Below are positions 1 to 64,000 of a stretch of 64,000 nucleotides of DNA, in pieces (the stretch's first letter is position 1; every line of letters begins with the position of its first letter). The notes beneath the pieces are model-generated. The model did no database searches, was not told the origin of the DNA, and saw only the letters and a program-made list of their open reading frames with translations. This DNA comes from Ignavibacteria bacterium (GTDB lineage Bacteria > Bacteroidota > Ignavibacteria > Kapaibacteriales > UBA2268): assembly GCA_016844745.1 (NCBI GenBank), contig JAERMQ010000010.1, positions 1-64,000 on the forward strand, read 5' to 3'. The translations under genes and the position numbers were made by a program.

Positions 1-535
1 TAAAAAGCAGAACTGAACCGCCGACAGGGACTAACAGGAGTATCTGTCAAATCGCCCTACGGTGCTTTATTCTAAGGAATAAGGTGTTGAACGGAATAGG
101 GAAAAGGTAAATAGAGATTTATCAGATGAGAGTATAAGAGTTGAACGCAAGTGAACTGTTGATGAGGTGTCGAAATTGATATAGACAGTATCAGAAACCT
201 AAATATCTTAATCTATTTAGGGACAAGCAACGTGGTAACCTGAGAGAAATATTGACGTTGTTGGTACTCGGCATAAAGACAGCAAGACTTATACTTGGGC
301 TTAGAAACGGAACTTGGGAAGCCAACTATTGATGAAAGGACTTCACTTGACAGTCTTAAAATTGTAGAACAACTTGACAAGAGGATGATTTTCGAGGAAA
401 AGACAAAGACTCAACCCATAAGCAAAGAAATATGGCTTTGTGGTATAGAATCTGTCAAGAAGAGCCGTATGAGGGGAGACTTTCAAGTACGGTTCTGTGA
501 GAGGCTTGGGGTGAAACTCCCCTTGCCTACTCGAC
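1..535 (+). mobile_element. ORF-less group II intron, 3' portion
   Basis: The stretch carries the 3' landmarks of a group II intron. A domain III-like segment (GGAACTTGGGAAGCC) lies near 308-322. A 34-35 nt domain V hairpin follows at 462-496, with GAGCCGTA pairing to TACGGTTC. A domain VI stem at about 500-533 has a probable bulged A seven bases from the end and closes with CTACTCGAC, so the intron probably ends near 535. Domain IV, between about 330 and 460, has no room for a reverse transcriptase/maturase, so the element must rely on a maturase in trans or be immobile. The 5' end (GTGYG-type) is not visible and probably lies left of the window. The short open frame inside (295-591) runs through domain V and is not a gene. 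Identification rests on conserved sequence and folding by eye. Confidence 0.85.
462..496 (+). other. group II intron domain V (catalytic hairpin)
   Basis: A hairpin with arms GAGCCGTA and TACGGTTC matches the almost invariant domain V of bacterial group II introns. An AGC-like catalytic triad lies in the 5' arm, and the stem is capped by a short loop with a two-base bulge. It is the strongest single sign that the left edge is an intron. Confidence 0.85.
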
Positions 536-561
536 GCAAAATAATTATTGGGAAGAAAAAT

Positions 562-715
562 GATTTACGAACAAGGATTAACGATTTATGATTTACGAAT
601 TATAACTTTAAACTTTTTGCTTTCTTCACAAATCAAAAATCGTTAATCCTTATTCGTTATTTTCTAATTGCTTACATCTTCACAAATCAAAAATCGTTAA
701 TCCTTGTTCGTAAAT
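562..715. repeat. dispersed AATCGTTAATCCTTGTTCG repeat, three copies in inverted and direct order
   Basis: A copy at 562-587 reads as the reverse complement of copies at 627-657 and 681-715 (core AAAAATCGTTAATCCTT). The same repeat is found as an inverted pair at 31057-31076 and 31206-31238. The gap between the intron and rpsU (536-925) holds only these repeats, a small hairpin (GCCTTCGGAAGG, about 745) and AT-rich sequence. No gene is seen in it. Confidence 0.7.
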
Positions 716-896
716 CCTTCAATATGGTCAATGTTTAATTAAGAAGCCTTCGGAAGGTTAAATCTTTTAAAATGAAAAAAACCGGTGAATATTGGTGAAC
801 AATGGTGAATCAAAGTGCAATTTGAGAATGATCTAATTTGAAAATTTGAAAATGAAAATAAATAGTAGACCGTCAGCTAATATCAGTATTATTATG

Positions 897-918
897 ACGT
901 TGCGTGCAACGTCTCTAC
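897..918. repeat. GACGTTGCnTGCAACGTC palindromic repeat
   Basis: A near-perfect palindrome with core GACGTTGCGTGCAACGTC and a right flank TCTAC lies just beyond the rpsU stop. A full copy is at 33661-33690 and a half copy (TGTAGAGACGTTGCATG) at 1642-1658. It could act as an mRNA 3' hairpin, but its dispersal indicates a repeat family. Confidence 0.7.
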
Positions 919-925
919 TAAAAAA

Positions 926-1120
926 TTATTCTAATTCCATGGAAACGCGTTGTTGCCTGCGTGCAGCTTTAAGTCTTGAGAGGCGTTTTTCTACCGAAGG
1001 TTTCATAAATGCGGTTCGTTTTTTATATTCGCGGAGGATTCCACTTCTTTCATATTTTTTCTTGAAACGCCTTATGGCGCGGTCGATATTTTCATTGGTT
1101 TGAATGGTAACGCCTATCAC
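926..1120 (-). CDS. rpsU: 30S ribosomal protein S21
   Basis: This encodes 64 residues with the S21 pattern: a start VTIQTNENIDRAIRRFKKK, a basic middle segment ending in a KPSVEKR-type motif, and a short basic C-terminal helix. S21 binds the 30S subunit near the 3' end of 16S rRNA. The length matches the short form typical of Bacteroidota-like bacteria. The start codon is GTG at 1120, chosen because AAGGTGAG stands about nine bases upstream and the family begins with this strand. A convergent palindromic repeat follows the stop. Confidence 0.9.
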   Translation of the reverse strand: MIGVTIQTNENIDRAIRRFKKKYERSGILREYKKRTAFMKPSVEKRLSRLKAARRQQRVSMELE

Positions 1121-1149
1121 TTTGAGCTCACCTTAAATTGTTTATAATA

Positions 1150-1551
1150 TTATTGTAAATTTTCGATTAAACGTTTTTCGTTATTTTTTTCAAAATGAAC
1201 GATGATGGATTTCCCACCAGTGCTTGTAACTTCTTTTGAGCGCACAATACCCACGTCGTCCCATTTGGAATGGAAGATAACGTCTCCGATTTGGTATTCA
1301 TCCCCCGGGCTGTATTTCCGGGCGTCTTCCCGCGAAATATGCACCACAGCTTTTGACCTATCGGAATCTGCTTCGATTGAATCGAGATTGACAAGCTGCG
1401 AATGACGGCTGCGAGTGCAGCGTGCCCATTGATGCCTGCCCTTTTCGGTTTCTATCGGTTCACCGATTAATTCGTGTTTCGTCTCCTTCATCAGGAAGGG
1501 AGAATACAACGTTATGTATTTTGCTCTACGAGATCTTTTTCTACCAGCCAT
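1150..1551 (-). CDS. small basic protein with C-terminal SH3/Tudor-like motif, unknown function
   Basis: This is a protein of about 133 residues (start MAGRKRSRRAKY). The N-terminus is strongly basic. The last 45 residues (pattern YQIGDVIFHSKWDDVGIV, then a strand, then IIVHFEKNNEKRLI) resemble the small beta-barrel found at the C-terminus of UvrD/PcrA-type helicases and in CarD-like proteins; this is a resemblance by eye, not a confirmed assignment. A second in-frame ATG lies 15 bases upstream at 1566, but AAAGAGA precedes the ATG at 1551, so the shorter start is preferred. It reads in the same direction as rpsU, about 30 bases upstream of it, and may be co-transcribed. A role in nucleic-acid binding is a guess from charge and fold. 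Confidence 0.6.
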   Translation of the reverse strand: MAGRKRSRRAKYITLYSPFLMKETKHELIGEPIETEKGRHQWARCTRSRHSQLVNLDSIEADSDRSKAVVHISREDARKYSPGDEYQIGDVIFHSKWDDVGIVRSKEVTSTGGKSIIVHFEKNNEKRLIENLQ

Positions 1552-1690
1552 ATATATCTCTTTCATAAAGAGAGAAAAAAAAAGCTAACAAAATTACGGA
1601 AATTTTTTGGAATAACCAAATTTTAATTTATTCAGAGGATTTGTAGAGACGTTGCATGGTTTTTCGACATATCTCTTATCGACAACATTA

Positions 1691-1822
1691 GGAGGCTGTC
1701 TCAAAAGTAAAATTTTAATCAACAAGCAGGGATGCTTGTTCTACTTAATTATTGATATTAAAGTAGGTCAAACATCCTTGTTTGACAATTTATCATCAAA
1801 TACATTCTTTTGAGACAATCTC
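1691..1822. repeat. MITE-like element with TGTCTCAAAAG terminal inverted repeats
   Basis: The left end GGAGGCTGTCTCAAAAGT and the right end CTTTTGAGACAATCTC form terminal inverted repeats around about 100 bp of AT-rich sequence with smaller internal inverted segments and no open frame. The same ends bound the unit at 5514-5641, which has an unrelated interior. This suggests non-autonomous elements moved by a transposase not present here. Confidence 0.6.
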
Positions 1823-1834
1823 AAATAATTAAAA

Positions 1835-4693
1835 TCAAATATATGAAAACAGAATCGAATAAATTATCCAGATAACTATTGCGATTCCGATAGTTAAAGC
1901 AGACCATCCGAATACCCTCAATGCACGCATAGCAAACGGACTTGCCGGAAGTGTAATCATTTCTTCCAACGTTCCTTCGGCAACAGCATTTTGATATTCG
2001 ACGGGACGGTCGAATTTAAATTCTTCCAATGTCATATAACCGGTGAATACAACGGTATCCATCGGGAATTTCTCCGGACGAAAGTGAGTATTGAAAAAGT
2101 GTACCGTAAAGATAAATCCTGCAGCAAGCAAGGCTTCGTCGCTATGAACGATTGTAGCAATATTGAGAAGCGAACCCGGTAATAGCTTTGTAAAGAATCC
2201 TGGGAACCACAACATCATACCGGTTGAACCTATTATGAAAACTCCCCAGAAAACAGCGAAGTAATCGAATTTTTCCCAATAGGTCCAACGACCATATTCG
2301 GGCCGACGACCAATTCCTAAGAACCATTTAACCGAGCTTACCAAATCTATCAAATCCTTCATGTTGAACATCATCGAATCGCGACCGAAAACGAGATTCT
2401 TCCATGTACCGAACTCAGGTTTCTTGCGTTTAATCAAATCATAAACATGTACCAGGAACACAAATATTAGCAATAAAGCTGCAGAACGATGGATTAATCC
2501 TGCGGTTTCTACTCCACCAATAACATTAACAACCCATGAGGAAAAACCAGTATATGCGAATTTCAATATCATACCTGTGGCTGCTAAAGCCAAAAAGCTA
2601 ATCACCATGCAAATATGCAAGGCTCTGTTGAGCGGTTTGAATCGGGTAATTAATATGTCTTTGTCTTCTTCATTTTCACATACCCTGGTTTTGTGCATTC
2701 TTCTTATCTGAAGCGCTTTCGGCAGCCACATCAAAGTATGTAACCAGGAAAAGGCAAATACCGTAAGGAGAAGCGTTGTCATAGCCCAAAATGTATAATA
2801 CAGCCAGGGATATTTATCCGGGTCATGATGAGTTGCATGTGTAAAATATCCTGCAAAGCGTTTGCTAGCTCCTTTATGGCATTTTTGGCAAGTTGTTAGT
2901 ACATTATTACGGCTTAAATGCGAATTAAGATTAGTAGCAGGTAATATATCATGCGAACCGTGGCAGTCGTGGCATTTTGCGGTACGTGAAGCTCCGAGCC
3001 TCGATGCCTTACCATGGTAGGTATCGAAGTAAGTATTGGAAATTTGCTGATGACATTTACCGCAAGACATCATAATATGCAGCCGGAAACTGTCCTGATG
3101 GGTTGATTCTATTGTATGAGATAAGTGGCAATCGTTGCAGCCGGGCAGTTTTTTATCCGTTTTTGTATTGAACTCCTTCGAGTGAATACTGTTCTTATAA
3201 ATTTCATTAATCCCATAATGGCAGGTTCCGCATGTATTGGGAATGTTCTTAGGATTGATACTCGATTCAGGGTCGGTTTTCGGTAATTCCCGATGAGCTG
3301 TATGGCATCCGGTGCAGGTAGCCGTAACGGTTAATCCGCTTTTAAACAAACCTTTACCATGAATGCTTTCCCTGTATTTATCGACAATTTGATGGCTTTT
3401 CATCTCAGAAGCGATTCTAACAGCAGCTTTTTTGCCTTCTAAGTGGCATTTTCCGCAAAGCCCGGGAATATTTTGAGAGAAAACCGGGGATTTTGGGTCG
3501 CGCCTGTCTAAAATATTATGTGTACCATGACATTCCTTGCATGTTGGCGCCATTGTATCACCCCGAACGAGCAACTTACCATGAATTGATTTATTGTATT
3601 CGTCGCCAACTTTATCGTGGCAGGATGCGCAATTCACCTGTTGAGTAATTGTTGCGCAAGGTCTTTTTGTTGATGGTGTCAGATTCGAGTGGCATTGAGT
3701 GCAATTTATTTTTTTATGCATCGAGTGTCCAACAACGTTAGTATCAATATATAATGAAATCCCTGTTTTCGATGAGACTAACATTTTATTCTGATGGCAT
3801 TTCATGCACTCGGAGTTCGACATTCCCTGTAAGTAGAAAACTTTACGTGCTTTATGGGGTTGATGGCAGTCCACACAGGATGGCAAGATATGCGCTTCCT
3901 TCTCCCATCGTTTGCCGTCGATAACTTTCTGGTGAACTTCTTCGATTTTACCGTGGCATTTGGTGCAGGTGCCGGCTATTTTACTCCTCGAAATCGAAGA
4001 GCGGCTGTCGGTATGGGGGAGAATTAAATGTGATGAATGGCACGATGCGCAGGTTGCAGTCACGGTTAAGCCCTTTTTCATCAAGCCTTCGCCGTGAATG
4101 CTCTCAGTATAATTTTCTAGAATATGAGTTTGAGGAATATTTCTCTGCAACTGAACTTTCGAGCCTTCACGGTGGCAGCGTCCACATAGGAATGGTATTT
4201 TCAGCGCCGATACAACCGACTGAGGGTCGTTATTCTTTGTAATTTGATGATTACCATGGCAATCTTGGCAAAGCGGCGCTAAGGGGTCTTTTTTAATTGC
4301 GGCTTTACCGTGCAATCCTTCAGAATAAAGGCGGTTTGCTTCGGTATGGCATTTGCCTGCGCCGCTGCAAGAAGCTTTGCCAACTTTAATTTCGTCATGT
4401 GGCAGGTCTTTGCCGGCTAAGTCTGCATGGCAATCCACGCAACCTGTTTTAAAGTGAACAGAGCCGGCAAGTTTTTTCTCATCAACGAAATTATAACCCG
4501 GTTTCGGCTTTTTACCCTTAACGTTAGGAGTCATGTCTTTCATCGTCAACAGAACACCATGACAGAGGAGACATTCATCATTATCCGGTGTTGACTTAAA
4601 TCCGTAGGATAACAAAGCTGCAATAATGACTAAGAAAATCAAACCCGCTGCAGTTAGTATGGGAATTGCATTTTTACCTATTTTGTATTTCAT
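1835..4693 (-). CDS. 19-heme c-type cytochrome fused to a b-type membrane domain
   Basis: The protein has 952 residues. It has an N-terminal membrane anchor (about 8-30), then a periplasmic part with 18 CxxCH motifs plus one spaced motif CSGAGKCH (CX5CH, near residue 109). The C-terminal third has about six membrane segments with histidines placed as in cytochrome b561 or formate-dehydrogenase-gamma diheme domains. Architecture recalls CbcL-type inner-membrane quinone/cytochrome oxidoreductases, but with more hemes. Two stretches of about 130 residues are clear internal duplicates; both contain a block of the form SIHGxGLxKxGLTVTATC. It probably passes electrons between the quinone pool and periplasmic cytochromes. 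It is the last gene of the leftward group, 340 bases beyond the small cytochrome c, with a terminator and a hairpin repeat between, so it may have its own promoter. Confidence 0.85.
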   Translation of the reverse strand: MKYKIGKNAIPILTAAGLIFLVIIAALLSYGFKSTPDNDECLLCHGVLLTMKDMTPNVKGKKPKPGYNFVDEKKLAGSVHFKTGCVDCHADLAGKDLPHDEIKVGKASCSGAGKCHTEANRLYSEGLHGKAAIKKDPLAPLCQDCHGNHQITKNNDPQSVVSALKIPFLCGRCHREGSKVQLQRNIPQTHILENYTESIHGEGLMKKGLTVTATCASCHSSHLILPHTDSRSSISRSKIAGTCTKCHGKIEEVHQKVIDGKRWEKEAHILPSCVDCHQPHKARKVFYLQGMSNSECMKCHQNKMLVSSKTGISLYIDTNVVGHSMHKKINCTQCHSNLTPSTKRPCATITQQVNCASCHDKVGDEYNKSIHGKLLVRGDTMAPTCKECHGTHNILDRRDPKSPVFSQNIPGLCGKCHLEGKKAAVRIASEMKSHQIVDKYRESIHGKGLFKSGLTVTATCTGCHTAHRELPKTDPESSINPKNIPNTCGTCHYGINEIYKNSIHSKEFNTKTDKKLPGCNDCHLSHTIESTHQDSFRLHIMMSCGKCHQQISNTYFDTYHGKASRLGASRTAKCHDCHGSHDILPATNLNSHLSRNNVLTTCQKCHKGASKRFAGYFTHATHHDPDKYPWLYYTFWAMTTLLLTVFAFSWLHTLMWLPKALQIRRMHKTRVCENEEDKDILITRFKPLNRALHICMVISFLALAATGMILKFAYTGFSSWVVNVIGGVETAGLIHRSAALLLIFVFLVHVYDLIKRKKPEFGTWKNLVFGRDSMMFNMKDLIDLVSSVKWFLGIGRRPEYGRWTYWEKFDYFAVFWGVFIIGSTGMMLWFPGFFTKLLPGSLLNIATIVHSDEALLAAGFIFTVHFFNTHFRPEKFPMDTVVFTGYMTLEEFKFDRPVEYQNAVAEGTLEEMITLPASPFAMRALRVFGWSALTIGIAIVIWIIYSILFSYI

Positions 4694-4838
4694 TTTAATA
4701 ATGCTACATTTAAATTTATTAGTTGATATTACTTTCTTTATTTAGTCAATGTTAAAAATTTCACAATAATTACAAAGAAATCGTATTTCCCTCTAATTAA
4801 TATGAAAATTCTAAATAAACAAAAAAAATCAAAATCAG

Positions 4839-4920
4839 AAGAAAAACCCCCTAACCCCCTTTGAAAAAAGGGGGAATAATTTATTCCCCCTTTTTCAAAG
4901 GGGGTTAGGGGGTTTTTCTT
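4839..4920. repeat. large hairpin repeat, CCCCCTAACCCCC family
   Basis: A near-perfect palindrome of about 82 bp with arms AAGAAAAACCCCCTAACCCC and its complement. It belongs to a family with four other members here (14361-14447, 45735-45811, 51899-51989, 56142-56232), which differ in arm sequence but keep the C-rich/TAA/C-rich layout. The gap 4694-5035 holds this and a terminator. Confidence 0.75.
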
Positions 4921-4984
4921 CGTTTTTTAATAATCTGAAAATAATTAATTTTTATAAATTTTAAATTTAATTTCAATTATATAC

Positions 4985-5027
4985 AAAAAACCCGTTCCCG
5001 TGGAAAACGCCACCGGGAACGAGTTTT
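4985..5027 (-). terminator. rho-independent terminator of the small cytochrome c gene
   Basis: Read leftward, the arm CTCGTTCCCGGTG pairs with CACGGGAACGGG around an eight-base loop and is followed by six T. It stands nine bases beyond the stop of the cytochrome at 5036. Confidence 0.8.
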
Positions 5028-5035
5028 AAATAAAA

Positions 5036-5416
5036 TTACTTGCCTTCGGCAGGTTTTGGTTCTGCCGGTTTGGCTTCTTCTTTCAAGGATTCCAGCCATG
5101 CTGTAAGGGTAGCAAGGTCAGCATCATCTCCCTTGAACGATACAGGATGCTTTTTACCTTCAATATCTACCTCTTTTTTCAGATATTTCGTAAAATAATC
5201 TGCTATTTTTTCTTTGCCGATAGCGGATAATTCCGGAGCTTTAGTATCCTTCTTTTTACATTCAATACCTTGTGAATTTACAAAATGACACATATTGCAT
5301 TTGGCATCAACGAAAATGGTTTTTCCATCCTTTTTGGCGGCGTCCTGAGCGTTGGCGCCCAAACCGATAAATAGCGCTGCAGCAAATACAACCGATAAAA
5401 TCATTAATTTTTTCAT
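5036..5416 (-). CDS. periplasmic monoheme cytochrome c
   Basis: This encodes 126 residues with a signal peptide (MKKLMILSVVFAAALFIGLG, cut after ANA). One heme site CNMCH lies near residue 40, and a candidate distal Met is not obvious. The C-terminal tail is rich in K, P, E and A. The size and layout fit a class I-type soluble electron shuttle. It is preceded by GGAGAAACG and ends in a strong terminator. It lies between the Rieske gene and the 19-heme gene, so it is a natural carrier between them. Confidence 0.8.
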   Translation of the reverse strand: MKKLMILSVVFAAALFIGLGANAQDAAKKDGKTIFVDAKCNMCHFVNSQGIECKKKDTKAPELSAIGKEKIADYFTKYLKKEVDIEGKKHPVSFKGDDADLATLTAWLESLKEEAKPAEPKPAEGK

Positions 5417-5513
5417 TTTTCGTTTCTCCGAATTTTGTCAATAAATTGTTAATTATAATTAATAATACGTTTATTTAAAAATTATTTTCATAATAGCTCA
5501 ATCAAGTAGCTGT

Positions 5514-5641
5514 GGTTGTCTCAAAAGTTAAAAAATGGAAGAATGTCATTCTGAACGTAGTGAAGAATCCAGTCCCAATTACGACACTGGATTCTTCACT
5601 ACGTTCAGAATGACATTCTTATTGACTTTTGAGACAGTCTC
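5514..5641. repeat. TGTCTCAAAAG-ended MITE with GTCATTCTGAAC hairpin core
   Basis: The terminal inverted repeats TTGTCTCAAAAGT and ACTTTTGAGACAGTCT match those of 1691-1822. The interior is a long hairpin whose arms read GAATGTCATTCTGAACGTAG and complement. The hairpin core recurs alone at 9452-9551, 55998-56089 and elsewhere, so this unit looks like one repeat nested in, or captured by, another. Confidence 0.7.
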
Positions 5642-5656
5642 ATTATTAGAACTACC

Positions 5657-6178
5657 TTATACATAAATTATGAGTGTGCCCCCCTTAACTTTAGACTCAT
5701 AAGTCTTTAAATCAGTTACCTTTTGACCGGCTGTTTCGGCAACTTTACCGGGAGGATCCTTGGCTAAGTTAAATTTAGCGCTGTGAAGCGGACATACTAA
5801 TGGTTCTCCAAGATTTAATGGAACTCCCTGATGGGTGCAATTTGCCGCAACGATGATGTATTCGGTAGAACTTTTTCTTGCAATAGCTAATCGTAAGGTA
5901 TAAGTTTTACCTTCTACGGTGTAAGAAAAATTATCAATAACTGCACCTCCGTCTGCTCCTAAATTGGGGTATTTGGATAAATCTATATCAATTGAAGTCG
6001 GTGGGGGTGGTGGATTGAAAATGTATTGGTCGTTTTCGCAGGAGCATAGCAATGAAGAGAACGAGGTAAATGCTAATCCGGCTCCTAACAATGCACCGGC
6101 TGATTTCAGGAATTCCCTTCTTTCTTCTATATGTACGCACATTTTATCTTTATTTTCCATTTTTATTTTGCCTTTCAT
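5657..6178 (-). CDS. Rieske [2Fe-2S] protein with Tat-type signal
   Basis: The 173-residue protein has the two Rieske cluster motifs C114-T-H116-QG and C129-P-L-H132-S, which bind a 2Fe-2S cluster. The N-terminus has a twin-arginine motif (RREFLK, residues 20-25) followed by a hydrophobic stretch and Cys residues (C45, C47) that could serve as a lipobox. A proline run (about 56-60) then forms a linker. Rieske proteins usually need folding before export, which fits Tat use; tatC is in this window at 31279-32061. No cytochrome b of the bc1/b6f type is adjacent, so the partner is probably one of the surrounding multiheme cytochromes. The start could also be the ATG at 6160. Confidence 0.85.
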   Translation of the reverse strand: MKGKIKMENKDKMCVHIEERREFLKSAGALLGAGLAFTSFSSLLCSCENDQYIFNPPPPPTSIDIDLSKYPNLGADGGAVIDNFSYTVEGKTYTLRLAIARKSSTEYIIVAANCTHQGVPLNLGEPLVCPLHSAKFNLAKDPPGKVAETAGQKVTDLKTYESKVKGGTLIIYV

Positions 6179-6240
6179 TTATGTCAGTAAAATTTCTTTA
6201 TAATTTTAAGACAATTCTTAATTAAATTAGTTTAATAATA

Positions 6241-7476
6241 TTAATAATACAGATGGAGTTGAATTGCCCACTGTGTCATATATGACGGCAGCATTTCATT
6301 TTGGAAATACCTGTATTCTGCAAGCAAGTCAACACTCGGCAGCAAGATAGCATGTGCGCCAACGGTGAAAGTATTCAAACGGTAAGATTTACTTGCATCA
6401 ACTTCCCTTCCGATTGCATGCTCTGCCCTAAAGAATGGAATTAATGATTCCAGAAGATAATAATTGAATTCAGCCAAATATGCTATAGTCAATCGACCAT
6501 CTTTCTTTTTTGAGTATGCCATTTCCGTCATTACTGCATATTTATCTGAAATACCGAAATTGGCAAATACGCTTGTATAGTAGAAGTCGCTATTGAGAAG
6601 ACCCATTCCTCCGAAAAATCCTACCATATTCCATGGCAATTTTGGAGTAAAAAATAATCTTCCAACCATCGAAACAGAACCGGAATCAACTATGGATTTT
6701 TGAACTACTTCACGTTTTGTGTCGTAAGTACCCTGGTCTTTTTTCACAGTAGCAGGGAAAACAGCCAAGTTATCTGCCTTGAATGCTCCAACAGATAAAC
6801 CCAGCCATTCAATTGTTTCATAATCAATCTGGGCTCCCCATTCGGCATAATCATCCGGTATGACAGGCATATATGAACGGGAAGAAGGGGTATTGCGGGT
6901 TAGAATTGTATGGTCATCATATTTAGTGCCTAATGTTGGTTGGAAGAACCCTACCCTTAATTGCGGCAATGATTCGGAAGGGCGGAAATATAAACTTGCT
7001 GCATATCTCTGCTGGCTTGTATAGCGGTGAGTTTTTTCCAAATCATATGCTGCATTATACCCTGCTTCAAGTTCAAGCCATTCAACCGGTTTTATTGAAA
7101 GGTATGGTATAGCCTGCATAATAAAATTTCCTCTTTCGGTTTTTCTTCCTACACTGAATTCATTATCGGAAGGAGCGCTGAATTTTGCTGATTGATAGCG
7201 GAAATCAAGTCCTGCTGTTATCATTCCATCGAACCATGTATTAGTGCTTGTTACAATATCAAATACACTACCCAATCCGATTTTAGAGGGATTTATCAGC
7301 CCCATATCTTTGCGGGACAGCCAACCGGGACCGCTTCTAGCGCCGCCGCCCTGGACGTTTATATGACATGACTGGCATTTCGTTCCGTAGGTCATCAGTA
7401 TCGAATACTGCGGACGTGCCAGCACGCTGCCAATGCAGCCAATTGAGATTAGAATTATCAGGAATACTTTTTTCAT
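6241..7476 (-). CDS. one-heme outer-membrane beta-barrel protein
   Basis: The 411-residue protein has a signal peptide (about 1-20) and a single heme motif CQSCH near residue 34, inside a segment with GGGARSGPG. The rest, from about residue 70, is a long run of alternating polar and aromatic strands, ending in aromatic-rich QLHLYY, the look of an outer-membrane barrel. A barrel with an N-terminal heme next to multiheme cytochromes suggests a porin-cytochrome conduit or an electron-accepting pore; this role is inferred. A clear GAGGAAAAG stands before the ATG. It lies between the six-heme lipoprotein and the Rieske gene, probably in one operon. Confidence 0.7.
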   Translation of the reverse strand: MKKVFLIILISIGCIGSVLARPQYSILMTYGTKCQSCHINVQGGGARSGPGWLSRKDMGLINPSKIGLGSVFDIVTSTNTWFDGMITAGLDFRYQSAKFSAPSDNEFSVGRKTERGNFIMQAIPYLSIKPVEWLELEAGYNAAYDLEKTHRYTSQQRYAASLYFRPSESLPQLRVGFFQPTLGTKYDDHTILTRNTPSSRSYMPVIPDDYAEWGAQIDYETIEWLGLSVGAFKADNLAVFPATVKKDQGTYDTKREVVQKSIVDSGSVSMVGRLFFTPKLPWNMVGFFGGMGLLNSDFYYTSVFANFGISDKYAVMTEMAYSKKKDGRLTIAYLAEFNYYLLESLIPFFRAEHAIGREVDASKSYRLNTFTVGAHAILLPSVDLLAEYRYFQNEMLPSYMTQWAIQLHLYY

Positions 7477-7636
7477 GCTTTTCCTCTTATTGTTTTTATT
7501 TAGTTAGCTAAAAAGTATCATTTTTTTTATAAATTAATTAATATAACCAATGTAAATTACGACAAATATTATTTTTTAGTAAACTTAATTTTAATATTGT
7601 AAACAAGTGTTTTTAATGTTCCAATCACTCTTCAAT

Positions 7637-7717
7637 TCATCCGATGACTGAAAGTCATCGGATGAATATTAAATAAAAAAGGGCTTCTAAGTATGAAACC
7701 TATAGAAGCCCTTTTTG
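7637..7717 (-). terminator. terminator hairpin plus perfect palindrome beyond the six-heme lipoprotein gene
   Basis: At 7675-7717 GGGCTTCTA pairs with TAGAAGCCC and is flanked by A and T runs, so it works leftward for the gene ending at 7735 and could work in both directions. At 7637-7667 there is a second perfect stem (TTCATCCGATGACT and complement) with a three-base loop, possibly a backup terminator. Confidence 0.75.
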
Positions 7718-7734
7718 TATAAAAAATATTATTC

Positions 7735-8907
7735 TTATTGAACGCCGAAGAATGTCTTCAATCCGGCGACAATACTCTTAATCATAGTTGGGTTATGAGC
7801 GCCGTTGCTGCGGTCTTTTGCTACATGTAAGTAGTTAATCATTGCAGTAATGGTGTCAGTACCGACATATTTAGGTCCTGTTGTGCTTGCTTTAACATAT
7901 TCGCCGACAACAAAATAGGTTCCGTCGGGATGGAAAGCCTGTGAAGTGTCTAACAATCCGAGGTCAATAATTTTTCTCCTGATTTTTACTATGTCAGCAG
8001 CGATTGCTTTTGAATTAACTGCATCAAGTAAAACCTTCTTTGAATGGCAGGAATTGCAATTAGCATTGAAATCAGCAGTGCTCATTCTCTGGTATGATGC
8101 TTGTGTCATCTGGAAATAATGACCTCCGCCACCAATTCCAAAGTTTGTAGTATCAACGCCCATGTGGCAGGTAACGCAGCCTTTGGCAAGTTTATCTGCA
8201 TGAGGATTATTATCTGCTGTTCCATAAGTTACGCCAGCCATTGGGGGAATACCGATTGCAGAAACTATATTTGCAATAATACCATAATGCGGTCCTACGC
8301 GTGAGTATCCGCTCGTGCTTCTTGCTATTGAGTCGAATCCCGCCATTAATTTGGAGGGTGTGCGGGTGATTGTTCTGGACTGATGGCATTTTGCACAAAG
8401 ATTTCCCGAACCTTTAAAATCAAAAGTAGCAGGGTCGGTTGCTAATTTTTGAAGCATAGGAACAGCTTGTGTCCATCTTAATGCAAAGTCGGTCGAATCA
8501 TACTTTGTATGAATGAAATGACAGGTACGGCAAGTAATAGGTGTCGGATAATCATAATTAGTTGGGGTGTTGGTTCCATTCGCGGAAGCAGATGCGAAAC
8601 CATCACCGCTATGACAACCACCGCATGAACCGACTCTGTTTGCTTCTTCAATCCAAACTTCGCCTTCGCCATGTAACGATAATTTGTATTGGTACCATTT
8701 AGTATAAAAATCCTGATTTGCATTGTTATGGCAAGCCTGGCATGGTTTGGAACCATCAACACCATCTTTGCCGTTAGCACCGGCAGCGCCGGCTAAACCG
8801 TCTTTACCTGCGGGCCCAGCGGGACCTTCGCATGAAGATAGAAATAAGCCAATTGCGAAAAGAGCAATAGCTAAGGTTAAGAAAAATTTTGAGTTAAACG
8901 ATTTCAT
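7735..8907 (-). CDS. six-heme cytochrome lipoprotein with collagen-like N-terminal linker
   Basis: The protein has 390 residues. A lipoprotein signal (lipobox LSSC, Cys at 26) is followed at once by about eight Gly-X-Y triplets (GPAGPAGKDG...), a short collagen-like stretch. Six CxxCH motifs follow (CQACH, CGGCH, CRTCH, CAKCH, CVTCH, CNSCH). After the last, about 110 residues carry no hemes. It is probably anchored in the outer membrane or facing outward, with the collagen-like part acting as a stalk or trimerising segment; that is inference. AAGGAG precedes the ATG. It is the first gene of the leftward redox group and faces the rightward group across a 737-base gap. Confidence 0.85.
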   Translation of the reverse strand: MKSFNSKFFLTLAIALFAIGLFLSSCEGPAGPAGKDGLAGAAGANGKDGVDGSKPCQACHNNANQDFYTKWYQYKLSLHGEGEVWIEEANRVGSCGGCHSGDGFASASANGTNTPTNYDYPTPITCRTCHFIHTKYDSTDFALRWTQAVPMLQKLATDPATFDFKGSGNLCAKCHQSRTITRTPSKLMAGFDSIARSTSGYSRVGPHYGIIANIVSAIGIPPMAGVTYGTADNNPHADKLAKGCVTCHMGVDTTNFGIGGGGHYFQMTQASYQRMSTADFNANCNSCHSKKVLLDAVNSKAIAADIVKIRRKIIDLGLLDTSQAFHPDGTYFVVGEYVKASTTGPKYVGTDTITAMINYLHVAKDRSNGAHNPTMIKSIVAGLKTFFGVQ

Positions 8908-9644
8908 AATTACTCCTTAAATAATTTAATAATATATTATAAACAAAACAAATTTAAAAATGTAAATTTTTTTATATTTTCATTCGTAATAAGTCGAAGA
9001 AAATAAACCACTTAAATTATTTCAAAAAACATTAAGTTCTTAAGTACAACTAAATTTTCAATTAGACAAACAATTACGATTCCAAAATAATATAGATTTT
9101 AATACAGTGCAAATATTTTTTTGGGTTTGTCATCGTAAAAGTAGTAAAATTAACCACTTGTAAAAGAGATAAAAAAGTCTGTAAATAACCTGTTGTTATT
9201 TATTTCACACTAATTTAAAATTTAGATTCAACTAATCAACAACTTCGTAAATACAAAAGAAATCATTATCTTAAAAAATATTTAATATTATCCTAATTTT
9301 AATTATTTTTGAAATGCTTTTGTATCACAAAATTGTTATTAATAAAATCATTTTTAGTTTAATGATAATTAATAACTGGAATGAGTAAGAGCGAAAAATG
9401 TTATTTGATAGATTTAATGAATGTTGTTCCTGAGAATGAGGCATTGTCAATCTGTCAAAATGGAAGAATGTCATTCTGAGCGAAGCGAAGAATCCATATT
9501 GTGCATTGGGACTGGATTCTTCGCTTCGCTCAGAATGACATTCTTCTTGACTTTAGACTAAATACCGAATTTAGAAATGATAATTTCCAATTATTTAAAA
9601 CATAAAATTATTAATTTATAAGATATTAAATTCACGGCAACAAT
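8908..9644. other. divergent control region between the two cytochrome operons
   Basis: The region is 737 bases, very AT-rich, with no convincing gene on either strand. It must hold the promoters for both cytochrome groups. The only clear structure is the hairpin repeat at 9452-9551. I could not pick out a specific operator. Confidence 0.5.
9452..9551. repeat. GTCATTCTGAGCGAAGCGAAG hairpin repeat
   Basis: The long arms (ATGTCATTCTGAGCGAAGCG and its complement) enclose about 18 bases. It is the same family as the core of 5514-5641 and the unit at 55998-56089, and has no coding content. Confidence 0.75.
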
Positions 9645-11105
9645 ATGATATTCAACTTTAGAACCATATTATCAATTTCTTTGGTGTTGTTGTTTTCAGC
9701 AGTTCGAGTTTTTGCACAGAAAAATGAAGTTTGCTTAGACTGCCACAAAGACCCTGATATTACAACCGAGCGCAAAGGGAAAACAATTTCTTTGAGTGTC
9801 AATCACCAAGAGCTATTACGCTCGCCTCATGCAAAATTAAAATGCGTGCAATGCCACGTGAACTTCGACCCGGAAGCGTTCCCACATAAGGAAAAAATCG
9901 AACCGGTCAATTGCTTAAGCTGCCATGCAAATGCACCTGCTAAGCACTACTTTCATCCGACGGGAGCGTTGACAAAAGCTCAAAGCGCATCCATGCCAAA
10001 ATTCTTCGATTGCAAATCCTGCCATGGCAGGCATGATATTATATTCCCGAAAAATCGAGGCGTTAATATGCAAGCATCCAAGGTAACTGAAACCTGTGGA
10101 AACTGTCATAAAAATATTTATATCGAACTTTTAAAATCCGAACATTACAAGGCACAAGGTAAAAAAGATGTCACTCCACCGAATTGTGTGATATGCCATA
10201 CAAACCATATTACCAAAGGATTCGGATTGTCTCCTGCGGAATTAAAAGCCAATCAGGAAAAGCTATGCCTATCCTGCCACCGGTTCGAACCCGGAGCTAA
10301 GAAAGTAAGCCCCGCTTCGATGATAAAATACGAAACCGGCAACCATGGCTCGCGTACGATAAAAGGAATTAATGAGGCTGCCGGTTGTGTGGATTGCCAT
10401 GGCGGACATAATCTTCATAAATCTGAAATGCTGGAACCTAAAGTTCATAAATACAAAGTACCGAATATTTGCAGCAAGTGCCATGTTGCTGTATCTGCTG
10501 AATACAAGAGTTCGATTCACGGTATATCGCTTCTAAAAAAAGATATGGATACACCGGGTTGTACTTATTGCCATGGTGAACATAATCCCAAACCAATACC
10601 TTATGTTCCGAATTCTGTTTTTCAGGAGACAAAAATTAAAAGAGAAGTTGTAATTAAAAATAAAATGATTTATTGCATTTCCTGTCATTCGAATGAAACG
10701 CTTATGAAGAAAAACGGCAGGAAGACAATTGCAGCAGCCCATAATTGGCTGCAAAACCGGGAAAGGCACTGGGAGGTTCTTCGCTGCGTCGATTGTCATT
10801 CTTCCTCGGATGCACATTCTTTGTCTCACAATATTCTTCCAAAATCGAAAACTCCACGAAATTGTGAGGATTGCCATGAGCAAAATTCTGTCCTGATGAC
10901 TAAAATGTACAAACAGAAAAAAATCATGGCTCGTGAAAAAAGCGGAATAATCGCCGGTATTCTTAACAGTACTGCTTATGTTAACGGTACGACCCGGAAT
11001 TTGTTTTTGGAAATTGTGACTTTCGTAATTATAGGCTTGACAATATTTGCAGCATTATTTCATACGATGCTACGCATATATTTCCGCAGGGGAGGTAAAA
11101 AATGA
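9645..11105 (+). CDS. 13-heme membrane-anchored cytochrome c
   Basis: The 486-residue protein has a signal peptide (about 1-24, ending VFAQ) and thirteen CxxCH motifs spread to about residue 415: CLDCH, CVQCH, CLSCH, CKSCH, CGNCH, CVICH, CLSCH, CVDCH, CSKCH, CTYCH, CISCH, CVDCH and CEDCH. One C-terminal membrane helix (about 452-477) is followed by a basic RRGGKK tail, placing the hemes in the periplasm. It overlaps the next gene by four bases (ATGA), so the two are translationally coupled and probably form a complex. It may be the electron-accepting subunit of a quinol-oxidising cytochrome b/c complex. Confidence 0.85.
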   Translation: MIFNFRTILSISLVLLFSAVRVFAQKNEVCLDCHKDPDITTERKGKTISLSVNHQELLRSPHAKLKCVQCHVNFDPEAFPHKEKIEPVNCLSCHANAPAKHYFHPTGALTKAQSASMPKFFDCKSCHGRHDIIFPKNRGVNMQASKVTETCGNCHKNIYIELLKSEHYKAQGKKDVTPPNCVICHTNHITKGFGLSPAELKANQEKLCLSCHRFEPGAKKVSPASMIKYETGNHGSRTIKGINEAAGCVDCHGGHNLHKSEMLEPKVHKYKVPNICSKCHVAVSAEYKSSIHGISLLKKDMDTPGCTYCHGEHNPKPIPYVPNSVFQETKIKREVVIKNKMIYCISCHSNETLMKKNGRKTIAAAHNWLQNRERHWEVLRCVDCHSSSDAHSLSHNILPKSKTPRNCEDCHEQNSVLMTKMYKQKKIMAREKSGIIAGILNSTAYVNGTTRNLFLEIVTFVIIGLTIFAALFHTMLRIYFRRGGKK

Positions 11106-13279
11106 GGAAAATAACATTATATCCGTTTTGGCTCAGATTCTGGCACTGGCTCAATGCACTATTATTTTTAACTTTGATAATTTCGGGAATATTTTTACAT
11201 TATTTAGAGGCAAATCCTCTACATTCGCAATTCCAGTTAGCAATATTTACACATAATGCATCAGGAGTCCTGTTATCATTTATTTACATTTTTTATGTAA
11301 TCAGGTCTATTACATCCGGTAACATTCGCAGTTATATACCTAAATTTCGAGGTCTTCCAAGCAGATTCTTTATTCAAATAAGATATTACCTGATAGGAAT
11401 ACTAAACAAAGAACCCAAACCATTTCATCCGACCGAGAATGAGAGATTCAATCCATTGCAGCAGCTTTTTTATTTGGCAGTAATGTTCATCTTTATGCCG
11501 GTTGTGATAATTACTGGCTGGTCATTACTACTTCCGGAACTTTCACCGGATGAGTTTCTGGGTTTGGGTGGTATATACCCTATGGCTGTTATACATATTA
11601 TAGCATCGCTTATACTGACAATCTTCTTCGTGATGCATGTTTATCTTGGTTCAACCGGAAAAAGTGTCATGGATTTGTTTAAATCCATGTGGCGGGGATG
11701 GAGACTAGTAGAAGAGCATGAAGAGCGGGAAATGGAACAGGCTTATGCTCTGGAAATGGAGAGAAGGAGAAAAAAGAAAAAATTCATGCCTGTTGTCTTC
11801 TATAATCCCTTGACAATGGGAGGCGCTCTTCTCTCTCTTATCAGTTTTGTAGCAATTTTATTTTTAATGGCGCTTGAATATTTCAATCACAACACAAAAG
11901 CTTATGTAGGAATAATCACATTTGTAATTCTGCCTGGAATATTAATGATAGGCGTGTTGCTTGTTATTATTGGAGCTTTCAAGGAACACAGGCGTCTTTT
12001 AGCCGGTGAAAATCCCGATAAGCAATTGCCTGTAATCGATTTGAATAATCCAAAGCATCAAATTGCAACGATTGTATTTTCCGTTCTAACAATCCTGATT
12101 TTAACAGTAACGGTTATCAGTAGTTTTAAAGCTTATGAATATACCGATTCTGATGAATTTTGCGGAACAATATGCCATCAGGTAATGCATCCGGAATTCC
12201 TGGCTTATCAGAACTCGCCACATTCACGAGTACATTGCGTAAAATGCCACATCGGTCCGGGCGCCAAATGGTTTGTCAAAGCAAAGATTTCAGGTTTATA
12301 CCAGGTTTATTCTGTATTATTTAACAAATTCTCGCGCCCGATACCAACTCCAATCGAGGGATTACGTCCTGCTCAACAAACTTGCGAGCAATGCCATTGG
12401 CCTAAGCATTTCTATGGTGAGAAGAAGATAACTTTCGATTTTTATACAACTGATGAAAAGAATTCGGGTACTAAGTTATCAATGATTCTTAAAACAGGAG
12501 GTGGCTCACCCGAACACGGCTACAGCGAAGGTATCCACTATCACATGAATATTCTCAACGAAATGACATATTATCCGGCTGATGAGTTCCGTCAGGATAT
12601 ACCTGTTGTCTTTGCTAAAAATTTACAAACCGGCAAGGTAACCGAATACAGAAGTACTGAATCTAAAATCAATTTTGATACACTGAAACAGGAAAATTTT
12701 CGCATTATGGATTGTATCGACTGCCATAACAGACCCTCGCATATTTACCATCAACCCAACAAAATAGTTAATACTTATCTGACTCAGGGAAAAATTGATA
12801 CTACCCTGCCATATATTAAAAATCTATCGGTTCAGGCTGTAGAGTCTCAGGTTAAGAACAAATTGACCGCATACAATGAAATAAAAACATTTATATGGAA
12901 ATTTTATGAATCCAACTATCCTAAGGTTTTTACAGAAAAAAAAGAAGGTTTGGAGAAAAGTGTAAATAATATTCATAAAATTTATAGTGAGAATTATTAC
13001 CCTGAAATGAAGGTATCATGGAGAAAATTCTCGAATAATATAGGACATTTATATGGCGCTGGCTGCTTCAGATGCCATGATGGCAAGCATAAAAGCCCTG
13101 AGGGTAAAGTTATATCAATGGATTGCAATTTGTGCCATGTAATAATAGACCAAAAAGCTCCAAACGGACAGAAAAATACCTTTGATGAGAATGGTAATAT
13201 TAATTTTATACATCCCGGCGGAATGAATGATTTTATATCAGGGAAGCCATGCTTTAAATGCCATGGAGTAAGACGCTGA
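11102..13279 (+). CDS. cytochrome b561-like / NapC-NirT-like fusion with seven c-type heme sites
   Basis: The protein has 725 residues. Residues 1-200 carry about four membrane helices with His residues (FWHWLN at the start, HNASG, VIHIIASL, VMHVYLG) as in diheme b561-type domains. Residues about 240-350 add further helices. From about 352 come CGTICHQVMHPEF and HSRVHCVKCH, the pattern of NapC/NirT quinol dehydrogenases, then CEQCH, CIDCH, CFRCH, CNLCH and CFKCH. The first site is CX3CH. This looks like an all-in-one quinol oxidase module for the cytochrome chain, coupled to the 13-heme protein upstream. It is known that NapC/NirT domains take electrons from menaquinol; the direction here is not shown by the sequence. 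Confidence 0.85.
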   Translation: MRKITLYPFWLRFWHWLNALLFLTLIISGIFLHYLEANPLHSQFQLAIFTHNASGVLLSFIYIFYVIRSITSGNIRSYIPKFRGLPSRFFIQIRYYLIGILNKEPKPFHPTENERFNPLQQLFYLAVMFIFMPVVIITGWSLLLPELSPDEFLGLGGIYPMAVIHIIASLILTIFFVMHVYLGSTGKSVMDLFKSMWRGWRLVEEHEEREMEQAYALEMERRRKKKKFMPVVFYNPLTMGGALLSLISFVAILFLMALEYFNHNTKAYVGIITFVILPGILMIGVLLVIIGAFKEHRRLLAGENPDKQLPVIDLNNPKHQIATIVFSVLTILILTVTVISSFKAYEYTDSDEFCGTICHQVMHPEFLAYQNSPHSRVHCVKCHIGPGAKWFVKAKISGLYQVYSVLFNKFSRPIPTPIEGLRPAQQTCEQCHWPKHFYGEKKITFDFYTTDEKNSGTKLSMILKTGGGSPEHGYSEGIHYHMNILNEMTYYPADEFRQDIPVVFAKNLQTGKVTEYRSTESKINFDTLKQENFRIMDCIDCHNRPSHIYHQPNKIVNTYLTQGKIDTTLPYIKNLSVQAVESQVKNKLTAYNEIKTFIWKFYESNYPKVFTEKKEGLEKSVNNIHKIYSENYYPEMKVSWRKFSNNIGHLYGAGCFRCHDGKHKSPEGKVISMDCNLCHVIIDQKAPNGQKNTFDENGNINFIHPGGMNDFISGKPCFKCHGVRR

Positions 13280-13336
13280 TTTGGATTTCAGGGAAAAGTG
13301 GAGTAATTTGATTTTTTGAATTAGTAAAAAAAAGTT

Positions 13337-14275
13337 ATGAAAAATTTTGCATTAACGGGAGCAGCAGGATACATAGCCCCACGTCACCTGCAGGCGATTA
13401 AGGATACCGGCAATAGATTAATTGCTGCGGCAGACCCACACGATTCCGTTGGAGTGCTTGACCGCTGGTTCCCGAATGCCAGTTTTTTTACTGAAATAGA
13501 ACGATTCGACCGCCACCTTGAAAAGCTGCGCCGGTATTCTCCCGAAGATAAAGTTCATTACCTGAGTGTATGCTCTCCAAATCATCTGCATGATGCCCAG
13601 ATAAGATTAGCACTGCGATTAGGCGCCGATGCCATTTGCGAAAAGCCTTTAGTGCTTAAGCCATCAAATCTCGATACCCTGAAAGAAATCGAACGGGAGA
13701 CAGGGGGGAAGATTTTTAATATCCTGCAATTGAGGGTTCATCCTGCTTTGATAGACCTGAAAAACAAATTATCCTCTAAACCGAATATTGAAAAACACAA
13801 TGTAGTTCTTTCCTATATCACTTCCCGTGGTCCCTGGTACAGGTATTCATGGAAGGGGAATGAGGAAAAATCCGGTGGCATTGCAACAAATATCGGCATT
13901 CACTTTTTCGATTTGTTGATTTGGTTTTTCGGCAGTGTGCAAAAAACCGAAGTTCATTTGAATAATCCCGATAAAATGAGCGGCTTCATCGAACTCGAAA
14001 ACGCGAATGTAAGCTGGTACCTTTCTATTGACCGGAATGAACTGCCGCAGCAAGCTGTAGAGAAGAACCAGACTACTTTCCGCTCAATTACAATTGACGG
14101 CAGCGAGGTAGAATTTACCGAAGGCTTTACGGATTTACATACTTCGGTTTATGCTGAAATTCTTGCCGGTCGCGGCTTTGGTATTGAGGATGCGCGCCCT
14201 TCAATCGAGTTGGTTTACAATCTCAGAGGTTCGAAAATTATTGAAAAACCTGAATTGAAGCACCCGTTTTTGTGA
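13337..14275 (+). CDS. wlbA: Gfo/Idh/MocA oxidoreductase, WlbA/WbpB-like UDP-GlcNAcA 3-dehydrogenase
   Basis: The protein has 312 residues, typical for the family. The N-terminus MKNFALTGAAGYIAPRHLQA closely follows the WlbA/WbpB signature (Rossmann GxxGxI plus APRH), and the EKPL motif of the Gfo/Idh/MocA family is at about residue 102. WlbA enzymes oxidise the 3-OH of UDP-N-acetylglucosaminuronate on the way to 2,3-diacetamido sugars of surface polysaccharides. No other gene of that pathway is nearby, which is odd for a sugar cluster. The gene starts about 58 bases beyond the cytochrome fusion. Confidence 0.85.
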   Translation: MKNFALTGAAGYIAPRHLQAIKDTGNRLIAAADPHDSVGVLDRWFPNASFFTEIERFDRHLEKLRRYSPEDKVHYLSVCSPNHLHDAQIRLALRLGADAICEKPLVLKPSNLDTLKEIERETGGKIFNILQLRVHPALIDLKNKLSSKPNIEKHNVVLSYITSRGPWYRYSWKGNEEKSGGIATNIGIHFFDLLIWFFGSVQKTEVHLNNPDKMSGFIELENANVSWYLSIDRNELPQQAVEKNQTTFRSITIDGSEVEFTEGFTDLHTSVYAEILAGRGFGIEDARPSIELVYNLRGSKIIEKPELKHPFL

Positions 14276-14304
14276 TTTTATATTTTTAAACTTCAAACAT
14301 GAAT

Positions 14305-14482
14305 GTCATTCCTACGAATGAGGTTGTGTGAAAATTTATATTAAATTCCAAATAAACAAAATGAAGAACCTCACCCTAACCCTCTCCAAAGGAGAGGGAA
14401 TAATCAATTCCCTCTCCTTTGGAGAGGGTTAGGGTGAGGTTCTTCATTCGACTTTCACACAACCTCGAATACAGGAATGACT
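14305..14482. repeat. composite MITE-like repeat with CTCACCCTAACCCTC hairpin core
   Basis: The inner palindrome at 14361-14447 has arms ATGAAGAACCTCACCCTAAC and complement. Outside it, GTCATTCCTAC...GAGGTTGTGTGAAA (14305-14334) is mirrored by TTTCACACAACCTCG...AGGAATGAC (14452-14482), giving outer inverted repeats. The gap 14276-14508 is made almost wholly of this element, so the CoA-transferase start codon lies just beyond it. Confidence 0.75.
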
Positions 14483-14508
14483 TTTTTTCTTCGTTATCAA
14501 AATACATC

Positions 14509-15696
14509 ATGAAACCTAAAACAATTTTGTCATTGGAACAGGCTCTCACCCTGCCTTACGCAACTCAACGATTCGTACAATTGGGATGGCGGGTTATTCG
14601 CATCGAGTCCAATTCTTTCGGTGGCGACCCCAATCGTTACATCGGTAATAATATCGGCTTCGACGATGTCCATTCGTACTTTGTAGCTCCGAACGTTGGC
14701 AAAGAAGCCATCACACTGAATCTTAAAGCAAAGGAAGGACAGGCTCTATTAAAAAAAATCATACATGAATTGAAAGTCGATATATTCATGTGCAATACAT
14801 TGCCTGTTCGCTATAAGCAGCTTGGAATTGATTTCGATTCCCTTAAAGAAGCCAACCCGAATATTATCTGGTGCGGTATTTCAGCTATGGGACCGGATTA
14901 CCCTGATGTTGCAGGTTACGACCCGGCGCTTCAGGCTATGTTAGGTTTCATGCACCTGACCGGCGAAGCTGACCGCGACCCACTCCTTTGTGGTCTGCCG
15001 ATTGTTGACCTGAAAGCAGGCGACGAAGCCTTTGCCCAGGTACTTTTGGCATTAGCCGAGCAACGGGATACAAGCGGTGGTAAGGAAATTTTTATTTCAA
15101 TGACGCAATGCCTTGCTACATGGCTTATAACTACTTTACCGGAATTGGCTTTGAATCCTGATGACAAAGATAAGTTTACACGCTGCGGGAATGAGCATAG
15201 GAGCTTTATTCCCTGCAACTGCTATCCTACAAAAGATGGCTATATTTATATTGCTATTGGCAGCGACCAGCAATGGGAGAAGTTCTGTCATATTCCCGGA
15301 TTCGAGCATGCTGCAACTCCCGAACGAAAGACCAATGCCGGACGCAAAAAGGAAAAGGATAATATCTACGAAGATATCCGCCAAGGCGCCAGCAACTATA
15401 CAACCGAGGCATTATTGGAAATCTGCCGTGAGCACAATCTCGTCGTTGCGCCTATTAACACGGTTAAGGATGTGGCTACGCAGGAATTCGTTACGAAGAA
15501 TTTCATTAAAATGCAACTGCCTTCAGGCGAGCAAGCTAATTTATTCCCTGCGCCTATTAATACTGATTTTCTCGATTCAAAGAACATGACACTTGAGTTC
15601 CCGCCGCATTTGGGCGAGCACAATTCCAAAATACTGCATGAAGTCGGACTCAATGATTCGGAAATTGAGGAGTTGAAAATTCGAGGGATTATTTAA
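14509..15696 (+). CDS. family III CoA-transferase (CaiB/BaiF type)
   Basis: This encodes 395 residues from the ATG at 14509. The upstream in-frame extension to 14419 only reads through a hairpin repeat and is rejected. The pattern (VIRIESxxxGGDPxR near the start, an NPNIIWCGISAMG segment, then the GYDPALQAMLGFM and LPIVDLKAGDEA segments that carry the catalytic Asp) is that of CaiB/BaiF CoA-transferases. These move CoA between a thioester donor and a carboxylate acceptor. Substrates cannot be told from sequence. No acyl-CoA dehydrogenase or ligase is adjacent. Confidence 0.85.
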   Translation: MKPKTILSLEQALTLPYATQRFVQLGWRVIRIESNSFGGDPNRYIGNNIGFDDVHSYFVAPNVGKEAITLNLKAKEGQALLKKIIHELKVDIFMCNTLPVRYKQLGIDFDSLKEANPNIIWCGISAMGPDYPDVAGYDPALQAMLGFMHLTGEADRDPLLCGLPIVDLKAGDEAFAQVLLALAEQRDTSGGKEIFISMTQCLATWLITTLPELALNPDDKDKFTRCGNEHRSFIPCNCYPTKDGYIYIAIGSDQQWEKFCHIPGFEHAATPERKTNAGRKKEKDNIYEDIRQGASNYTTEALLEICREHNLVVAPINTVKDVATQEFVTKNFIKMQLPSGEQANLFPAPINTDFLDSKNMTLEFPPHLGEHNSKILHEVGLNDSEIEELKIRGII

Positions 15697-15780
15697 TTGT
15701 CAATTGTTAATTGTTAATGAAAAATGAACAAAATGAGTCATTTTGGTACCGGTTTTTTGCATTTTTTTTTATTTGCACCA

Positions 15781-16070
15781 TTTTCAAATTGCACCTATTT
15801 TCACTCTTTTTCTACGCTTTTCTACGTTTTTTTTATTTTTTTTGAGGTGAAAAATAAAGAACCTTATTTCTAACTTATTACCTCAGTAGAATTGTACAAA
15901 AGAACTATTGTACCTTATTACCTTATTTTTGCTGCAGTATTCGAATTATTTTTTTAACACAAAGGTCACAAAGGCTAGCACAAAGGTCACAAAGTTTCTG
16001 GTACCACCATTTCAAAGAACGCTTCCTTGCAAAAATAATAAGAGCGGATGAATCAGCTTAAAAATGATTT
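15781..16070. repeat. noncoding element copy A (matches 40432-40770)
   Basis: Conserved blocks occur in the same order as in the copy at 40.4 kb: TTTTCAAATT; TCTACnCTTTTCTACG; GAnGTGAAAAATAAA; CCTTAT; ACACAAAGGTCACAnAGG and a second CACAnAGGnCACAAAG; ATTTCAAAGAAC; and GCTTAAAAA(T/C)GATTT. Both lie in large gaps that begin with a gene stop followed by AATTGTCAATTGTTAATTG. No open frame is shared. It could be a decayed element or an RNA; its nature is unknown. Confidence 0.6.
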
Positions 16071-16149
16071 GGAAATGATTTGGAAAAGAAAGACAGGCGT
16101 TGTATGGAAAATATAGCATGAGATAAGGATGAAAGTTATTCAATAATTT

Positions 16150-16366
16150 AATCCCTGACGGGATAACCATTCTTTGCCGGGTTTTATTAGCTACTAATAT
16201 TTAATCCTTACAGGATAAAGAAAAATTATTAATTCTTCTATCCCGATAGGGATTAAATTATGGTAGCAATATCATTAAACCGCAGAATCTTTATCCCGAC
16301 AGGGATTAAATTATGGTAGCAATATCATTAAACCGCAGAATCTTTATCCCGTCAGGGATTAAATTA
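16150..16366. repeat. 53-bp tandem repeat built on TATCCCGnnAGGGATTAAA palindromes
   Basis: Copies starting at 16239, 16292 and 16345 share TATCCCG(A/T)(C/T)AGGGATTAAATTAT with a period of 53 bases; the bases between are identical in the two full units. Two more degenerate hairpins (AATCCCTGACGGGAT near 16150 and AATCCTTACAGGAT near 16203) precede them. With identical 'spacers' this is a tandem repeat, not a CRISPR. Confidence 0.75.
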
Positions 16367-16471
16367 TTGTTTGGAATTCGGGTATTTTAAAAATGGTCTG
16401 GAAATGATTTGGAAATGGATATTGGTCATACTAGAATTTTATGACATAATTAATCGTGATTTGAAGAGAAA

Positions 16472-17605
16472 TTATTTTTTTGAATTTGTCAATATTATAT
16501 CAACCTCACCAGGTTTCATTGATTTATCTCCATAAAGTTTTGTTTGAGTCTTTGTATCAATTTTCAATGGTTTTTCAATAATTTGAACAGCATGTTTTTT
16601 AAAATGCTTTTTAAGTATTTCAAGGGTTGAATTGAAAGTAAATTCCCTTTTATCTGTCCGAACATAAATTGTACTTTTACGTTTCATTAATTTTGCACAT
16701 AATCCGAATACATTATCAAGTAAATAGTAGTATTCCAGTTTATTAGAGAATCTTCTTTTATATTTATCCTCTAATGTTTGTGGATTTTCATCACCTCCCA
16801 ACAACCATAATCTTAGCCACTGATCAGCGTGATAATCAGTAATTGAAAAGTAAGGTGGTGATGTAAATAACAATGAAAACTTGATACAATTGAGTTGTGC
16901 TTTTTCGGTTATTGAATTTAATTCAATGGAACTATCTCCAAATATTACATAACTTTCAGTTATTTGTGGTTTCCCTTTATCAAAACGCCAATTTATTTTA
17001 TTTAAAATAAATTCACATGGATTTATTTTGGGCGGAGTTATCATATTATTTTTCTTCCACCATTGAACTGAATAATTCATTCCCATTGATTTAGTCATTC
17101 TCATTTGGTTCGATAAACCATCACCTAATTTCCCATGTAGATAGACCAAAAGAATTGACATTAAGGTTGCATCTACATCATTATTCCGCCAATCCAGATT
17201 ATATCTTGCAGATAATAAAAACTTTAAAACTTCATCACAATAACAAAAACGGTAAAATTCTGGCATTTTTTCAATTTCATTTTGGTAAAGTTTTCTGTTA
17301 CCAAATACTTCAAGTAATCGGTCAATCACTTCTTCTTTATCTGCTGGATGAAGTTTTACAGTTCCAAATAACCATCCGACAGGATTAATTTCAATACCTA
17401 AACTATTTCTACCTAAAACACCTCCTGCATAAATGCTGCTACATCTACCAGCAAAAGGGTCAATAATATAATCACCCGGATTTGAATATTTATCAACAAC
17501 TTCAAATGCAAATTCTAAAGGGAACATTGCATAGTAAGGCCCGAACCTTGCCCACCTTGCTTCAGCAGTTTTAAATCCTTTTGTAATTATATTTGTTTTT
17601 AACAT
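16472..17605 (-). CDS. DNA methyltransferase (amino type, DPFAG then TSPPY order)
   Basis: The protein has 377 residues. Motif I DPFAGRCSS (about 49-57) binds SAM, and GIEINPVG follows as the acidic motif II region. Motif IV TSPPY stands late (near 249), after about 190 residues that could hold the target-recognition part. The C-terminus has YVRTDKREFTF and VDIILTN. This order (I, recognition region, IV) suits alpha-type N6-adenine or N4-cytosine methyltransferases. It overlaps the nurA stop by seven bases, so it is the third gene of the herA-nurA-methyltransferase operon. It could mark host DNA in a self/non-self scheme; that role is inferred. Confidence 0.8.
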   Translation of the reverse strand: MLKTNIITKGFKTAEARWARFGPYYAMFPLEFAFEVVDKYSNPGDYIIDPFAGRCSSIYAGGVLGRNSLGIEINPVGWLFGTVKLHPADKEEVIDRLLEVFGNRKLYQNEIEKMPEFYRFCYCDEVLKFLLSARYNLDWRNNDVDATLMSILLVYLHGKLGDGLSNQMRMTKSMGMNYSVQWWKKNNMITPPKINPCEFILNKINWRFDKGKPQITESYVIFGDSSIELNSITEKAQLNCIKFSLLFTSPPYFSITDYHADQWLRLWLLGGDENPQTLEDKYKRRFSNKLEYYYLLDNVFGLCAKLMKRKSTIYVRTDKREFTFNSTLEILKKHFKKHAVQIIEKPLKIDTKTQTKLYGDKSMKPGEVDIILTNSKK

Positions 17606-18969
17606 TCTTTTGATTTTTCTCTAATTTCTTTTGCAATATCTTCAAAAATTCTTTTCCCTAAATTTAAGGGGATAGCAGCTTCTGAATGCGCTGAAACAAG
17701 TGGTGATACTGAATTTGGATACCTGCTTGAGACCAGTTGATCAAGTAACTGCATTACATCGGCAAGACGAGAAAATTGGTCGGGTTTTGCAGTTTTTAAA
17801 TTCTTTTGATAATTAGTAAAAAATGCAACAACTGGAACAAGTTTTTGTCCAGATAATGTTTTATAAAAAAATTTTCTTCCAAAATATGTATCTTGACCAT
17901 AGGGTTTTTTACTATCTGAAAATATAATATTTCTTTTAATATAATCATCATTTAGAAGAAGAGCAGATTGTGCCGGAAATTTATTAGAAATACCATCTTT
18001 TGTTGTATCAATGTCTATAAAATGATTAAAAAATGTACCTGATTTCTCGATTCCAATAATAATTAAATCTTGTCCATTAATTTGTTTCTGCAAGTTATTT
18101 ATACGTATAAGTTCTTCTTCAATAACTTTTGTAAGCCAAGATGAAGTACTGAAAACAGCTAATGGACCATCCATAAAAAATGCAACTCTTCGAAGTGTTG
18201 ATAACCAACCTTTTTTTTCAAAAGCTCTTAGAATATGAACAAGCCAAAGTTTTTCAATTGTAGACATTATTTGACCAAACATCTCTCCATTGGAACCGCC
18301 AGGATTCATAAGTTCATGTAGTCTTAAAGCATCAGAAGAAAATAAGGATTCACCACTTTTATTACAAATATATTCCCCAATTCCATAAGTCATTTCATCT
18401 TCTTCGAAACCATCTATCGGACTTTTCGGTCTTTGACCAGTATCATTATTAATTTTTAATTTCAAAAGCTCTTCGAATGTGTCAAGCAAAGTTTCTCCAT
18501 CTGTGAAAATGACATTACTCTTCAGTTCTTCGAATAATGTTCTTCTTAATGATGCTTTTGCATTTCGTTCTGAATCAAGTATAACGTTAAAACCTGGGAA
18601 AACACTTTCAATTGTTGAGGCTTTTTCTGTCTCTCTAAATTTTTTAGGACTTATAAATTCATCATGTTCGAGCTCTTTGACAAGTTTTAAATCAATTAGA
18701 ACTGAAGCTATTGTAACATAACCAAATTCAGCCCCAGGGAATCCATTTTCTGCTTTTGCAACAAGATAGCTTCCATCAATTGCTAAAACCAAATCGGGTA
18801 GTTGGATGCTAAGAGTTAAGTCTTCCTTTTTAGTGATTGAAAATTCAAATTCGTCATTTTCTTCTTCTTGATGCCGAATTTTTAATCGATTGTGTAATGC
18901 TTTTACTTTTTCACTTTCAAGTAACCTTCTCAATGGCTCGTAACATGCAAATTCTCCTTCAAATCCCAT
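17599..18969 (-). CDS. nurA: NurA-domain nuclease
   Basis: The protein has 456 residues. The NurA fold is indicated by LVLAIDGSYLV (metal-binding Asp at 65), FFMDGPLAVF (Asp 267) and a C-terminal region with SPLVSAHSEAAI. NurA is a 5'-3' single-strand exonuclease and endonuclease that works with the hexameric HerA pump, in archaea for end resection and in many bacteria in defence loci. It starts four bases after the herA stop and overlaps the methyltransferase, so the three are one transcript. The central insertion (about 100-200) is acidic. Confidence 0.8.
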   Translation of the reverse strand: MGFEGEFACYEPLRRLLESEKVKALHNRLKIRHQEEENDEFEFSITKKEDLTLSIQLPDLVLAIDGSYLVAKAENGFPGAEFGYVTIASVLIDLKLVKELEHDEFISPKKFRETEKASTIESVFPGFNVILDSERNAKASLRRTLFEELKSNVIFTDGETLLDTFEELLKLKINNDTGQRPKSPIDGFEEDEMTYGIGEYICNKSGESLFSSDALRLHELMNPGGSNGEMFGQIMSTIEKLWLVHILRAFEKKGWLSTLRRVAFFMDGPLAVFSTSSWLTKVIEEELIRINNLQKQINGQDLIIIGIEKSGTFFNHFIDIDTTKDGISNKFPAQSALLLNDDYIKRNIIFSDSKKPYGQDTYFGRKFFYKTLSGQKLVPVVAFFTNYQKNLKTAKPDQFSRLADVMQLLDQLVSSRYPNSVSPLVSAHSEAAIPLNLGKRIFEDIAKEIREKSKEC

Positions 18970-18972
18970 AAT

Positions 18973-21075
18973 TTATACCTCAAATTTATCAACCTGAACT
19001 GGAATAACAAATGGATTACTTAGCGTCTTTATCCTTAAAAAGCCTTTGTCCTGCGCACGTCGGATAGACAATTCGAAATCGTTAAAATCATAATATTTAC
19101 AAATTTCTTTAGTTTCATCTGTATTGTTTAGATGGGCTATAAACCAATTAGCTGTATTTTTTAAAATATTTCTTTGAATACTACTAACTTCCTGTGTAGT
19201 ATAAACCATGCCTATGCGATACTTAGCGCCTTCCTTAGCTGTCCGTACCCAAATTTCAGAAAGGTCTAATTCATTACCGGCAGGTAATATGTTATGTGCT
19301 TCTTCAATATAAACCAAAATCTCTGGTATATTAATAATACCTTGGATAAATTGCTTTTGATTTTCCCTGAATATTTTAGTCATTATTCTGTTGGCAGAAG
19401 ATTTATTTAATTCAGGTTCTCCACTTGATTGGTCAATGATAACAAGTTTACCTTCAACAAGATGTGTGTAAATATCTTATGCATAATCTTGATTAGTATC
19501 TGAACTATGTTGCACAGCCGCTTTCCCAATTTTTCGTGTACCATTTGCGTATTGGAACATTCCAATTATTTTTTTCAAATCTTCATCAGCCCATCTATCT
19601 CCAGAACCGCCTGTTCTGGTTACATAAGTTGATTCAAATGCTTGATATCCACTTTCTCTATCTCTTATAAATTTGTCTAATGATTCAAAAGCATTAGCAA
19701 GTTGCCCCCATGAAGGATTTGAATTTGAAAATATTTGTGCTGCAGATTGATATTCAGTGGTATTAACACTTGTGCTTGTTTGCATTGAATGAAGTAGTTG
19801 CTGATTGAAAAGGTTGTGAGTACTTGCTCTCAAAGTATTTGGAACTGAAAAACCTGCTCTTGCTAGAACAGAGCGATAAGCTAATACTCGTCTGTTATAT
19901 CTGGTTGATGCGCTTCTGTCCTCTTGGTCGGGTTCTTCAAAGGCAACTTGTAAAAAGTTTTTAATATAGGTTGATCCATCTTCTGAAAGAATCATATCAA
20001 TAATTTCTTTTCCGATTTGAAGATTTTCATCTAAATAAAAATTGAGCAACATTAAAATTCTGTTCGGGTCACTTGGGTGTGGTGTGATTCCGTAAGTAAC
20101 TAATTCATTTTCTCTCTTAGAATTTGTAATTAATTTCCAGATATTCTTCAATGCGTTGTTATTATCCTGAACATTTTCGTTTGCATACTCTCCATTTGGA
20201 TCAAAAATAATTTGACCAATTCGTAAAGGTTTGTCTTCATTTTTTTTAGGTGTTCGCAATTCAAATACTGATTTAGCAATAATTTTTGTAGTGTTTGATT
20301 TACCTGTTCTTGTCATTCCAAACAAAGCTGATTTTTGACTTAACAGGTCAGCAGGATAAATGAACACAGGAACATCATCTATTTGTTGATACTTCCTGTT
20401 TGTTGATGCGTAACGAACATAACCAAGTTTTACTGTTTCTGTATTTTCATATTTATTTCTATGTTCTTGTTTATTTAAGGGGTCGCAATAGTTGACAATT
20501 TTTTCAAGTGCTTTTGCATTAGGTTTGTAAACCTTCAAACCTCTATTGGGGTAATAGTTTGAAATATCACTACCAAATTTCAAATTTAATGGAGCTTCTT
20601 CATTTTCTGGATCTTTTTCCAAATAAAAAGTTCCAATGATTCTACATTCTACTCCAGCATATCCTAACAATACTCTTGTCTTAGCATCCATAGCTCCATC
20701 ACTGTCCCAATGTTTGTCCGTTTCTCCGGATACTCGTTCGGCCGTTTCAACTCTAATTCTTTCGGCTTCTTTATCTTGTGGCAATGGAGCACTGTCCATA
20801 ACTCTTAGTAGAATTAGAGATGTATCTTCAGATTTAAAATCCAATTCATTCAATTTACTAGGATCTACTCTGGTTGCTATAAGAAAACTTAGGCTTGGTA
20901 TTCCACCAACTTTTTTTCTTTCACTATCATGTATGATAACTCTAGCTGATTCATAATTAATTGAATATAATTCTCCAACATATTGATGTTCTTGAATTAA
21001 TTTTTGAAACCATTGTTGGGTTTCATTCTTTTTATCTCTCGTTAAACTTTGATTGATGCCTTGTTCAATACTCAT
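18973..21075 (-). pseudogene. herA: HerA-type hexameric ATPase with an in-frame TAA
   Basis: The reading frame runs from ATG 21075 (AAGGA seven bases upstream) to TAA 18973, about 700 codons, but is broken by TAA at 19477-19479. There is no frameshift: the frame after the stop continues at once with [18 protein letters not shown], a normal HerA-like segment. The N-terminal part has the HerA beta-barrel region and Walker A GMTRTGKS (about 253-260). The part after the stop holds Walker B (ILVYIEEAH) and the arginine-finger region. A product ending at the stop would lack Walker B and could not hydrolyse ATP. Possible explanations are a recent nonsense mutation, a read error, or readthrough/reinitiation at ATG 19383. 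HerA partners with the NurA nuclease encoded next. Confidence 0.8.
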
Positions 21076-21132
21076 AATCAATCCTTTTTATTTGATGAAT
21101 TAAAGTTATATAGATAATTACCAATATTAATA

Positions 21133-21140
21133 CAAAACTA
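21133..21140 (-). promoter_or_regulatory. candidate -7 box (TAGTTTTG) for the herA operon
   Basis: On the minus strand TAGTTTTG fits the Bacteroidota -7 consensus TAnnTTTG and lies about 58 bases before the herA ATG. A TTTG at 21165-21168 (minus) is 24 bases further upstream, a longer spacing than the usual 19-21. Confidence 0.35.
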
Positions 21141-21230
21141 CCAAATTTTCCTCTTTAAAATTTACAAAATATTTACACTTATTGCCCATCCCAAAATTTA
21201 TTTTGCCGATAAACGTTTAATTATTATTAT

Positions 21231-21238
21231 TAAGTTTG
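21231..21238 (+). promoter_or_regulatory. candidate -7 box (TAAGTTTG) for the S9 peptidase
   Basis: TAAGTTTG fits TAnnTTTG and lies about 20 bases before the likely start codon. A TTTTG at 21201-21205 is the nearest -33 candidate, with 25-base spacing. Confidence 0.35.
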
Positions 21239-21257
21239 TTCTTATAATTATAAATTG

Positions 21258-24062
21258 ATGATTATGCTAAAACAAAAGACTCTCTTTCGCCTTATTAGGC
21301 TGTCCCTGATAATTACCATCATTTGTTCTTCTTTTACAATTGCATCCGCCAAAGGCACAAGACCTTTCGGCTATGTCGATGCAATGAAATTCGATATGCT
21401 CCAGCATTCAATTATTTCCGATGACGGCAATTGGGTTGGGTATTCGACCGCTCCCGACAGGGGTGACGGAAAAGGTTTTATCCGCTCTACTTATGATTCA
21501 ACTTTGTATAAGGTCGAGAGAGGGGCTAATCCCCAGATTTCAAAATCTTCCAAATGGGCTGCTTTTACTGTAAAACCAAAAGCGATGGAAGTTGAAAATG
21601 CCGAATCGGATAAAGATAAACCCAAAAACAGCCTGGCTATTATGAAGCTTTCAGACGGTTCGGTAACTCAAATTGAAAATATCGAGTCTTATAAATTTTC
21701 AAACGATTCAAAATGGCTTGCTATTAAACCTTACTCCGAGCCGGATACTAAGGATGCCAAGGATACTAAAAATGCCGGGAAAAAGTCGAAAAAGAAAGAA
21801 ACCGGCTTCGAAGTCAGGTTGAGGCATTTGGAAAGCGGCACCGATATTACTTTGCAGAATGTGCTTGAATTCGAATTCGACTCTACTGCCGATTACTTCT
21901 TCTATTCAATATCGGAAAAATCAGGTAAGAAAAACGGATTGTTCTATCGGGATTTGCATAAAGAGTTCTGTCCCGAAGTGAAAATCGATGCCCAGGAGAA
22001 TTTTGTCTATTGTAATTTAGAATGGAACACGAGAAAACGAATTTTAGCATACTCTGCCGAAAAAGCTGATTCAACCGGAGAAATCAAGAGCTATGGGATT
22101 TGGCTTTGGGACACGACATCAACAAAACCAAAGGAGATTGTTACCCAGACTTCATTAAAAAAGGATTGGTATATTCCCCGCAAAAACGAACTTAAATGGA
22201 CAACCGATGGCGAAAGGCTATTCTTTGGTATTAAACCTGAATGGGAGCGCTACGGCAATGATAAAGAAAAAATTAAATTCACAAAAGATAATTATTATGA
22301 TGTGGATTCTATTATGTCCAAGGCAGAAATTTATATCTGGCATCCCGATGACCCGCGCATTATGACAAACCAGCGCACAATCTGGAAGGATGTAAAAGAC
22401 CGAACATATCAGAGCGTATATCATCTGGATAAACAAAAATTCGTTCAACTTGCCGATACATCGCTTAATGAAGTAAATTTTTCAGAGAGCAAAACTTTTA
22501 CAATAGGATATGATGAGAATCCGTATTTGCGCGAAAGTACCTGGGACCCTGGATATCAGGATGTTTATCTCGTGAATGTAAATGATGGTTCTAAGCGAAA
22601 ACTATTAACGAAAATGAACGAAAATGCTTACCTGTCGCCTTTGGGAGGCTATTTGGTATATTTTACCAATCCGCATTGGTTTATGTACAAAATCCATCGT
22701 GATACTACAATTAATCTGACCGCAAGATTTCCTGACCCATTTTATGATGAGGATAATGATGTTCCGGCGCCGCCACAATCTTATGGAATAGCCGGTTGGC
22801 TGGAAAATGATGAAGCAGTTCTGATTTATGATAAGTTTGATATTTACAAATTCTTTTCCATCAGTGATTATGGTGAGTTTGCAAATATCACGGTAGCTGA
22901 CGGCAGAGAAAATAATGTTACCCTAAGAATTGTAAGGTTAGATAAGGAAAAAAAATTCTTTAGTAAGAAAGAACAGTTTCTCTTATCAGGATTCCATAAT
23001 AAAAAGAAATGGCGTGGAATCTTTGCTCATGACCAAAGAATTATGGGTATGAATCCGCTCAAAATGGAGGAGATGAGATATAATGTTATCGCAAAGGCTA
23101 AGAATGCAAACGTATTTCTATATTCAAAAGAACTCTATAATTTGTATCCCGATTTATGGGTATCCGATTCTTTGTTCGATAAGGGAACAAAAATTACGGA
23201 TTTTGGCTCACAATTAAGCGACTTTAATTGGGGGGCAGCGCACCTGGTCGAATGGACAACTGAAAAAGGCAAGCAATTGCAAGGTTATTACGTCTTACCG
23301 GATAATTATGATTCTACTAAGCGTTATCCTGTTTTGATGTACTTCTATGAACGATTTTCAGACATGTTTTATAATTTTATGACTCCCAGAATCCATCACA
23401 GGCCATGCTATCCTATTTATACAGGTTCAGGATATGTTATTTTCATTCCGGATATTAAGTACGATTCAGGCAGACCCGGCTACGATGCCACAGATGCTCT
23501 TACAACCGGTGCAAAAAAACTAATTGAGATAGGCATAGCCGATTCTAATGCAATTGGAATTCAGGGACATTCATGGGGTGGATACGAAACTGTTTTTGCT
23601 ATTACCCAGACTAATATGTTTAAAGCGGCAAGCGCCGGAGCGCCTGTCGGGAACATGACCAGCGCTTACAGCGGTATCCGGCTTGAATCCGGTCTTGCAC
23701 GACAAATGCAGTATGAAAAACAGCAAAGCCGCATTGGTGGTACTTTATGGGATTCGCTGTCGAATTATATTAACAATTCGTTTGTTTTCAAAGCGCCGCA
23801 GATGAATACTCCACTCCTGATAATGTTCGGTGATGTCGACCCGATGGTACCGTGGCAGCAGGGACAGGAAATTTATCTTGCCGCCCGACGTCTCAATAAA
23901 AATTGTATTTTCTTGCAATACGAAAACGAGCCACATTGGCCCAATCGCTACCAGAACCGTGTGGATTATTCGGTTAAGATGAAAGAATTCTTCGACCATT
24001 ATTTATTGGGCAAACCTGCGCCGGAGTGGATGGTTAAAGGAAAGGCGTTTAAAGGGGAATGA
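21258..24062 (+). CDS. secreted S9 family (prolyl oligopeptidase-type) peptidase
   Basis: The protein has about 934 residues. It has a signal peptide (about 10-35), then a long beta-propeller-like region, then an alpha/beta-hydrolase domain. The catalytic serine is in GHSWGGYE (about 772), the aspartate in GDVDPMVPW (about 860) and the histidine in NEPHWP (about 893), the order and spacing of S9 peptidases. Members of this large type are common in Bacteroidota-like bacteria and digest peptides in the periplasm or outside. ATG codons at 21258 and 21264 are both possible starts; no clear Shine-Dalgarno is seen. It is divergent from the herA operon. Confidence 0.85.
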   Translation: MIMLKQKTLFRLIRLSLIITIICSSFTIASAKGTRPFGYVDAMKFDMLQHSIISDDGNWVGYSTAPDRGDGKGFIRSTYDSTLYKVERGANPQISKSSKWAAFTVKPKAMEVENAESDKDKPKNSLAIMKLSDGSVTQIENIESYKFSNDSKWLAIKPYSEPDTKDAKDTKNAGKKSKKKETGFEVRLRHLESGTDITLQNVLEFEFDSTADYFFYSISEKSGKKNGLFYRDLHKEFCPEVKIDAQENFVYCNLEWNTRKRILAYSAEKADSTGEIKSYGIWLWDTTSTKPKEIVTQTSLKKDWYIPRKNELKWTTDGERLFFGIKPEWERYGNDKEKIKFTKDNYYDVDSIMSKAEIYIWHPDDPRIMTNQRTIWKDVKDRTYQSVYHLDKQKFVQLADTSLNEVNFSESKTFTIGYDENPYLRESTWDPGYQDVYLVNVNDGSKRKLLTKMNENAYLSPLGGYLVYFTNPHWFMYKIHRDTTINLTARFPDPFYDEDNDVPAPPQSYGIAGWLENDEAVLIYDKFDIYKFFSISDYGEFANITVADGRENNVTLRIVRLDKEKKFFSKKEQFLLSGFHNKKKWRGIFAHDQRIMGMNPLKMEEMRYNVIAKAKNANVFLYSKELYNLYPDLWVSDSLFDKGTKITDFGSQLSDFNWGAAHLVEWTTEKGKQLQGYYVLPDNYDSTKRYPVLMYFYERFSDMFYNFMTPRIHHRPCYPIYTGSGYVIFIPDIKYDSGRPGYDATDALTTGAKKLIEIGIADSNAIGIQGHSWGGYETVFAITQTNMFKAASAGAPVGNMTSAYSGIRLESGLARQMQYEKQQSRIGGTLWDSLSNYINNSFVFKAPQMNTPLLIMFGDVDPMVPWQQGQEIYLAARRLNKNCIFLQYENEPHWPNRYQNRVDYSVKMKEFFDHYLLGKPAPEWMVKGKAFKGE

Positions 24063-24068
24063 ATCTAA

Positions 24069-24190
24069 TTATGAATTATGAATTATGAATTATGAATTAT
24101 AAATTATAAGTAATAAATTATAAGTAATAAATTATAAATTATAAGTAATAAATTATAAGTAATAAGTAATAAGTAATGAATTATAAGTAT
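24069..24190. repeat. low-complexity tandem repeats (AATTATGA, AATTATAAGTAAT)
   Basis: Short imperfect units of AATTATGAATTATGA and ATAAATTATAAGTA fill the gap after the S9 peptidase. No coding content. Similar low-complexity runs occur at 40840-40960. Confidence 0.7.
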
Positions 24191-24257
24191 TGAATTAATA
24201 AAATAGAATTAATTATAAATCGTTTGGATAATTTGTAAATAATATATAGGTATCTTG

Positions 24258-24512
24258 ATGTTGATAGAATATATAAATGAAGCAATGAACTTTGCTAAGT
24301 ATGAAATCATTGATGATGATGAACCTTATTATGGTGAAATACCAATTTTAAAGGGAGTATGGGCTACCGGCAAAACATTGGAAGAATGTCGAAGAAATCT
24401 TATTGAAGTTATCGAGGGTTGGTTAATTGTAAGTATTAAAACAGGGATTGAAATTCCGATTATACAAAATAAGAAAATTGATGTGTTTGATTATGAGGAT
24501 ATAACAGCTTAA
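24258..24512 (+). CDS. hicB: HicB-like antitoxin
   Basis: The protein has 84 residues with the compact HicB/RNase-H-like pattern: a first strand AKYEIIDDDEPYYGEIP, a GVWATGKTLEECRRNLIEVIEGWL segment typical of the family, and a short C-terminal tail without the DNA-binding domain of long HicB proteins. It neutralises HicA by binding it. Its stop TAA overlaps the hicA ATG by one base (TAATG), showing coupling. Antitoxin-first order is reversed relative to the classic hicAB, but common in this subtype. Confidence 0.75.
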   Translation: MLIEYINEAMNFAKYEIIDDDEPYYGEIPILKGVWATGKTLEECRRNLIEVIEGWLIVSIKTGIEIPIIQNKKIDVFDYEDITA

Positions 24513-24730
24513 TGCCTCATCTGACACCTGTTTCAAGAAAAGATTTGATTAAAAAATTAATCTCAATAGGATTTACGGGTCCTTTTTCAGGAGGTAAACA
24601 TTCTTACTTGTTAAAAGATGATATCCGTCTAACTTTACCCAATCCTCATAAAAATGAAATAGGAATTGATTTACTTCAAAGAATACTTAAACAGGTAGAT
24701 ATTTCTAAAGAAGATTGGATGAATGTATGA
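24512..24730 (+). CDS. hicA: HicA-like mRNA interferase toxin
   Basis: This encodes 72 residues with the double-stranded-RNA-binding-like HicA/YcfA fold: PVSRKDLIKKLISIGF, then GGKHSYL with the catalytic His, then a LTLPNPHKNEIG strand and a closing helix. HicA cleaves mRNA when freed from HicB. The length is typical. It is coupled to hicB by a one-base overlap. Confidence 0.8.
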   Translation: MPHLTPVSRKDLIKKLISIGFTGPFSGGKHSYLLKDDIRLTLPNPHKNEIGIDLLQRILKQVDISKEDWMNV

Positions 24731-24760
24731 TGAATACTAATTAAGTAATATTCAATTTTA

Positions 24761-24790
24761 TTTGATTATATTTTTGTTTTTTTAAATTTG
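24761..24790 (+). promoter_or_regulatory. promoter of the second toxin-antitoxin pair (TTTG-18-TAAATTTG)
   Basis: TTTG at 24761-24764 and TAAATTTG at 24783-24790 match the Bacteroidota -33/-7 consensus with an 18-base spacer. The antitoxin ATG is at 24835 with GAGGG ahead of it. Confidence 0.5.
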
Positions 24791-24834
24791 CCTATTATTA
24801 TTTATAAGCTAAAAATTAATGAAGAGGGAAAAAG

Positions 24835-25017
24835 ATGCTTACAAAAGAAACAGTAAATCAAACAATGAATCAACTTTCTGATACTTTTTCAATTGATGAA
24901 TTAATCGATAAACTGATATTCGTAGAAAAGGTTAAGAATGGTTTAGAGCAATCAAATAAAGGATTAATTTTTTCAAAAAATGAAGCTAAGGAAAAATTAA
25001 GCAAATGGTTGAAGTAA
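24835..25017 (+). CDS. RelB/ParD-like antitoxin
   Basis: This is a 60-residue helical protein. The C-terminal part (VEKVKNGLEQSNKGLIFSKNEAKEKLSKWLK) follows the pattern of antitoxins paired with RelE/ParE toxins, in which the last helix wraps the toxin. It overlaps the toxin gene by 13 bases. GAGGGAAAAAG stands just before the ATG, and a clear promoter lies upstream. Confidence 0.7.
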   Translation: MLTKETVNQTMNQLSDTFSIDELIDKLIFVEKVKNGLEQSNKGLIFSKNEAKEKLSKWLK

Positions 25018-25313
25018 ATTGGACCGAAGAAGCCCTGGAAGATTTACATAAAATAGGTGATTATATCGAGACTGAGTCTTCAAAATTCGCTATTTTAACT
25101 ATTGAAACCCTGTTTTACTCAACCGAGATTCTTGAATCTTCACCACAAGCAGGGAGAGTTGTCCCCGAATTTCAAAAAAATTGGTTAAGGGAATTAATAC
25201 GGGGAAATTATCGAATAGTATATCGTATTGTAGGTAAAAAAAGGATTGATATTTTAACGGTACATCATTCTAAAAGATTATTATCTAATAATCCTTTTTT
25301 ACAAGACCTATAG
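25005..25313 (+). CDS. RelE/ParE-family toxin
   Basis: The protein has 102 residues with the RelE/ParE pattern: VNWTEEALEDLHKIGDYIE, a P.AGRVVPEF turn, then RELIRGNYRIVYRIVGKKRIDILTVHHSKR. ParE members poison gyrase and RelE members cut mRNA on the ribosome; the terminal HHSKR is more ParE-like, so gyrase is the likelier target. It is encoded in tandem with the HicBA pair, making two consecutive toxin-antitoxin modules. Confidence 0.8.
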   Translation: MVEVNWTEEALEDLHKIGDYIETESSKFAILTIETLFYSTEILESSPQAGRVVPEFQKNWLRELIRGNYRIVYRIVGKKRIDILTVHHSKRLLSNNPFLQDL

Positions 25314-25340
25314 GAGGTTATTTAAAGTCAAAAATTCTAT

Positions 25341-25721
25341 TTACTTTTTCTTATAATATTTTTCATATTCTTCATTTGTGATTGGTTTTATTTGAGTTCC
25401 AGTTCTAGCTTCATATCTTGTCAAATAAATTTCAATTGATTTTATTTCCCAAGGATTAAAATAATAAGGATAATTATCAATTGCTGCATATCCATAATAA
25501 TTACTTTTATTTTGAACACTGATAAATTTTGTTGTATTCCCAAATCCTTGATGAACTGATGATTCATATAAAATTTCAATTCTTGGTAGAATGGATTTAT
25601 TTGAAGAATTCAAATCTAAATTATTTGTAAAATAAAGGGTAGCAATAACACTGGTAGTGATAATACCAATTATTCCGAATATCGAAATAATTATCAATAT
25701 TAATTTTTTACCTTTACTCAT
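25341..25721 (-). CDS. small membrane-anchored protein, unknown
   Basis: The protein has 126 residues with one N-terminal membrane helix (about 6-31) and a short soluble part rich in Tyr and Asn (NKSNYYGYAAIDNYPYYFNPWE). No family recognised. It converges on the ParE-like toxin with 27 bases between stops and has no obvious partner. Confidence 0.5.
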   Translation of the reverse strand: MSKGKKLILIIISIFGIIGIITTSVIATLYFTNNLDLNSSNKSILPRIEILYESSVHQGFGNTTKFISVQNKSNYYGYAAIDNYPYYFNPWEIKSIEIYLTRYEARTGTQIKPITNEEYEKYYKKK

Positions 25722-25750
25722 AAGATGTCTTTTTACATCATGAAGAACAT

Positions 25751-25840
25751 TGTCTGAACTATGATTTATTTGATTTTTTTGATTAGTATGATTAAAAAAT
25801 CATTTTTATCATTGAAATCACAAAAATCACAGTTCAGACA
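25751..25840. repeat. GTCTGAAC/GTTCAGAC-ended inverted repeat
   Basis: TGTCTGAACTATGATTT at the left is mirrored by AAATCACAGTTCAGACA at the right, with TGATTTTTTTGATTAG-type sequence between. A left-end copy (TGTCTGAACCATTGATTAAG) is at 40769-40788. The gap 25722-25861 contains nothing else. Confidence 0.65.
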
Positions 25841-25861
25841 AATAGAAGCATCATCAGACCT

Positions 25862-26935
25862 CTACACATCAATATTTACAATCCAGCCGTATTTATCTTC
25901 GATTTCGCCGTATTGAATACCTGAAATAGTATCATATAATTTTTGTGCTATAGGACCAATTTGTCTCTGGTTTATTTCTATATCCAAACCTCGATAAGTT
26001 AGCAATCCAACAGGTGAAATAACTGCAGCAGTTCCGGTTCCGAAGACCTCCTGCAATGTTCCGTGCTTATGAGCATCGAATACTTCATCGATAGTAATTT
26101 GCCGTTCAGAGACTTTCATACCCCACTCGCGTGCAAGAGTCAGGGCAGAATCGCGAGTTACACCATCCAGTATAGTACCATGGTCGAGCGGAGGTGTAAT
26201 AATTTCATCATCAATAATAAACATTATATTCATTGCCCCCACTTCGTCGATAAAATCACGGGTCACGGCATCGAGCCATAGAACCTGAGCATAACCGAGC
26301 TTTTTAGCTTTTTCTCCTGCAAGGAGGGAGGCGGCATAATTTGCTGCGGTCTTAGCCGAACCGAGTCCACCGCGGACAGCCCTTGAATATTCGCTCGATA
26401 CTAATATTTTAACAGGTGCTAATCCCTCGGGATAGTACGATGCGACAGGAGAAGTCATTATTATTAATCTGTAAATATCAGAAACATGAACACCGAGAAA
26501 GTTTCCATTACCGTACGCAAGCGGTCTTATATATAGTGAGTGACCACGTTTTTTCGGAACAAATTCACGGTCAACTTTGATTAATTCGACCATTGCTTCT
26601 AATAAATGCTTTTCATCATATTCCGGAATACAAACTCTTGCGCCGGAATGATTTAGTCTTGCTGCGTTTTTATCGGCTCTGAATAAGTTAACTCCGCCAT
26701 TGACGGAACGGAACGCCTTCAATCCCTCGAAAATTGTCTGACCATAATGCAAAGTACACATCGAGGGTTCCATCGGCATTGGACCATAAGGCACTATTTT
26801 GCCATTATCCCAGCTTTTACCATCATGGTCGGATATAAAAATGTGGTCGGAAAAATAAACACCGAAACTTAGCTTATCCCAATTAACTAATCCTAATCTG
26901 CTTTTATCGGTTCTTGTTACGGGTATATTACTCAT
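25862..26935 (-). CDS. ilvE: branched-chain amino acid aminotransferase
   Basis: The protein has 357 residues, the length of the eukaryote-like (class II) BCAT type. The PLP lysine is expected at K195 in GLGSAKTAANYA, and QVLWLDA and EVGAMNIMFI follow as in this group. It catalyses the last step of valine, leucine and isoleucine synthesis, or the first of their breakdown. It stands alone; no other ilv or leu gene is nearby. Confidence 0.9.
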   Translation of the reverse strand: MSNIPVTRTDKSRLGLVNWDKLSFGVYFSDHIFISDHDGKSWDNGKIVPYGPMPMEPSMCTLHYGQTIFEGLKAFRSVNGGVNLFRADKNAARLNHSGARVCIPEYDEKHLLEAMVELIKVDREFVPKKRGHSLYIRPLAYGNGNFLGVHVSDIYRLIIMTSPVASYYPEGLAPVKILVSSEYSRAVRGGLGSAKTAANYAASLLAGEKAKKLGYAQVLWLDAVTRDFIDEVGAMNIMFIIDDEIITPPLDHGTILDGVTRDSALTLAREWGMKVSERQITIDEVFDAHKHGTLQEVFGTGTAAVISPVGLLTYRGLDIEINQRQIGPIAQKLYDTISGIQYGEIEDKYGWIVNIDV

Positions 26936-26964
26936 AAAAATTCCTTATTTTTTCACAATTAAAT

Positions 26965-28635
26965 CTAAAAATCATAGCTTGTATCCAAATCCCGCGGAAT
27001 ACCGTTAAGGGAGTTGATGTCATCGTTCAAATCTTTATTCAGGTGTCCGTATTTTTTTATTAAATTTTCTGCTGCGGCATAATCGCCTGTAGCCTCTATA
27101 GTCAGAACAATTCTTGCAAGTTCTTTAACTTTTTCAAAGAATTTTTCTTCATTAATAATAATTTTTCCGGTACTGGATTTAATAATAATGCCATTTTCTT
27201 TAAGGAAATTTAACTGAATTAAATTTGCAGTACCATGTGCATCTGCGCCAAACCTGATTGAGCGATAAAGTCCGGCAATATATGTTACCATAGATTTCTT
27301 AACAGCTTCCCTGGGTTTGGAATTCATATCGAGCAAATGCTTATGATTGTACATTCCAACGATGTCTGCTTTTGTTTCTTCGATTGCCGAATAAAGTTCT
27401 TTCATTGCTTTTCGAACGCTGAGATTATCATTACCGTAAACGTAATTACGTCCTAATGTATGAGAGACTTCATGCAATACAACGAAACTTGTAAATGCCG
27501 ATTTATCAACGAATGGCAGAAGCGATGGGTCAAGCAACCTTTCGGCTATTGGTTTAACTATCAAATCAAACTTGGCTTCCATCATATTTTTGAAAATAAG
27601 TTTCTTAGCTCCTTTTGCTTTTATTACTTCGGGGTCGTTCGGCAGTGAAGTTGCAATTGTTTTTACACTTTTCTGGCAATCACCACCGAAATACACCACA
27701 TTCATTATAGCAATAATATTCGATAATCCGCCTGCAGACTCACGGATATATTTTCTATCATAAGGAAGCTTGAATTCGAAGTTATCAATAAGTTCGGTAA
27801 AGTATTCCAGTTCTTTGGTAGCTTCATTATCACGTACACAAACAATAGCTTCGTAGGCAGTTTTATAATTAAATAATCCGTCCTCGTAATTTTCAATTGG
27901 TCCGATTACAATTTCAATCGGATTGTTTTTCATCGTCATCCAATCCATATCGCTTTCGAAATAATTGTCCGTTTTAATGGCTTTGGCTCTCAATGTAAGA
28001 TAATGTTTGAAATCCGGGTCATCTGTATATCCTGCACATTCTTCCAATTTATTGGCGAGTGCATGGACTTCGGGATAATAAGTATTAAAGGGAATTGCCT
28101 TAAACTTATCTCCATCCCTGGCAACAACCGTATATGGACTTTCAAGCTGTTCTTTTTCGCCCGGATTAGCAGCAACATATTTCTCGAATTCATCTTTGGT
28201 CATATCCTGCGGATAAAAATTTGATACTACCGGTTTACGCAATGGTCCTTTACCGTAGAAACGCTCTTCATCGAATATGCGGTCGTAAGGACCATAATTT
28301 AACAAAACGTATTTATAAAGCTCTTTGGCTCTCGGTATTTTTGATGTTTTCAGTTCTTCCCGAACGGATATTGCATCAGGACTCGTCTGCCGCCAGAATA
28401 TTTCATCTGCCAATCGACCGGCATCACATAGTTTCTGGATTAGAATTATTTGTTTATTACTCAACGAACTCAAATCTGCCTTGATTTTGACGGGAGCAAA
28501 TTCGGAAAGTCGTTGCTGTAGTTTATCTGTGGGACCTTTGGCAGCTTTTCCTTTTGGCGCTTTTGGCAGATTCTGTGCCTCCGTTGTTATATTTGATAAC
28601 ATAACTAATACGAACAGTAAAATTATTGTTTTCAT
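26965..28635 (-). CDS. secreted zinc metallopeptidase, DPP III (M49)-like
   Basis: This encodes about 556 residues from the ATG at 28635, chosen because GGAGAAAATCTT precedes it and a signal peptide (MKTIILLFVLVMLSNITTEA) starts there. The zinc site HEVSHTLG (about 394) with a downstream EETKADIVGMYN gives the HExxH + E arrangement. The overall layout resembles bacterial dipeptidyl peptidase III relatives (M49), although those typically have HEXXXH; so the family assignment is tentative. It lies 29 bases beyond the ilvE start on the same strand. Confidence 0.6.
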   Translation of the reverse strand: MKTIILLFVLVMLSNITTEAQNLPKAPKGKAAKGPTDKLQQRLSEFAPVKIKADLSSLSNKQIILIQKLCDAGRLADEIFWRQTSPDAISVREELKTSKIPRAKELYKYVLLNYGPYDRIFDEERFYGKGPLRKPVVSNFYPQDMTKDEFEKYVAANPGEKEQLESPYTVVARDGDKFKAIPFNTYYPEVHALANKLEECAGYTDDPDFKHYLTLRAKAIKTDNYFESDMDWMTMKNNPIEIVIGPIENYEDGLFNYKTAYEAIVCVRDNEATKELEYFTELIDNFEFKLPYDRKYIRESAGGLSNIIAIMNVVYFGGDCQKSVKTIATSLPNDPEVIKAKGAKKLIFKNMMEAKFDLIVKPIAERLLDPSLLPFVDKSAFTSFVVLHEVSHTLGRNYVYGNDNLSVRKAMKELYSAIEETKADIVGMYNHKHLLDMNSKPREAVKKSMVTYIAGLYRSIRFGADAHGTANLIQLNFLKENGIIIKSSTGKIIINEEKFFEKVKELARIVLTIEATGDYAAAENLIKKYGHLNKDLNDDINSLNGIPRDLDTSYDF

Positions 28636-28695
28636 AAGATTTTCTCCTTCGATAATCAATTAAATTATCATATTTAAAAAAAATCAATGTCAAAA

Positions 28696-30870
28696 CTAAA
28701 TAAAATCTATTAATATTTCCGAAATATCTTTGACATCAACGTTTTCTTCTTCATTTTTTGCCTTGACTCCATCAGAAAGCATAGTCAGGCAGAATGGACA
28801 ATTTATTCCAATCGTTTTGGCTCCCGTTGCCAACAATTCTTCAGTTCGTTCTATATTTACACGTTTGCCGACTGTCTCTTCCATAAACATTTGCGCACCG
28901 CCGGCTCCGCAGCATAAGCCTTTATCGCCACAGCGCGGGGGTTCGATAATATTAATTCCCGGTACAAAACCTAATGTCTGCCTTGGTGGTGAGATAATTT
29001 TGTTATATCTGCTCAAATAACATGAATCGTGATAAACTACATTGAGTTTTTCTTTTGCCGGTTTACTGATTTTCAGCCGTTCTTCGTCCAATAACTGAAA
29101 TAAATATTGGCTGTGATGCAGCACTTCATAATTCCCACCGAAATCGGGATATTCATTTTTAAGTGTGTTGAAGCAATGTGGACATGCAGTAACAATTTTC
29201 TTAATATTATATCCATTCATTGTTTCAACATTTGCCTTAATTAAAGTATCTGCTAAATATTCATTACCGGAGCGGCGTGCAACATCGCCATTGCACTTCT
29301 CTTCGCTGCCAAGTATAGCAAAGTTAACTCCTGCGCTTTGCATCAGCTTTGCCAAGGCAACCGATACTTTTTTATTCCGGTCGTCAAAACTTCCTGCACA
29401 GCCGACCCAAAATAACACATCAAAATCAGGCTTCCCGGCTGCTAATGGAACGCCAAGCCCTGATGCCCAATCTGCCCGCTCGGATGCAGGGAAAGCCCAG
29501 GGAGAACCGTTATTCTCCATGCTGGTAAAGGCAGATTGAAGTAAAGGAGGGAAGTTCGATTCCATCATGACAAGGGAGCGCCTCATACCTACGATAACCG
29601 GAACGTGTTCGATAGTTACGGGACATTCCTGCATACAGGCGCCACATGTAGTACATTGCCATAATGCCTCGATATCTTCATATTCCCCGACTAATTTTTT
29701 ATCGAGAATACATCTTTCCGCTTCAGTAGGTTGATATTCATTGTTTTTCTGGATTTTTCTTATTATATGAGCTGCATCCTTTGTCCTTTGCCTTACCTGT
29801 ACTATTATTTCCCGTGGAGAAAGCTGTTTCCCGGTGATATGAGCCGGGCAAACATCCGTACAGCGTCCGCAATGAGTACAGCTATAACCGTCGAATATCG
29901 ATTTCCATGACATATCATCAATGTCAACAATTCCGAACTTCTCTACTCCTTCCTGCTCGAAATCAATTTTTTCCAGCCGATTTGTTGGAATTTCGGGAGT
30001 GAAAAAAACATTATGAATAGATGTATAAACATGCAAATGCTTGGAAAAAGGCAAGTAATTTATAAAGGTAAGAATACCGAGAATATGCAGCCACCAGAAT
30101 ATTTCGTACCATATTTGTGCTGTGGACTGGGAAATACCGGATTCTACAGTGTAGTCAGATGTTAGTGGTTTGGTTTTATGGTTACTTATGTGGCTAACCG
30201 GTGAAATCAATCCGGCAATATATCCGGAAAACGGCATCCAATTTATGTATATATCCTGTTGCTGTTTTTTTGAATTTCCCTCCGGTGGCTTGTCCCAAAG
30301 CGGCTTTTCAATTTTCTCTTTATCCTGATGGGATAAACCTGAAGATTCAATATCACTGTTCACAATTAAAAACGAATTTTGAAGAAGTAAGCCTGATACA
30401 ATTATGAATATCGACAAAAGGACAATAATAGCGTCCTTTATTTCGTATTTATCTCCTTGTAGCCTTGGAATTTTAATAACGTATCTTCGGATAAGAGATA
30501 TTATTACTGATACTATTACAATAACACAAAATATATCGGTAAATAAATTTATATATTTATTAATTGAGCCTAAGAATGAGTATGGATGTTCGATTCCGAA
30601 GCCTTCAAGTACTGATTGGAATGCAGAAAACAGCAGGACTAAAAATCCCCAGAATATACCGACATGTACGAAGCCCGCAACGGGGTCGCGGAACAGGCGG
30701 GTTTGACCGAATGCTACGATAAGCATGTGTTTGATTCTACGAAGTTGATTATCCCATCGTTTATCTGGTCGACCAACCTTTAAATCATCATAAAGCCTTT
30801 TTAAATTCGTATATAAGTATGTTAAGGAAATTATAAATACCAATATAAAAATTATATTTTTTGTAGCCAT
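28696..30870 (-). CDS. membrane Fe-S oxidoreductase, heterodisulfide-reductase-subunit-D-like
   Basis: The protein has 724 residues. The N-terminal half has about five membrane helices of the NarI/HdrE-like type (residues 1-25, 65-95, 105-130, 145-170, 255-275). Two 4Fe-4S motifs follow (CTHCGRCTDVCP and CTTCGACMQECP), then two CCG-type cysteine-rich domains (the second ending RCGDKGLCCGAGG). Proteins of this build move electrons between quinones and a soluble partner such as an electron-transfer flavoprotein. No etf genes are adjacent, so the partner is unknown. Confidence 0.8.
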   Translation of the reverse strand: MATKNIIFILVFIISLTYLYTNLKRLYDDLKVGRPDKRWDNQLRRIKHMLIVAFGQTRLFRDPVAGFVHVGIFWGFLVLLFSAFQSVLEGFGIEHPYSFLGSINKYINLFTDIFCVIVIVSVIISLIRRYVIKIPRLQGDKYEIKDAIIVLLSIFIIVSGLLLQNSFLIVNSDIESSGLSHQDKEKIEKPLWDKPPEGNSKKQQQDIYINWMPFSGYIAGLISPVSHISNHKTKPLTSDYTVESGISQSTAQIWYEIFWWLHILGILTFINYLPFSKHLHVYTSIHNVFFTPEIPTNRLEKIDFEQEGVEKFGIVDIDDMSWKSIFDGYSCTHCGRCTDVCPAHITGKQLSPREIIVQVRQRTKDAAHIIRKIQKNNEYQPTEAERCILDKKLVGEYEDIEALWQCTTCGACMQECPVTIEHVPVIVGMRRSLVMMESNFPPLLQSAFTSMENNGSPWAFPASERADWASGLGVPLAAGKPDFDVLFWVGCAGSFDDRNKKVSVALAKLMQSAGVNFAILGSEEKCNGDVARRSGNEYLADTLIKANVETMNGYNIKKIVTACPHCFNTLKNEYPDFGGNYEVLHHSQYLFQLLDEERLKISKPAKEKLNVVYHDSCYLSRYNKIISPPRQTLGFVPGINIIEPPRCGDKGLCCGAGGAQMFMEETVGKRVNIERTEELLATGAKTIGINCPFCLTMLSDGVKAKNEEENVDVKDISEILIDFI

Positions 30871-31056
30871 TTGACTTCATTCCTAATATAATAGTTAATA
30901 AGTTCAAATCCTTATTTGCAACAAAAGCAACTTAATAAATATTTGTCTTAATTGAAAGATTAGAAATCGGGAATTAAATTTTTTACTGACAAAATAAATA
31001 TTCTGTAACCACTTTTATAAGTAAAAATATTGAAACCATTCAGCAGGTAGGAATAT

Positions 31057-31238
31057 CGAACAAGGATTAACGATTTAAGATTTTAGAAGAAAGGGAAAAG
31101 GGAAAAGGGAAAAGGGAAAAGGGAAAAGGGAAAAGGGAAAAAAAAGTAATGCAATTAAATGAGTAATTTTACTCGGATGGCATCAAAAGTCATTTATATA
31201 ATTATAAATCAAAAATCGTTAATCCTTGTTCTTAAATC
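31057..31238. repeat. inverted AATCGTTAATCCTTG pair enclosing a (GGGAAAA)n heptamer array
   Basis: CGAACAAGGATTAACGATTT (31057-31076) and AAATCAAAAATCGTTAATCC (from 31206) are inverted copies of the repeat at 562-715. Between them GGGAAAA is repeated seven times (31091-31143). The 30871-31278 gap has no gene. The heptamer count could vary by slippage. Confidence 0.75.
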
Positions 31239-31278
31239 ATTTTTTTTTCATTTTTTTAAAGATAAACAATTTATAATA

Positions 31279-32061
31279 TTATCCTTCCTTCTCTTTTTGC
31301 TTTCTTTCAGTGATTTTTGCAATGTAAATGCTAATCTCATAGAGAATAAATAGGGGAGAAGCAAAGATTAATTGACTAACGGGGTCTGGTGTTGGTGTAA
31401 GAACAGCGGCTAATATCAATATGACAATAATTGAATGGCGCCTGTATTTGCGCATGAATTGCGAACTGAGTATTCCGAAGCGTGATAATACGAAGGATAC
31501 CATAGGCATTTCGAACATTACACCCGATGCCAGAAGTATCATTGTTATAAAACTGAGGTATTCGTTCACATCGATGATATTTTTAATTTTATCCGAACCG
31601 AATGCTGCGGCGAATTTTAACATGGAAGGAATCAAAACGAAATATGAAAATGCAACACCGGAGAAAAAACAGAATGTCGTAAAAAATGTTATTGAACGCA
31701 CCCAGCGGCGTTCCTTCAGGTATAATCCCGGCGCTATAAATTTCCATAATTGAAAAAGAACTATCGGAATAGCGAGAATTAATCCCGAAATAAAAATAAC
31801 TTTAAAATACAAAAACGGCTGTCCGAAAGGTTTCAGGTTCTGAAGCTGCAAACCAACATTTGATGCCGGTTTCAGAAGTACGGCATCCAATATATCATTA
31901 ATATATATACCGGAAACAATACAACCGGCAATAATACCAACCACAGCCCAGATTATTCTTTTCCGTAATTCACCCAGATGGTCGAAAAAGCCCATTTCAG
32001 GTGTTGGCTCTTCTTCGGCTGGCTTTTGCTCTTCAAGTTTTTTCCTTTTCCAGATTCTCAT
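31279..32061 (-). CDS. tatC: Sec-independent translocase subunit TatC
   Basis: The protein has 260 residues and six membrane helices. Family marks are FFDHLGELRKRIIWA at the start (the twin-arginine-binding face), LYFKVIFISGLILAIPIVLFQLW in the middle and PSMLKFAAAFG after it. TatC forms the signal-peptide receptor of the Tat pathway, which exports folded proteins such as the Rieske protein of this window. tatA/B are not seen nearby. The N-terminus carries a basic and acidic 22-residue extension. Confidence 0.92.
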   Translation of the reverse strand: MRIWKRKKLEEQKPAEEEPTPEMGFFDHLGELRKRIIWAVVGIIAGCIVSGIYINDILDAVLLKPASNVGLQLQNLKPFGQPFLYFKVIFISGLILAIPIVLFQLWKFIAPGLYLKERRWVRSITFFTTFCFFSGVAFSYFVLIPSMLKFAAAFGSDKIKNIIDVNEYLSFITMILLASGVMFEMPMVSFVLSRFGILSSQFMRKYRRHSIIVILILAAVLTPTPDPVSQLIFASPLFILYEISIYIAKITERKQKEKEG

Positions 32062-32125
32062 ATTTCAAATTTAACTCTTTTTACTAAAAGTTTAATTTTA
32101 AAATGTAATTAATAGTTGTTTAAGA

Positions 32126-32250
32126 AACTGTTGAAAAAGTATGTAATCTTGTCATTCTGAACTTGTTTCAGGATCCATAACCCGCATGAATACTGAATTC
32201 TGAAACAAGTTCAGTATGACAAGATGTTGGTTTTAATACTTTTTCAATAG
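32126..32250. repeat. CTGTTGAAAAAGTAT-ended hairpin with GTCATTCTGAACTTG core
   Basis: The ends AACTGTTGAAAAAGTAT and ATACTTTTTCAATAG are inverted. The interior is a hairpin with arms CTTGTCATTCTGAACTTGTT and complement. Cores of the same sequence occur at 45851-45922 and 52065-52098. The gap 32062-32380 contains nothing else but AT-rich sequence. Confidence 0.7.
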
Positions 32251-32380
32251 GCTATTAAGTAAAAACTTATAATTCAAAATTCATAATTCATAATTATTTT
32301 TGTTAAATTGCAATATTATACTAAGTAATTATCAGTATAATAAGATAAAATAGTATATATTAAATATAAAGGATAGATAT

Positions 32381-33547
32381 ATGAAAAAATTTGCAATAAT
32401 TGCAATTTTATTTACGCTCTGCATTGCAATAGCTAACGCAGATGAAAAAGCAGGACCAAAGGTTTCAGGTTTGGTGTTTTTCGATTATTTCCACAATGTT
32501 GGGATGGACCCTGGTATTACTTCATTTTCAAATGTAGCAGTTCCCGGAAAAAAGGATGATTACGGTTTTCAATTCCGTAGGGTTTTCTTTACAGTTGAAT
32601 ACGATGTGTCAAGTGATATAAGCGCCCGGTTTCGACTTGAGGCAGACGGCTCAACTCAAGCTAACAATGGTAATTTGACAACATTTATGAAGGACATGTA
32701 TTTTAAATATAAAAATATTTTTACAGGCACTGACCTCTATGTCGGGTTGCAAAATACGATTGCTTATGAAATTTCCGAATCAGTTTGGGGCTACCGTTGC
32801 TTAGATAAAACTCAGATGGATTTACGAAATATAGTAGCATCAAGGGATATCGGAGCATCATTAAAAGGAAGCTATTCCGACGGAATGATTAATTATGCGG
32901 TTCAATATGGCAATGCAAGCGGTCCGAAAGCAGAATCAAATGTTTTCAAAAGAGTATCAGGGATTTTTCAATTGAAACCAATGAATGAAATAAATGTTAC
33001 AGCCTATGCCGAGCAGAACTGGGGTGACAAAGGTAAAGATGCAATGCTGTTTGCTTTTTCAGCCGGATATATAATAAAAGATAAATTTAGTATTGGCGCT
33101 GAATTATTCGCACAAAATGTTAAAAATTCATTTAATAGTTTAAACGAATATGATGTTAAAAAGAACTCAAGCGACCCTGCAAAATCCGATACGGTTGACC
33201 ATGCATTTATTGATAAAAAAGTACTTGGTTTTTCCGTTTATTCCTGGTACAATATTATCCCGGAACTTGCAATAATAGCCCGTTACGATATGTTTAATCC
33301 TAATACGGATGCTTCGGATATTGCAAAAGGTGATTCAAGGAATTTTATTGAGGCTGGACTAGATTGGAAGATTTCTAAGAATTTTTCAATTATCCCAAAC
33401 ATACAATATGAAATGTATGAATCCAAACCTGAAACAACAAAAAAATATAACAACCTGGCATTGGGTACTTTGGAAAATAAAGTTTCGAAAGCGGGGGATT
33501 ATAAAAACACTTTAACTGCAAGAATTACTTTCTTTTATAAGTTCTAA
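32381..33547 (+). CDS. outer-membrane porin-like beta-barrel protein
   Basis: The protein has 388 residues with a signal peptide (MKKFAIIAILFTLCIAIANA). Strands alternate as in phosphate-selective-porin-like or other 16-strand barrels (for example FRRVFFTVEYDVSSDISARFRLEAD), and it ends in an aromatic residue (ARITFFYKF), the usual outer-membrane insertion signal. AAAGGATAG precedes the ATG and a terminator follows. Its solute is unknown. Confidence 0.75.
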   Translation: MKKFAIIAILFTLCIAIANADEKAGPKVSGLVFFDYFHNVGMDPGITSFSNVAVPGKKDDYGFQFRRVFFTVEYDVSSDISARFRLEADGSTQANNGNLTTFMKDMYFKYKNIFTGTDLYVGLQNTIAYEISESVWGYRCLDKTQMDLRNIVASRDIGASLKGSYSDGMINYAVQYGNASGPKAESNVFKRVSGIFQLKPMNEINVTAYAEQNWGDKGKDAMLFAFSAGYIIKDKFSIGAELFAQNVKNSFNSLNEYDVKKNSSDPAKSDTVDHAFIDKKVLGFSVYSWYNIIPELAIIARYDMFNPNTDASDIAKGDSRNFIEAGLDWKISKNFSIIPNIQYEMYESKPETTKKYNNLALGTLENKVSKAGDYKNTLTARITFFYKF

Positions 33548-33567
33548 TACTTAATACAAAAATTATT

Positions 33568-33606
33568 AAAGGGCGATTTGGCTTGGTGCCGGTCGCCCTT
33601 TTTTTA
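33568..33606 (+). terminator. rho-independent terminator of the porin gene
   Basis: AAAGGGCGA pairs with TCGCCCTTT over a 16-base loop and is followed by T8. It starts about 20 bases beyond the stop. Confidence 0.85.
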
Positions 33607-33660
33607 TTTTAAATCTTTTATTAATTAGTGAATCATACTAAACCAACTCTCTATCGTTAT

Positions 33661-33690
33661 TGTAAAGACGTTGCATGCAACGTCTCTACA
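33661..33690. repeat. GTARAGACGTTGCATGCAACGTCTCTAC palindrome
   Basis: Thirty-base near-perfect palindrome (core GACGTTGCATGCAACGTC). Other copies are at 897-918 and, as a half, 1642-1658. Confidence 0.75.
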
Positions 33691-33765
33691 CTGTCACAAT
33701 ATAAGATTGACTGATTTTTCTTTTTATTTCTTCCCCAAAAACTTTTCCACAATTCAAAAAAAATC

Positions 33766-33795
33766 TTGACTTTTAAATATAAAGTGTTAAATTTG
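33766..33795 (+). promoter_or_regulatory. promoter of mraZ (TTG-19-TAAATTTG)
   Basis: TTGAC at 33766 and TAAATTTG at 33788-33795 match the Bacteroidota -33/-7 pattern with 19-base spacing, 90 bases before mraZ. Just downstream, GTGG words at 33807 and 33815 (GTGGAATTGTGGGG) could be MraZ-binding repeats for autoregulation; this is tentative because only two lie in register, eight bases apart. Confidence 0.5.
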
Positions 33796-33884
33796 CAAAT
33801 AAAAGTGTGGAATTGTGGGGAAAAGGTTAATGATTTTTCCACAAATTTGACTTTAAATATATGGTTTAATTTATAAAAGCCGCT

Positions 33885-34334
33885 ATGGGAGCATTGATAG
33901 GTCAGGAAATACACGCCATCGACAGTAAGGGAAGGGTTAGTATTCCGTCGAAAATGCGAAAAGCATTAGAACCGGACGCTAACGAAACATTCATCGTAAC
34001 CAAGGGTTATGATAAATGCTTGTTTGCCTACCCGCTGAACGAATGGAAGAAAAAGGAAGAGTTCTTTAAGAAACTCGACCAGAACAATCCCGACCATCGA
34101 TTCATATTACGAACATTTCTACCGTTCTGCGTTGAAGTTAAACTCGATACGCAGCAGCGCATCCAGCTTACAAAGGATTTGATTGAAGAAGCTGATATTA
34201 AAGAAAAAGTAAAAATTATCGGTATTCTCGACCACATTGAGATTTGGAATCCCGATAATTTCTCAACATATAAAAACAGCCGCAGCGAATCATTCGAAGA
34301 TATCGTTGCCAAGGCTGTTTCTGTTGCTCAATAA
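33885..34334 (+). CDS. mraZ: transcriptional regulator MraZ
   Basis: The protein has 149 residues with two SpoVT/AbrB-like repeats: HAIDSKGRVSIPSKMRKAL (about 10-28) and VKLDTQQRIQLTKDL (about 85-99). MraZ binds repeated GTGGG boxes ahead of its own operon and controls division and wall genes. rsmH follows, the usual order of the dcw cluster. The next dcw genes (ftsL, ftsI, murE) are missing here. Confidence 0.92.
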   Translation: MGALIGQEIHAIDSKGRVSIPSKMRKALEPDANETFIVTKGYDKCLFAYPLNEWKKKEEFFKKLDQNNPDHRFILRTFLPFCVEVKLDTQQRIQLTKDLIEEADIKEKVKIIGILDHIEIWNPDNFSTYKNSRSESFEDIVAKAVSVAQ

Positions 34335-34459
34335 ATGAATTTATATTTAGTCCGGACATATCGAATACATTTGGAATTGGCAGATAATAATAATTAATAA
34401 ACTCAAATACTGACAGAAGTTTTGAAAAAAAAAAGCATAATCGAATAAGCAGAAAGAAA

Positions 34460-35410
34460 ATTCAATCAACGCAAGTTGAATATGATTATCATTTGCCTGT
34501 ATTGCTCGAAAAGGCTGTCGGTTACTTAATCACGGATATAAACGGTATTTATATCGATGGAACTGCCGGCGGCGGCGGGCATAGCGAAGAAATCTTACGC
34601 AGGCTCGGACAGGGGGGAAAACTGTTTGCCTTCGATAAAGATTCCGAAGCTATAACATTCTGCGAAAAAAGATTTGCAGCAGAATTGGAAAAAGGCGCGG
34701 AATGTCGTCTTACGCTGCTGAACGGTTCTTATACATTAGCATGCAGCATAGAGGGAATCGGGGGGAAGATTAGAGGGCTTCTACTCGACCTGGGTGTCTC
34801 TTCCCGTCAGCTTGATTCGCGTGAACGCGGATTCAGTTACAGGGAAAACGCCCGACTTGACATGAGGTTCGCCGGCGAGGGAACTACAGCCGAAGCCCTT
34901 TTGAATACGGCTAAAGAGGAATATATCGAAAAAATCCTTCGCCAATGGGGGGAAGAACCTTTCGCGAGAACAATAGCACGGTGCATCGCCAAAAAGCGCC
35001 GTGCTGCTGCTCTCCGAACAACTTTTGATTTAAAGGACTGCGTCGAAGAATCCGTCCCCGGTAAATTGCTTCAAAGGTCTCTTTCCCGTGTTTTCCAAGC
35101 CATTCGCATAGCAACCAATGATGAACTCACCGAATTAGAAAGCACTCTTAATGGAATAGTTCCGCTGCTTGCTCAAGGAGCTCGTTTGGTCATTATATCT
35201 TATCATTCCTTAGAAGACCGCATCGTAAAAAATATTTTCAGGACTAATGCCGGTATAAATGTCAATGAACGTTTTACACTTATGAACACTGCAAATCACG
35301 TGCCATCATTGACTATATTAACAAAAAAGCCAATTATTCCGGATGAGGAAGAAATAAAAATTAATATTCGTGCCAGAAGCGCAAAGATGCGTGTTGCTGA
35401 AAGAATATAA
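34460..35410 (+). CDS. rsmH: 16S rRNA (cytosine-1402-N4) methyltransferase RsmH
   Basis: RsmH methylates N4 of C1402 in 16S rRNA. The family marks are HLPVLLEKAV near the start, the SAM loop DGTAGGGGHSEEIL, LLLDLGVSSRQLD, FSYRENARLDMRF and ISYHSLEDRIVKNIF. No ATG opens this frame between the last stop and the conserved HxPVLL motif. The conserved YDYHLPVLL begins before the TTG at 34493, so the start is probably ATT at 34460 (AGAAAG six bases ahead), giving about 316 residues; TTG 34493 or ATA 34445 are alternatives. It follows mraZ by 125 bases. Confidence 0.85.
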   Translation: MQSTQVEYDYHLPVLLEKAVGYLITDINGIYIDGTAGGGGHSEEILRRLGQGGKLFAFDKDSEAITFCEKRFAAELEKGAECRLTLLNGSYTLACSIEGIGGKIRGLLLDLGVSSRQLDSRERGFSYRENARLDMRFAGEGTTAEALLNTAKEEYIEKILRQWGEEPFARTIARCIAKKRRAAALRTTFDLKDCVEESVPGKLLQRSLSRVFQAIRIATNDELTELESTLNGIVPLLAQGARLVIISYHSLEDRIVKNIFRTNAGINVNERFTLMNTANHVPSLTILTKKPIIPDEEEIKINIRARSAKMRVAERI

Positions 35411-35530
35411 TTTTGCATCCAGGATTGACATTTTTTAATTCGCACCAATAAAAACTCCTTCCATAAATAACTTTTTGTTTATTAATAAATAATTTGTTAG
35501 ATTACAAGAAATTATAATTTACTTAATGAT

Positions 35531-37133
35531 ATGGATGAAATCTCAAATATAGAATTTGAGCAACTCCCCACATTAATCAAAAACCTTGAGAGAGGTTATT
35601 CTAATTTAATAAAAATTATCTCCCGGTTCCCTGTTGGTATTGTTATTTTTGATTTACACTTCCGGATAAAATTTATCAATCAAAATTTGATGGAGGTTTT
35701 GAATCTGATGAATAATAATACTACTACTTTAAGGATGGAAAATATTTTTGGAAGTGATTATAGTTTCGAGAAGATAAATGATTTGTTTAATGGAAAACTT
35801 GATGAATTATCATTTAATACAAGATTAGATTGTAATGACGATGATAAATTAGCTCATGTTACAATATCCGAAATCGGTCAGACAGAAGCTGGGTTGAAAC
35901 TTGCATTAGCAATATTCCAATTTAATGGCGAACAGGATAAAAGACTCAATGAAATTAAATTAGCCCTGACCGAGCAGCATCAAATAACTAATGTCGGTAC
36001 ATTTAAAATTAATATTGCAAATCATTCAATGTATTGGTCTGAAGAGACATTCCGCATTTTCTCGATTTTACCAATCGAAAAAGAAACTTCAATCGAAACA
36101 TTCTACCATTTTGTACACCCCGAAGATTTGGAACATTTTATTAGCTGTTTGGAACGAACTATTGATAATGTTTGCCAGTTGAATATTGAATTTAGAATCA
36201 TTGACGGGCTGGGAAATTTGAAACATCTTCATTGCATTGGCGATCCTGTTTCAGACTCAAACGGCAATATTGAAGGCATTTTTGGAATAATGCTGGATTA
36301 TACGGAGAAAAAACAGTTGGAGGGAGAAAAAGATTCTTTGATTACCCAGCTACTATCTACAAAAGTATCTTCCGAACAACAATATGCCGAATTGCAAAGT
36401 CTATATGAGAAACTATCTGAAACGAAAAATATACTCCAGGAAACAATAGCATCGAAGGACAAATTCTTCAATATTTTAGCTCATGATTTAAGGGGGACCA
36501 TTCTCCGGATTTCTGGGACTTACTGAAATATTATTAAGTGATTATGAAAAAATTCCAAGAGTGGAATTATATCAAATAGCATTAGAAATGAATCGTGCCG
36601 CAGGTAAAGAGTTCAACCTGCTTGAAAACCTTCTTATTTGGGCTCGCTGCCAAACGGGTAGAATTGATTATTTACCGGTTGAATTGGACTTAAATAAAAT
36701 TATTAGGGAAGTAGTTCTCTTATTTGCACTGAATGCCGCTAATAAAGGAATCGAAATTGTTATGAACATTCCTGTTAATACACAGGTATTTGCTGATTTT
36801 AATATGCTCAATACAATCTTGCGTAATTTAATCGGGAACTCGGTGAAATATACTAATAAAGGTGGAAAGATAATCATAGAATCGGAATTGTTAAAAGATT
36901 TTTTACAAGTTGAAATAACGGATAATGGTATTGGTATGAGTGATGAAATCAAGGCGAGTCTTTTTAAAATCGATTCACAGGGGACAACCGAAGGCACAGC
37001 CGGAGAAAGGGGTTCGGGTATGGGGCTTTTGCTCGTTAAGGAATTTGTAAATATAAATGGGGGAACTGTTAATGTTGAAAGCGCTCCTGATAAAGGCAGT
37101 TCATTTGTTTTCACTTTAAAAAGAAGCCAATAA
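35531..37133 (+). pseudogene. PAS sensor histidine kinase, frameshifted at a G run
   Basis: The first part (35531-36528) has PAS-like segments (about 30-110 and 150-265), a coiled coil, and the phospho-acceptor motif FFNILAHDLRG (His 318). The frame then breaks at GGGGG, 36492-36496: with four G the sequence would read DLRGPFSGFLGLTEILLSDYEKIP and run on into the second part (to 37133), which holds the N box, G1 (DNGIGM), G2 (GSGMGLLLVKEF) and the rest of the ATPase domain. So a single extra G splits one gene of about 534 codons. A sequence error, a recent mutation or slippage at the G run are all possible. Confidence 0.8.
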
Positions 37134-37160
37134 TGATTATTCATTTATTTTTATAATATT

Positions 37161-37703
37161 ATGAGCAAAAAAAGATTATTCATCGGTACCTTTGTTGACA
37201 GCCAGATTTTCGAGAATATATTACCGAAAATCCGGCAGGAATTTTCTGATGTATGTAAGGGTAAATGGGTAGAGTTACATAACCTGCATTTTACATACAA
37301 GTTCCTCGGGGATGTCCAGGATTTAATGATAGACGACTTAAAATCATCTATTGCCGAATATTTAACAATGTATTCCGTCGAAATGAAATTCTCCGGCATT
37401 GGCGCATTTCCCGATTTGAGGCGTCCAAAAGTTCTTTTCGTAAATTTTCAGGTAACCGACGGAAAAGTTAATTCTATTTTCCGTGGACTGGAACTGAAGC
37501 TACTCGAATTGGGATTTCCAAAAGAAACGAGACCATTCAAACAGCATATATCTTTAATTCGAATAAAATCAAGCGCTCGTCAATTTAACGATATTGCCCA
37601 AAAATATAGAAATACAAATTTTGGGGTTATGAATGAATTTAAAGTTAGCTTGATTGAGAGCCGTTTATTCAGCACCGGACCTGTTTATTCAATTCTAGAA
37701 TAA
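37161..37703 (+). CDS. thpR: RNA 2',3'-cyclic phosphodiesterase
   Basis: The protein has 180 residues with the two HxTx motifs of the 2H family: H43-F-T45 (LHFTYKFLG) and H129-I-S131 (KQHISLIRI). These enzymes open 2',3'-cyclic phosphate ends of RNA. It starts 27 bases beyond the frameshifted kinase. Confidence 0.85.
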   Translation: MSKKRLFIGTFVDSQIFENILPKIRQEFSDVCKGKWVELHNLHFTYKFLGDVQDLMIDDLKSSIAEYLTMYSVEMKFSGIGAFPDLRRPKVLFVNFQVTDGKVNSIFRGLELKLLELGFPKETRPFKQHISLIRIKSSARQFNDIAQKYRNTNFGVMNEFKVSLIESRLFSTGPVYSILE

Positions 37704-37837
37704 TCTGCAAATCATAACAACTTAATCGTTACAAATATGATTTTGCTTTACCTATTATTCCCAAAAATAATATAAAATTGATTTTTTTGTTGCTCCCAAT
37801 TTTAATAAAGTTTTTGGGATAATAAATATTTTTTTAA

Positions 37838-39319
37838 ATGAAAGCTATTTTAGACTGCAAAGACGGTAATTCTGAAAAAAATCAAATGAGTGAAATATTT
37901 TTTTTACAGAGTATTTTCGATAGTTCGAATGAACTTTCTTTTGTAATCGATAATTGTAATTCTATTGTAAAGACAAATAAAAAGTTCGAGGATTTTATCG
38001 GTGCTGTTCATATTGACTCGATTGGTAAAAACGCAGACAACGTATTAAAAAATACCGAATTGAATTTTGCCCGAATGGACGGATACTCATTAATAGAGAA
38101 AGTACGAAGAACAAACGTTCCTATTTCATTGGTTAGCATAGCCCGCACCCAGGATGAAAATCATTGGGAAGTTGATTTCTCACCAATAAAGGATATGGCA
38201 GGAAATACTGCTTTTATACTGCTTTCATTCAGGAAAATTAATGAACGTATAAGATTGATTCGCGAGATTGAAAGCTCCGAACATAAGTTCCAGAGCTTTA
38301 TTAATTCGGCTCAGGATTGGATTTCAATAAAGGATATTTCAGGTCGATATGTCGCAGTCAATAATGTTACCGCTAAAGCATTCGGCTTGCAACCGGAGGA
38401 TTTTATCGGCAGGCAACCAAAAGATGTTCTACCGGAAAAATTATCCGAAATTATTAAAGTCCACGACCAGATTGTTTATGATACTAAAAAATCTCATACT
38501 TACGAAGAAGTAATTCCAATTGACGGGCAAGACCATATTTTTCAAACCGTCAGGTTTCCAATGACGGATTACAGTGGCGAAATCAATGGTATCGGCACAA
38601 TTGACCGTGAAATTACGCGGGAAGTTCAACTTCAGGAGCAACTAATCAAAAGTGAAAAACTTGCTGCTCTCGGTAAGCTTGCTGCCGGAGTTGCACATGA
38701 AATCAATAATCCGCTAACAGGTGTACTTACATATGCCGAAGATTTATTGGAAAGCTTTGATGAAACTGATACCCGCAGGGAAGACCTTGATGTTATAATC
38801 CGGGAAACTTTGCGCTGCCGGGAGATTGTACGGAACTTATTGGATTTTACCCGCCAGGATAAACCAAGATTTGAAAAGAGTCATCCAAATTCAATTGTTG
38901 AGCGGGCGCTGCTGCTCATCAAAAGGCTGCCTCAATTCCGCAATATTGAAATTACAAAAGTAATGGCTCCCGACCTGCCGGAAATTCAATCCGACCCGCA
39001 GCAGATTCAGCAGGTGCTTTTGAATCTTTTCCTTAATGCAGCAGATGCTATGCATTATAAAGGTTCGATTACGATTAGTACGGAGCTTGATAGAGGTAAA
39101 AATAATTGTATGTTATCCGTAGCCGATTCCGGACCTGGAATTCCCGGGGATATCATAGATAAAATATTCGAGCCCTTTTTCTCGACAAAATCGACAAACG
39201 GATTAGGGCTTGCCGTTTCATGGAGCATTATTGAACTGCACAGGGGTACTATCGAAGTGGAGAATATGCTTCGGGGCGGCGCCTTGTTTAGGGTGAATCT
39301 ACCTTGCAATATTGAATGA
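37838..39319 (+). CDS. PAS-containing sensor histidine kinase
   Basis: The protein has 493 residues without membrane helices. A PAS-like domain lies at about 20-125 and a clear PAS at about 145-265 (LINSAQ... WISIKDISGRYVAVN). HisKA follows with GVAHEINNPLTG (His 287), then HATPase with N box NLFLNAADAM, G1 DSGPGIP and G2 NGLGLAVSWSI. The type resembles NtrB-like soluble kinases. It precedes the receiver-GcvH-like regulator by 23 bases, so the two form a two-component pair. Confidence 0.88.
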   Translation: MKAILDCKDGNSEKNQMSEIFFLQSIFDSSNELSFVIDNCNSIVKTNKKFEDFIGAVHIDSIGKNADNVLKNTELNFARMDGYSLIEKVRRTNVPISLVSIARTQDENHWEVDFSPIKDMAGNTAFILLSFRKINERIRLIREIESSEHKFQSFINSAQDWISIKDISGRYVAVNNVTAKAFGLQPEDFIGRQPKDVLPEKLSEIIKVHDQIVYDTKKSHTYEEVIPIDGQDHIFQTVRFPMTDYSGEINGIGTIDREITREVQLQEQLIKSEKLAALGKLAAGVAHEINNPLTGVLTYAEDLLESFDETDTRREDLDVIIRETLRCREIVRNLLDFTRQDKPRFEKSHPNSIVERALLLIKRLPQFRNIEITKVMAPDLPEIQSDPQQIQQVLLNLFLNAADAMHYKGSITISTELDRGKNNCMLSVADSGPGIPGDIIDKIFEPFFSTKSTNGLGLAVSWSIIELHRGTIEVENMLRGGALFRVNLPCNIE

Positions 39320-39342
39320 TTTAAATAAAGTTTGAAAAAGAG

Positions 39343-40134
39343 ATGTCAGAGAAAGTAAGAATACTGGCTGTCGATGATGAACAAATAATTCTTGACAGCA
39401 TAAAAAAATCCCTGAAAGATGTAAGCGATATCGAGCTTTGCTTTGCAGATTCCGTATCCGACGCGCTTTCGAAAATCGAAGGAGCTAATTTCGATATTAT
39501 TTTAACCGACCTGATGATGCCGGGAATTGACGGCTTGGAATTTCTAAGGATATTGAAGAGTAAAGCTGAGGATATACTCGTTATTATGATTACCGGTTAT
39601 GCGACGATTTCAACTGCTCTTCAGGCTTTGCAATTAGGCGCTTTCGATTATTTGGCAAAGCCGTTTACTAAAGATGAAATCAAGAAAGTGATTAAAAGGG
39701 CGAGCGAACTTTCGATATTAAGAAGAAAAAGTTTTCCAAAAGGTATTTCAAAAAATGTGAATAATAACGGTCAAACTACATATCAGACTTTAAAAGGTAT
39801 CGGTCAGGATACCTGGATTAATTGTCAGGAGGATGGAACATTGTTATTAGGTATCGAACGCCTTGCCCTAACAAATATTGGAAATATTCAAACATTTTAT
39901 TTACCTTCGGAAGGCGACATTTTGCGGCAGGGATGTCTTTACTTACAAATTTTTACTTCCGATTTCAGTTCTTATTCTTTTTTATCCCCATTGTCCGGTA
40001 CTATATTAAAAGTTAACCATGAAATTCTTTCCAATCCCGATATTTTAAATTGTGAAGGAAAAGAGAACAACTGGATATTAAAGCTTCAACCTTCGAATTA
40101 CGAATCAGAAATTAAATTAATTGTCAATTGTTAA
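39343..40134 (+). CDS. response regulator: receiver domain fused to a degenerate glycine-cleavage-H-like domain
   Basis: The protein has 263 residues. The receiver at about 5-120 has DD (11-12), phospho-acceptor D56 in LTDLMMPG, T84 and K106 in LAKPF. A basic linker follows. Residues about 156-254 follow the GcvH pattern in order: DTWINCQEDGTLLLGIERLAL, then IQTFYLPSEGD, then SPLSGTILKVNHEILSNPDIL and NNWILKLQPSN. The lipoyl lysine of GcvH (in ESVKA) falls at F208 in FTSDFSSYSF, so it cannot carry lipoate. The domain is probably a sensor or docking unit. There is no DNA-binding domain. It is 23 bases beyond its kinase. Confidence 0.85.
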   Translation: MSEKVRILAVDDEQIILDSIKKSLKDVSDIELCFADSVSDALSKIEGANFDIILTDLMMPGIDGLEFLRILKSKAEDILVIMITGYATISTALQALQLGAFDYLAKPFTKDEIKKVIKRASELSILRRKSFPKGISKNVNNNGQTTYQTLKGIGQDTWINCQEDGTLLLGIERLALTNIGNIQTFYLPSEGDILRQGCLYLQIFTSDFSSYSFLSPLSGTILKVNHEILSNPDILNCEGKENNWILKLQPSNYESEIKLIVNC

Positions 40135-40296
40135 TTGTTAATGGTCAATGGTTAATGGTCAATTGTCAATGGTCAATAGTTAATGGAATTGTCTGAATTA
40201 GGATTTGTAGGATTAAAGGATGTAAGGATTATTTTCCATTTACCATTGTTTACTACTTTTTACTATTTTTTAATATGGATTTTTCGTATTTTTTTT

Positions 40297-40428
40297 ACTT
40301 TCGGAAAGTTTCCCTACTTTCAGAAAGTTATCTATTTATGCAGTGTTTGACTATAAATGAGTATGTTTGAGTACGGTTTTTCGCTTTTTTGTTTTAACTT
40401 TCCGAAAGTTGGGAAACTTTCTGAAAGT
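40297..40428. repeat. 33-base inverted repeat pair with AACTTTC(C/T)GAAAGTT words
   Basis: ACTTTCGGAAAGTTTCCC...CTTTCAGAAAGTT (40297-40329) is mirrored by AACTTTCCGAAAG...GGGAAACTTTCTGAAAGT (40396-40428), with 66 AT-rich bases between. Each arm is itself built from two small palindromes. It abuts noncoding element B. Confidence 0.7.
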
Positions 40429-40431
40429 CCC

Positions 40432-40770
40432 ATTTTCAAATTGATTCATTTTCAAATTTCATCTTGTTTCACCCATTTTCTACACTTTTCTACGGTTTAT
40501 TAATTTTTTTGTGAAGTGAAAAATAAAACCTTATATAAACCGCTTATCTTAGTAAAAATCAATTGACAAAATAGAATTTACTACTGATTTTACTTTTTTT
40601 TTGACTTTACAAACTTTATGAACTTTCAACTTTATAAACTGATTTAAACACAAAGGTCACAGAGGTTAACACAGAGGACACAAAGGTTTCAATCCGGCTA
40701 TTTCAAAGAACAAAACATTACAAATATAATCAAAGGGTAGGAATTCGCTTAAAAACGATTTTAAAATGAT
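40432..40770. repeat. noncoding element copy B (matches 15781-16070)
   Basis: It holds the same ordered blocks as copy A: TTTTCAAATT, TCTACACTTTTCTACGG, GAAGTGAAAAATAAA, CCTTAT, ACACAAAGGTCACAGAGG with CACAGAGGACACAAAGG, ATTTCAAAGAAC, and GCTTAAAAACGATTT. The gap 40135-40957 also begins with AATTGTCAATTGTTAATTG as at 15.7 kb, and ends in AATTCAGCATTCAT repeats. Confidence 0.6.
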
Positions 40771-40839
40771 GTCTGAACCATTGATTAAGCTGATTAATGG
40801 ATTAATATGATTTTTATTACCTAATTTCTAATTCATAAT

Positions 40840-40960
40840 TCAGCATTCAACATTCAGCATTCAGCATTCAGCATTCATAATTCATAATTCAGCATTCATA
40901 ATTCAGCATTCATAATTCAGCATTCATAATTCAGCATTCATAATTCAGCATTCATAATTA
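40840..40960. repeat. AATTCAGCATTCAT low-complexity tandem repeat
   Basis: Units of TAATTCAGCATTCA (14 bases) and shorter CATTCAG words fill about 120 bases. No coding content. Confidence 0.75.
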
Positions 40961-41122
40961 TCTTGTTATAATGACTTTCTCAGAAAAAATGGCTCTCCCT
41001 CCCCGCACGACGCATAAATACACGCCACTGCGCCATGCCGAAATATCGATATTCAAAGGATTTTCGCCTTCTATTTTGCTTTGATAAACTTTCTCGCATA
41101 AAAAATAATAGATTGATGCTAC
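40958..41122 (-). pseudogene. remnant of a T9SS-type C-terminal sorting domain
   Basis: Leftward of the secreted protein's stop, in another frame, codons from about 41122 read SIYYFLCEKVYQSK, then PLNIDISAWRSGVYLCVVRG and IFSEKVIITR, ending in TAA at 40958. The SGVY and EKVI parts are the typical end of a type IX sorting domain. There is no start and the frame closes upstream, so this is the tail of a lost or recombined gene. Confidence 0.6.
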
Positions 41123-43644
41123 TTCTCCACCACAATCGGCACGCAGTCCTGCTTCCCTCCATAATCAACAACGATAAAATAAATTCCGCTCGGTACATCG
41201 TAGCAGTCCCATACAAACTCTGCTGTACCTATACTGATAATATTAACAGAAATGTTTTCTTTTCCTGAAACTAATACACCATATATATTATATACTCCTT
41301 TTATTGATTCCTTTATATCATAACTTAAATCCCATAATACTTTTGTTTTAACTGTATTCCGGGCAGGCAAAGGAATTGGCGGATAGGCATAAAATTTTGT
41401 TTGATAATAGAGTTTCTCTGCCTGTGGTTGTTCTATTACCAAAGAAGGTTCCTTTACCATTATTTTGTAATAATTCAATGGATGGACATCGTCGCTTAAT
41501 TTAGCTAATGCAAGATTACCTTTAAAAATAACAGATTCGAAAGTTGGAACTCCCCAATCCCAATTAGCGGGCTGCCATTTAGTCAAATCGCTTCTGTCAG
41601 TATTCTCCAAAAAGGTCTTATCGCCTACAATATAAAACTTCCCTCCCAGATACATAATCCTTGCATTGTAGTATTTATCGGTTTTCAGTAGTGTATCTAA
41701 TGTATTTCGCTTCCGGTCATATAAATAAAGCCTAGCAGGAGATAAGCATGAGATAAATACTGAATCTTTGTTATGCTCATAGAATTGATTGAAAGTCATA
41801 AATTTTTCTAATGATAAAATTGTTTTGTAGGTCTTGCCGGTGTCTTGAGTTTCATGGATTTCAAATCGTGTTATATCAGAATTCATCTTGTCTTTAACGG
41901 AAGTAAACATGATAAAATGCTTTAAATCATCTGCAAGGATTTGATGAATCATTAAGGTATCATAAGTAATTAACGAAATATTTTCAAGTGTAGAATCAAT
42001 TATATAAATTAATCCGAAGTATTTATTAGAATAGCTGCTTAATGCAAATAAATAATTGCCGTCAATATTATTTATTTTACTCGAAAAATGAGGCGCATCC
42101 TTGTATCCGAAAGACAAATTATTTTTAACTGATAGAGATTTATAAGTTTTACCACCATCCTTGGTAAAATTATAATTATGTAATTGGGGATCTACATGGT
42201 TTGTTCCACCTTTTACACCACCTATAAATCCTTTTCCATTATCATCCATATAGAATAAGGATGGGACATCTAATTGAATTAAATAAGATACAGAATCAGG
42301 TATTTCAGTTGGAATAAAAGTATTGCCATAATCATTCGTTCTATTAACTTCGCTATTATTGGCATCGTCATTAAAAAAAAGAAATGTTGAATCATTGATT
42401 ATTTTTTTTGGTTTGCCGGATAAGTAAGAGACTAATTTCCATGAATTAGCATTATCAGTTGTAATAAGTAGCGTATTTCGATATCCTGCAATTACGATTA
42501 TCGAATCGTCAATAAAATTTATATTATTGACTCTACAAATACTTGATATTCCATCTGAAGTACTATAACCTCCCTGATAATTATTAGTGTAATATCTGTT
42601 ATCAAAGATATTGTTATATTCTTTAAAATTTATTATCATACTGTCAAATTCTTTAATCCCAAAGTTATTAATATTAGAAAATCCTTTAGTATATTCTGTT
42701 TGATTTTTTTTACCAAACGAAATAAGTAATTTATTTTTATATACTTTATAAGTAAAAGTACTAATCGAACCATATTTTTTTATGTAATAAGGGTCATTTG
42801 GATTCAAAATATTCGTATCCTGATAAAAATATGTCCATTTTGTAAAATTATTATCTGAATAATATAGCCTGCCGGAAATATTGAAAACCGGTTTATTATT
42901 ATACTCCAATACATTTACTAAGCTATAGATTTCAGGATTCCAATGATGCATTTTATCTTTTAGGGTTATTAATTTCAAATTGGTTAAGTCATTTGAGAGT
43001 GTAACAAGACCATAGTATTTATAATAAACCGATATCAATAATTGTTCGTTAAGATAAGCCATGAAATAATTATCATAGCTTACAGGCGGGAGCCCTTCAA
43101 TATCTTTTGGATATGCAAAAACCTTAATAATCGTATCAGTAAAGGAATTGACTAATTTTAGCTTTTTATCAAATTGATAAATGCTATTAATACTTCGAAT
43201 ATAAATACTGGTTTGACTGGTTACTAACGTTAGAAATTTATCACCGTTATCCAGTGCAAATTTGCTTTTTATCCAATTGAAGCCATTATCGAAAGATTGG
43301 ACCATATAACCATTATCTAATATTCCCAATAAAGTATCGTTATAATTAACCATACATCTTATTTCACCATTCTCGTTCAAGGAATATTGCTTCCAGGTAT
43401 TGCCCCTGTCAGTTGTCATCAGATAAGCGCCATTATCCCCATAAGCAATGATATTCTTGCCTGAAGCAACAACTCCGAAATAATTAATATTTAGCGGCAT
43501 TAAATCGAATTCCGCTGCTATGGCGGTATTTAACAAAAATAAATTTAAGATTATCAATAATCGATTTATTCGAAAAGAAATGGAATTTGAATGATTTGCA
43601 AAACCATTGTAAAGAATTTTCCTTGGTAAATTTGATTTGCTCAT
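41119..43644 (-). CDS. large secreted protein with BNR-like repeats and T9SS-type C-terminal tail
   Basis: The protein has 841 residues from the ATG at 43644, which has AAGGA ahead; a longer TTG start (43716) is rejected. A signal anchor (LLIILNLFLLNTAIAA) is at about 28-43. Several repeats of the form TTDRGNTWK, SFDNGFNWIK, TTDNANSWKL, TKDGGKTYKSL and TQDTGKTYK are the Asp-box/BNR-like turns of sialidase-type propellers. The last 80 residues (NTVKTKVLWDLS... FVWDCYDVPSGIYFIVVDYG... PIVVEK) resemble a type IX sorting domain. It is probably a cell-surface or secreted propeller. No enzymatic site seen. Confidence 0.7.
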   Translation of the reverse strand: MSKSNLPRKILYNGFANHSNSISFRINRLLIILNLFLLNTAIAAEFDLMPLNINYFGVVASGKNIIAYGDNGAYLMTTDRGNTWKQYSLNENGEIRCMVNYNDTLLGILDNGYMVQSFDNGFNWIKSKFALDNGDKFLTLVTSQTSIYIRSINSIYQFDKKLKLVNSFTDTIIKVFAYPKDIEGLPPVSYDNYFMAYLNEQLLISVYYKYYGLVTLSNDLTNLKLITLKDKMHHWNPEIYSLVNVLEYNNKPVFNISGRLYYSDNNFTKWTYFYQDTNILNPNDPYYIKKYGSISTFTYKVYKNKLLISFGKKNQTEYTKGFSNINNFGIKEFDSMIINFKEYNNIFDNRYYTNNYQGGYSTSDGISSICRVNNINFIDDSIIVIAGYRNTLLITTDNANSWKLVSYLSGKPKKIINDSTFLFFNDDANNSEVNRTNDYGNTFIPTEIPDSVSYLIQLDVPSLFYMDDNGKGFIGGVKGGTNHVDPQLHNYNFTKDGGKTYKSLSVKNNLSFGYKDAPHFSSKINNIDGNYLFALSSYSNKYFGLIYIIDSTLENISLITYDTLMIHQILADDLKHFIMFTSVKDKMNSDITRFEIHETQDTGKTYKTILSLEKFMTFNQFYEHNKDSVFISCLSPARLYLYDRKRNTLDTLLKTDKYYNARIMYLGGKFYIVGDKTFLENTDRSDLTKWQPANWDWGVPTFESVIFKGNLALAKLSDDVHPLNYYKIMVKEPSLVIEQPQAEKLYYQTKFYAYPPIPLPARNTVKTKVLWDLSYDIKESIKGVYNIYGVLVSGKENISVNIISIGTAEFVWDCYDVPSGIYFIVVDYGGKQDCVPIVVEK

Positions 43645-43719
43645 AACTTTATCCTTATAAAGTAGCCCTACCCGTTGATTCAACAGGTAGGGCAATTTCA
43701 TATTGTAAATTTTCAATTT

Positions 43720-44415
43720 TTAACGTTCGGGACAATCAAATGATAGACATGGGATACTCCACCAATCACCCCCTGGCTCAGTTGGATATAGTGTTCCTTG
43801 TCCAAATTCAATCTCCTCACAACTACCATCCCCTGAATAATATTGACTACCAGTAACATACCACCATTCAAAATGGTCTGTACAAGGTGGTGGTTGTGTA
43901 CAAGAACCACCATCTGAACAAATGCACCAGCAAACCCTATAAGTATTAGTACAGCGGTAATCGCAACTTGGTACTTGAGTTAGATTTGATTTTATTTCAA
44001 ATTTATAACCATCAAAAATAAGCTCCCCACAAGCAAATTTGGTTATAAAGATTTCAGAGTATTGATTATCCTTGCAGTTCTTACGACCACATAAGGAAGC
44101 GGCGTTCATTCGTATCCAATCATAAGCAGCATCCCAAGCTTCATCTATAAGTTGTCGGTTTCTAGAATAACTGGCAGATGTACAAATATTGGAAATATCT
44201 AATATTTCTGCATGAAGATTAGTATTATTTCCTGATACATCGCAATGATAACAAATTGTTACCTTAATTGGACTACCGCAACTTCCCATTGTGGTTGTAA
44301 AAGTTGCGCATTGGTCTGGTGACACACATAGGTCACATAAATTCTGAGCCTTAGCCTCATAACTTGCCCCCAATGTAATGAGAGCTACCATGATTAACAA
44401 AACGAATTTCTTCAT
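43720..44415 (-). CDS. secreted cysteine-rich protein, unknown
   Basis: The protein has 231 residues with a signal peptide (MKKFVLLIMVALITLGASYEAKA, cut near AQN). It is rich in cysteine (about 24), suggesting disulfide bonds outside the cytoplasm. Aromatic-rich stretches (HFEWWYVTGSQYY, GGDWWSIPCLSF) follow. No known family seen. GGAGAATAAA precedes the ATG. It lies 75 bases ahead of the T9SS-type protein on the same strand and may be expressed with it. Confidence 0.65.
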   Translation of the reverse strand: MKKFVLLIMVALITLGASYEAKAQNLCDLCVSPDQCATFTTTMGSCGSPIKVTICYHCDVSGNNTNLHAEILDISNICTSASYSRNRQLIDEAWDAAYDWIRMNAASLCGRKNCKDNQYSEIFITKFACGELIFDGYKFEIKSNLTQVPSCDYRCTNTYRVCWCICSDGGSCTQPPPCTDHFEWWYVTGSQYYSGDGSCEEIEFGQGTLYPTEPGGDWWSIPCLSFDCPER

Positions 44416-44463
44416 TTTATTCTCCTATTAATTAATAAATATTTTTTATAATTTTGCATCCGA

Positions 44464-44690
44464 ATGAGCGGCTGCTCATGCAAGTCTGCTCAACATACTA
44501 AGCATGGCAGCAAGCCCATTCGGCCAGGGAGTCGGCAGGCATTGCTGTCTGTCGGCTTCTGTTTATATTGCTTTGAGTCGGTTCCCTGTGCAGGTTCGAT
44601 TGAATCAAACGGCACAGGGTAATTCAAGGGAATTTTCTTCGCAGCATGGCTTCTCCTCTTACTTTTTATGATTATTTTTTTCATGATTAA
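44464..44690. other. structured, higher-GC leader region
   Basis: This is clearly richer in G and C than the surroundings. Small hairpins include ATGAGC-GGCT-GCTCAT (44464-44479) and a long stem at 44584-44619 (CCCTGTGC ... GCACAGGG with a second inner stem GGTTCGAT/ATCAAAC). A possible 64-codon leftward frame (44684-44490) has no Shine-Dalgarno and is not trusted. The region may be an untranslated leader of the Cys-rich gene or a separate element. Confidence 0.45.
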
Positions 44691-44817
44691 GGATGCAAAT
44701 ATTCTTATATCGACAATTACAATTGCAAATATAATAATCGAATCCTATACAACTCCTATACGGAAATATTTTTTTTAATATTTTTTTGAAGAAATTTTTG
44801 AATTTATAAAAAGGAGA

Positions 44818-44898
44818 AGATGTCCAAAATCCGGCAGATGTTGGACATCTGTGTCTTTTGAGAGAAGATGTCCAACATCCGGCAGATGTTGGACATCT
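44818..44898. repeat. two copies of an AGATGTCC...GGACATCT palindrome
   Basis: Copies at 44818-44850 and 44866-44898 share AGATGTCCAACATCC, GGCAG and ATGTTGGACATCT. A third copy is at 45980-46012. One abuts the stop codon of the OmpR-type regulator and might end its transcript. Confidence 0.75.
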
Positions 44899-45574
44899 AA
44901 ATTTTATCATTAAAAAGGTAGCCGAAACCATAACTTGTTTCAATAATTTCAGGGTTCCCTCCGGCATCTTTAATTTTTTGCCTGATTCTTTGTATCTCAC
45001 TATGAAGAGTTTCAAGACATCCCCTATCTAAATCGGTCCAGGAATAATCAATTATTTTTTCATGTTTAATTGCTTTTCCGGCATTTTTTGTCAGCAGTTC
45101 GAGGATATTAAATTGCAAAGTACTAAAATGAATTTCATTGTTATTTATTTTTATCTTCCTGGAATCATAATCAATGCTGAAATTTCCTATTCGGAAGGCA
45201 TTTTTTTCATTTCTCCGATGGTTTAAAAAATATTTTATTTTCGAATGTAGATTAACATCAGTCCACGGTTTGGAAAGGAAATCGTCGGCTCCCATATCCA
45301 TTACTTCAGACATTTCAACATTTATGTCCAAACCGGAGATTACGATAATAGGAGTAATACTATCGGTTTTCCTGATTTCAGTGAGAATATCTCTGCCACT
45401 AATGTCCGGCAATTTTAAATCGAGCAGTATTAAATCAGGCTCCTCCGATTTATATTTAGCCAAACCGTTTCTGCCGTTTTCTGCTTCAATACATTGGTAT
45501 CCGATAAGCTCAATCAGCGTCAGGAGACCTTCCCTGATTACTTCTTCGTCATCAATTATAAGAATTTTTGCCAT
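44897..45574 (-). CDS. OmpR/PhoB-family response regulator
   Basis: The protein has 225 residues. The receiver (1-120) has DDE at 8-10, phospho-acceptor D52 in LLDLKLPD and Lys in FLSKPW. The C-terminal winged helix (about 130-225) has FSTLQFNILELLTKNAGKAI and the recognition part EIQRIRQKIKD, ending ETSYGFGYLF. It binds DNA as a dimer after phosphorylation. No kinase is adjacent, so it is an orphan here. Confidence 0.9.
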   Translation of the reverse strand: MAKILIIDDEEVIREGLLTLIELIGYQCIEAENGRNGLAKYKSEEPDLILLDLKLPDISGRDILTEIRKTDSITPIIVISGLDINVEMSEVMDMGADDFLSKPWTDVNLHSKIKYFLNHRRNEKNAFRIGNFSIDYDSRKIKINNNEIHFSTLQFNILELLTKNAGKAIKHEKIIDYSWTDLDRGCLETLHSEIQRIRQKIKDAGGNPEIIETSYGFGYLFNDKI

Positions 45575-45734
45575 GACATTTTTAGAAATATTGCTTTCGG
45601 TATCAATGTAAATTAAAAAAAGAAATCCAAATTCGCAAGAAAGGATTTTGAAATGCCTGAAATAGACCTCTGAATAATGTCATTCTGAACTCCAAAATAA
45701 TGGAATTAATAAAAATACGCAATGACAAATTCAA

Positions 45735-45811
45735 GAGAAACCCACTAACCCCCTTTGAAAAAGGGGGAATTAGTTGTCCCCCTTTTTCAAAGGGGGTTAG
45801 GGGGTTTCTCA
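45735..45811. repeat. GAAACCCACTAACCCCC hairpin repeat
   Basis: A palindrome of about 77 bases with arms GAGAAACCC(A/C)CTAACCCC and complement, of the same family as 4839-4920. The surrounding gap (45575-46171) holds this, a GTCATTCTGAAC-type unit and one GATGTCC palindrome. Confidence 0.75.
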
Positions 45812-45850
45812 TTGTTGAAATATTTGCCATTATTTTGAATTAAGAAAAAT

Positions 45851-45922
45851 CTGTCATTGGTACCTTGTTTAGAATCCATAAACCGCACTGGGAGTGGATT
45901 CTGAATCAGGTTCAGAATGACA
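45851..45922. repeat. GTCATTCTGAACNNG-type hairpin, degenerate
   Basis: CTGTCATTGGTACCTTGTTTAG pairs imperfectly with CTGAATCAGGTTCAGAATGACA around GAATCCATAAACCGC. It is a diverged copy of the core seen at 32126-32250. Confidence 0.6.
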
Positions 45923-45979
45923 ATCCTTTTACATTTTATTATTATTCAGAGGTCTCTGAAGTAGAAAATGGAGGGGGGA

Positions 45980-46012
45980 AGATGTCCAACATCCGGCAGA
46001 TGTTGGACATCT
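45980..46012. repeat. AGATGTCC...GGACATCT palindrome, third copy
   Basis: Identical to the copy at 44866-44898, about 1.1 kb away. Confidence 0.75.
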
Positions 46013-46171
46013 GATTAATTTCCGAATCCGCTATTGATTTTCTAACAAAACAGTTCTTCCATATCAAAAACAATAAATTATTTTTCACCATACCAAATTT
46101 TCCATTTTCCATGTAAAAATTTTTATTTAATTTTGAAAAATGAATTTTATAACCAAAGTGTTTTTGTTTTG

Positions 46172-47317
46172 ATGGATAATATAACATTTTCAAACTGCAT
46201 ATTTTGCAAAAGCACGAAAGTAATCAAGCATGGAAAGACTTCCACCGGTAATCCACGCTTCAGATGCCGGGTGTGCAATAAAACCTGGGTTGTCGAAAAG
46301 AACGAACCTGAGCGACCTGATTTGGCAGATGTAACGGTAGCCTACCTTGGGGGCAGGACCTGCCGTGATTTGGTTTCGGTCTATCACAGTTCTCCCCTTC
46401 GTATCAATCAAAAAATCCGTGAATTTTTAAATCAATGCCCACACTGGGAAGAATATATAGATTCAATTGTACAAAATCATGAAGTAAGGATTATATATCT
46501 TATCGGACGCAGTTTTTCATGCGCAACTAAAGGCTCACATTCGAATTCAAAATTTCTTGCTTTGGCTGTAGATGCGCTTTCAACAGTCATATTAGGGTAT
46601 GAAATCGATGATACGGAAACCCAGCAAACCTGGCAGAAATTACTTGAAAGGATGAAGAAACGGAATATAAATTGTCCTTCCTTTATGTCCAATGGTTCAA
46701 GGTTAATTGAAGATTCAGTGCATGCAACCTATCCGAATGCGACAGTCCGGATAAATTACCATCGTGCATATCGCGATAAGGAACTGATGTGCTGCATTTA
46801 CCGTCTGCCGATAAATAATAAACTCCTAAATGATGCCGTAAAAATTTACAATTCATTAGATAACAGGAACCTGAATAAATACCTTAAAAATACAATCGAT
46901 AAAAAGCTGCAGGATATTCTTTTTTCTTCGCAGGAAGAATTCATCAGGAGGGTAAAAGAACGGTTGGAAAATAAAACCAAAATTCGAATCGAAGGTTTAA
47001 CGACAAGCTTCCAAGCCAGGTTTGAAAAATTTCACATGCTGAAGGATGACCCATATCCTTTAATCAACGGCTGGGTTGCCGATAATATGCTAAAACCATT
47101 ACACTTTGGTTTTTCACGTCTTTCGCTCTATAGTCAATCCCCGATAGTAACCTCTTTCAAAAAGTTCTCTATGCGGGAAATGCCTGAACCTGTTGATTTA
47201 ACAGATGACACCCAGCTTCTGAAAACATTTGTAATCGAAGTTGCAGCGCGTGGTTTGCAGTTACCTGTTATCTTCAATAGCTGTGAAATGAAGTCTGACA
47301 AATGCAGTTTATTCTAA
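46172..47317 (+). CDS. transposase-derived protein (InsA-like zinc finger plus DDE-like region)
   Basis: This encodes 381 residues from the first ATG (46172); a TTG at 46133 is the alternative. The N-terminus (CIFCKSTKVIKHGKTSTGNPRFRCRVC as a CxxC/CxxC pair) resembles the IS1 InsA zinc finger. A helix-turn-helix-like part follows, then ALAVDALSTVILGYEID, whose Asp fits the first acid of a DDE site. The second position reads SNGSRL where TDG would be expected, so Asp is replaced by Asn. No terminal repeats or target duplication are seen around it. It could be a domesticated or dead transposase. It lies 24 bases ahead of the SDR gene on the same strand. Confidence 0.6.
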   Translation: MDNITFSNCIFCKSTKVIKHGKTSTGNPRFRCRVCNKTWVVEKNEPERPDLADVTVAYLGGRTCRDLVSVYHSSPLRINQKIREFLNQCPHWEEYIDSIVQNHEVRIIYLIGRSFSCATKGSHSNSKFLALAVDALSTVILGYEIDDTETQQTWQKLLERMKKRNINCPSFMSNGSRLIEDSVHATYPNATVRINYHRAYRDKELMCCIYRLPINNKLLNDAVKIYNSLDNRNLNKYLKNTIDKKLQDILFSSQEEFIRRVKERLENKTKIRIEGLTTSFQARFEKFHMLKDDPYPLINGWVADNMLKPLHFGFSRLSLYSQSPIVTSFKKFSMREMPEPVDLTDDTQLLKTFVIEVAARGLQLPVIFNSCEMKSDKCSLF

Positions 47318-47341
47318 ATAAAAAAATATTTCAGGGGAAAA

Positions 47342-48154
47342 ATGGAACATAAATTATATGCTCTAATCCTTGGTGTTTCCAGTGGATTCGGAGCTTCAAC
47401 TGCATTAGAACTTGCAAAAACCGGTTACAATATTTATGGAGTTCATTTCGATTTTGCCTCCGGCAGGAAAAAAGCAGAAGAACTGCGGCAGCAAATCGAA
47501 TCGTTGGGCGTTACAGCAAAATTTTATAATGCTAATGCTGCAGACCAGAAAAACAGATTAGAAATAATTAAAGATATAAAGAATGATTTTGAAAGCCTGA
47601 ACCAGCCTTTGTTGAGAGTGTTATTACATTCCCTTGCTTTCGGGGCTATTAAACCATTTTTCCATGATGACCCGGCAAATAGAATAGATAAAAAAAGTCT
47701 TGAAATGACTATGGACGTTATGGCGAACAGCTTGCTTTATTGGGTGCAGGACATGTTCTACGAGCGGTTATTGGCACAGAACTCCCGGATTTTTGCTCTT
47801 ACCAGTATCGGCTCAACACGCGCAATGCAGAATTACGGCGCTATTTCGGGCGCTAAAGCTGCAATTGAAGCATATATCCGCCAGCTTGCAGTTGATTTGG
47901 CTCCTTATAAAATTACGGCAAATGCTATTCTTGCCGGTATCACGGATACTCCCGCAGGACAGAAAATACCCGGATTCGGGAACATGCTTGCACACGCCCG
48001 CGAGCATAATCCTTTTGGCAGAAATACGGTTCCCGAAGATGTTGCAAAGGCTATTTGTATGCTGAGCGATGAAAAATTTTATTGGATAACCGGACAAACA
48101 ATAGCTGTCGATGGGGGAGAGAGCATATTAAACTCTATTGAATTAAGCCAATAA
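47342..48154 (+). CDS. short-chain dehydrogenase, enoyl-ACP-reductase-like (FabI/FabL type)
   Basis: The protein has 270 residues. The Rossmann start is LILGVSSGFGASTALELA. The active-site pair is Y165-x6-K172 (YGAISGAKAAIE), the spacing of enoyl-ACP reductases FabI/FabL rather than Yx3K of common SDRs. ITANAILAGITDTPA and ITGQTIAVDGG follow. It probably reduces the double bond in fatty-acid elongation with NAD(P)H. It is two bases ahead of mntP. Confidence 0.8.
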   Translation: MEHKLYALILGVSSGFGASTALELAKTGYNIYGVHFDFASGRKKAEELRQQIESLGVTAKFYNANAADQKNRLEIIKDIKNDFESLNQPLLRVLLHSLAFGAIKPFFHDDPANRIDKKSLEMTMDVMANSLLYWVQDMFYERLLAQNSRIFALTSIGSTRAMQNYGAISGAKAAIEAYIRQLAVDLAPYKITANAILAGITDTPAGQKIPGFGNMLAHAREHNPFGRNTVPEDVAKAICMLSDEKFYWITGQTIAVDGGESILNSIELSQ

Positions 48155-48155
48155 A

Positions 48156-48719
48156 ATGGGGTTTGCATATATTTTTTTTATTGCACTTGCCCTTGCCATG
48201 GATGCTTTTGCAATAGCGCTTTCAACAGGAGCATACTATGGCAGGACTACTCCCAGACAACAATTCCGTTTAAGTTTTCATTTCGGATTATTCCAGTTTT
48301 TTATGCCGCTCCTCGGATGGCTGGGCGGTTCTGAATTTGTAAAACATATCTCGGAAATTGACCATTGGGTGGCATGTGGAATTCTTGTCGTAATAGGCTC
48401 AAAAATGTTCTACGAAGCTTTTAATAAGAATTCAGTAATAACAAGGGATATAACAAAAGGACTATCATTGATAACATTATCGGTTGCAACAAGTATAGAT
48501 GCGCTTGCTGTTGGATTTACAATTGGTATAATAAATGGGAATATTCTTCTGCCGAGTATAATAATCGGATTTGTCTGCTCGATTTTGACTTTAATCGGTA
48601 TGAAACTTGGCGAGCGTTTATCAGTTCATTTCGGGAAGAGAATTGCTGCACTTGGAGGTGTAATATTAATTTTTATCGGTTTAAAGATTGTTGTCGAGCA
48701 TCTGAACCTGATTAGCTGA
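48156..48719 (+). CDS. mntP: manganese efflux pump MntP
   Basis: The protein has 187 residues and six membrane helices, in two inverted halves. Each has the MntP mark: ALAMDAFAIALSTG (about 12-25) and SVATSIDALAVGFTIG (about 109-124), with the Asp residues that bind Mn2+. It exports manganese. Starting one base after the SDR stop, it shares a transcript; no yybP-ykoY-type riboswitch was seen, since there is no leader. Confidence 0.9.
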   Translation: MGFAYIFFIALALAMDAFAIALSTGAYYGRTTPRQQFRLSFHFGLFQFFMPLLGWLGGSEFVKHISEIDHWVACGILVVIGSKMFYEAFNKNSVITRDITKGLSLITLSVATSIDALAVGFTIGIINGNILLPSIIIGFVCSILTLIGMKLGERLSVHFGKRIAALGGVILIFIGLKIVVEHLNLIS

Positions 48720-48810
48720 ATAACTTCCACTATGTAATGTCATAGGTATGAATTTTAATTCAATAAATATCAACCACTTCCTTTATAACTTTATAAACTT
48801 TTAACTTATT

Positions 48811-50982
48811 TTATATTTTTTCTTCCAAACGGGAAATTGCGTCAAAATAGGATTCCTGGTTCTCAGGGTGTATATCAATTAATTTAAAGTAAGTGGCAAT
48901 AGCTTCGGAATAAGCGCCTTGTGATTCATAAATTTTAGCCATAGTTTCAGAAAAAACTTCAGCATCTTCGGTATTATCATAAGTTGTTAGTTCGATATCA
49001 TCAGATTGTGCAGGAATTTTTATTTTTTCGATAGTTCTTGCCATATCCGAAAATTTATCATTCGGAACGGGTAAAGTAAAATCTAATTTTATATGATTCT
49101 CATGAACACTTTTTGGTTTCTCTCTAATATTAAACGACTCAATTTCAGCTATTTTATATTTATTTAATTCTTCAGGGAAATCAGGCATATTAATTATTGG
49201 ATGAAAATGGTCTATTGCTTTTACATTGTGCGAGGCATGCCTTAAAGGAGTAAATTCCAAGCCGGGAATAAGTGATAAGTTTTTAGCTTTTAATATTTCG
49301 TAACCTGATTTTCTTGTTGATTTGAATTCAATTTTATGCAGGAAATCTGCTCTCTTAGACGGTTCCTGTGGAATATTATCAATTTCAATCTCAGATAAAA
49401 CTTCAGCAGCAGATGGTTCTGGTATGTCTGCTAATTGATTAGCAATTTCGAAATCAATTTGTTCTTCCGTGACTGTTTCAAAAATTTCATTTTGAATTTC
49501 AAGTAATTCGGAAACATCGGATTCAATGTCCACATCAATGAAATCAACCATATCTTCTGTTTGTAGCAGGCTAAAATATTCATCAAGCATTTTGTCTGCC
49601 AATGATACATTTTCATTATCACCTGCAAGTTTGTACGCATCATGCAAAAGTGATAAGGCTGCACGTTGTGATGAAACTAAATTTATACCGGAATCAAACA
49701 ATCGCTGAAGAATTTCAGAGTCATCAAAATCCTCTATATCAGCAATAGTATCAGGAATTTGTTGAATTACATCCAAATCATTATATATGTCTTCTATGGA
49801 TTCTTCCTGAATATCAAGCAATCCATCTTGAAGTAAGCTTGTTCCAATATCTGAATCAGTATTAATTATTGTATCTTCTTTAAGGAATTCTTCGTATTCG
49901 TAATCGGAAATTTGAACTTCAAAGTTTGTTAAATCTATTTCTTCATCATCAATATTATCATCGGTAGAATCTATTATATCAGGAGCTAATTCATCATCTG
50001 CATAAACATCCAGGTCTAAGATATCTTCGTCTGATTCTGCTGTTTCTGCAAAAGAATCTACCAAATCCGGCGCTAAATAATCTTCTGCAAAAGCATCCAA
50101 GTCTAAGATATCTTCGTCTGATTCTGCTGTCTCTGTTAAAGAATCTACCAAATCCGGCGCTAATTCATCATCCGCATAAGCATCCAGGTCTAATATATCT
50201 TCGTCTGATTCTGCTGTTTCTGCAAAAGAAACTACCAAATCCGGCGCTAAATCATCATCTGCATAAGCATCCAGGTCTAAGATATCTTCGTCAGATTCTG
50301 CTGTTTCTGCAAAAGAATCTACCAAATCCGGAGCCAAATCATCTTCAATATCTAAGTTTATATCATCCTCAACAAATGTTTGAGAATCGGTTGTAACCTC
50401 TTGTAAATCAAATTCTGCATCAACTTCTGAAAGAACATCTATATCGAAGTCTTTATCAGTAGTCTGTTTTTCAATTTTTAAGGCATCAACATCTTCAAGT
50501 GAGAAATCGTCATCAAGAAAATCGGCGATTTTATCGTCAAATTCAACTTCATCTTGTTTATGTGAATCAACGGATATAGAATCAATATCTTCAAGAGAGA
50601 AATCATCTTCGAGTAAATCAGCAAATTTCTCGTCAAATTCATCAGGATGCTTCCCAATTATATCTTCGGCAAATTCGATAATAGTATCTTTAATTGGCGT
50701 TAAATGTTGTTCCTGAAGGCTGGGGGAGCCAATGTCTAAAGAATTTTTTATTGATAGCAGGCTTTTATTTTGAGGGAAATTGATTAAAGCCATTTCCAAT
50801 GTAGCTTCGGCTGATTCGATGTCGCCGGATTCAATGTATGCACGGGCAAGTATCCCGAATGCTAAAGGATAATCGGGATATTCCTCGATACCGGCATTAC
50901 AAAGCTCGATTGCCTCATCAAAGCTACCTGATAATAAAAATTCTTCTGCTTCCAAAGCAAATGTTGGCGATACTTCAGCCAT
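48811..50982 (-). CDS. TPR protein with acidic 29-residue tandem repeats
   Basis: The protein has 723 residues. An N-terminal TPR segment (1-85: EEFLLSGSFDEAIELCNAG...) is followed by a very acidic middle. In it a 29-residue unit of the form LAPDLVDSFAETAESDED-ILDLDAYADD is repeated four times with a fifth partial (coding about 50345-49985). An earlier pair of DDFSLEDID units lies at about 115-165. A C-terminal TPR (AKIYESQGAYSEAIATYFKL) ends the protein. It looks like a cytoplasmic scaffold. The 87-base DNA repeats are nearly identical, so copy number could vary. It starts three bases after the BAX-inhibitor-like gene. Confidence 0.7.
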   Translation of the reverse strand: MAEVSPTFALEAEEFLLSGSFDEAIELCNAGIEEYPDYPLAFGILARAYIESGDIESAEATLEMALINFPQNKSLLSIKNSLDIGSPSLQEQHLTPIKDTIIEFAEDIIGKHPDEFDEKFADLLEDDFSLEDIDSISVDSHKQDEVEFDDKIADFLDDDFSLEDVDALKIEKQTTDKDFDIDVLSEVDAEFDLQEVTTDSQTFVEDDINLDIEDDLAPDLVDSFAETAESDEDILDLDAYADDDLAPDLVVSFAETAESDEDILDLDAYADDELAPDLVDSLTETAESDEDILDLDAFAEDYLAPDLVDSFAETAESDEDILDLDVYADDELAPDIIDSTDDNIDDEEIDLTNFEVQISDYEYEEFLKEDTIINTDSDIGTSLLQDGLLDIQEESIEDIYNDLDVIQQIPDTIADIEDFDDSEILQRLFDSGINLVSSQRAALSLLHDAYKLAGDNENVSLADKMLDEYFSLLQTEDMVDFIDVDIESDVSELLEIQNEIFETVTEEQIDFEIANQLADIPEPSAAEVLSEIEIDNIPQEPSKRADFLHKIEFKSTRKSGYEILKAKNLSLIPGLEFTPLRHASHNVKAIDHFHPIINMPDFPEELNKYKIAEIESFNIREKPKSVHENHIKLDFTLPVPNDKFSDMARTIEKIKIPAQSDDIELTTYDNTEDAEVFSETMAKIYESQGAYSEAIATYFKLIDIHPENQESYFDAISRLEEKI

Positions 50983-50985
50983 GAA

Positions 50986-51684
50986 TTAGTCCCGTCTGCC
51001 GAACAATCTAAGTAAAAATAAAAATAAATTGATGAAATCAAGATATAACATTAACGCTCCGATAATCGCTGCTTTTGTTGCTAATGTTTTTTCGCCTGCC
51101 GTATCGAAAAACATTTCTTTTATTCTTTGGGTATCATAAGCAGTAAGCCCTGCGAAAACAAGTATTCCAATTATATTAATAGCAAAAGAAAGCGCTGAAT
51201 TATAAAAGAAAATTTGCAAAAACGATGCTATTACAACACCTGCCAAACCCATGAATAAAAAGCTCCCAAAGCCCGATAAACTCTTCTTTGTTGCATAACC
51301 GTACATACTTAAAGCGCCGAACATAACAGCCGTAATCGAGAAGGTCATGTAAATCGATTCATCTGTAAATCGAACCAAAATTACGGCAAGAGTTAATCCG
51401 TTCAAAAGCGAGTATGTAATAAAAGAAATTGCAGCCGTCTGAACGGACATTTTCTCAATCCATCCGGATAAAGCCAGGACTAATCCGAATTCCGCTAAAA
51501 TGATTATATAAAAAAACGAACTATTGACAATGGATAAGAATAATCCTGAAGTTTCGGTATAGTATGCGGCGGCAGCGGTTACTAATAATCCCCCGACCAT
51601 CCAGCCATAAACTTTGCTCATGAAAGCGCCCTGCTCACGTTCCAGGGTTTCTATACTTAAATGTTTTATATTTTCCTTGTTCAT
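50986..51684 (-). CDS. BAX inhibitor-1 (YccA/YbhL)-family membrane protein
   Basis: The protein has 232 residues and seven membrane helices. The family marks are FMSKVYGWMVGGLL at the start, AFGLV/SLLNGLTLAVIL in the middle and AYDTQRIKEMF plus LYLDFINLFLFLLRLFG at the end, the last holding the aspartate pair of the calcium-leak pore. Bacterial members are pH-sensitive calcium channels. Cotranscribed with the acidic TPR gene. Confidence 0.9.
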   Translation of the reverse strand: MNKENIKHLSIETLEREQGAFMSKVYGWMVGGLLVTAAAAYYTETSGLFLSIVNSSFFYIIILAEFGLVLALSGWIEKMSVQTAAISFITYSLLNGLTLAVILVRFTDESIYMTFSITAVMFGALSMYGYATKKSLSGFGSFLFMGLAGVVIASFLQIFFYNSALSFAINIIGILVFAGLTAYDTQRIKEMFFDTAGEKTLATKAAIIGALMLYLDFINLFLFLLRLFGRRD

Positions 51685-51898
51685 TTATTTACCCATAATT
51701 TTTTTTATTTTATTTCCAAAATAATTAAATAATTTTATTATCAAAAATTGAACCATAACTTAAATTAATTTATTAATATCGATAAACAAATTTCATAAAA
51801 ATTCACTGAGATATTCTTAATAACCATGAACACACCCCTTAACCCTAATGGTAAAGGAAAAGGAATAAAATAATAAAAATGTCAATGAATTTGTCGAT

Positions 51899-51989
51899 AA
51901 GAAACCCCTCCCTAACCCTCCCCGAAGGGGAGGGAATTAGGAACTCTTGGTTCCCTCCCCTTCGGGGAGGGTTAGGGAGGGGTTTCTTA
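51899..51989. repeat. GAAACCCCTCCCTAACCCTCC hairpin repeat
   Basis: A palindrome of about 91 bases with arms AAGAAACCCCTCCCTAACCC and complement, of the same family as 4839-4920 and 14361-14447. The gap 51685-52128 holds this and a half GTCATTCTGAACTTG unit near 52065-52098. Confidence 0.8.
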
Positions 51990-52128
51990 TTTTTTCAAAA
52001 CAAACTTTTTTTTAATAATTTTTTCATTCTTTTATCTTTACACTAATTTCATTATCCAGAGCTGGTTTATGGATTCTGAAACAAGTTCAGAATGACATTT
52101 TTAGGAGGTCTCATATTTCTATTTCCTA

Positions 52129-53103
52129 CTAACTATCCCGTTCAATAACAAACTCTGCAAATTTAATCAGGGATGTTTTTGCAGGTGAATCCTTTAAAGG
52201 AATAATGTAATCGACGGCTTTTTCGGAAAACTCCTTTGCTTTTTGTTCCGAATATGCAATTCCGCCGTAATGATTCACAAACTCTATGATAGTTTTTATT
52301 TCTTTCTGGTTAATTTTTTTTTCTTTCACTTTTTTATGGATTTCTTTCGATAAATGTTTTGGTGCGGTAGCTAATGCATAAATAAGCGGAAGGGTAATTT
52401 TCTTTTCCTTTAAGTCATTGCCAACCGGTTTACCGATAATCTTTCCGTTATCCTGATAATCAAATATATCATCACGGATTTGGAATGCCATTCCAAGATT
52501 TTCACCAAAATTCGATAGCGCTTCATGCATCGAAGTATCGGAAGTAGCGCTTATTGCTCCTACCTCGCAGCAGGTTGATAATAATGAAGCCGTCTTAAAA
52601 GAAATAATTTTATAATAAATCTTTTCGTCGGTATTTGTTCTCTTACTTTTCTCAATTTGAAGCAACTCACCTTCGCTCATTCTGCGGACGGATTTGGATG
52701 TACATTGCAAAATTTCGAATTCCTTCGTATCGAGGGCGGATAATAAGCCGCGAGCAAGCAGGTAATCCCCGATCAAAACGGCAATTTTATTATTCCATTC
52801 TGCATTAATCGACCTCATACCACGCCTCTCAGTAGATAAATCAACAACGTCGTCGTGTATCAAAGTGGCTGTATGAAGAAGCTCTACCATTGCAGCCCCT
52901 ATATGAGTCCTGTTACTGACTTTACCACATAATTGAGCTGATAAAAAAACAAGAAGCGGTCGCACTTGTTTCCCTTTTTTCTTAGTTAAATATTTAATAA
53001 TAAGGTTCAGTAATGCAACCTCGGACAGCATCTGGCTTTTGAAAAAATGATTAAATTCCTCCAGGTGATGAGCTACCGGCGCTTCTATGTCTTTTAAATT
53101 CAT
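52129..53103 (-). CDS. polyprenyl diphosphate synthase (long-chain, trans)
   Basis: The protein has 324 residues. The two Asp-rich motifs are HDDVVD (D84, D85, D88) and QIRDDIFDY (near 213), with GKQVRPLL and GDYLLARG between. These enzymes build the C30-C50 side chain of menaquinone or ubiquinone from IPP. The residues ahead of the first motif are small, fitting long products. It supports the quinone-based redox region. Confidence 0.9.
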   Translation of the reverse strand: MNLKDIEAPVAHHLEEFNHFFKSQMLSEVALLNLIIKYLTKKKGKQVRPLLVFLSAQLCGKVSNRTHIGAAMVELLHTATLIHDDVVDLSTERRGMRSINAEWNNKIAVLIGDYLLARGLLSALDTKEFEILQCTSKSVRRMSEGELLQIEKSKRTNTDEKIYYKIISFKTASLLSTCCEVGAISATSDTSMHEALSNFGENLGMAFQIRDDIFDYQDNGKIIGKPVGNDLKEKKITLPLIYALATAPKHLSKEIHKKVKEKKINQKEIKTIIEFVNHYGGIAYSEQKAKEFSEKAVDYIIPLKDSPAKTSLIKFAEFVIERDS

Positions 53104-53182
53104 TATTTCTAATTTAATTTAGTATTAAATTACGAAATATAATTATTATTTCCCGTATATGAAAATTATTTTATCTAAATAC

Positions 53183-55966
53183 TTAATTTTGCTTAAAGAA
53201 ATCAGATAAAGCCGCTCCTGTATATGACTCTTTAACCTTTACTATTTGCTCCGGAGTGCCTTCGGCAACTAATCTTCCGCCTGCTTCGCCGGCATCGGGA
53301 CCCAAATCAATTATCCAGTCTGCCGAAGCTATTATATTCAGATTATGCTCTATAATCAGGACTGAATGACCGGCAGAAATCAATCGTCTAAAACAATTGA
53401 GCAGTTTTGAAATATCGTCGGAATGTAAACCAGTGGTAGGTTCATCAAATATAAATAAGCAGTTCTCACCAACGGAAGAATCCAGATGATTTGCCAATTT
53501 GATTCTTTGCGATTCTCCACCGGAAAGCATTGTACTGGGCTGACCAAGCCGGAGATACCCAAGACCGACATCCTTTAGGATGGAAAGTTTCTTTGTAATT
53601 TTATTTATTCCACCGAAAAACTCTGTTGCTTCATCTATTGTCATATTCAAAACATCGATAATCGATTTGCCTTTGTATGTGATAGCGAGCGCTTCCTTTT
53701 TGTACCTCGAACCTTTGCAGGCTTCGCAAATGAGTTGAACATCCGGCAGGAATTGCATATCAACCGAAACGATTCCTTCGCCTTCACATACTTCGCATCT
53801 GCCACCGGGAACGTTAAATGAGAAATGACCGGGCTTCCAGCCTAACTGCTTTGCCGCCTGTGTTTGGGAGAATAAATCACGGATTGAATCAAATGCTTTG
53901 GTATAAGTAGCAGGCGTAGAGCGGGAAGATTTACCAATGGAAGATTGGTCGACTATTTCGATTTTTCCTATATTTTCACTGCCGTAAATTTTTTCAAAGA
54001 AACCGGGATGCTCGACGTATCCGGCATCGTATTTAGTTAATCCGGGATATAGAATTTCGTTAATCAATGTACTTTTTCCAGACCCTGATACACCAGTCAC
54101 AACGGTAATGCAATTTAACGGAATTTCGACTTTATCTATTTTAAGGTTATATTTTCTCGCTTTGTTAATAACGAGTTTTTTGCCGCTTCCATGGCTGCGT
54201 TTCGATGGTATTTCGATTTTCTTCCTGCCGGTAAAATAGTCAGCAGTTAATGACCTGCCACTACTTAACATTTCATTGAAATTGCCTGAAAATACTATGT
54301 TTCCGCCAAACTCACCGGCACGGGGACCTAAATCCAGGATATAATCGGCTTTTCTTATTATGTCATGGTCATGCTCGACGACAACAATCGTATTCCCAAG
54401 ATTCCTTAATTTAAAAAGAATATCGATTAACCTGTTCGTATCGCGGGGATGCATGCCTATGCTTGGCTCGTCCAATACGTAAAGCGTTCCCACAAGCGAT
54501 GAACCTAAAGCGGTGGAGAGATTGATTCTCTGGGCTTCCCCACCGGATAAAGTATGGGTCAGCCGGTCGAGTGTCAGGTAATTCAATCCTATATCGACTA
54601 ATAGGCCTATTCGCCATTCAAGTTCGCGAACCACCTGTCCTGCAACTTTTGTCTCATAGTCCGTCAAATTAATCTGCTTTATAAAACTGAGTAGTTCATC
54701 GAGTGGCTTGCTAACGAGTTCGGGAATACTTTTCCCGTCAACTATAACCTGTCTTGCCGATGTACGGAGACGTGAACCGTCGCAGGCATAACATTTGGTA
54801 TAACCTCTATACCTGCTCAGTAGAATGCGATACTGTATTTTATGCGAATTCTCTTCCAGCAATGTAATGAAGCCCTTGATTCCTGTATAATCTCCGGAAC
54901 CATTACGTATAATATCAATCTGTTCAGGTGTAAGGGAATCAATAGGCACATCGAGCGATATACTATGTTTGGGTGCAATTTTTAATAAAGCTCGCTGAAA
55001 CATCGCAAAACCGGGCATATTAAATGGATGAACAGCTCCGTTTCTCAGTGTTTTTCCTTTATTGGGAATTATTAAATCTTCATCCACGCCAATTGTCCTG
55101 CCGAAACCTTCGCATTTAGGACAAGCGCCATAAGGATTATTGAATGAAAACAGCTTTGGGTCTGGCTCTACATAAACGATTTCACATTCGTTACATTCAT
55201 ATTTGGAGCTGAAAGCAAGCTCTTTTTCCTTGGTCAGATTCCGTATGAGTATCTTTCCGCTGCCTCCGGAAAATGCCGTCTCGATTGAATCAGTGAGGCG
55301 CGTGACTGAATCTTCATCGTATCGAAGAACAAACCTATCGACCAAAATGTATGCTATATCATTTTTTGGAATTTTAGGAAAAGAATCCTGCTCTATATTA
55401 ATAATCTCATCCGATGAACCAATAATAGCACGGAAGAACCCGGATTCGCGATACTTCATCAGCTCCGGTTCAAGAGTTTTTGATGTGGCATTAATTGGAA
55501 AGAGTATATATAATTTATCTCCTTCATCGAATTTGAGTATCCGCGTCACAACCGAACCCGGAGAATCTTTTCGAACAAGCTTACCGCAATCTTTGCAATA
55601 AGTTTTTCCTATTCTTCCGTAAAGTAGCCGCAAGTAATCATATACTTCGGTGGATGTGCCGACTGTCGAGCGGGGATTTTTCGATGGTGGTTTCTGCCCT
55701 ATTGCAATAGCAGGAGGCAGCCCTGATATGGATTCTACATCCGGTTTATCCATTCTTTCAAGAAATTGCCGGGCATAAGCCGATAGGGATTCTGCAAAAC
55801 GACGCTGACCCTCAGCATAAAGTGTATCGAAAGCAAGGGATGACTTACCGGAACCGCTAACACCGGTAACGACAGTAATAGCATTCCTTGGAATATCCAC
55901 AGATATATTTTTAAGGTTATGGACGTTTGCCGATTGAATTTTTATATATGTACCGTTTTTTGCCAT
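53183..55966 (-). CDS. uvrA: excinuclease ABC subunit A
   Basis: The protein has 927 residues, a normal length. Two ABC ATPase halves have Walker [13 protein letters not shown] and [12 protein letters not shown], and signatures LSGGEAQRI and LSGGESQRI. Zinc modules are CNEC...CPKC and CEVC...CEAC. UvrA finds DNA damage with UvrB in nucleotide excision repair. It lies 79 bases ahead of the polyprenyl synthase gene, in the same direction. Confidence 0.95.
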
Positions 55967-55997
55967 TTTTATATCTTTGGGATTATGTAAAAAGTTT

Positions 55998-56089
55998 GGA
56001 AGAATGTCATTCGTAAGCGAAGTGAAGAATCCAGTTCCAATGAGGTTTCTGGATTCTCTACTTCGTTACCTATGACATTATTTTCTTCG
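55998..56089. repeat. GAATGTCATTCGTAAGCGAAGTG hairpin repeat
   Basis: AGAATGTCATTCGTAAGCGAAG pairs with CTACTTCGTTACCTATGACATT around AATCCAG/CTGGATT. Member of the GTCATTC family. The gap 55967-56438 holds this, the next hairpin and a promoter candidate. Confidence 0.7.
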
Positions 56090-56141
56090 TTTTATTTTAT
56101 TACAACTTATAATTTCAACATATATCCCTGAATTAACACTT

Positions 56142-56232
56142 TAAGAAATCCCCCCTACCCCCCTTTTTCAAAGGGGGATAAGAAAATATTCTTAAATCCC
56201 CCTTTGAAAAAGGGGGGTAGGGGGGATTTCTT
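56142..56232. repeat. GAAATCCCCCCTACCCCCC hairpin repeat
   Basis: A palindrome of about 90 bases with arms AAGAAATCCCCCCTACCCCC and complement. Same family as 4839-4920. Confidence 0.8.
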
Positions 56233-56373
56233 TTGAATTTGTCATGATTTATTTTTATTATACTTAGTATTTTGGAGTTCAGAATGACATTCATTTTGAC
56301 CTACTCATACAACAACATTATATTGTAAAATATTAAAAACAACAAAATTAACATTAAAAAATGATTTTTTAGT

Positions 56374-56381
56374 TAACTTTG
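56374..56381 (+). promoter_or_regulatory. candidate -7 box (TAACTTTG) for rimO
   Basis: TAACTTTG fits TAnnTTTG and lies 57 bases before the rimO ATG; no convincing -33 TTTG is present at 19-21 bases. Confidence 0.35.
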
Positions 56382-56438
56382 TATTCTTTAACTGTACCTT
56401 TTGAGAAATATAGGAATTCCTAAATTAAAATAAAGTTC

Positions 56439-57740
56439 ATGAAGAAAAAACCGGAACAAATAAATAAAGTATCTGTACTTACTCTCGGATGCGCCAAAAA
56501 TGTAGTCGATTCGGAGCATATCATAAGCGACCTTAAATCAGTGGGAATAGGCTATACCCAGAATATCGAAGAAAGTGATGCAATTATTGTAAATACATGC
56601 GGATTCATTGATTCGGCTAAAGAGGAGAGCGTACAGGCAATTATCGATGCCTGCCACCTTAAGAAAAACGGAATCGTACGCAGGGTATTCGTTACGGGCT
56701 GTCTATCGGAGCGATATTCGGAAGCGCTTAAGAAACAGATTCACGGTGTCGATTTTTACTTTGGAGTTAATTCATTTCCCGAAATTGTTCACAATCTTAC
56801 AGGTGGGAAAAGTAGCTGCCAGACCGGTAATCCCAGAACCCTTCTTACTCCTAAGCATTATGCTTATATAAAAATATCCGAGGGATGCAATCATGAATGT
56901 TCTTTTTGTGCAATTCCTTCGATAAGGGGGACGCATGTATCGAGACGAATTGAAGAAATTGTTGATGAAGTTAGGTTATTGGCTGATAACGGCACTAAAG
57001 AATTTATTATTATAGCTCAGGATACGACTCTTTATGGTGTGGATATCTACAGGAGAAGAATGATTTCCGATTTGCTCGAAAGATTGAGTAAAATTGATAA
57101 TGTTAAATGGCTCAGATTAATGTATGCGTATCCATTATCTTTTCCTGAAAAACTTGCTGATGTAATCTCCCGTTTTCCCAATATATGCAATTATGTTGAC
57201 CTGCCTTTACAGCACATATCGGATAAAATCCTAAGGTCGATGAAGCGTGGCTCAGGCTCTGCAAAAATTAATAAATTGCTCGATATGTTAAGAACGAAAA
57301 TCCCTGATTTGGCTATACGAACAACTTTTATTACAGGTTATCCGGGCGAAACAGAGGAGGATTTTTCCCGGCTTTTGGGTTTTATAAATGAACAAAAGTT
57401 CGCCCGGCTTGGCGTTTTTACTTATTCGCATGAAGACGGTACAACGGCTTACAAACTAAAGGATACGATTCCGGCTAAAATCAAGGAAGAACGAAGAAAT
57501 CTGTTGATGGCTGCACAAGGTGAAATTTCTTTAAAAAAGAACAAAGAATTAATTGGAAAAAATTTAAACGTTTTATTAGACGAAGTACGTAATGGCTTAT
57601 ATTATGGCAGGACACAATGGGATGCGCCTGATGTGGATAATGTTGTTATTATTGAATCGAAAAGGAATCTACATTCCGGGCAATTCGTCGAGATAACGCC
57701 TAATTGTGCAGATTATTATGATTTATATGCTAATTTATAA
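56439..57740 (+). CDS. rimO: ribosomal protein S12 methylthiotransferase RimO
   Basis: The protein has 433 residues with the three parts of the family: an N-terminal UPF0004 domain (LTLGCAKNVVDSEHI, with Cys residues for the auxiliary cluster), a radical-SAM core with C150xxxC154xxC157 (CNHECSFC), SVRGxHxSRR-like residues after it, and a C-terminal TRAM domain. It adds a methylthio group to Asp 88 of S12. The absence of MiaB-type residues and CAKNVVDSE favour RimO. Confidence 0.9.
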   Translation: MKKKPEQINKVSVLTLGCAKNVVDSEHIISDLKSVGIGYTQNIEESDAIIVNTCGFIDSAKEESVQAIIDACHLKKNGIVRRVFVTGCLSERYSEALKKQIHGVDFYFGVNSFPEIVHNLTGGKSSCQTGNPRTLLTPKHYAYIKISEGCNHECSFCAIPSIRGTHVSRRIEEIVDEVRLLADNGTKEFIIIAQDTTLYGVDIYRRRMISDLLERLSKIDNVKWLRLMYAYPLSFPEKLADVISRFPNICNYVDLPLQHISDKILRSMKRGSGSAKINKLLDMLRTKIPDLAIRTTFITGYPGETEEDFSRLLGFINEQKFARLGVFTYSHEDGTTAYKLKDTIPAKIKEERRNLLMAAQGEISLKKNKELIGKNLNVLLDEVRNGLYYGRTQWDAPDVDNVVIIESKRNLHSGQFVEITPNCADYYDLYANL

Positions 57741-58299
57741 AAATTTGTAATAGAAATTTCAAAGATGTTAATGATGGTTTGTGAAAACTCCTAAAAGAAT
57801 GTCATTCTGAACGAAGTGAAGAATCTTCTTAAATTAAAGATTAATTTTATTTTTGTATAAAGAATTTTTATTTCCACAAACCTGGACATTACTATCGCAG
57901 TTTTATGATAGGACAGAAAGGCTCATTAGCACAAGCAAAAATTAAAATGTAGTAATTTTTACCACAAATAAAACTATCATTTTACTACAAATAAATCATA
58001 TTATATCCTATAATTCAAATAGATTTGAAAGTATAATTTGTAATTGTGACGTAATGAAAAATGAATTGAGTTTATAGAAAATGATAATTAGTAAATTTTT
58101 TCTTTGAAATTAACATCAATTGAGATAAATTGAAAGTTATTTTTCGACAATTTATAATAAAGTGTTAAATAAATGAAATTAATTTATAAACGACAAAAAG
58201 TAAAAAAGAGCGAAAGCACTTTTGAAAACGGATGTCGTTATTTTATTGTATTGTAATTAATTAAGAAATATCATAGTACCTTAAAAAAAGGAAAAAAAA
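57741..58299 (+). other. intergenic region before the envelope cluster
   Basis: The region is 559 bases with no coding frame. It has one half-unit of the GTCATTCTGAACGAAG repeat (57798-57830) and AT-rich sequence. AAAAAAAGGAAAAAAAA before the next ATG is a Shine-Dalgarno candidate. No promoter was found. Confidence 0.5.
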
Positions 58300-60624
58300 A
58301 TGGGAAAAGGCGGCGGTGCAGGTAAAGTATATTTCGTATTATACCTTGCGGTAGTTCTCGAACTTCTAATCATCATCGTGGAACGCGACGAAGCCGAGGA
58401 ACTGCTGTTAAGTAAGCAACGTGAAACGATGAAAATCGTGCAAAGTATTTTGTCACAACTTCAAACCGGTTCCGGAACAGAGGGAATCAATACTCGTCCC
58501 CAGGATGAAATTACAATTCCACCTCCCGGATTAAACGTCAAGGAATTGGGCTTCGATGTTAAAGATTCGAGAAAGTATATAGTCGAAGTCGGTATAACCG
58601 ATATTACATCAGAACTTCCGATGAGGGTCGGCGAATCTACCAAAGATTATACTGAAAGGTTAAAGAAACTAATTAAACTTGCAAATGTTGAAGAAATAGA
58701 GTATCAGATATTCTTCAGCCCGAGCCAGGATATTACCAGTGCACCATTATTCCCATCCGATGATTCTATTATGAAGAAAGGGATTGATTTCAAAACCTGG
58801 CAATCAGGGCAAACAATAACTGGACCCGATGGCAGTATATGGGAATTCAAGGGATTGCGGAAGATGACTTTCGATAATGACCAGACTTTCAGCAATATTC
58901 CAATTGGTGATAATTACAAAAATGTCAAGGGAGAAATGATAAAGCCTGTTTATCAACCTCCTCTAATCGTTGGTCCTGATTTTGCTCCGCAAATTTCCGC
59001 CGACAGCATTTTTTATTATACCGATTTAAGTGAAAGAAAAGATATTACTACGTCGGCTTTAGAGGCTGCCAAAAAGCGTGCGTTTACTGTAAATTTCAAA
59101 CCACCCAGCATAGCAGGATGGTATAAACTAAGATTTTCTTCCAGAACCAATAGAATTTTAGGTGTAAGAAAAACAGAAGGCGTTCAGGAGGTTAGCGAAG
59201 AGACAACGGTAAATATCGGTACGGTTCAGTTAACCGTTAAAGACTTAAGAAAAGTTCAAAAAGAATTAACGACTAAACTTGAAAAGTTCCATCTTCCTAA
59301 TGTTGAAGAGTTTGAAAAAGGAGGCGACCTTGCTAAATTCGAAGCTGCGTTGCTTCATTCGGAAATAGAAGCCGCTCAAAGCGAAGAACCTACGGAAAAC
59401 GTAAGCCACGTGCGACTTTTCGGATATATCGCTAAGTTATTAGCGCCGGGTCAATCTGTTAACTTTAAGCAAAATCTTGGCGCTATTGAATTCAACGTTC
59501 GCGTTATTACACCTAAAGCGCCTCCCGGAGCCGACCCTGCTATAGTTCCGCCAACCGACGGTTATGCTGCAAGTTTTGATAAACTTCCGGCGGCTTTCTT
59601 ATTCCAAATCTCTCCCTACCAGGGAGATGGTAAAAATCAGGTTACGGCTATTGTTAAGGAGACAAATCAAAGGTTTGAATGTAAACCATTATATTTATAT
59701 AATAATACCCCGAATGCACCAGCAATGAGCGGTAAAGCTGATTATATTGCATATATGAATGAAAATCTGGCTGTAGGGAAATATACGGTTGAAATTACTC
59801 ACGGTATTTCTGCCAGTTCTAAACAGCCTAAAACAGAAACATTTGACCTGGAAATTTTTCAAACGGGTCTGACCGATGCAAGTCAAAAGGATATTAATGC
59901 AAAATTGGGATTCAGGGCTTTATTTGGTAGTAGTGTTGATTTTGCTGCCGTACCGAGTTCAGGTAGTAAAATTCCCCGTTCTTATGAAATAAAAGTCTCA
60001 ACAGATAGCAAAGAACAAGGCAACGAAGCAACTTATGACCAATTGAACATTCCTCAGGGTAAGGGTTTACCACTTACTTCTAATGCCAGTAATGTATTTG
60101 TTGCTATAAAATGGAAACAGCCATATACAAATAAAGAAATAATGTTATTTGAAAGCTCAAAGGAAATTAAACAAAGAGGTCCATCTATATTGACGGCTAC
60201 AATGGTAGGACCGAAATATACCTTTGCTCCGAATCTGAAAACAGGTTCAATTGAGTTTACAGGAATCGAAGCTTCGAGACCCGATGCCGATATTGGCGAT
60301 GTTAAAGCAAATACTGTTTTAACGGCATCATTGACTGGCGAAGCTGAGATTGTTGGTAGAATAAAAGGTAAAGAAATCAAATACTCCGTCTCGGATGTTG
60401 AGGTTTCGGATGCTACCGAACCAAATAGCAGCAATACAAGATGGAATATTAAAATCAATTTGCAGTTGATTTCAAATATACCATCGGGAGCCAAATCGAT
60501 TCCTATATCAGGTTCTTTCAATATCAATTTGAGAGCAACCGCAACAAACCCTAAAAACGGTAAGGTTGGAGTTGGAACAAAATCTTTGAATGTCGATGTC
60601 GATTATTCGATAACACGTAAGTAA
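58300..60624 (+). CDS. large periplasmic protein with one N-terminal membrane helix, GldM/PorM-like candidate
   Basis: The protein has 774 residues. After eight residues a single helix (VYFVLYLAVVLELLIIIV, about 10-27) ends in acidic ERDEAEE, and the rest is periplasmic with several beta-rich domains. This is the layout of GldM/PorM, which with the membrane protein GldL/PorL forms the proton-driven motor of type IX secretion, but no sequence signature confirms it. No gldL-like gene precedes it, since rimO is upstream. Two envelope genes follow on the same strand. Its nature is inferred from architecture and from type IX-type tails elsewhere in the window. Confidence 0.5.
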   Translation: MGKGGGAGKVYFVLYLAVVLELLIIIVERDEAEELLLSKQRETMKIVQSILSQLQTGSGTEGINTRPQDEITIPPPGLNVKELGFDVKDSRKYIVEVGITDITSELPMRVGESTKDYTERLKKLIKLANVEEIEYQIFFSPSQDITSAPLFPSDDSIMKKGIDFKTWQSGQTITGPDGSIWEFKGLRKMTFDNDQTFSNIPIGDNYKNVKGEMIKPVYQPPLIVGPDFAPQISADSIFYYTDLSERKDITTSALEAAKKRAFTVNFKPPSIAGWYKLRFSSRTNRILGVRKTEGVQEVSEETTVNIGTVQLTVKDLRKVQKELTTKLEKFHLPNVEEFEKGGDLAKFEAALLHSEIEAAQSEEPTENVSHVRLFGYIAKLLAPGQSVNFKQNLGAIEFNVRVITPKAPPGADPAIVPPTDGYAASFDKLPAAFLFQISPYQGDGKNQVTAIVKETNQRFECKPLYLYNNTPNAPAMSGKADYIAYMNENLAVGKYTVEITHGISASSKQPKTETFDLEIFQTGLTDASQKDINAKLGFRALFGSSVDFAAVPSSGSKIPRSYEIKVSTDSKEQGNEATYDQLNIPQGKGLPLTSNASNVFVAIKWKQPYTNKEIMLFESSKEIKQRGPSILTATMVGPKYTFAPNLKTGSIEFTGIEASRPDADIGDVKANTVLTASLTGEAEIVGRIKGKEIKYSVSDVEVSDATEPNSSNTRWNIKINLQLISNIPSGAKSIPISGSFNINLRATATNPKNGKVGVGTKSLNVDVDYSITRK

Positions 60625-60690
60625 TTACTTAATAATAAAAGGTATTAAAACCATTATTTTAAGAATTTTAAATGAATAAGGATAAATAAA

Positions 60691-62529
60691 ATGGTAAAAA
60701 AAATAGTTCTCACATTCTCTCTCCTTATCGGATTCCTTATCACGACAGCCTATCCGCAGTTGAAGAACGATGCGGCTAATCTGAAATTAAAAAATGTTTT
60801 GGGGAATTTAAAAAACCACCGGTTCGGACCAAACTATTACTACCAGGTAAAGGATTTGAAGGTCATAAAAGCAAGTCTTCAGCAGTTTATACAAGCGGAA
60901 GGCACTCCTAAGGTTGCGATGAGTGATGAAATTCTAAAAAAAGTAGATAAAAAAGTAGCGGAATACATAGAAAACGGTGTAAAGGCTGATGATGCACCAA
61001 TGGCAATAAAGGAGAACTTGTACAGGGATTTGTCTCAATCTATCCCTGATGATGACTTTGACGCTTTGTATGCTTATTTTAAAAGTAAGCTTGCCGGTAA
61101 GGGAAAAGAAATTAAGACTGCTTACTTAATTACTACACCTAATGAAAAAGGTGATGAGTCTATCGTAGCTTTAATTATAGCCTTCAAAAGTATTGATATT
61201 GAAGAAGATATCGGCTTCCCGGCAAAAAGTAATATCTTCACATATATGGATTTAAAGGAAATCGATATTACCGATGAAGCAAATCAGGGCAGAAAGTTAT
61301 ATGACCTTTTGAATGATTACATACTACAGCAAAATGTTAACGACGTTACTCTCAGGGCACGAGGTATCGGGCAAAAACAATGGCTGCTGCCTTTTGATTA
61401 TGGTGTTACTTCTTCTCTTATCGTTGATGAAGGAAATATTACATCCAATGACGTCCAGAATTTTATTCGAATTTCCGAGACTATGCCGTTAGACTTCTTC
61501 CAGAAGGAAAATGAGATAATCCTAAGTGGCGACCAGATTTCCTGGAGAAGATATAAAAGGCAGCTTTCCGAAGATGGTTCCGAGCCGGCGCCTATTGAGG
61601 ATAAAAAAGTGAAGGTTGCTACAAAAGCTCAACCCGGACCAGCGGATAAATCCAAGACAGCAACAACCCAAAAAACAGCCCTAGTAGCCGAAACACCAAC
61701 TGAACCCACGGAACTGGAAACAGACCCGACTAAAGCATCGAACTACAATCTACCCGATTACGGCATCGAGCTGAAATACGGTATAGATGAAATAAATTTT
61801 CCTTCTTTATGGAGCGAAAGATTAACATTATCAGCAATATGGCAGAGTGTGAAATTAGGAGTTATCCTGCCGAGCGATGGTAGTATTTATTCCTCATCAG
61901 CGAATGTTTTCGGACAAAAAAGACAATTTACTAATGCCGGAACCGGAATTGCAGGCTCGTTTGATTTCCCAATCAAAGTTGCCCCGAAAAGCGGTATTTT
62001 TCACATGGATTTTGCTTATGTTAACGGAAACGCAAATCCTGCTTCATACAGGAACAAGTTGGAAAGACAGGATACGAGTAATACCGACCCGTATCTGGAT
62101 TATTTAATCAGGGCAAACGCTCAGATTCATTATACCTTTGCAACTAAAATCGACGATAACTACTGGTTGCGGTATAGTGTCGGCGCTACTTTATATAATA
62201 TTGAATCATGGAGCTATGAAAACTCCCTGAATTATGAAGACGGTGATAAAGAAAGTAATTATAAGCAAAAAGAAACCGAAACAGTCGGAGGTATTTCCGG
62301 GAAAATAGAATTAATGGTACGGGACATAACTACTCCCTGGGGAGCTTCAGTACAATATTTCGATGGAACACTAAGTACGTATATTTGGCTTCGCATACCT
62401 ATTACGAGGAATTCCGTTAGTTTTCAAATCGACGGTAAAGGTTATTTCCCTGTGTTCGATGATTTGTCAAGACCATGGAAAAACACAAGCGCTTTTATCC
62501 CAATGGGGCGATTGATTGTAAATTTTTAA
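60691..62529 (+). CDS. envelope protein: periplasmic N-domain, Pro/Thr linker and C-terminal beta-barrel
   Basis: The protein has 612 residues with a signal peptide (MVKKIVLTFSLLIGFLITTAYPQ). Residues about 25-285 are a mixed alpha/beta periplasmic part. About 290-350 is a low-complexity linker rich in Lys, Pro and Thr (KAQPGPADKSKTATTQK, TPTEPTELETDPT). From about 355 to the end is a beta-rich region ending in GRLIVNF, with the aromatic end typical of outer-membrane barrels. It may connect the inner-membrane protein upstream with the outer membrane. No named family recognised. It starts 66 bases after the previous stop. Confidence 0.6.
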   Translation: MVKKIVLTFSLLIGFLITTAYPQLKNDAANLKLKNVLGNLKNHRFGPNYYYQVKDLKVIKASLQQFIQAEGTPKVAMSDEILKKVDKKVAEYIENGVKADDAPMAIKENLYRDLSQSIPDDDFDALYAYFKSKLAGKGKEIKTAYLITTPNEKGDESIVALIIAFKSIDIEEDIGFPAKSNIFTYMDLKEIDITDEANQGRKLYDLLNDYILQQNVNDVTLRARGIGQKQWLLPFDYGVTSSLIVDEGNITSNDVQNFIRISETMPLDFFQKENEIILSGDQISWRRYKRQLSEDGSEPAPIEDKKVKVATKAQPGPADKSKTATTQKTALVAETPTEPTELETDPTKASNYNLPDYGIELKYGIDEINFPSLWSERLTLSAIWQSVKLGVILPSDGSIYSSSANVFGQKRQFTNAGTGIAGSFDFPIKVAPKSGIFHMDFAYVNGNANPASYRNKLERQDTSNTDPYLDYLIRANAQIHYTFATKIDDNYWLRYSVGATLYNIESWSYENSLNYEDGDKESNYKQKETETVGGISGKIELMVRDITTPWGASVQYFDGTLSTYIWLRIPITRNSVSFQIDGKGYFPVFDDLSRPWKNTSAFIPMGRLIVNF

Positions 62530-62626
62530 TTATTTGAAATACTTCAATCGGTTTTCGGGCTATTTTATTTATTATAAAAAATTATAATGAAAAAGTTTGA
62601 TTAGGAAAAATATATTAGAAAGAATT

Positions 62627-64000
62627 ATGAAAAAAATCCTTATATTCTTAGCAATCGTTACAATTTTGACAGATAATAATACTGTCTATGCTCAGAATGT
62701 TGACCAGGTTATAAATAATATAACCTCGATCGACCCAAAAATAAAAAAATATTTTCCCAGGTGGAGGATTTGTGAAAAGGACTTACAAGCACAAATATAT
62801 CAGGCATTTCTCGTTATGAGGTATGATGAGAAAGAACTTGATATTAATAATATCGAAGTATTAGCTGCTCCTCAAGTTAAAAGAAGCGACGATGAAAGAA
62901 AAAAAGACCCGTCTCTTGTAGAAGCACAACCTTATCAGTTACTGCTTCTTTCCTGCGGAAGGGCATCAATGAATTCCGTACAAATAAGTTCGAAACTTGG
63001 AGATATTGAATTTTATTTATCCGGCGAAATGCCTTACGGAGGTAAAACAAAGTCCGTTAACGTTCGTGATTATTGCTTAGTAGATATTGCACCGGAAGTT
63101 CCATTTAGCCGTGCATCATCCGAAGCTATTATTAATTTTCTCGAACCAACCGACGCTACCCATTTACTTTCTTTTTCTCTATTTGAACAAGTACTGAAAT
63201 TCGGGGAAACCGGATTTTGGTTTCGCTCAGTTGTTGGGAACGATGAACTTGGTTATCCTTTCTGGACATCCGGTGAAAGTAAATTAATTATTAAGAAACC
63301 TTTGTATGTTAATGATGATATTAAAACAATTAAAAGAATTCCATATTTAATTAATTTTAGTATTGGCGCCGCATATCGCCTAACTACAGGTACTGAAACA
63401 AATTCCCCTGTATTTGATTGGATTCCTGCAAGGAAATTAAATTCCCATCCGGCGGGTAAGTTAATTGTTGGTTTTGATTTTCATTTGCCAATGCAGCCAT
63501 TATTCGGTATAAGTTTCAATGCTTCGATTCCAATTCAGGATAAAAAGGATGAAATAATCAAGGAAAATACTTATGCGTTTATGCCATCGAGAACCGGTGT
63601 GGATTTTAATGCATCAGACGAACGTTTTAGACATAAAGATATTTATTTGGACATAAATAATAATACCCATATCCTGAAAATTGCACCAGTATTAAAATCA
63701 TCGGGTCAGGTTACACTCTTTTATAATGTCTGGTTAAATGACAAACCAAATAAACCTGCTGAAAATTATTTCCGCTTTGAAGCCGGAATATCATACCTTG
63801 AAGTTGCTGAATATGGTCAATTCTATAATATGAGTACCGGGAATCATATATCGGATTACGGTATTGATGGACTTAGATTATATAAAAATAATGAATTCGG
63901 TGATTGGTTGTTTTTAAAGGTCGATTTTAAGAATAATGCTACATGGCCCCTTGGATTAAGTTTGCAAATATCCAACCAGACACTTTTAGGCAGGGCGGTT
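62627..64000 (+). CDS. envelope protein, start only (runs past the window end)
   Basis: Open from ATG 62627 to the last base, 458 codons without a stop. It has a signal peptide (MKKILIFLAIVTILTDNNTVYAQ). The N-terminal part is mixed; from about residue 235 it is beta-rich with repeated aromatic strands (LINFSIGAAYRL, GKLIVGFDFHLPMQPLFGISFNASIP). It looks like another outer-membrane protein of the same operon. No family recognised. Confidence 0.6.
   Translation, partial: MKKILIFLAIVTILTDNNTVYAQNVDQVINNITSIDPKIKKYFPRWRICEKDLQAQIYQAFLVMRYDEKELDINNIEVLAAPQVKRSDDERKKDPSLVEAQPYQLLLLSCGRASMNSVQISSKLGDIEFYLSGEMPYGGKTKSVNVRDYCLVDIAPEVPFSRASSEAIINFLEPTDATHLLSFSLFEQVLKFGETGFWFRSVVGNDELGYPFWTSGESKLIIKKPLYVNDDIKTIKRIPYLINFSIGAAYRLTTGTETNSPVFDWIPARKLNSHPAGKLIVGFDFHLPMQPLFGISFNASIPIQDKKDEIIKENTYAFMPSRTGVDFNASDERFRHKDIYLDINNNTHILKIAPVLKSSGQVTLFYNVWLNDKPNKPAENYFRFEAGISYLEVAEYGQFYNMSTGNHISDYGIDGLRLYKNNEFGDWLFLKVDFKNNATWPLGLSLQISNQTLLGRAV

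Follow-up and report, generated by a model that had tools for sequence, protein, structure and literature searches.

The window, the whole stretch of 64,000 nucleotides that was analyzed, contains at 39343..40134 on the + strand an intact open reading frame for a response regulator of 263 amino acids with a GcvH-like output domain. Pfam identified the receiver domain (residues 7–117; 39361..39693, +) as Response_reg (1.9e-28); its residues D11, D12, D56, T84, and K106 are present and are invariant across 20 relatives. A histidine kinase gene lies directly upstream of the regulator (37838..39319, +), and a gene for a protein with a Zn ribbon and likeness to Mutator-type transposases lies 6 kb away (46133..47317, +). 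A plasmid origin was considered and rejected, there being no match among plasmids. Tandem arrays of 7/14-base units were found at 40117–40186 and 40829–40959; the first starts within the final codons of the regulator, whose C terminus it may have reshaped.

The output domain of the regulator

The GcvH-like domain (residues 155–259; 39805..40119, +) was recognized by Pfam, by AlphaFold with Foldseek, and by profile alignment. Its Pfam match to GCV_H covered nearly the whole model (8.2e-14; 52 bits against a cut-off of 22.2), and the C-terminal domain searched alone against the PDB matched H proteins (5.5e-8). Comparison of the GcvH-like family with true GcvH proteins by hhalign gave 99.7% and an E-value of 6e-27. 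Structure prediction with 12 relatives as input produced a model with a pLDDT of 82 and a pTM of 0.75, the one confident model of five, the other four being poor. The best Foldseek match of this model was the E. coli H protein 3a8j (E 3.2e-9, TM 0.82), and every one of the 22 matches at E < 0.001 was an H or H-like protein. From the model, the output domain is predicted to have the hammerhead, or barrel-sandwich, fold of H proteins. A preliminary description of this DNA had proposed a GcvH-like C-terminal domain; the Pfam, PDB, Foldseek, and hhalign matches bear this out, the predicted structure has the hammerhead fold rather than lacking it, and chance similarity to GcvH is ruled out by the Pfam, PDB, profile, and fold matches together.

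The same description held that the lipoyl lysine had been lost, and residues 152–222 indeed contain no lysine. Its assignment of the lysine position to F208 did not hold: F208 is what an ungapped reading gives, whereas in the hhalign profile-profile alignment the lipoyl lysine of GcvH pairs with D207 (codon 39961..39963, +), with a one-residue insertion after D207. In the core clade of the regulator tree (38 members, support 100/99), D207 is invariant and F208 is variable. On these alignments the equivalent position is more likely D207 than F208.

Among 44 receiver–GcvH fusions in which the region was readable, the lipoyl column held Asp in 42, Glu in one, Gln in one, and Lys in none; the preliminary description had asked whether a residue other than lysine is conserved there among homologs. 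Besides D207, the positions W158, G170, G180, L187, P188, D192, R195, G197, P216, G219, N225, and W244 are invariant in the core clade, and the strongly conserved features of the domain are the hairpin Asp, a W, and the motifs RQG, PLSG, and VN. The invariance of these positions in 38 proteins indicates that the domain has been kept under constraint after loss of the cofactor site and is not decaying. It thus resembles GcvH (PF01597) in fold and in its full-length profile match, but differs in the missing lipoyl lysine, the invariant Asp of the core clade, a hairpin longer by one residue, and fusion to a receiver. Unlike GcvH, it was not seen adjacent to gcvT or gcvP in the loci read, as judged by domain scans and sequence.

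Genes of the cassette

Examination of the genes neighboring homologs, as the preliminary description had advised, revealed a conserved cassette: a protein kinase-like gene (PK), a histidine kinase gene, and the regulator gene. This order was found in four Kapabacteria loci, in one of which PK is cut by a contig end, and in about 16 Zixibacteria loci. Neighboring genes were called with a simple ORF-finding script, and for many the identification was visual rather than profile-based.

The histidine kinase gene is directly upstream of the regulator in nearly all loci. In the window it encodes a kinase of the cognate type with PAS domains, HisKA (His287 in HEINNP), and HATPase_c, and without recognized membrane domains, in agreement with the earlier pairing of the regulator with a soluble PAS kinase. 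Most relatives of this kinase are about 605 amino acids long; their first ~110 amino acids are missing from the window's 493-amino-acid kinase and from L042. This N-terminal region contains a glycine-rich loop, GGGKGC, and an invariant Asp that ends strand 2. Its profile matched acylating acetaldehyde dehydrogenase in the PDB (2.5e-4), with weak Pfam matches, and its AlphaFold model (pLDDT 88) gave as best Foldseek match the NAD-binding domain of 1nvm (E 2.7e-4, TM 0.62). We read it as a putative NAD(H)-binding-like Rossmann domain. A second Rossmann-domain gene was looked for in the window's own genome and was not found. Further upstream in the window, at 35531–37133, another histidine kinase gene is split into ORFs 35531–36526 and 36561–37133, through disruption of the gene or an error of assembly.

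PK, upstream of the histidine kinase, encodes a divergent, atypical Ser/Thr kinase-like protein of about 325 amino acids. The protein at L041 matched Pkinase at 2.2e-7, just below the Pfam cut-off, and kinase matches in the PDB were distant. The motifs HGDIRNDH and WIDFDL are invariant in nine sequences, and the catalytic HRD-like Asp and the DFG-like Asp are present. In the Kapabacteria group, PK was found in 11 of the 12 regulator-carrying genomes vs 0 of 48 others (Fisher p 3.5e-11, species tree ignored), also where the genes are unlinked; the sole carrier in which it was not detected, G007, is 89% complete. PK of the window's genome is on contig C65, unlinked from the regulator.

The conserved receiver residues and the adjacent histidine kinase with its H-box and ATPase domain are those of two-component systems, and the window's adjacent kinase and receiver scored best against AtoS and AtoC-like models. 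Unlike the regulators of AtoS/AtoC- and ZraS/ZraR-type pairs, however, this one has a GcvH-like output in place of the sigma-54 AAA+ and DNA-binding domains; further differences are the Rossmann domain of the kinase relatives and the protein kinase as third gene.

Distribution of the regulator and its association with dsrA

Regulator orthologs were present in 11 of 59 related genomes, all of them from the family to which the window's genome belongs; the named relatives that carry it are Candidatus Kapabacteria. A contig scan added carriers from Zixibacteria, one Sumerlaeota, and one labeled Deltaproteobacteria, as well as two fused proteins on one contig labeled Bacteroidetes. In the Kapabacteria relative G025, the genes downstream of the regulator are, in order, the Zn-ribbon gene, sat, aprB, aprA, further genes, dsrA, and dsrB. 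Because the regulator adjoins sat-apr-dsr genes there, dsrA was searched for across genomes, most of which are metagenome-assembled.

In the Kapabacteria group dsrA was found in 9 of 60 genomes. The regulator was present in all nine of these vs three of the 51 without dsrA (Fisher 1.5e-8, species tree ignored); these three are G006, G012 (76% complete), and G028. Of 132 genomes from the Zixibacteria phylum, 27 carried a core regulator and every one of these had dsrA; none of the 79 genomes lacking dsrA had the regulator (Fisher 1e-13; 9e-19 when pooled with the Kapabacteria group; the species tree was ignored and genera are not independent). The 27 carriers include G158, with the gene split over two contig ends, and G188, with the gene cut at a contig end; dsrA is in pieces in G063, G118, and G146 and frame-split in G157, and two dsrA matches weaker than 1e-5 were set aside. 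The Sumerlaeota carrier, whose regulator is divergent, has dsrA; none was found in the two named carriers that diverge most. Since 26 of the 53 dsrA-bearing Zixibacteria genomes have no regulator, it is not required for the pathway.

The window's own genome has a complete sat-apr-qmo-dsr locus on contig C68, with qmoAB-like genes, sat, aprBA, dsrAB, a dsrL-like gene, and a DsrC-family gene. Family UBA2268 of the Kapabacteria and the Zixibacteria have been treated as likely sulfate reducers (PMC10591310; PMC6338057); neither response regulators nor histidine kinases nor glycine cleavage are mentioned in these two papers on dsrAB-carrying genomes.

In a distant clade, the fusion proteins of G172, G175, and L067 are near NrfD and 4Fe-4S proteins, and the G172 locus also has a sigma-54 regulator and a second receiver protein alongside. 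Because the genomes of the distant fusion proteins (L055, L067, G172, and G175) have no dsrA, the receiver–GcvH fusion has a wider range than sulfate reduction, the link to which lies in the core clade. Divergent fusions at L258:3647-4519, L259:7299-8126, L067:3-785, and L067:828-2033 are beside 4Fe-4S and NrfD membrane proteins, in genomes without dsrA.

Possible roles of the regulator

We consider it somewhat probable that the regulator is the output of a signaling module associated with dissimilatory sulfate/sulfite reduction in Kapabacteria, Zixibacteria, and one Sumerlaeota genome. From distribution and genomic context we infer a ligand, a phosphotransfer, a docking partner, and an effect on sulfate reduction, as follows. 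With its Rossmann and PAS domains the histidine kinase would sense the redox or NAD(H) state, and it would phosphorylate D56 of the regulator. The GcvH-like domain, unable to carry lipoate, would act as a docking surface on which the former lipoyl hairpin displays the invariant Asp, D207. In H protein, the lipoyl hairpin is the part recognized by the H-protein enzymes; a hairpin that is in place, but with an invariant Asp instead of the lysine, would fit a docking role freed from lipoate. The docking domain would work by protein contact and not by DNA binding, most likely with the companion kinase PK or a sulfate-respiration enzyme, both plausible candidates. The regulator has no DNA-binding domain, as first described, and therefore protein contact is its natural output, as is expected of single-domain and other non-DNA-binding response regulators. 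The earlier suggestion of a protein-interaction output thus remains the best guess, but its alternative, metabolite sensing by the output domain, was unsupported: a nucleotide-binding-like domain is present in the relatives, but as part of their partner histidine kinase, and the window's kinase lacks it. The more specific proposal, that PK, the histidine kinase with its NAD-binding domain, and the lipoate-less H-protein regulator sense pyridine-nucleotide redox and directly control sulfate-reduction enzymes via the docking domain, is possible but rather doubtful.

The domain might instead be a decoy H protein under receiver control, which binds lipoate ligase, lipoyl synthase, or the P or T proteins and so acts on lipoate or glycine-cleavage metabolism. 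The shared fold and full-length profile match would suit this, and the window's genome also encodes a true, lysine-bearing GcvH (L001). The regulator was not seen beside gcv or lip genes in the loci read (mostly judged from sequence), however, its distribution follows dsrA, and the hairpin read by lipoylating enzymes has been rebuilt around the invariant Asp; we regard a decoy as quite improbable. It is also improbable that the regulator and dsrA are associated through shared ancestry only, the cassette and the dsr genes having been co-inherited without a functional link. The association counts ignore phylogeny, and the 26 dsrA-bearing Zixibacteria without the cassette are in keeping with mere co-inheritance; against this, each of two phyla shows the association by itself, as does a Sumerlaeota genome whose regulator is divergent, and the cassette is mostly off the dsr contig, so that linkage alone is insufficient, yet it adjoins sat-apr-dsr in G025.

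A further candidate for the target is the Zn-ribbon protein, to which the Kapabacteria regulator would signal and which, as a DNA-binding protein, would control the sat-apr-dsr genes. In six Kapabacteria relatives its gene comes after that of the regulator and, in the Kapabacteria group, is present in all 12 regulator carriers vs 2 of 48 other genomes at >50% identity. A paralog in the window's own genome (L181:5768-6928) lies between a qmoB-like gene and sat, and one copy in G025 is directly upstream of sat. The protein has an InsA-type Zn ribbon, and its second catalytic Asp is apparently lost, replaced by Asn or Lys, so that it looks domesticated. DNA binding by this protein is presumed, however, and at E 1e-10 no copy of the gene was found among the 132 Zixibacteria-phylum genomes, a group in which the regulator is common; therefore it cannot be a general partner. 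A role as target in Kapabacteria seems unlikely. In G006, a regulator carrier without detected dsrA, the Zn-ribbon gene (L264:5835-6979) is broken by a frameshift or stop.

The preferred reading, a module tied to sulfate reduction, need not apply unchanged to the window copy, which belongs to a partly dismantled module and may have an altered function. The window regulator has the longest branch of the core clade (1.89; end branches across the tree have a median of 0.55). Neither the DPYG motif nor the hairpin Arg remains in it, no Rossmann domain is present in its histidine kinase, and PK is on another contig, all as might be expected of a copy that is turning into a pseudogene and no longer functions like its relatives. 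There is only a small chance of this, however: the regulator and kinase ORFs are both open; the catalytic residues of the receiver, the H-box, D207, and all of the fully invariant positions of the GcvH-like domain are kept; PK is intact elsewhere in the genome; and dsr genes are present. The window copy is probably a derived, still working member.

The literature searched held no description of a receiver–GcvH fusion or of a GcvH-like output type. To our knowledge there are no cultivated sulfate reducers in the two phyla, or perhaps in the third, and little is known of how sulfate reducers tune the pathway. If the proposed role is true, the cassette would be a signaling module distinguishing the sulfate respirers of two phyla, perhaps a third, and the regulator would represent a new type of response-regulator output, derived from a metabolic carrier protein through loss of its cofactor; the proteins of the module are specific candidates with which control of sulfate reduction could be tested. 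A parallel exists in LbpA of sHdr sulfur oxidation, which is also GcvH-like and linked with a dissimilatory pathway of sulfur metabolism; the 95 LbpA proteins near hdr-like genes keep the lipoyl lysine (PMC6067878), whereas the regulator has lost it, is associated with the Dsr pathway, and is fused to a receiver. The regulator would then be another case of the H-protein fold tied to dissimilatory sulfur metabolism.

Other GcvH-like proteins with altered lipoyl sites were also observed. The window's own genome encodes one on contig C56 (L046:9175-9693), with a lipoprotein-like N terminus and Gln at the lipoyl position (SNSQQSKDVYTPVSG). Proteins with an N-terminal hydrophobic segment and a lipoyl site without lysine occur in several phyla (L056, L058, L063, L072, L080, L083, L109, and L111).
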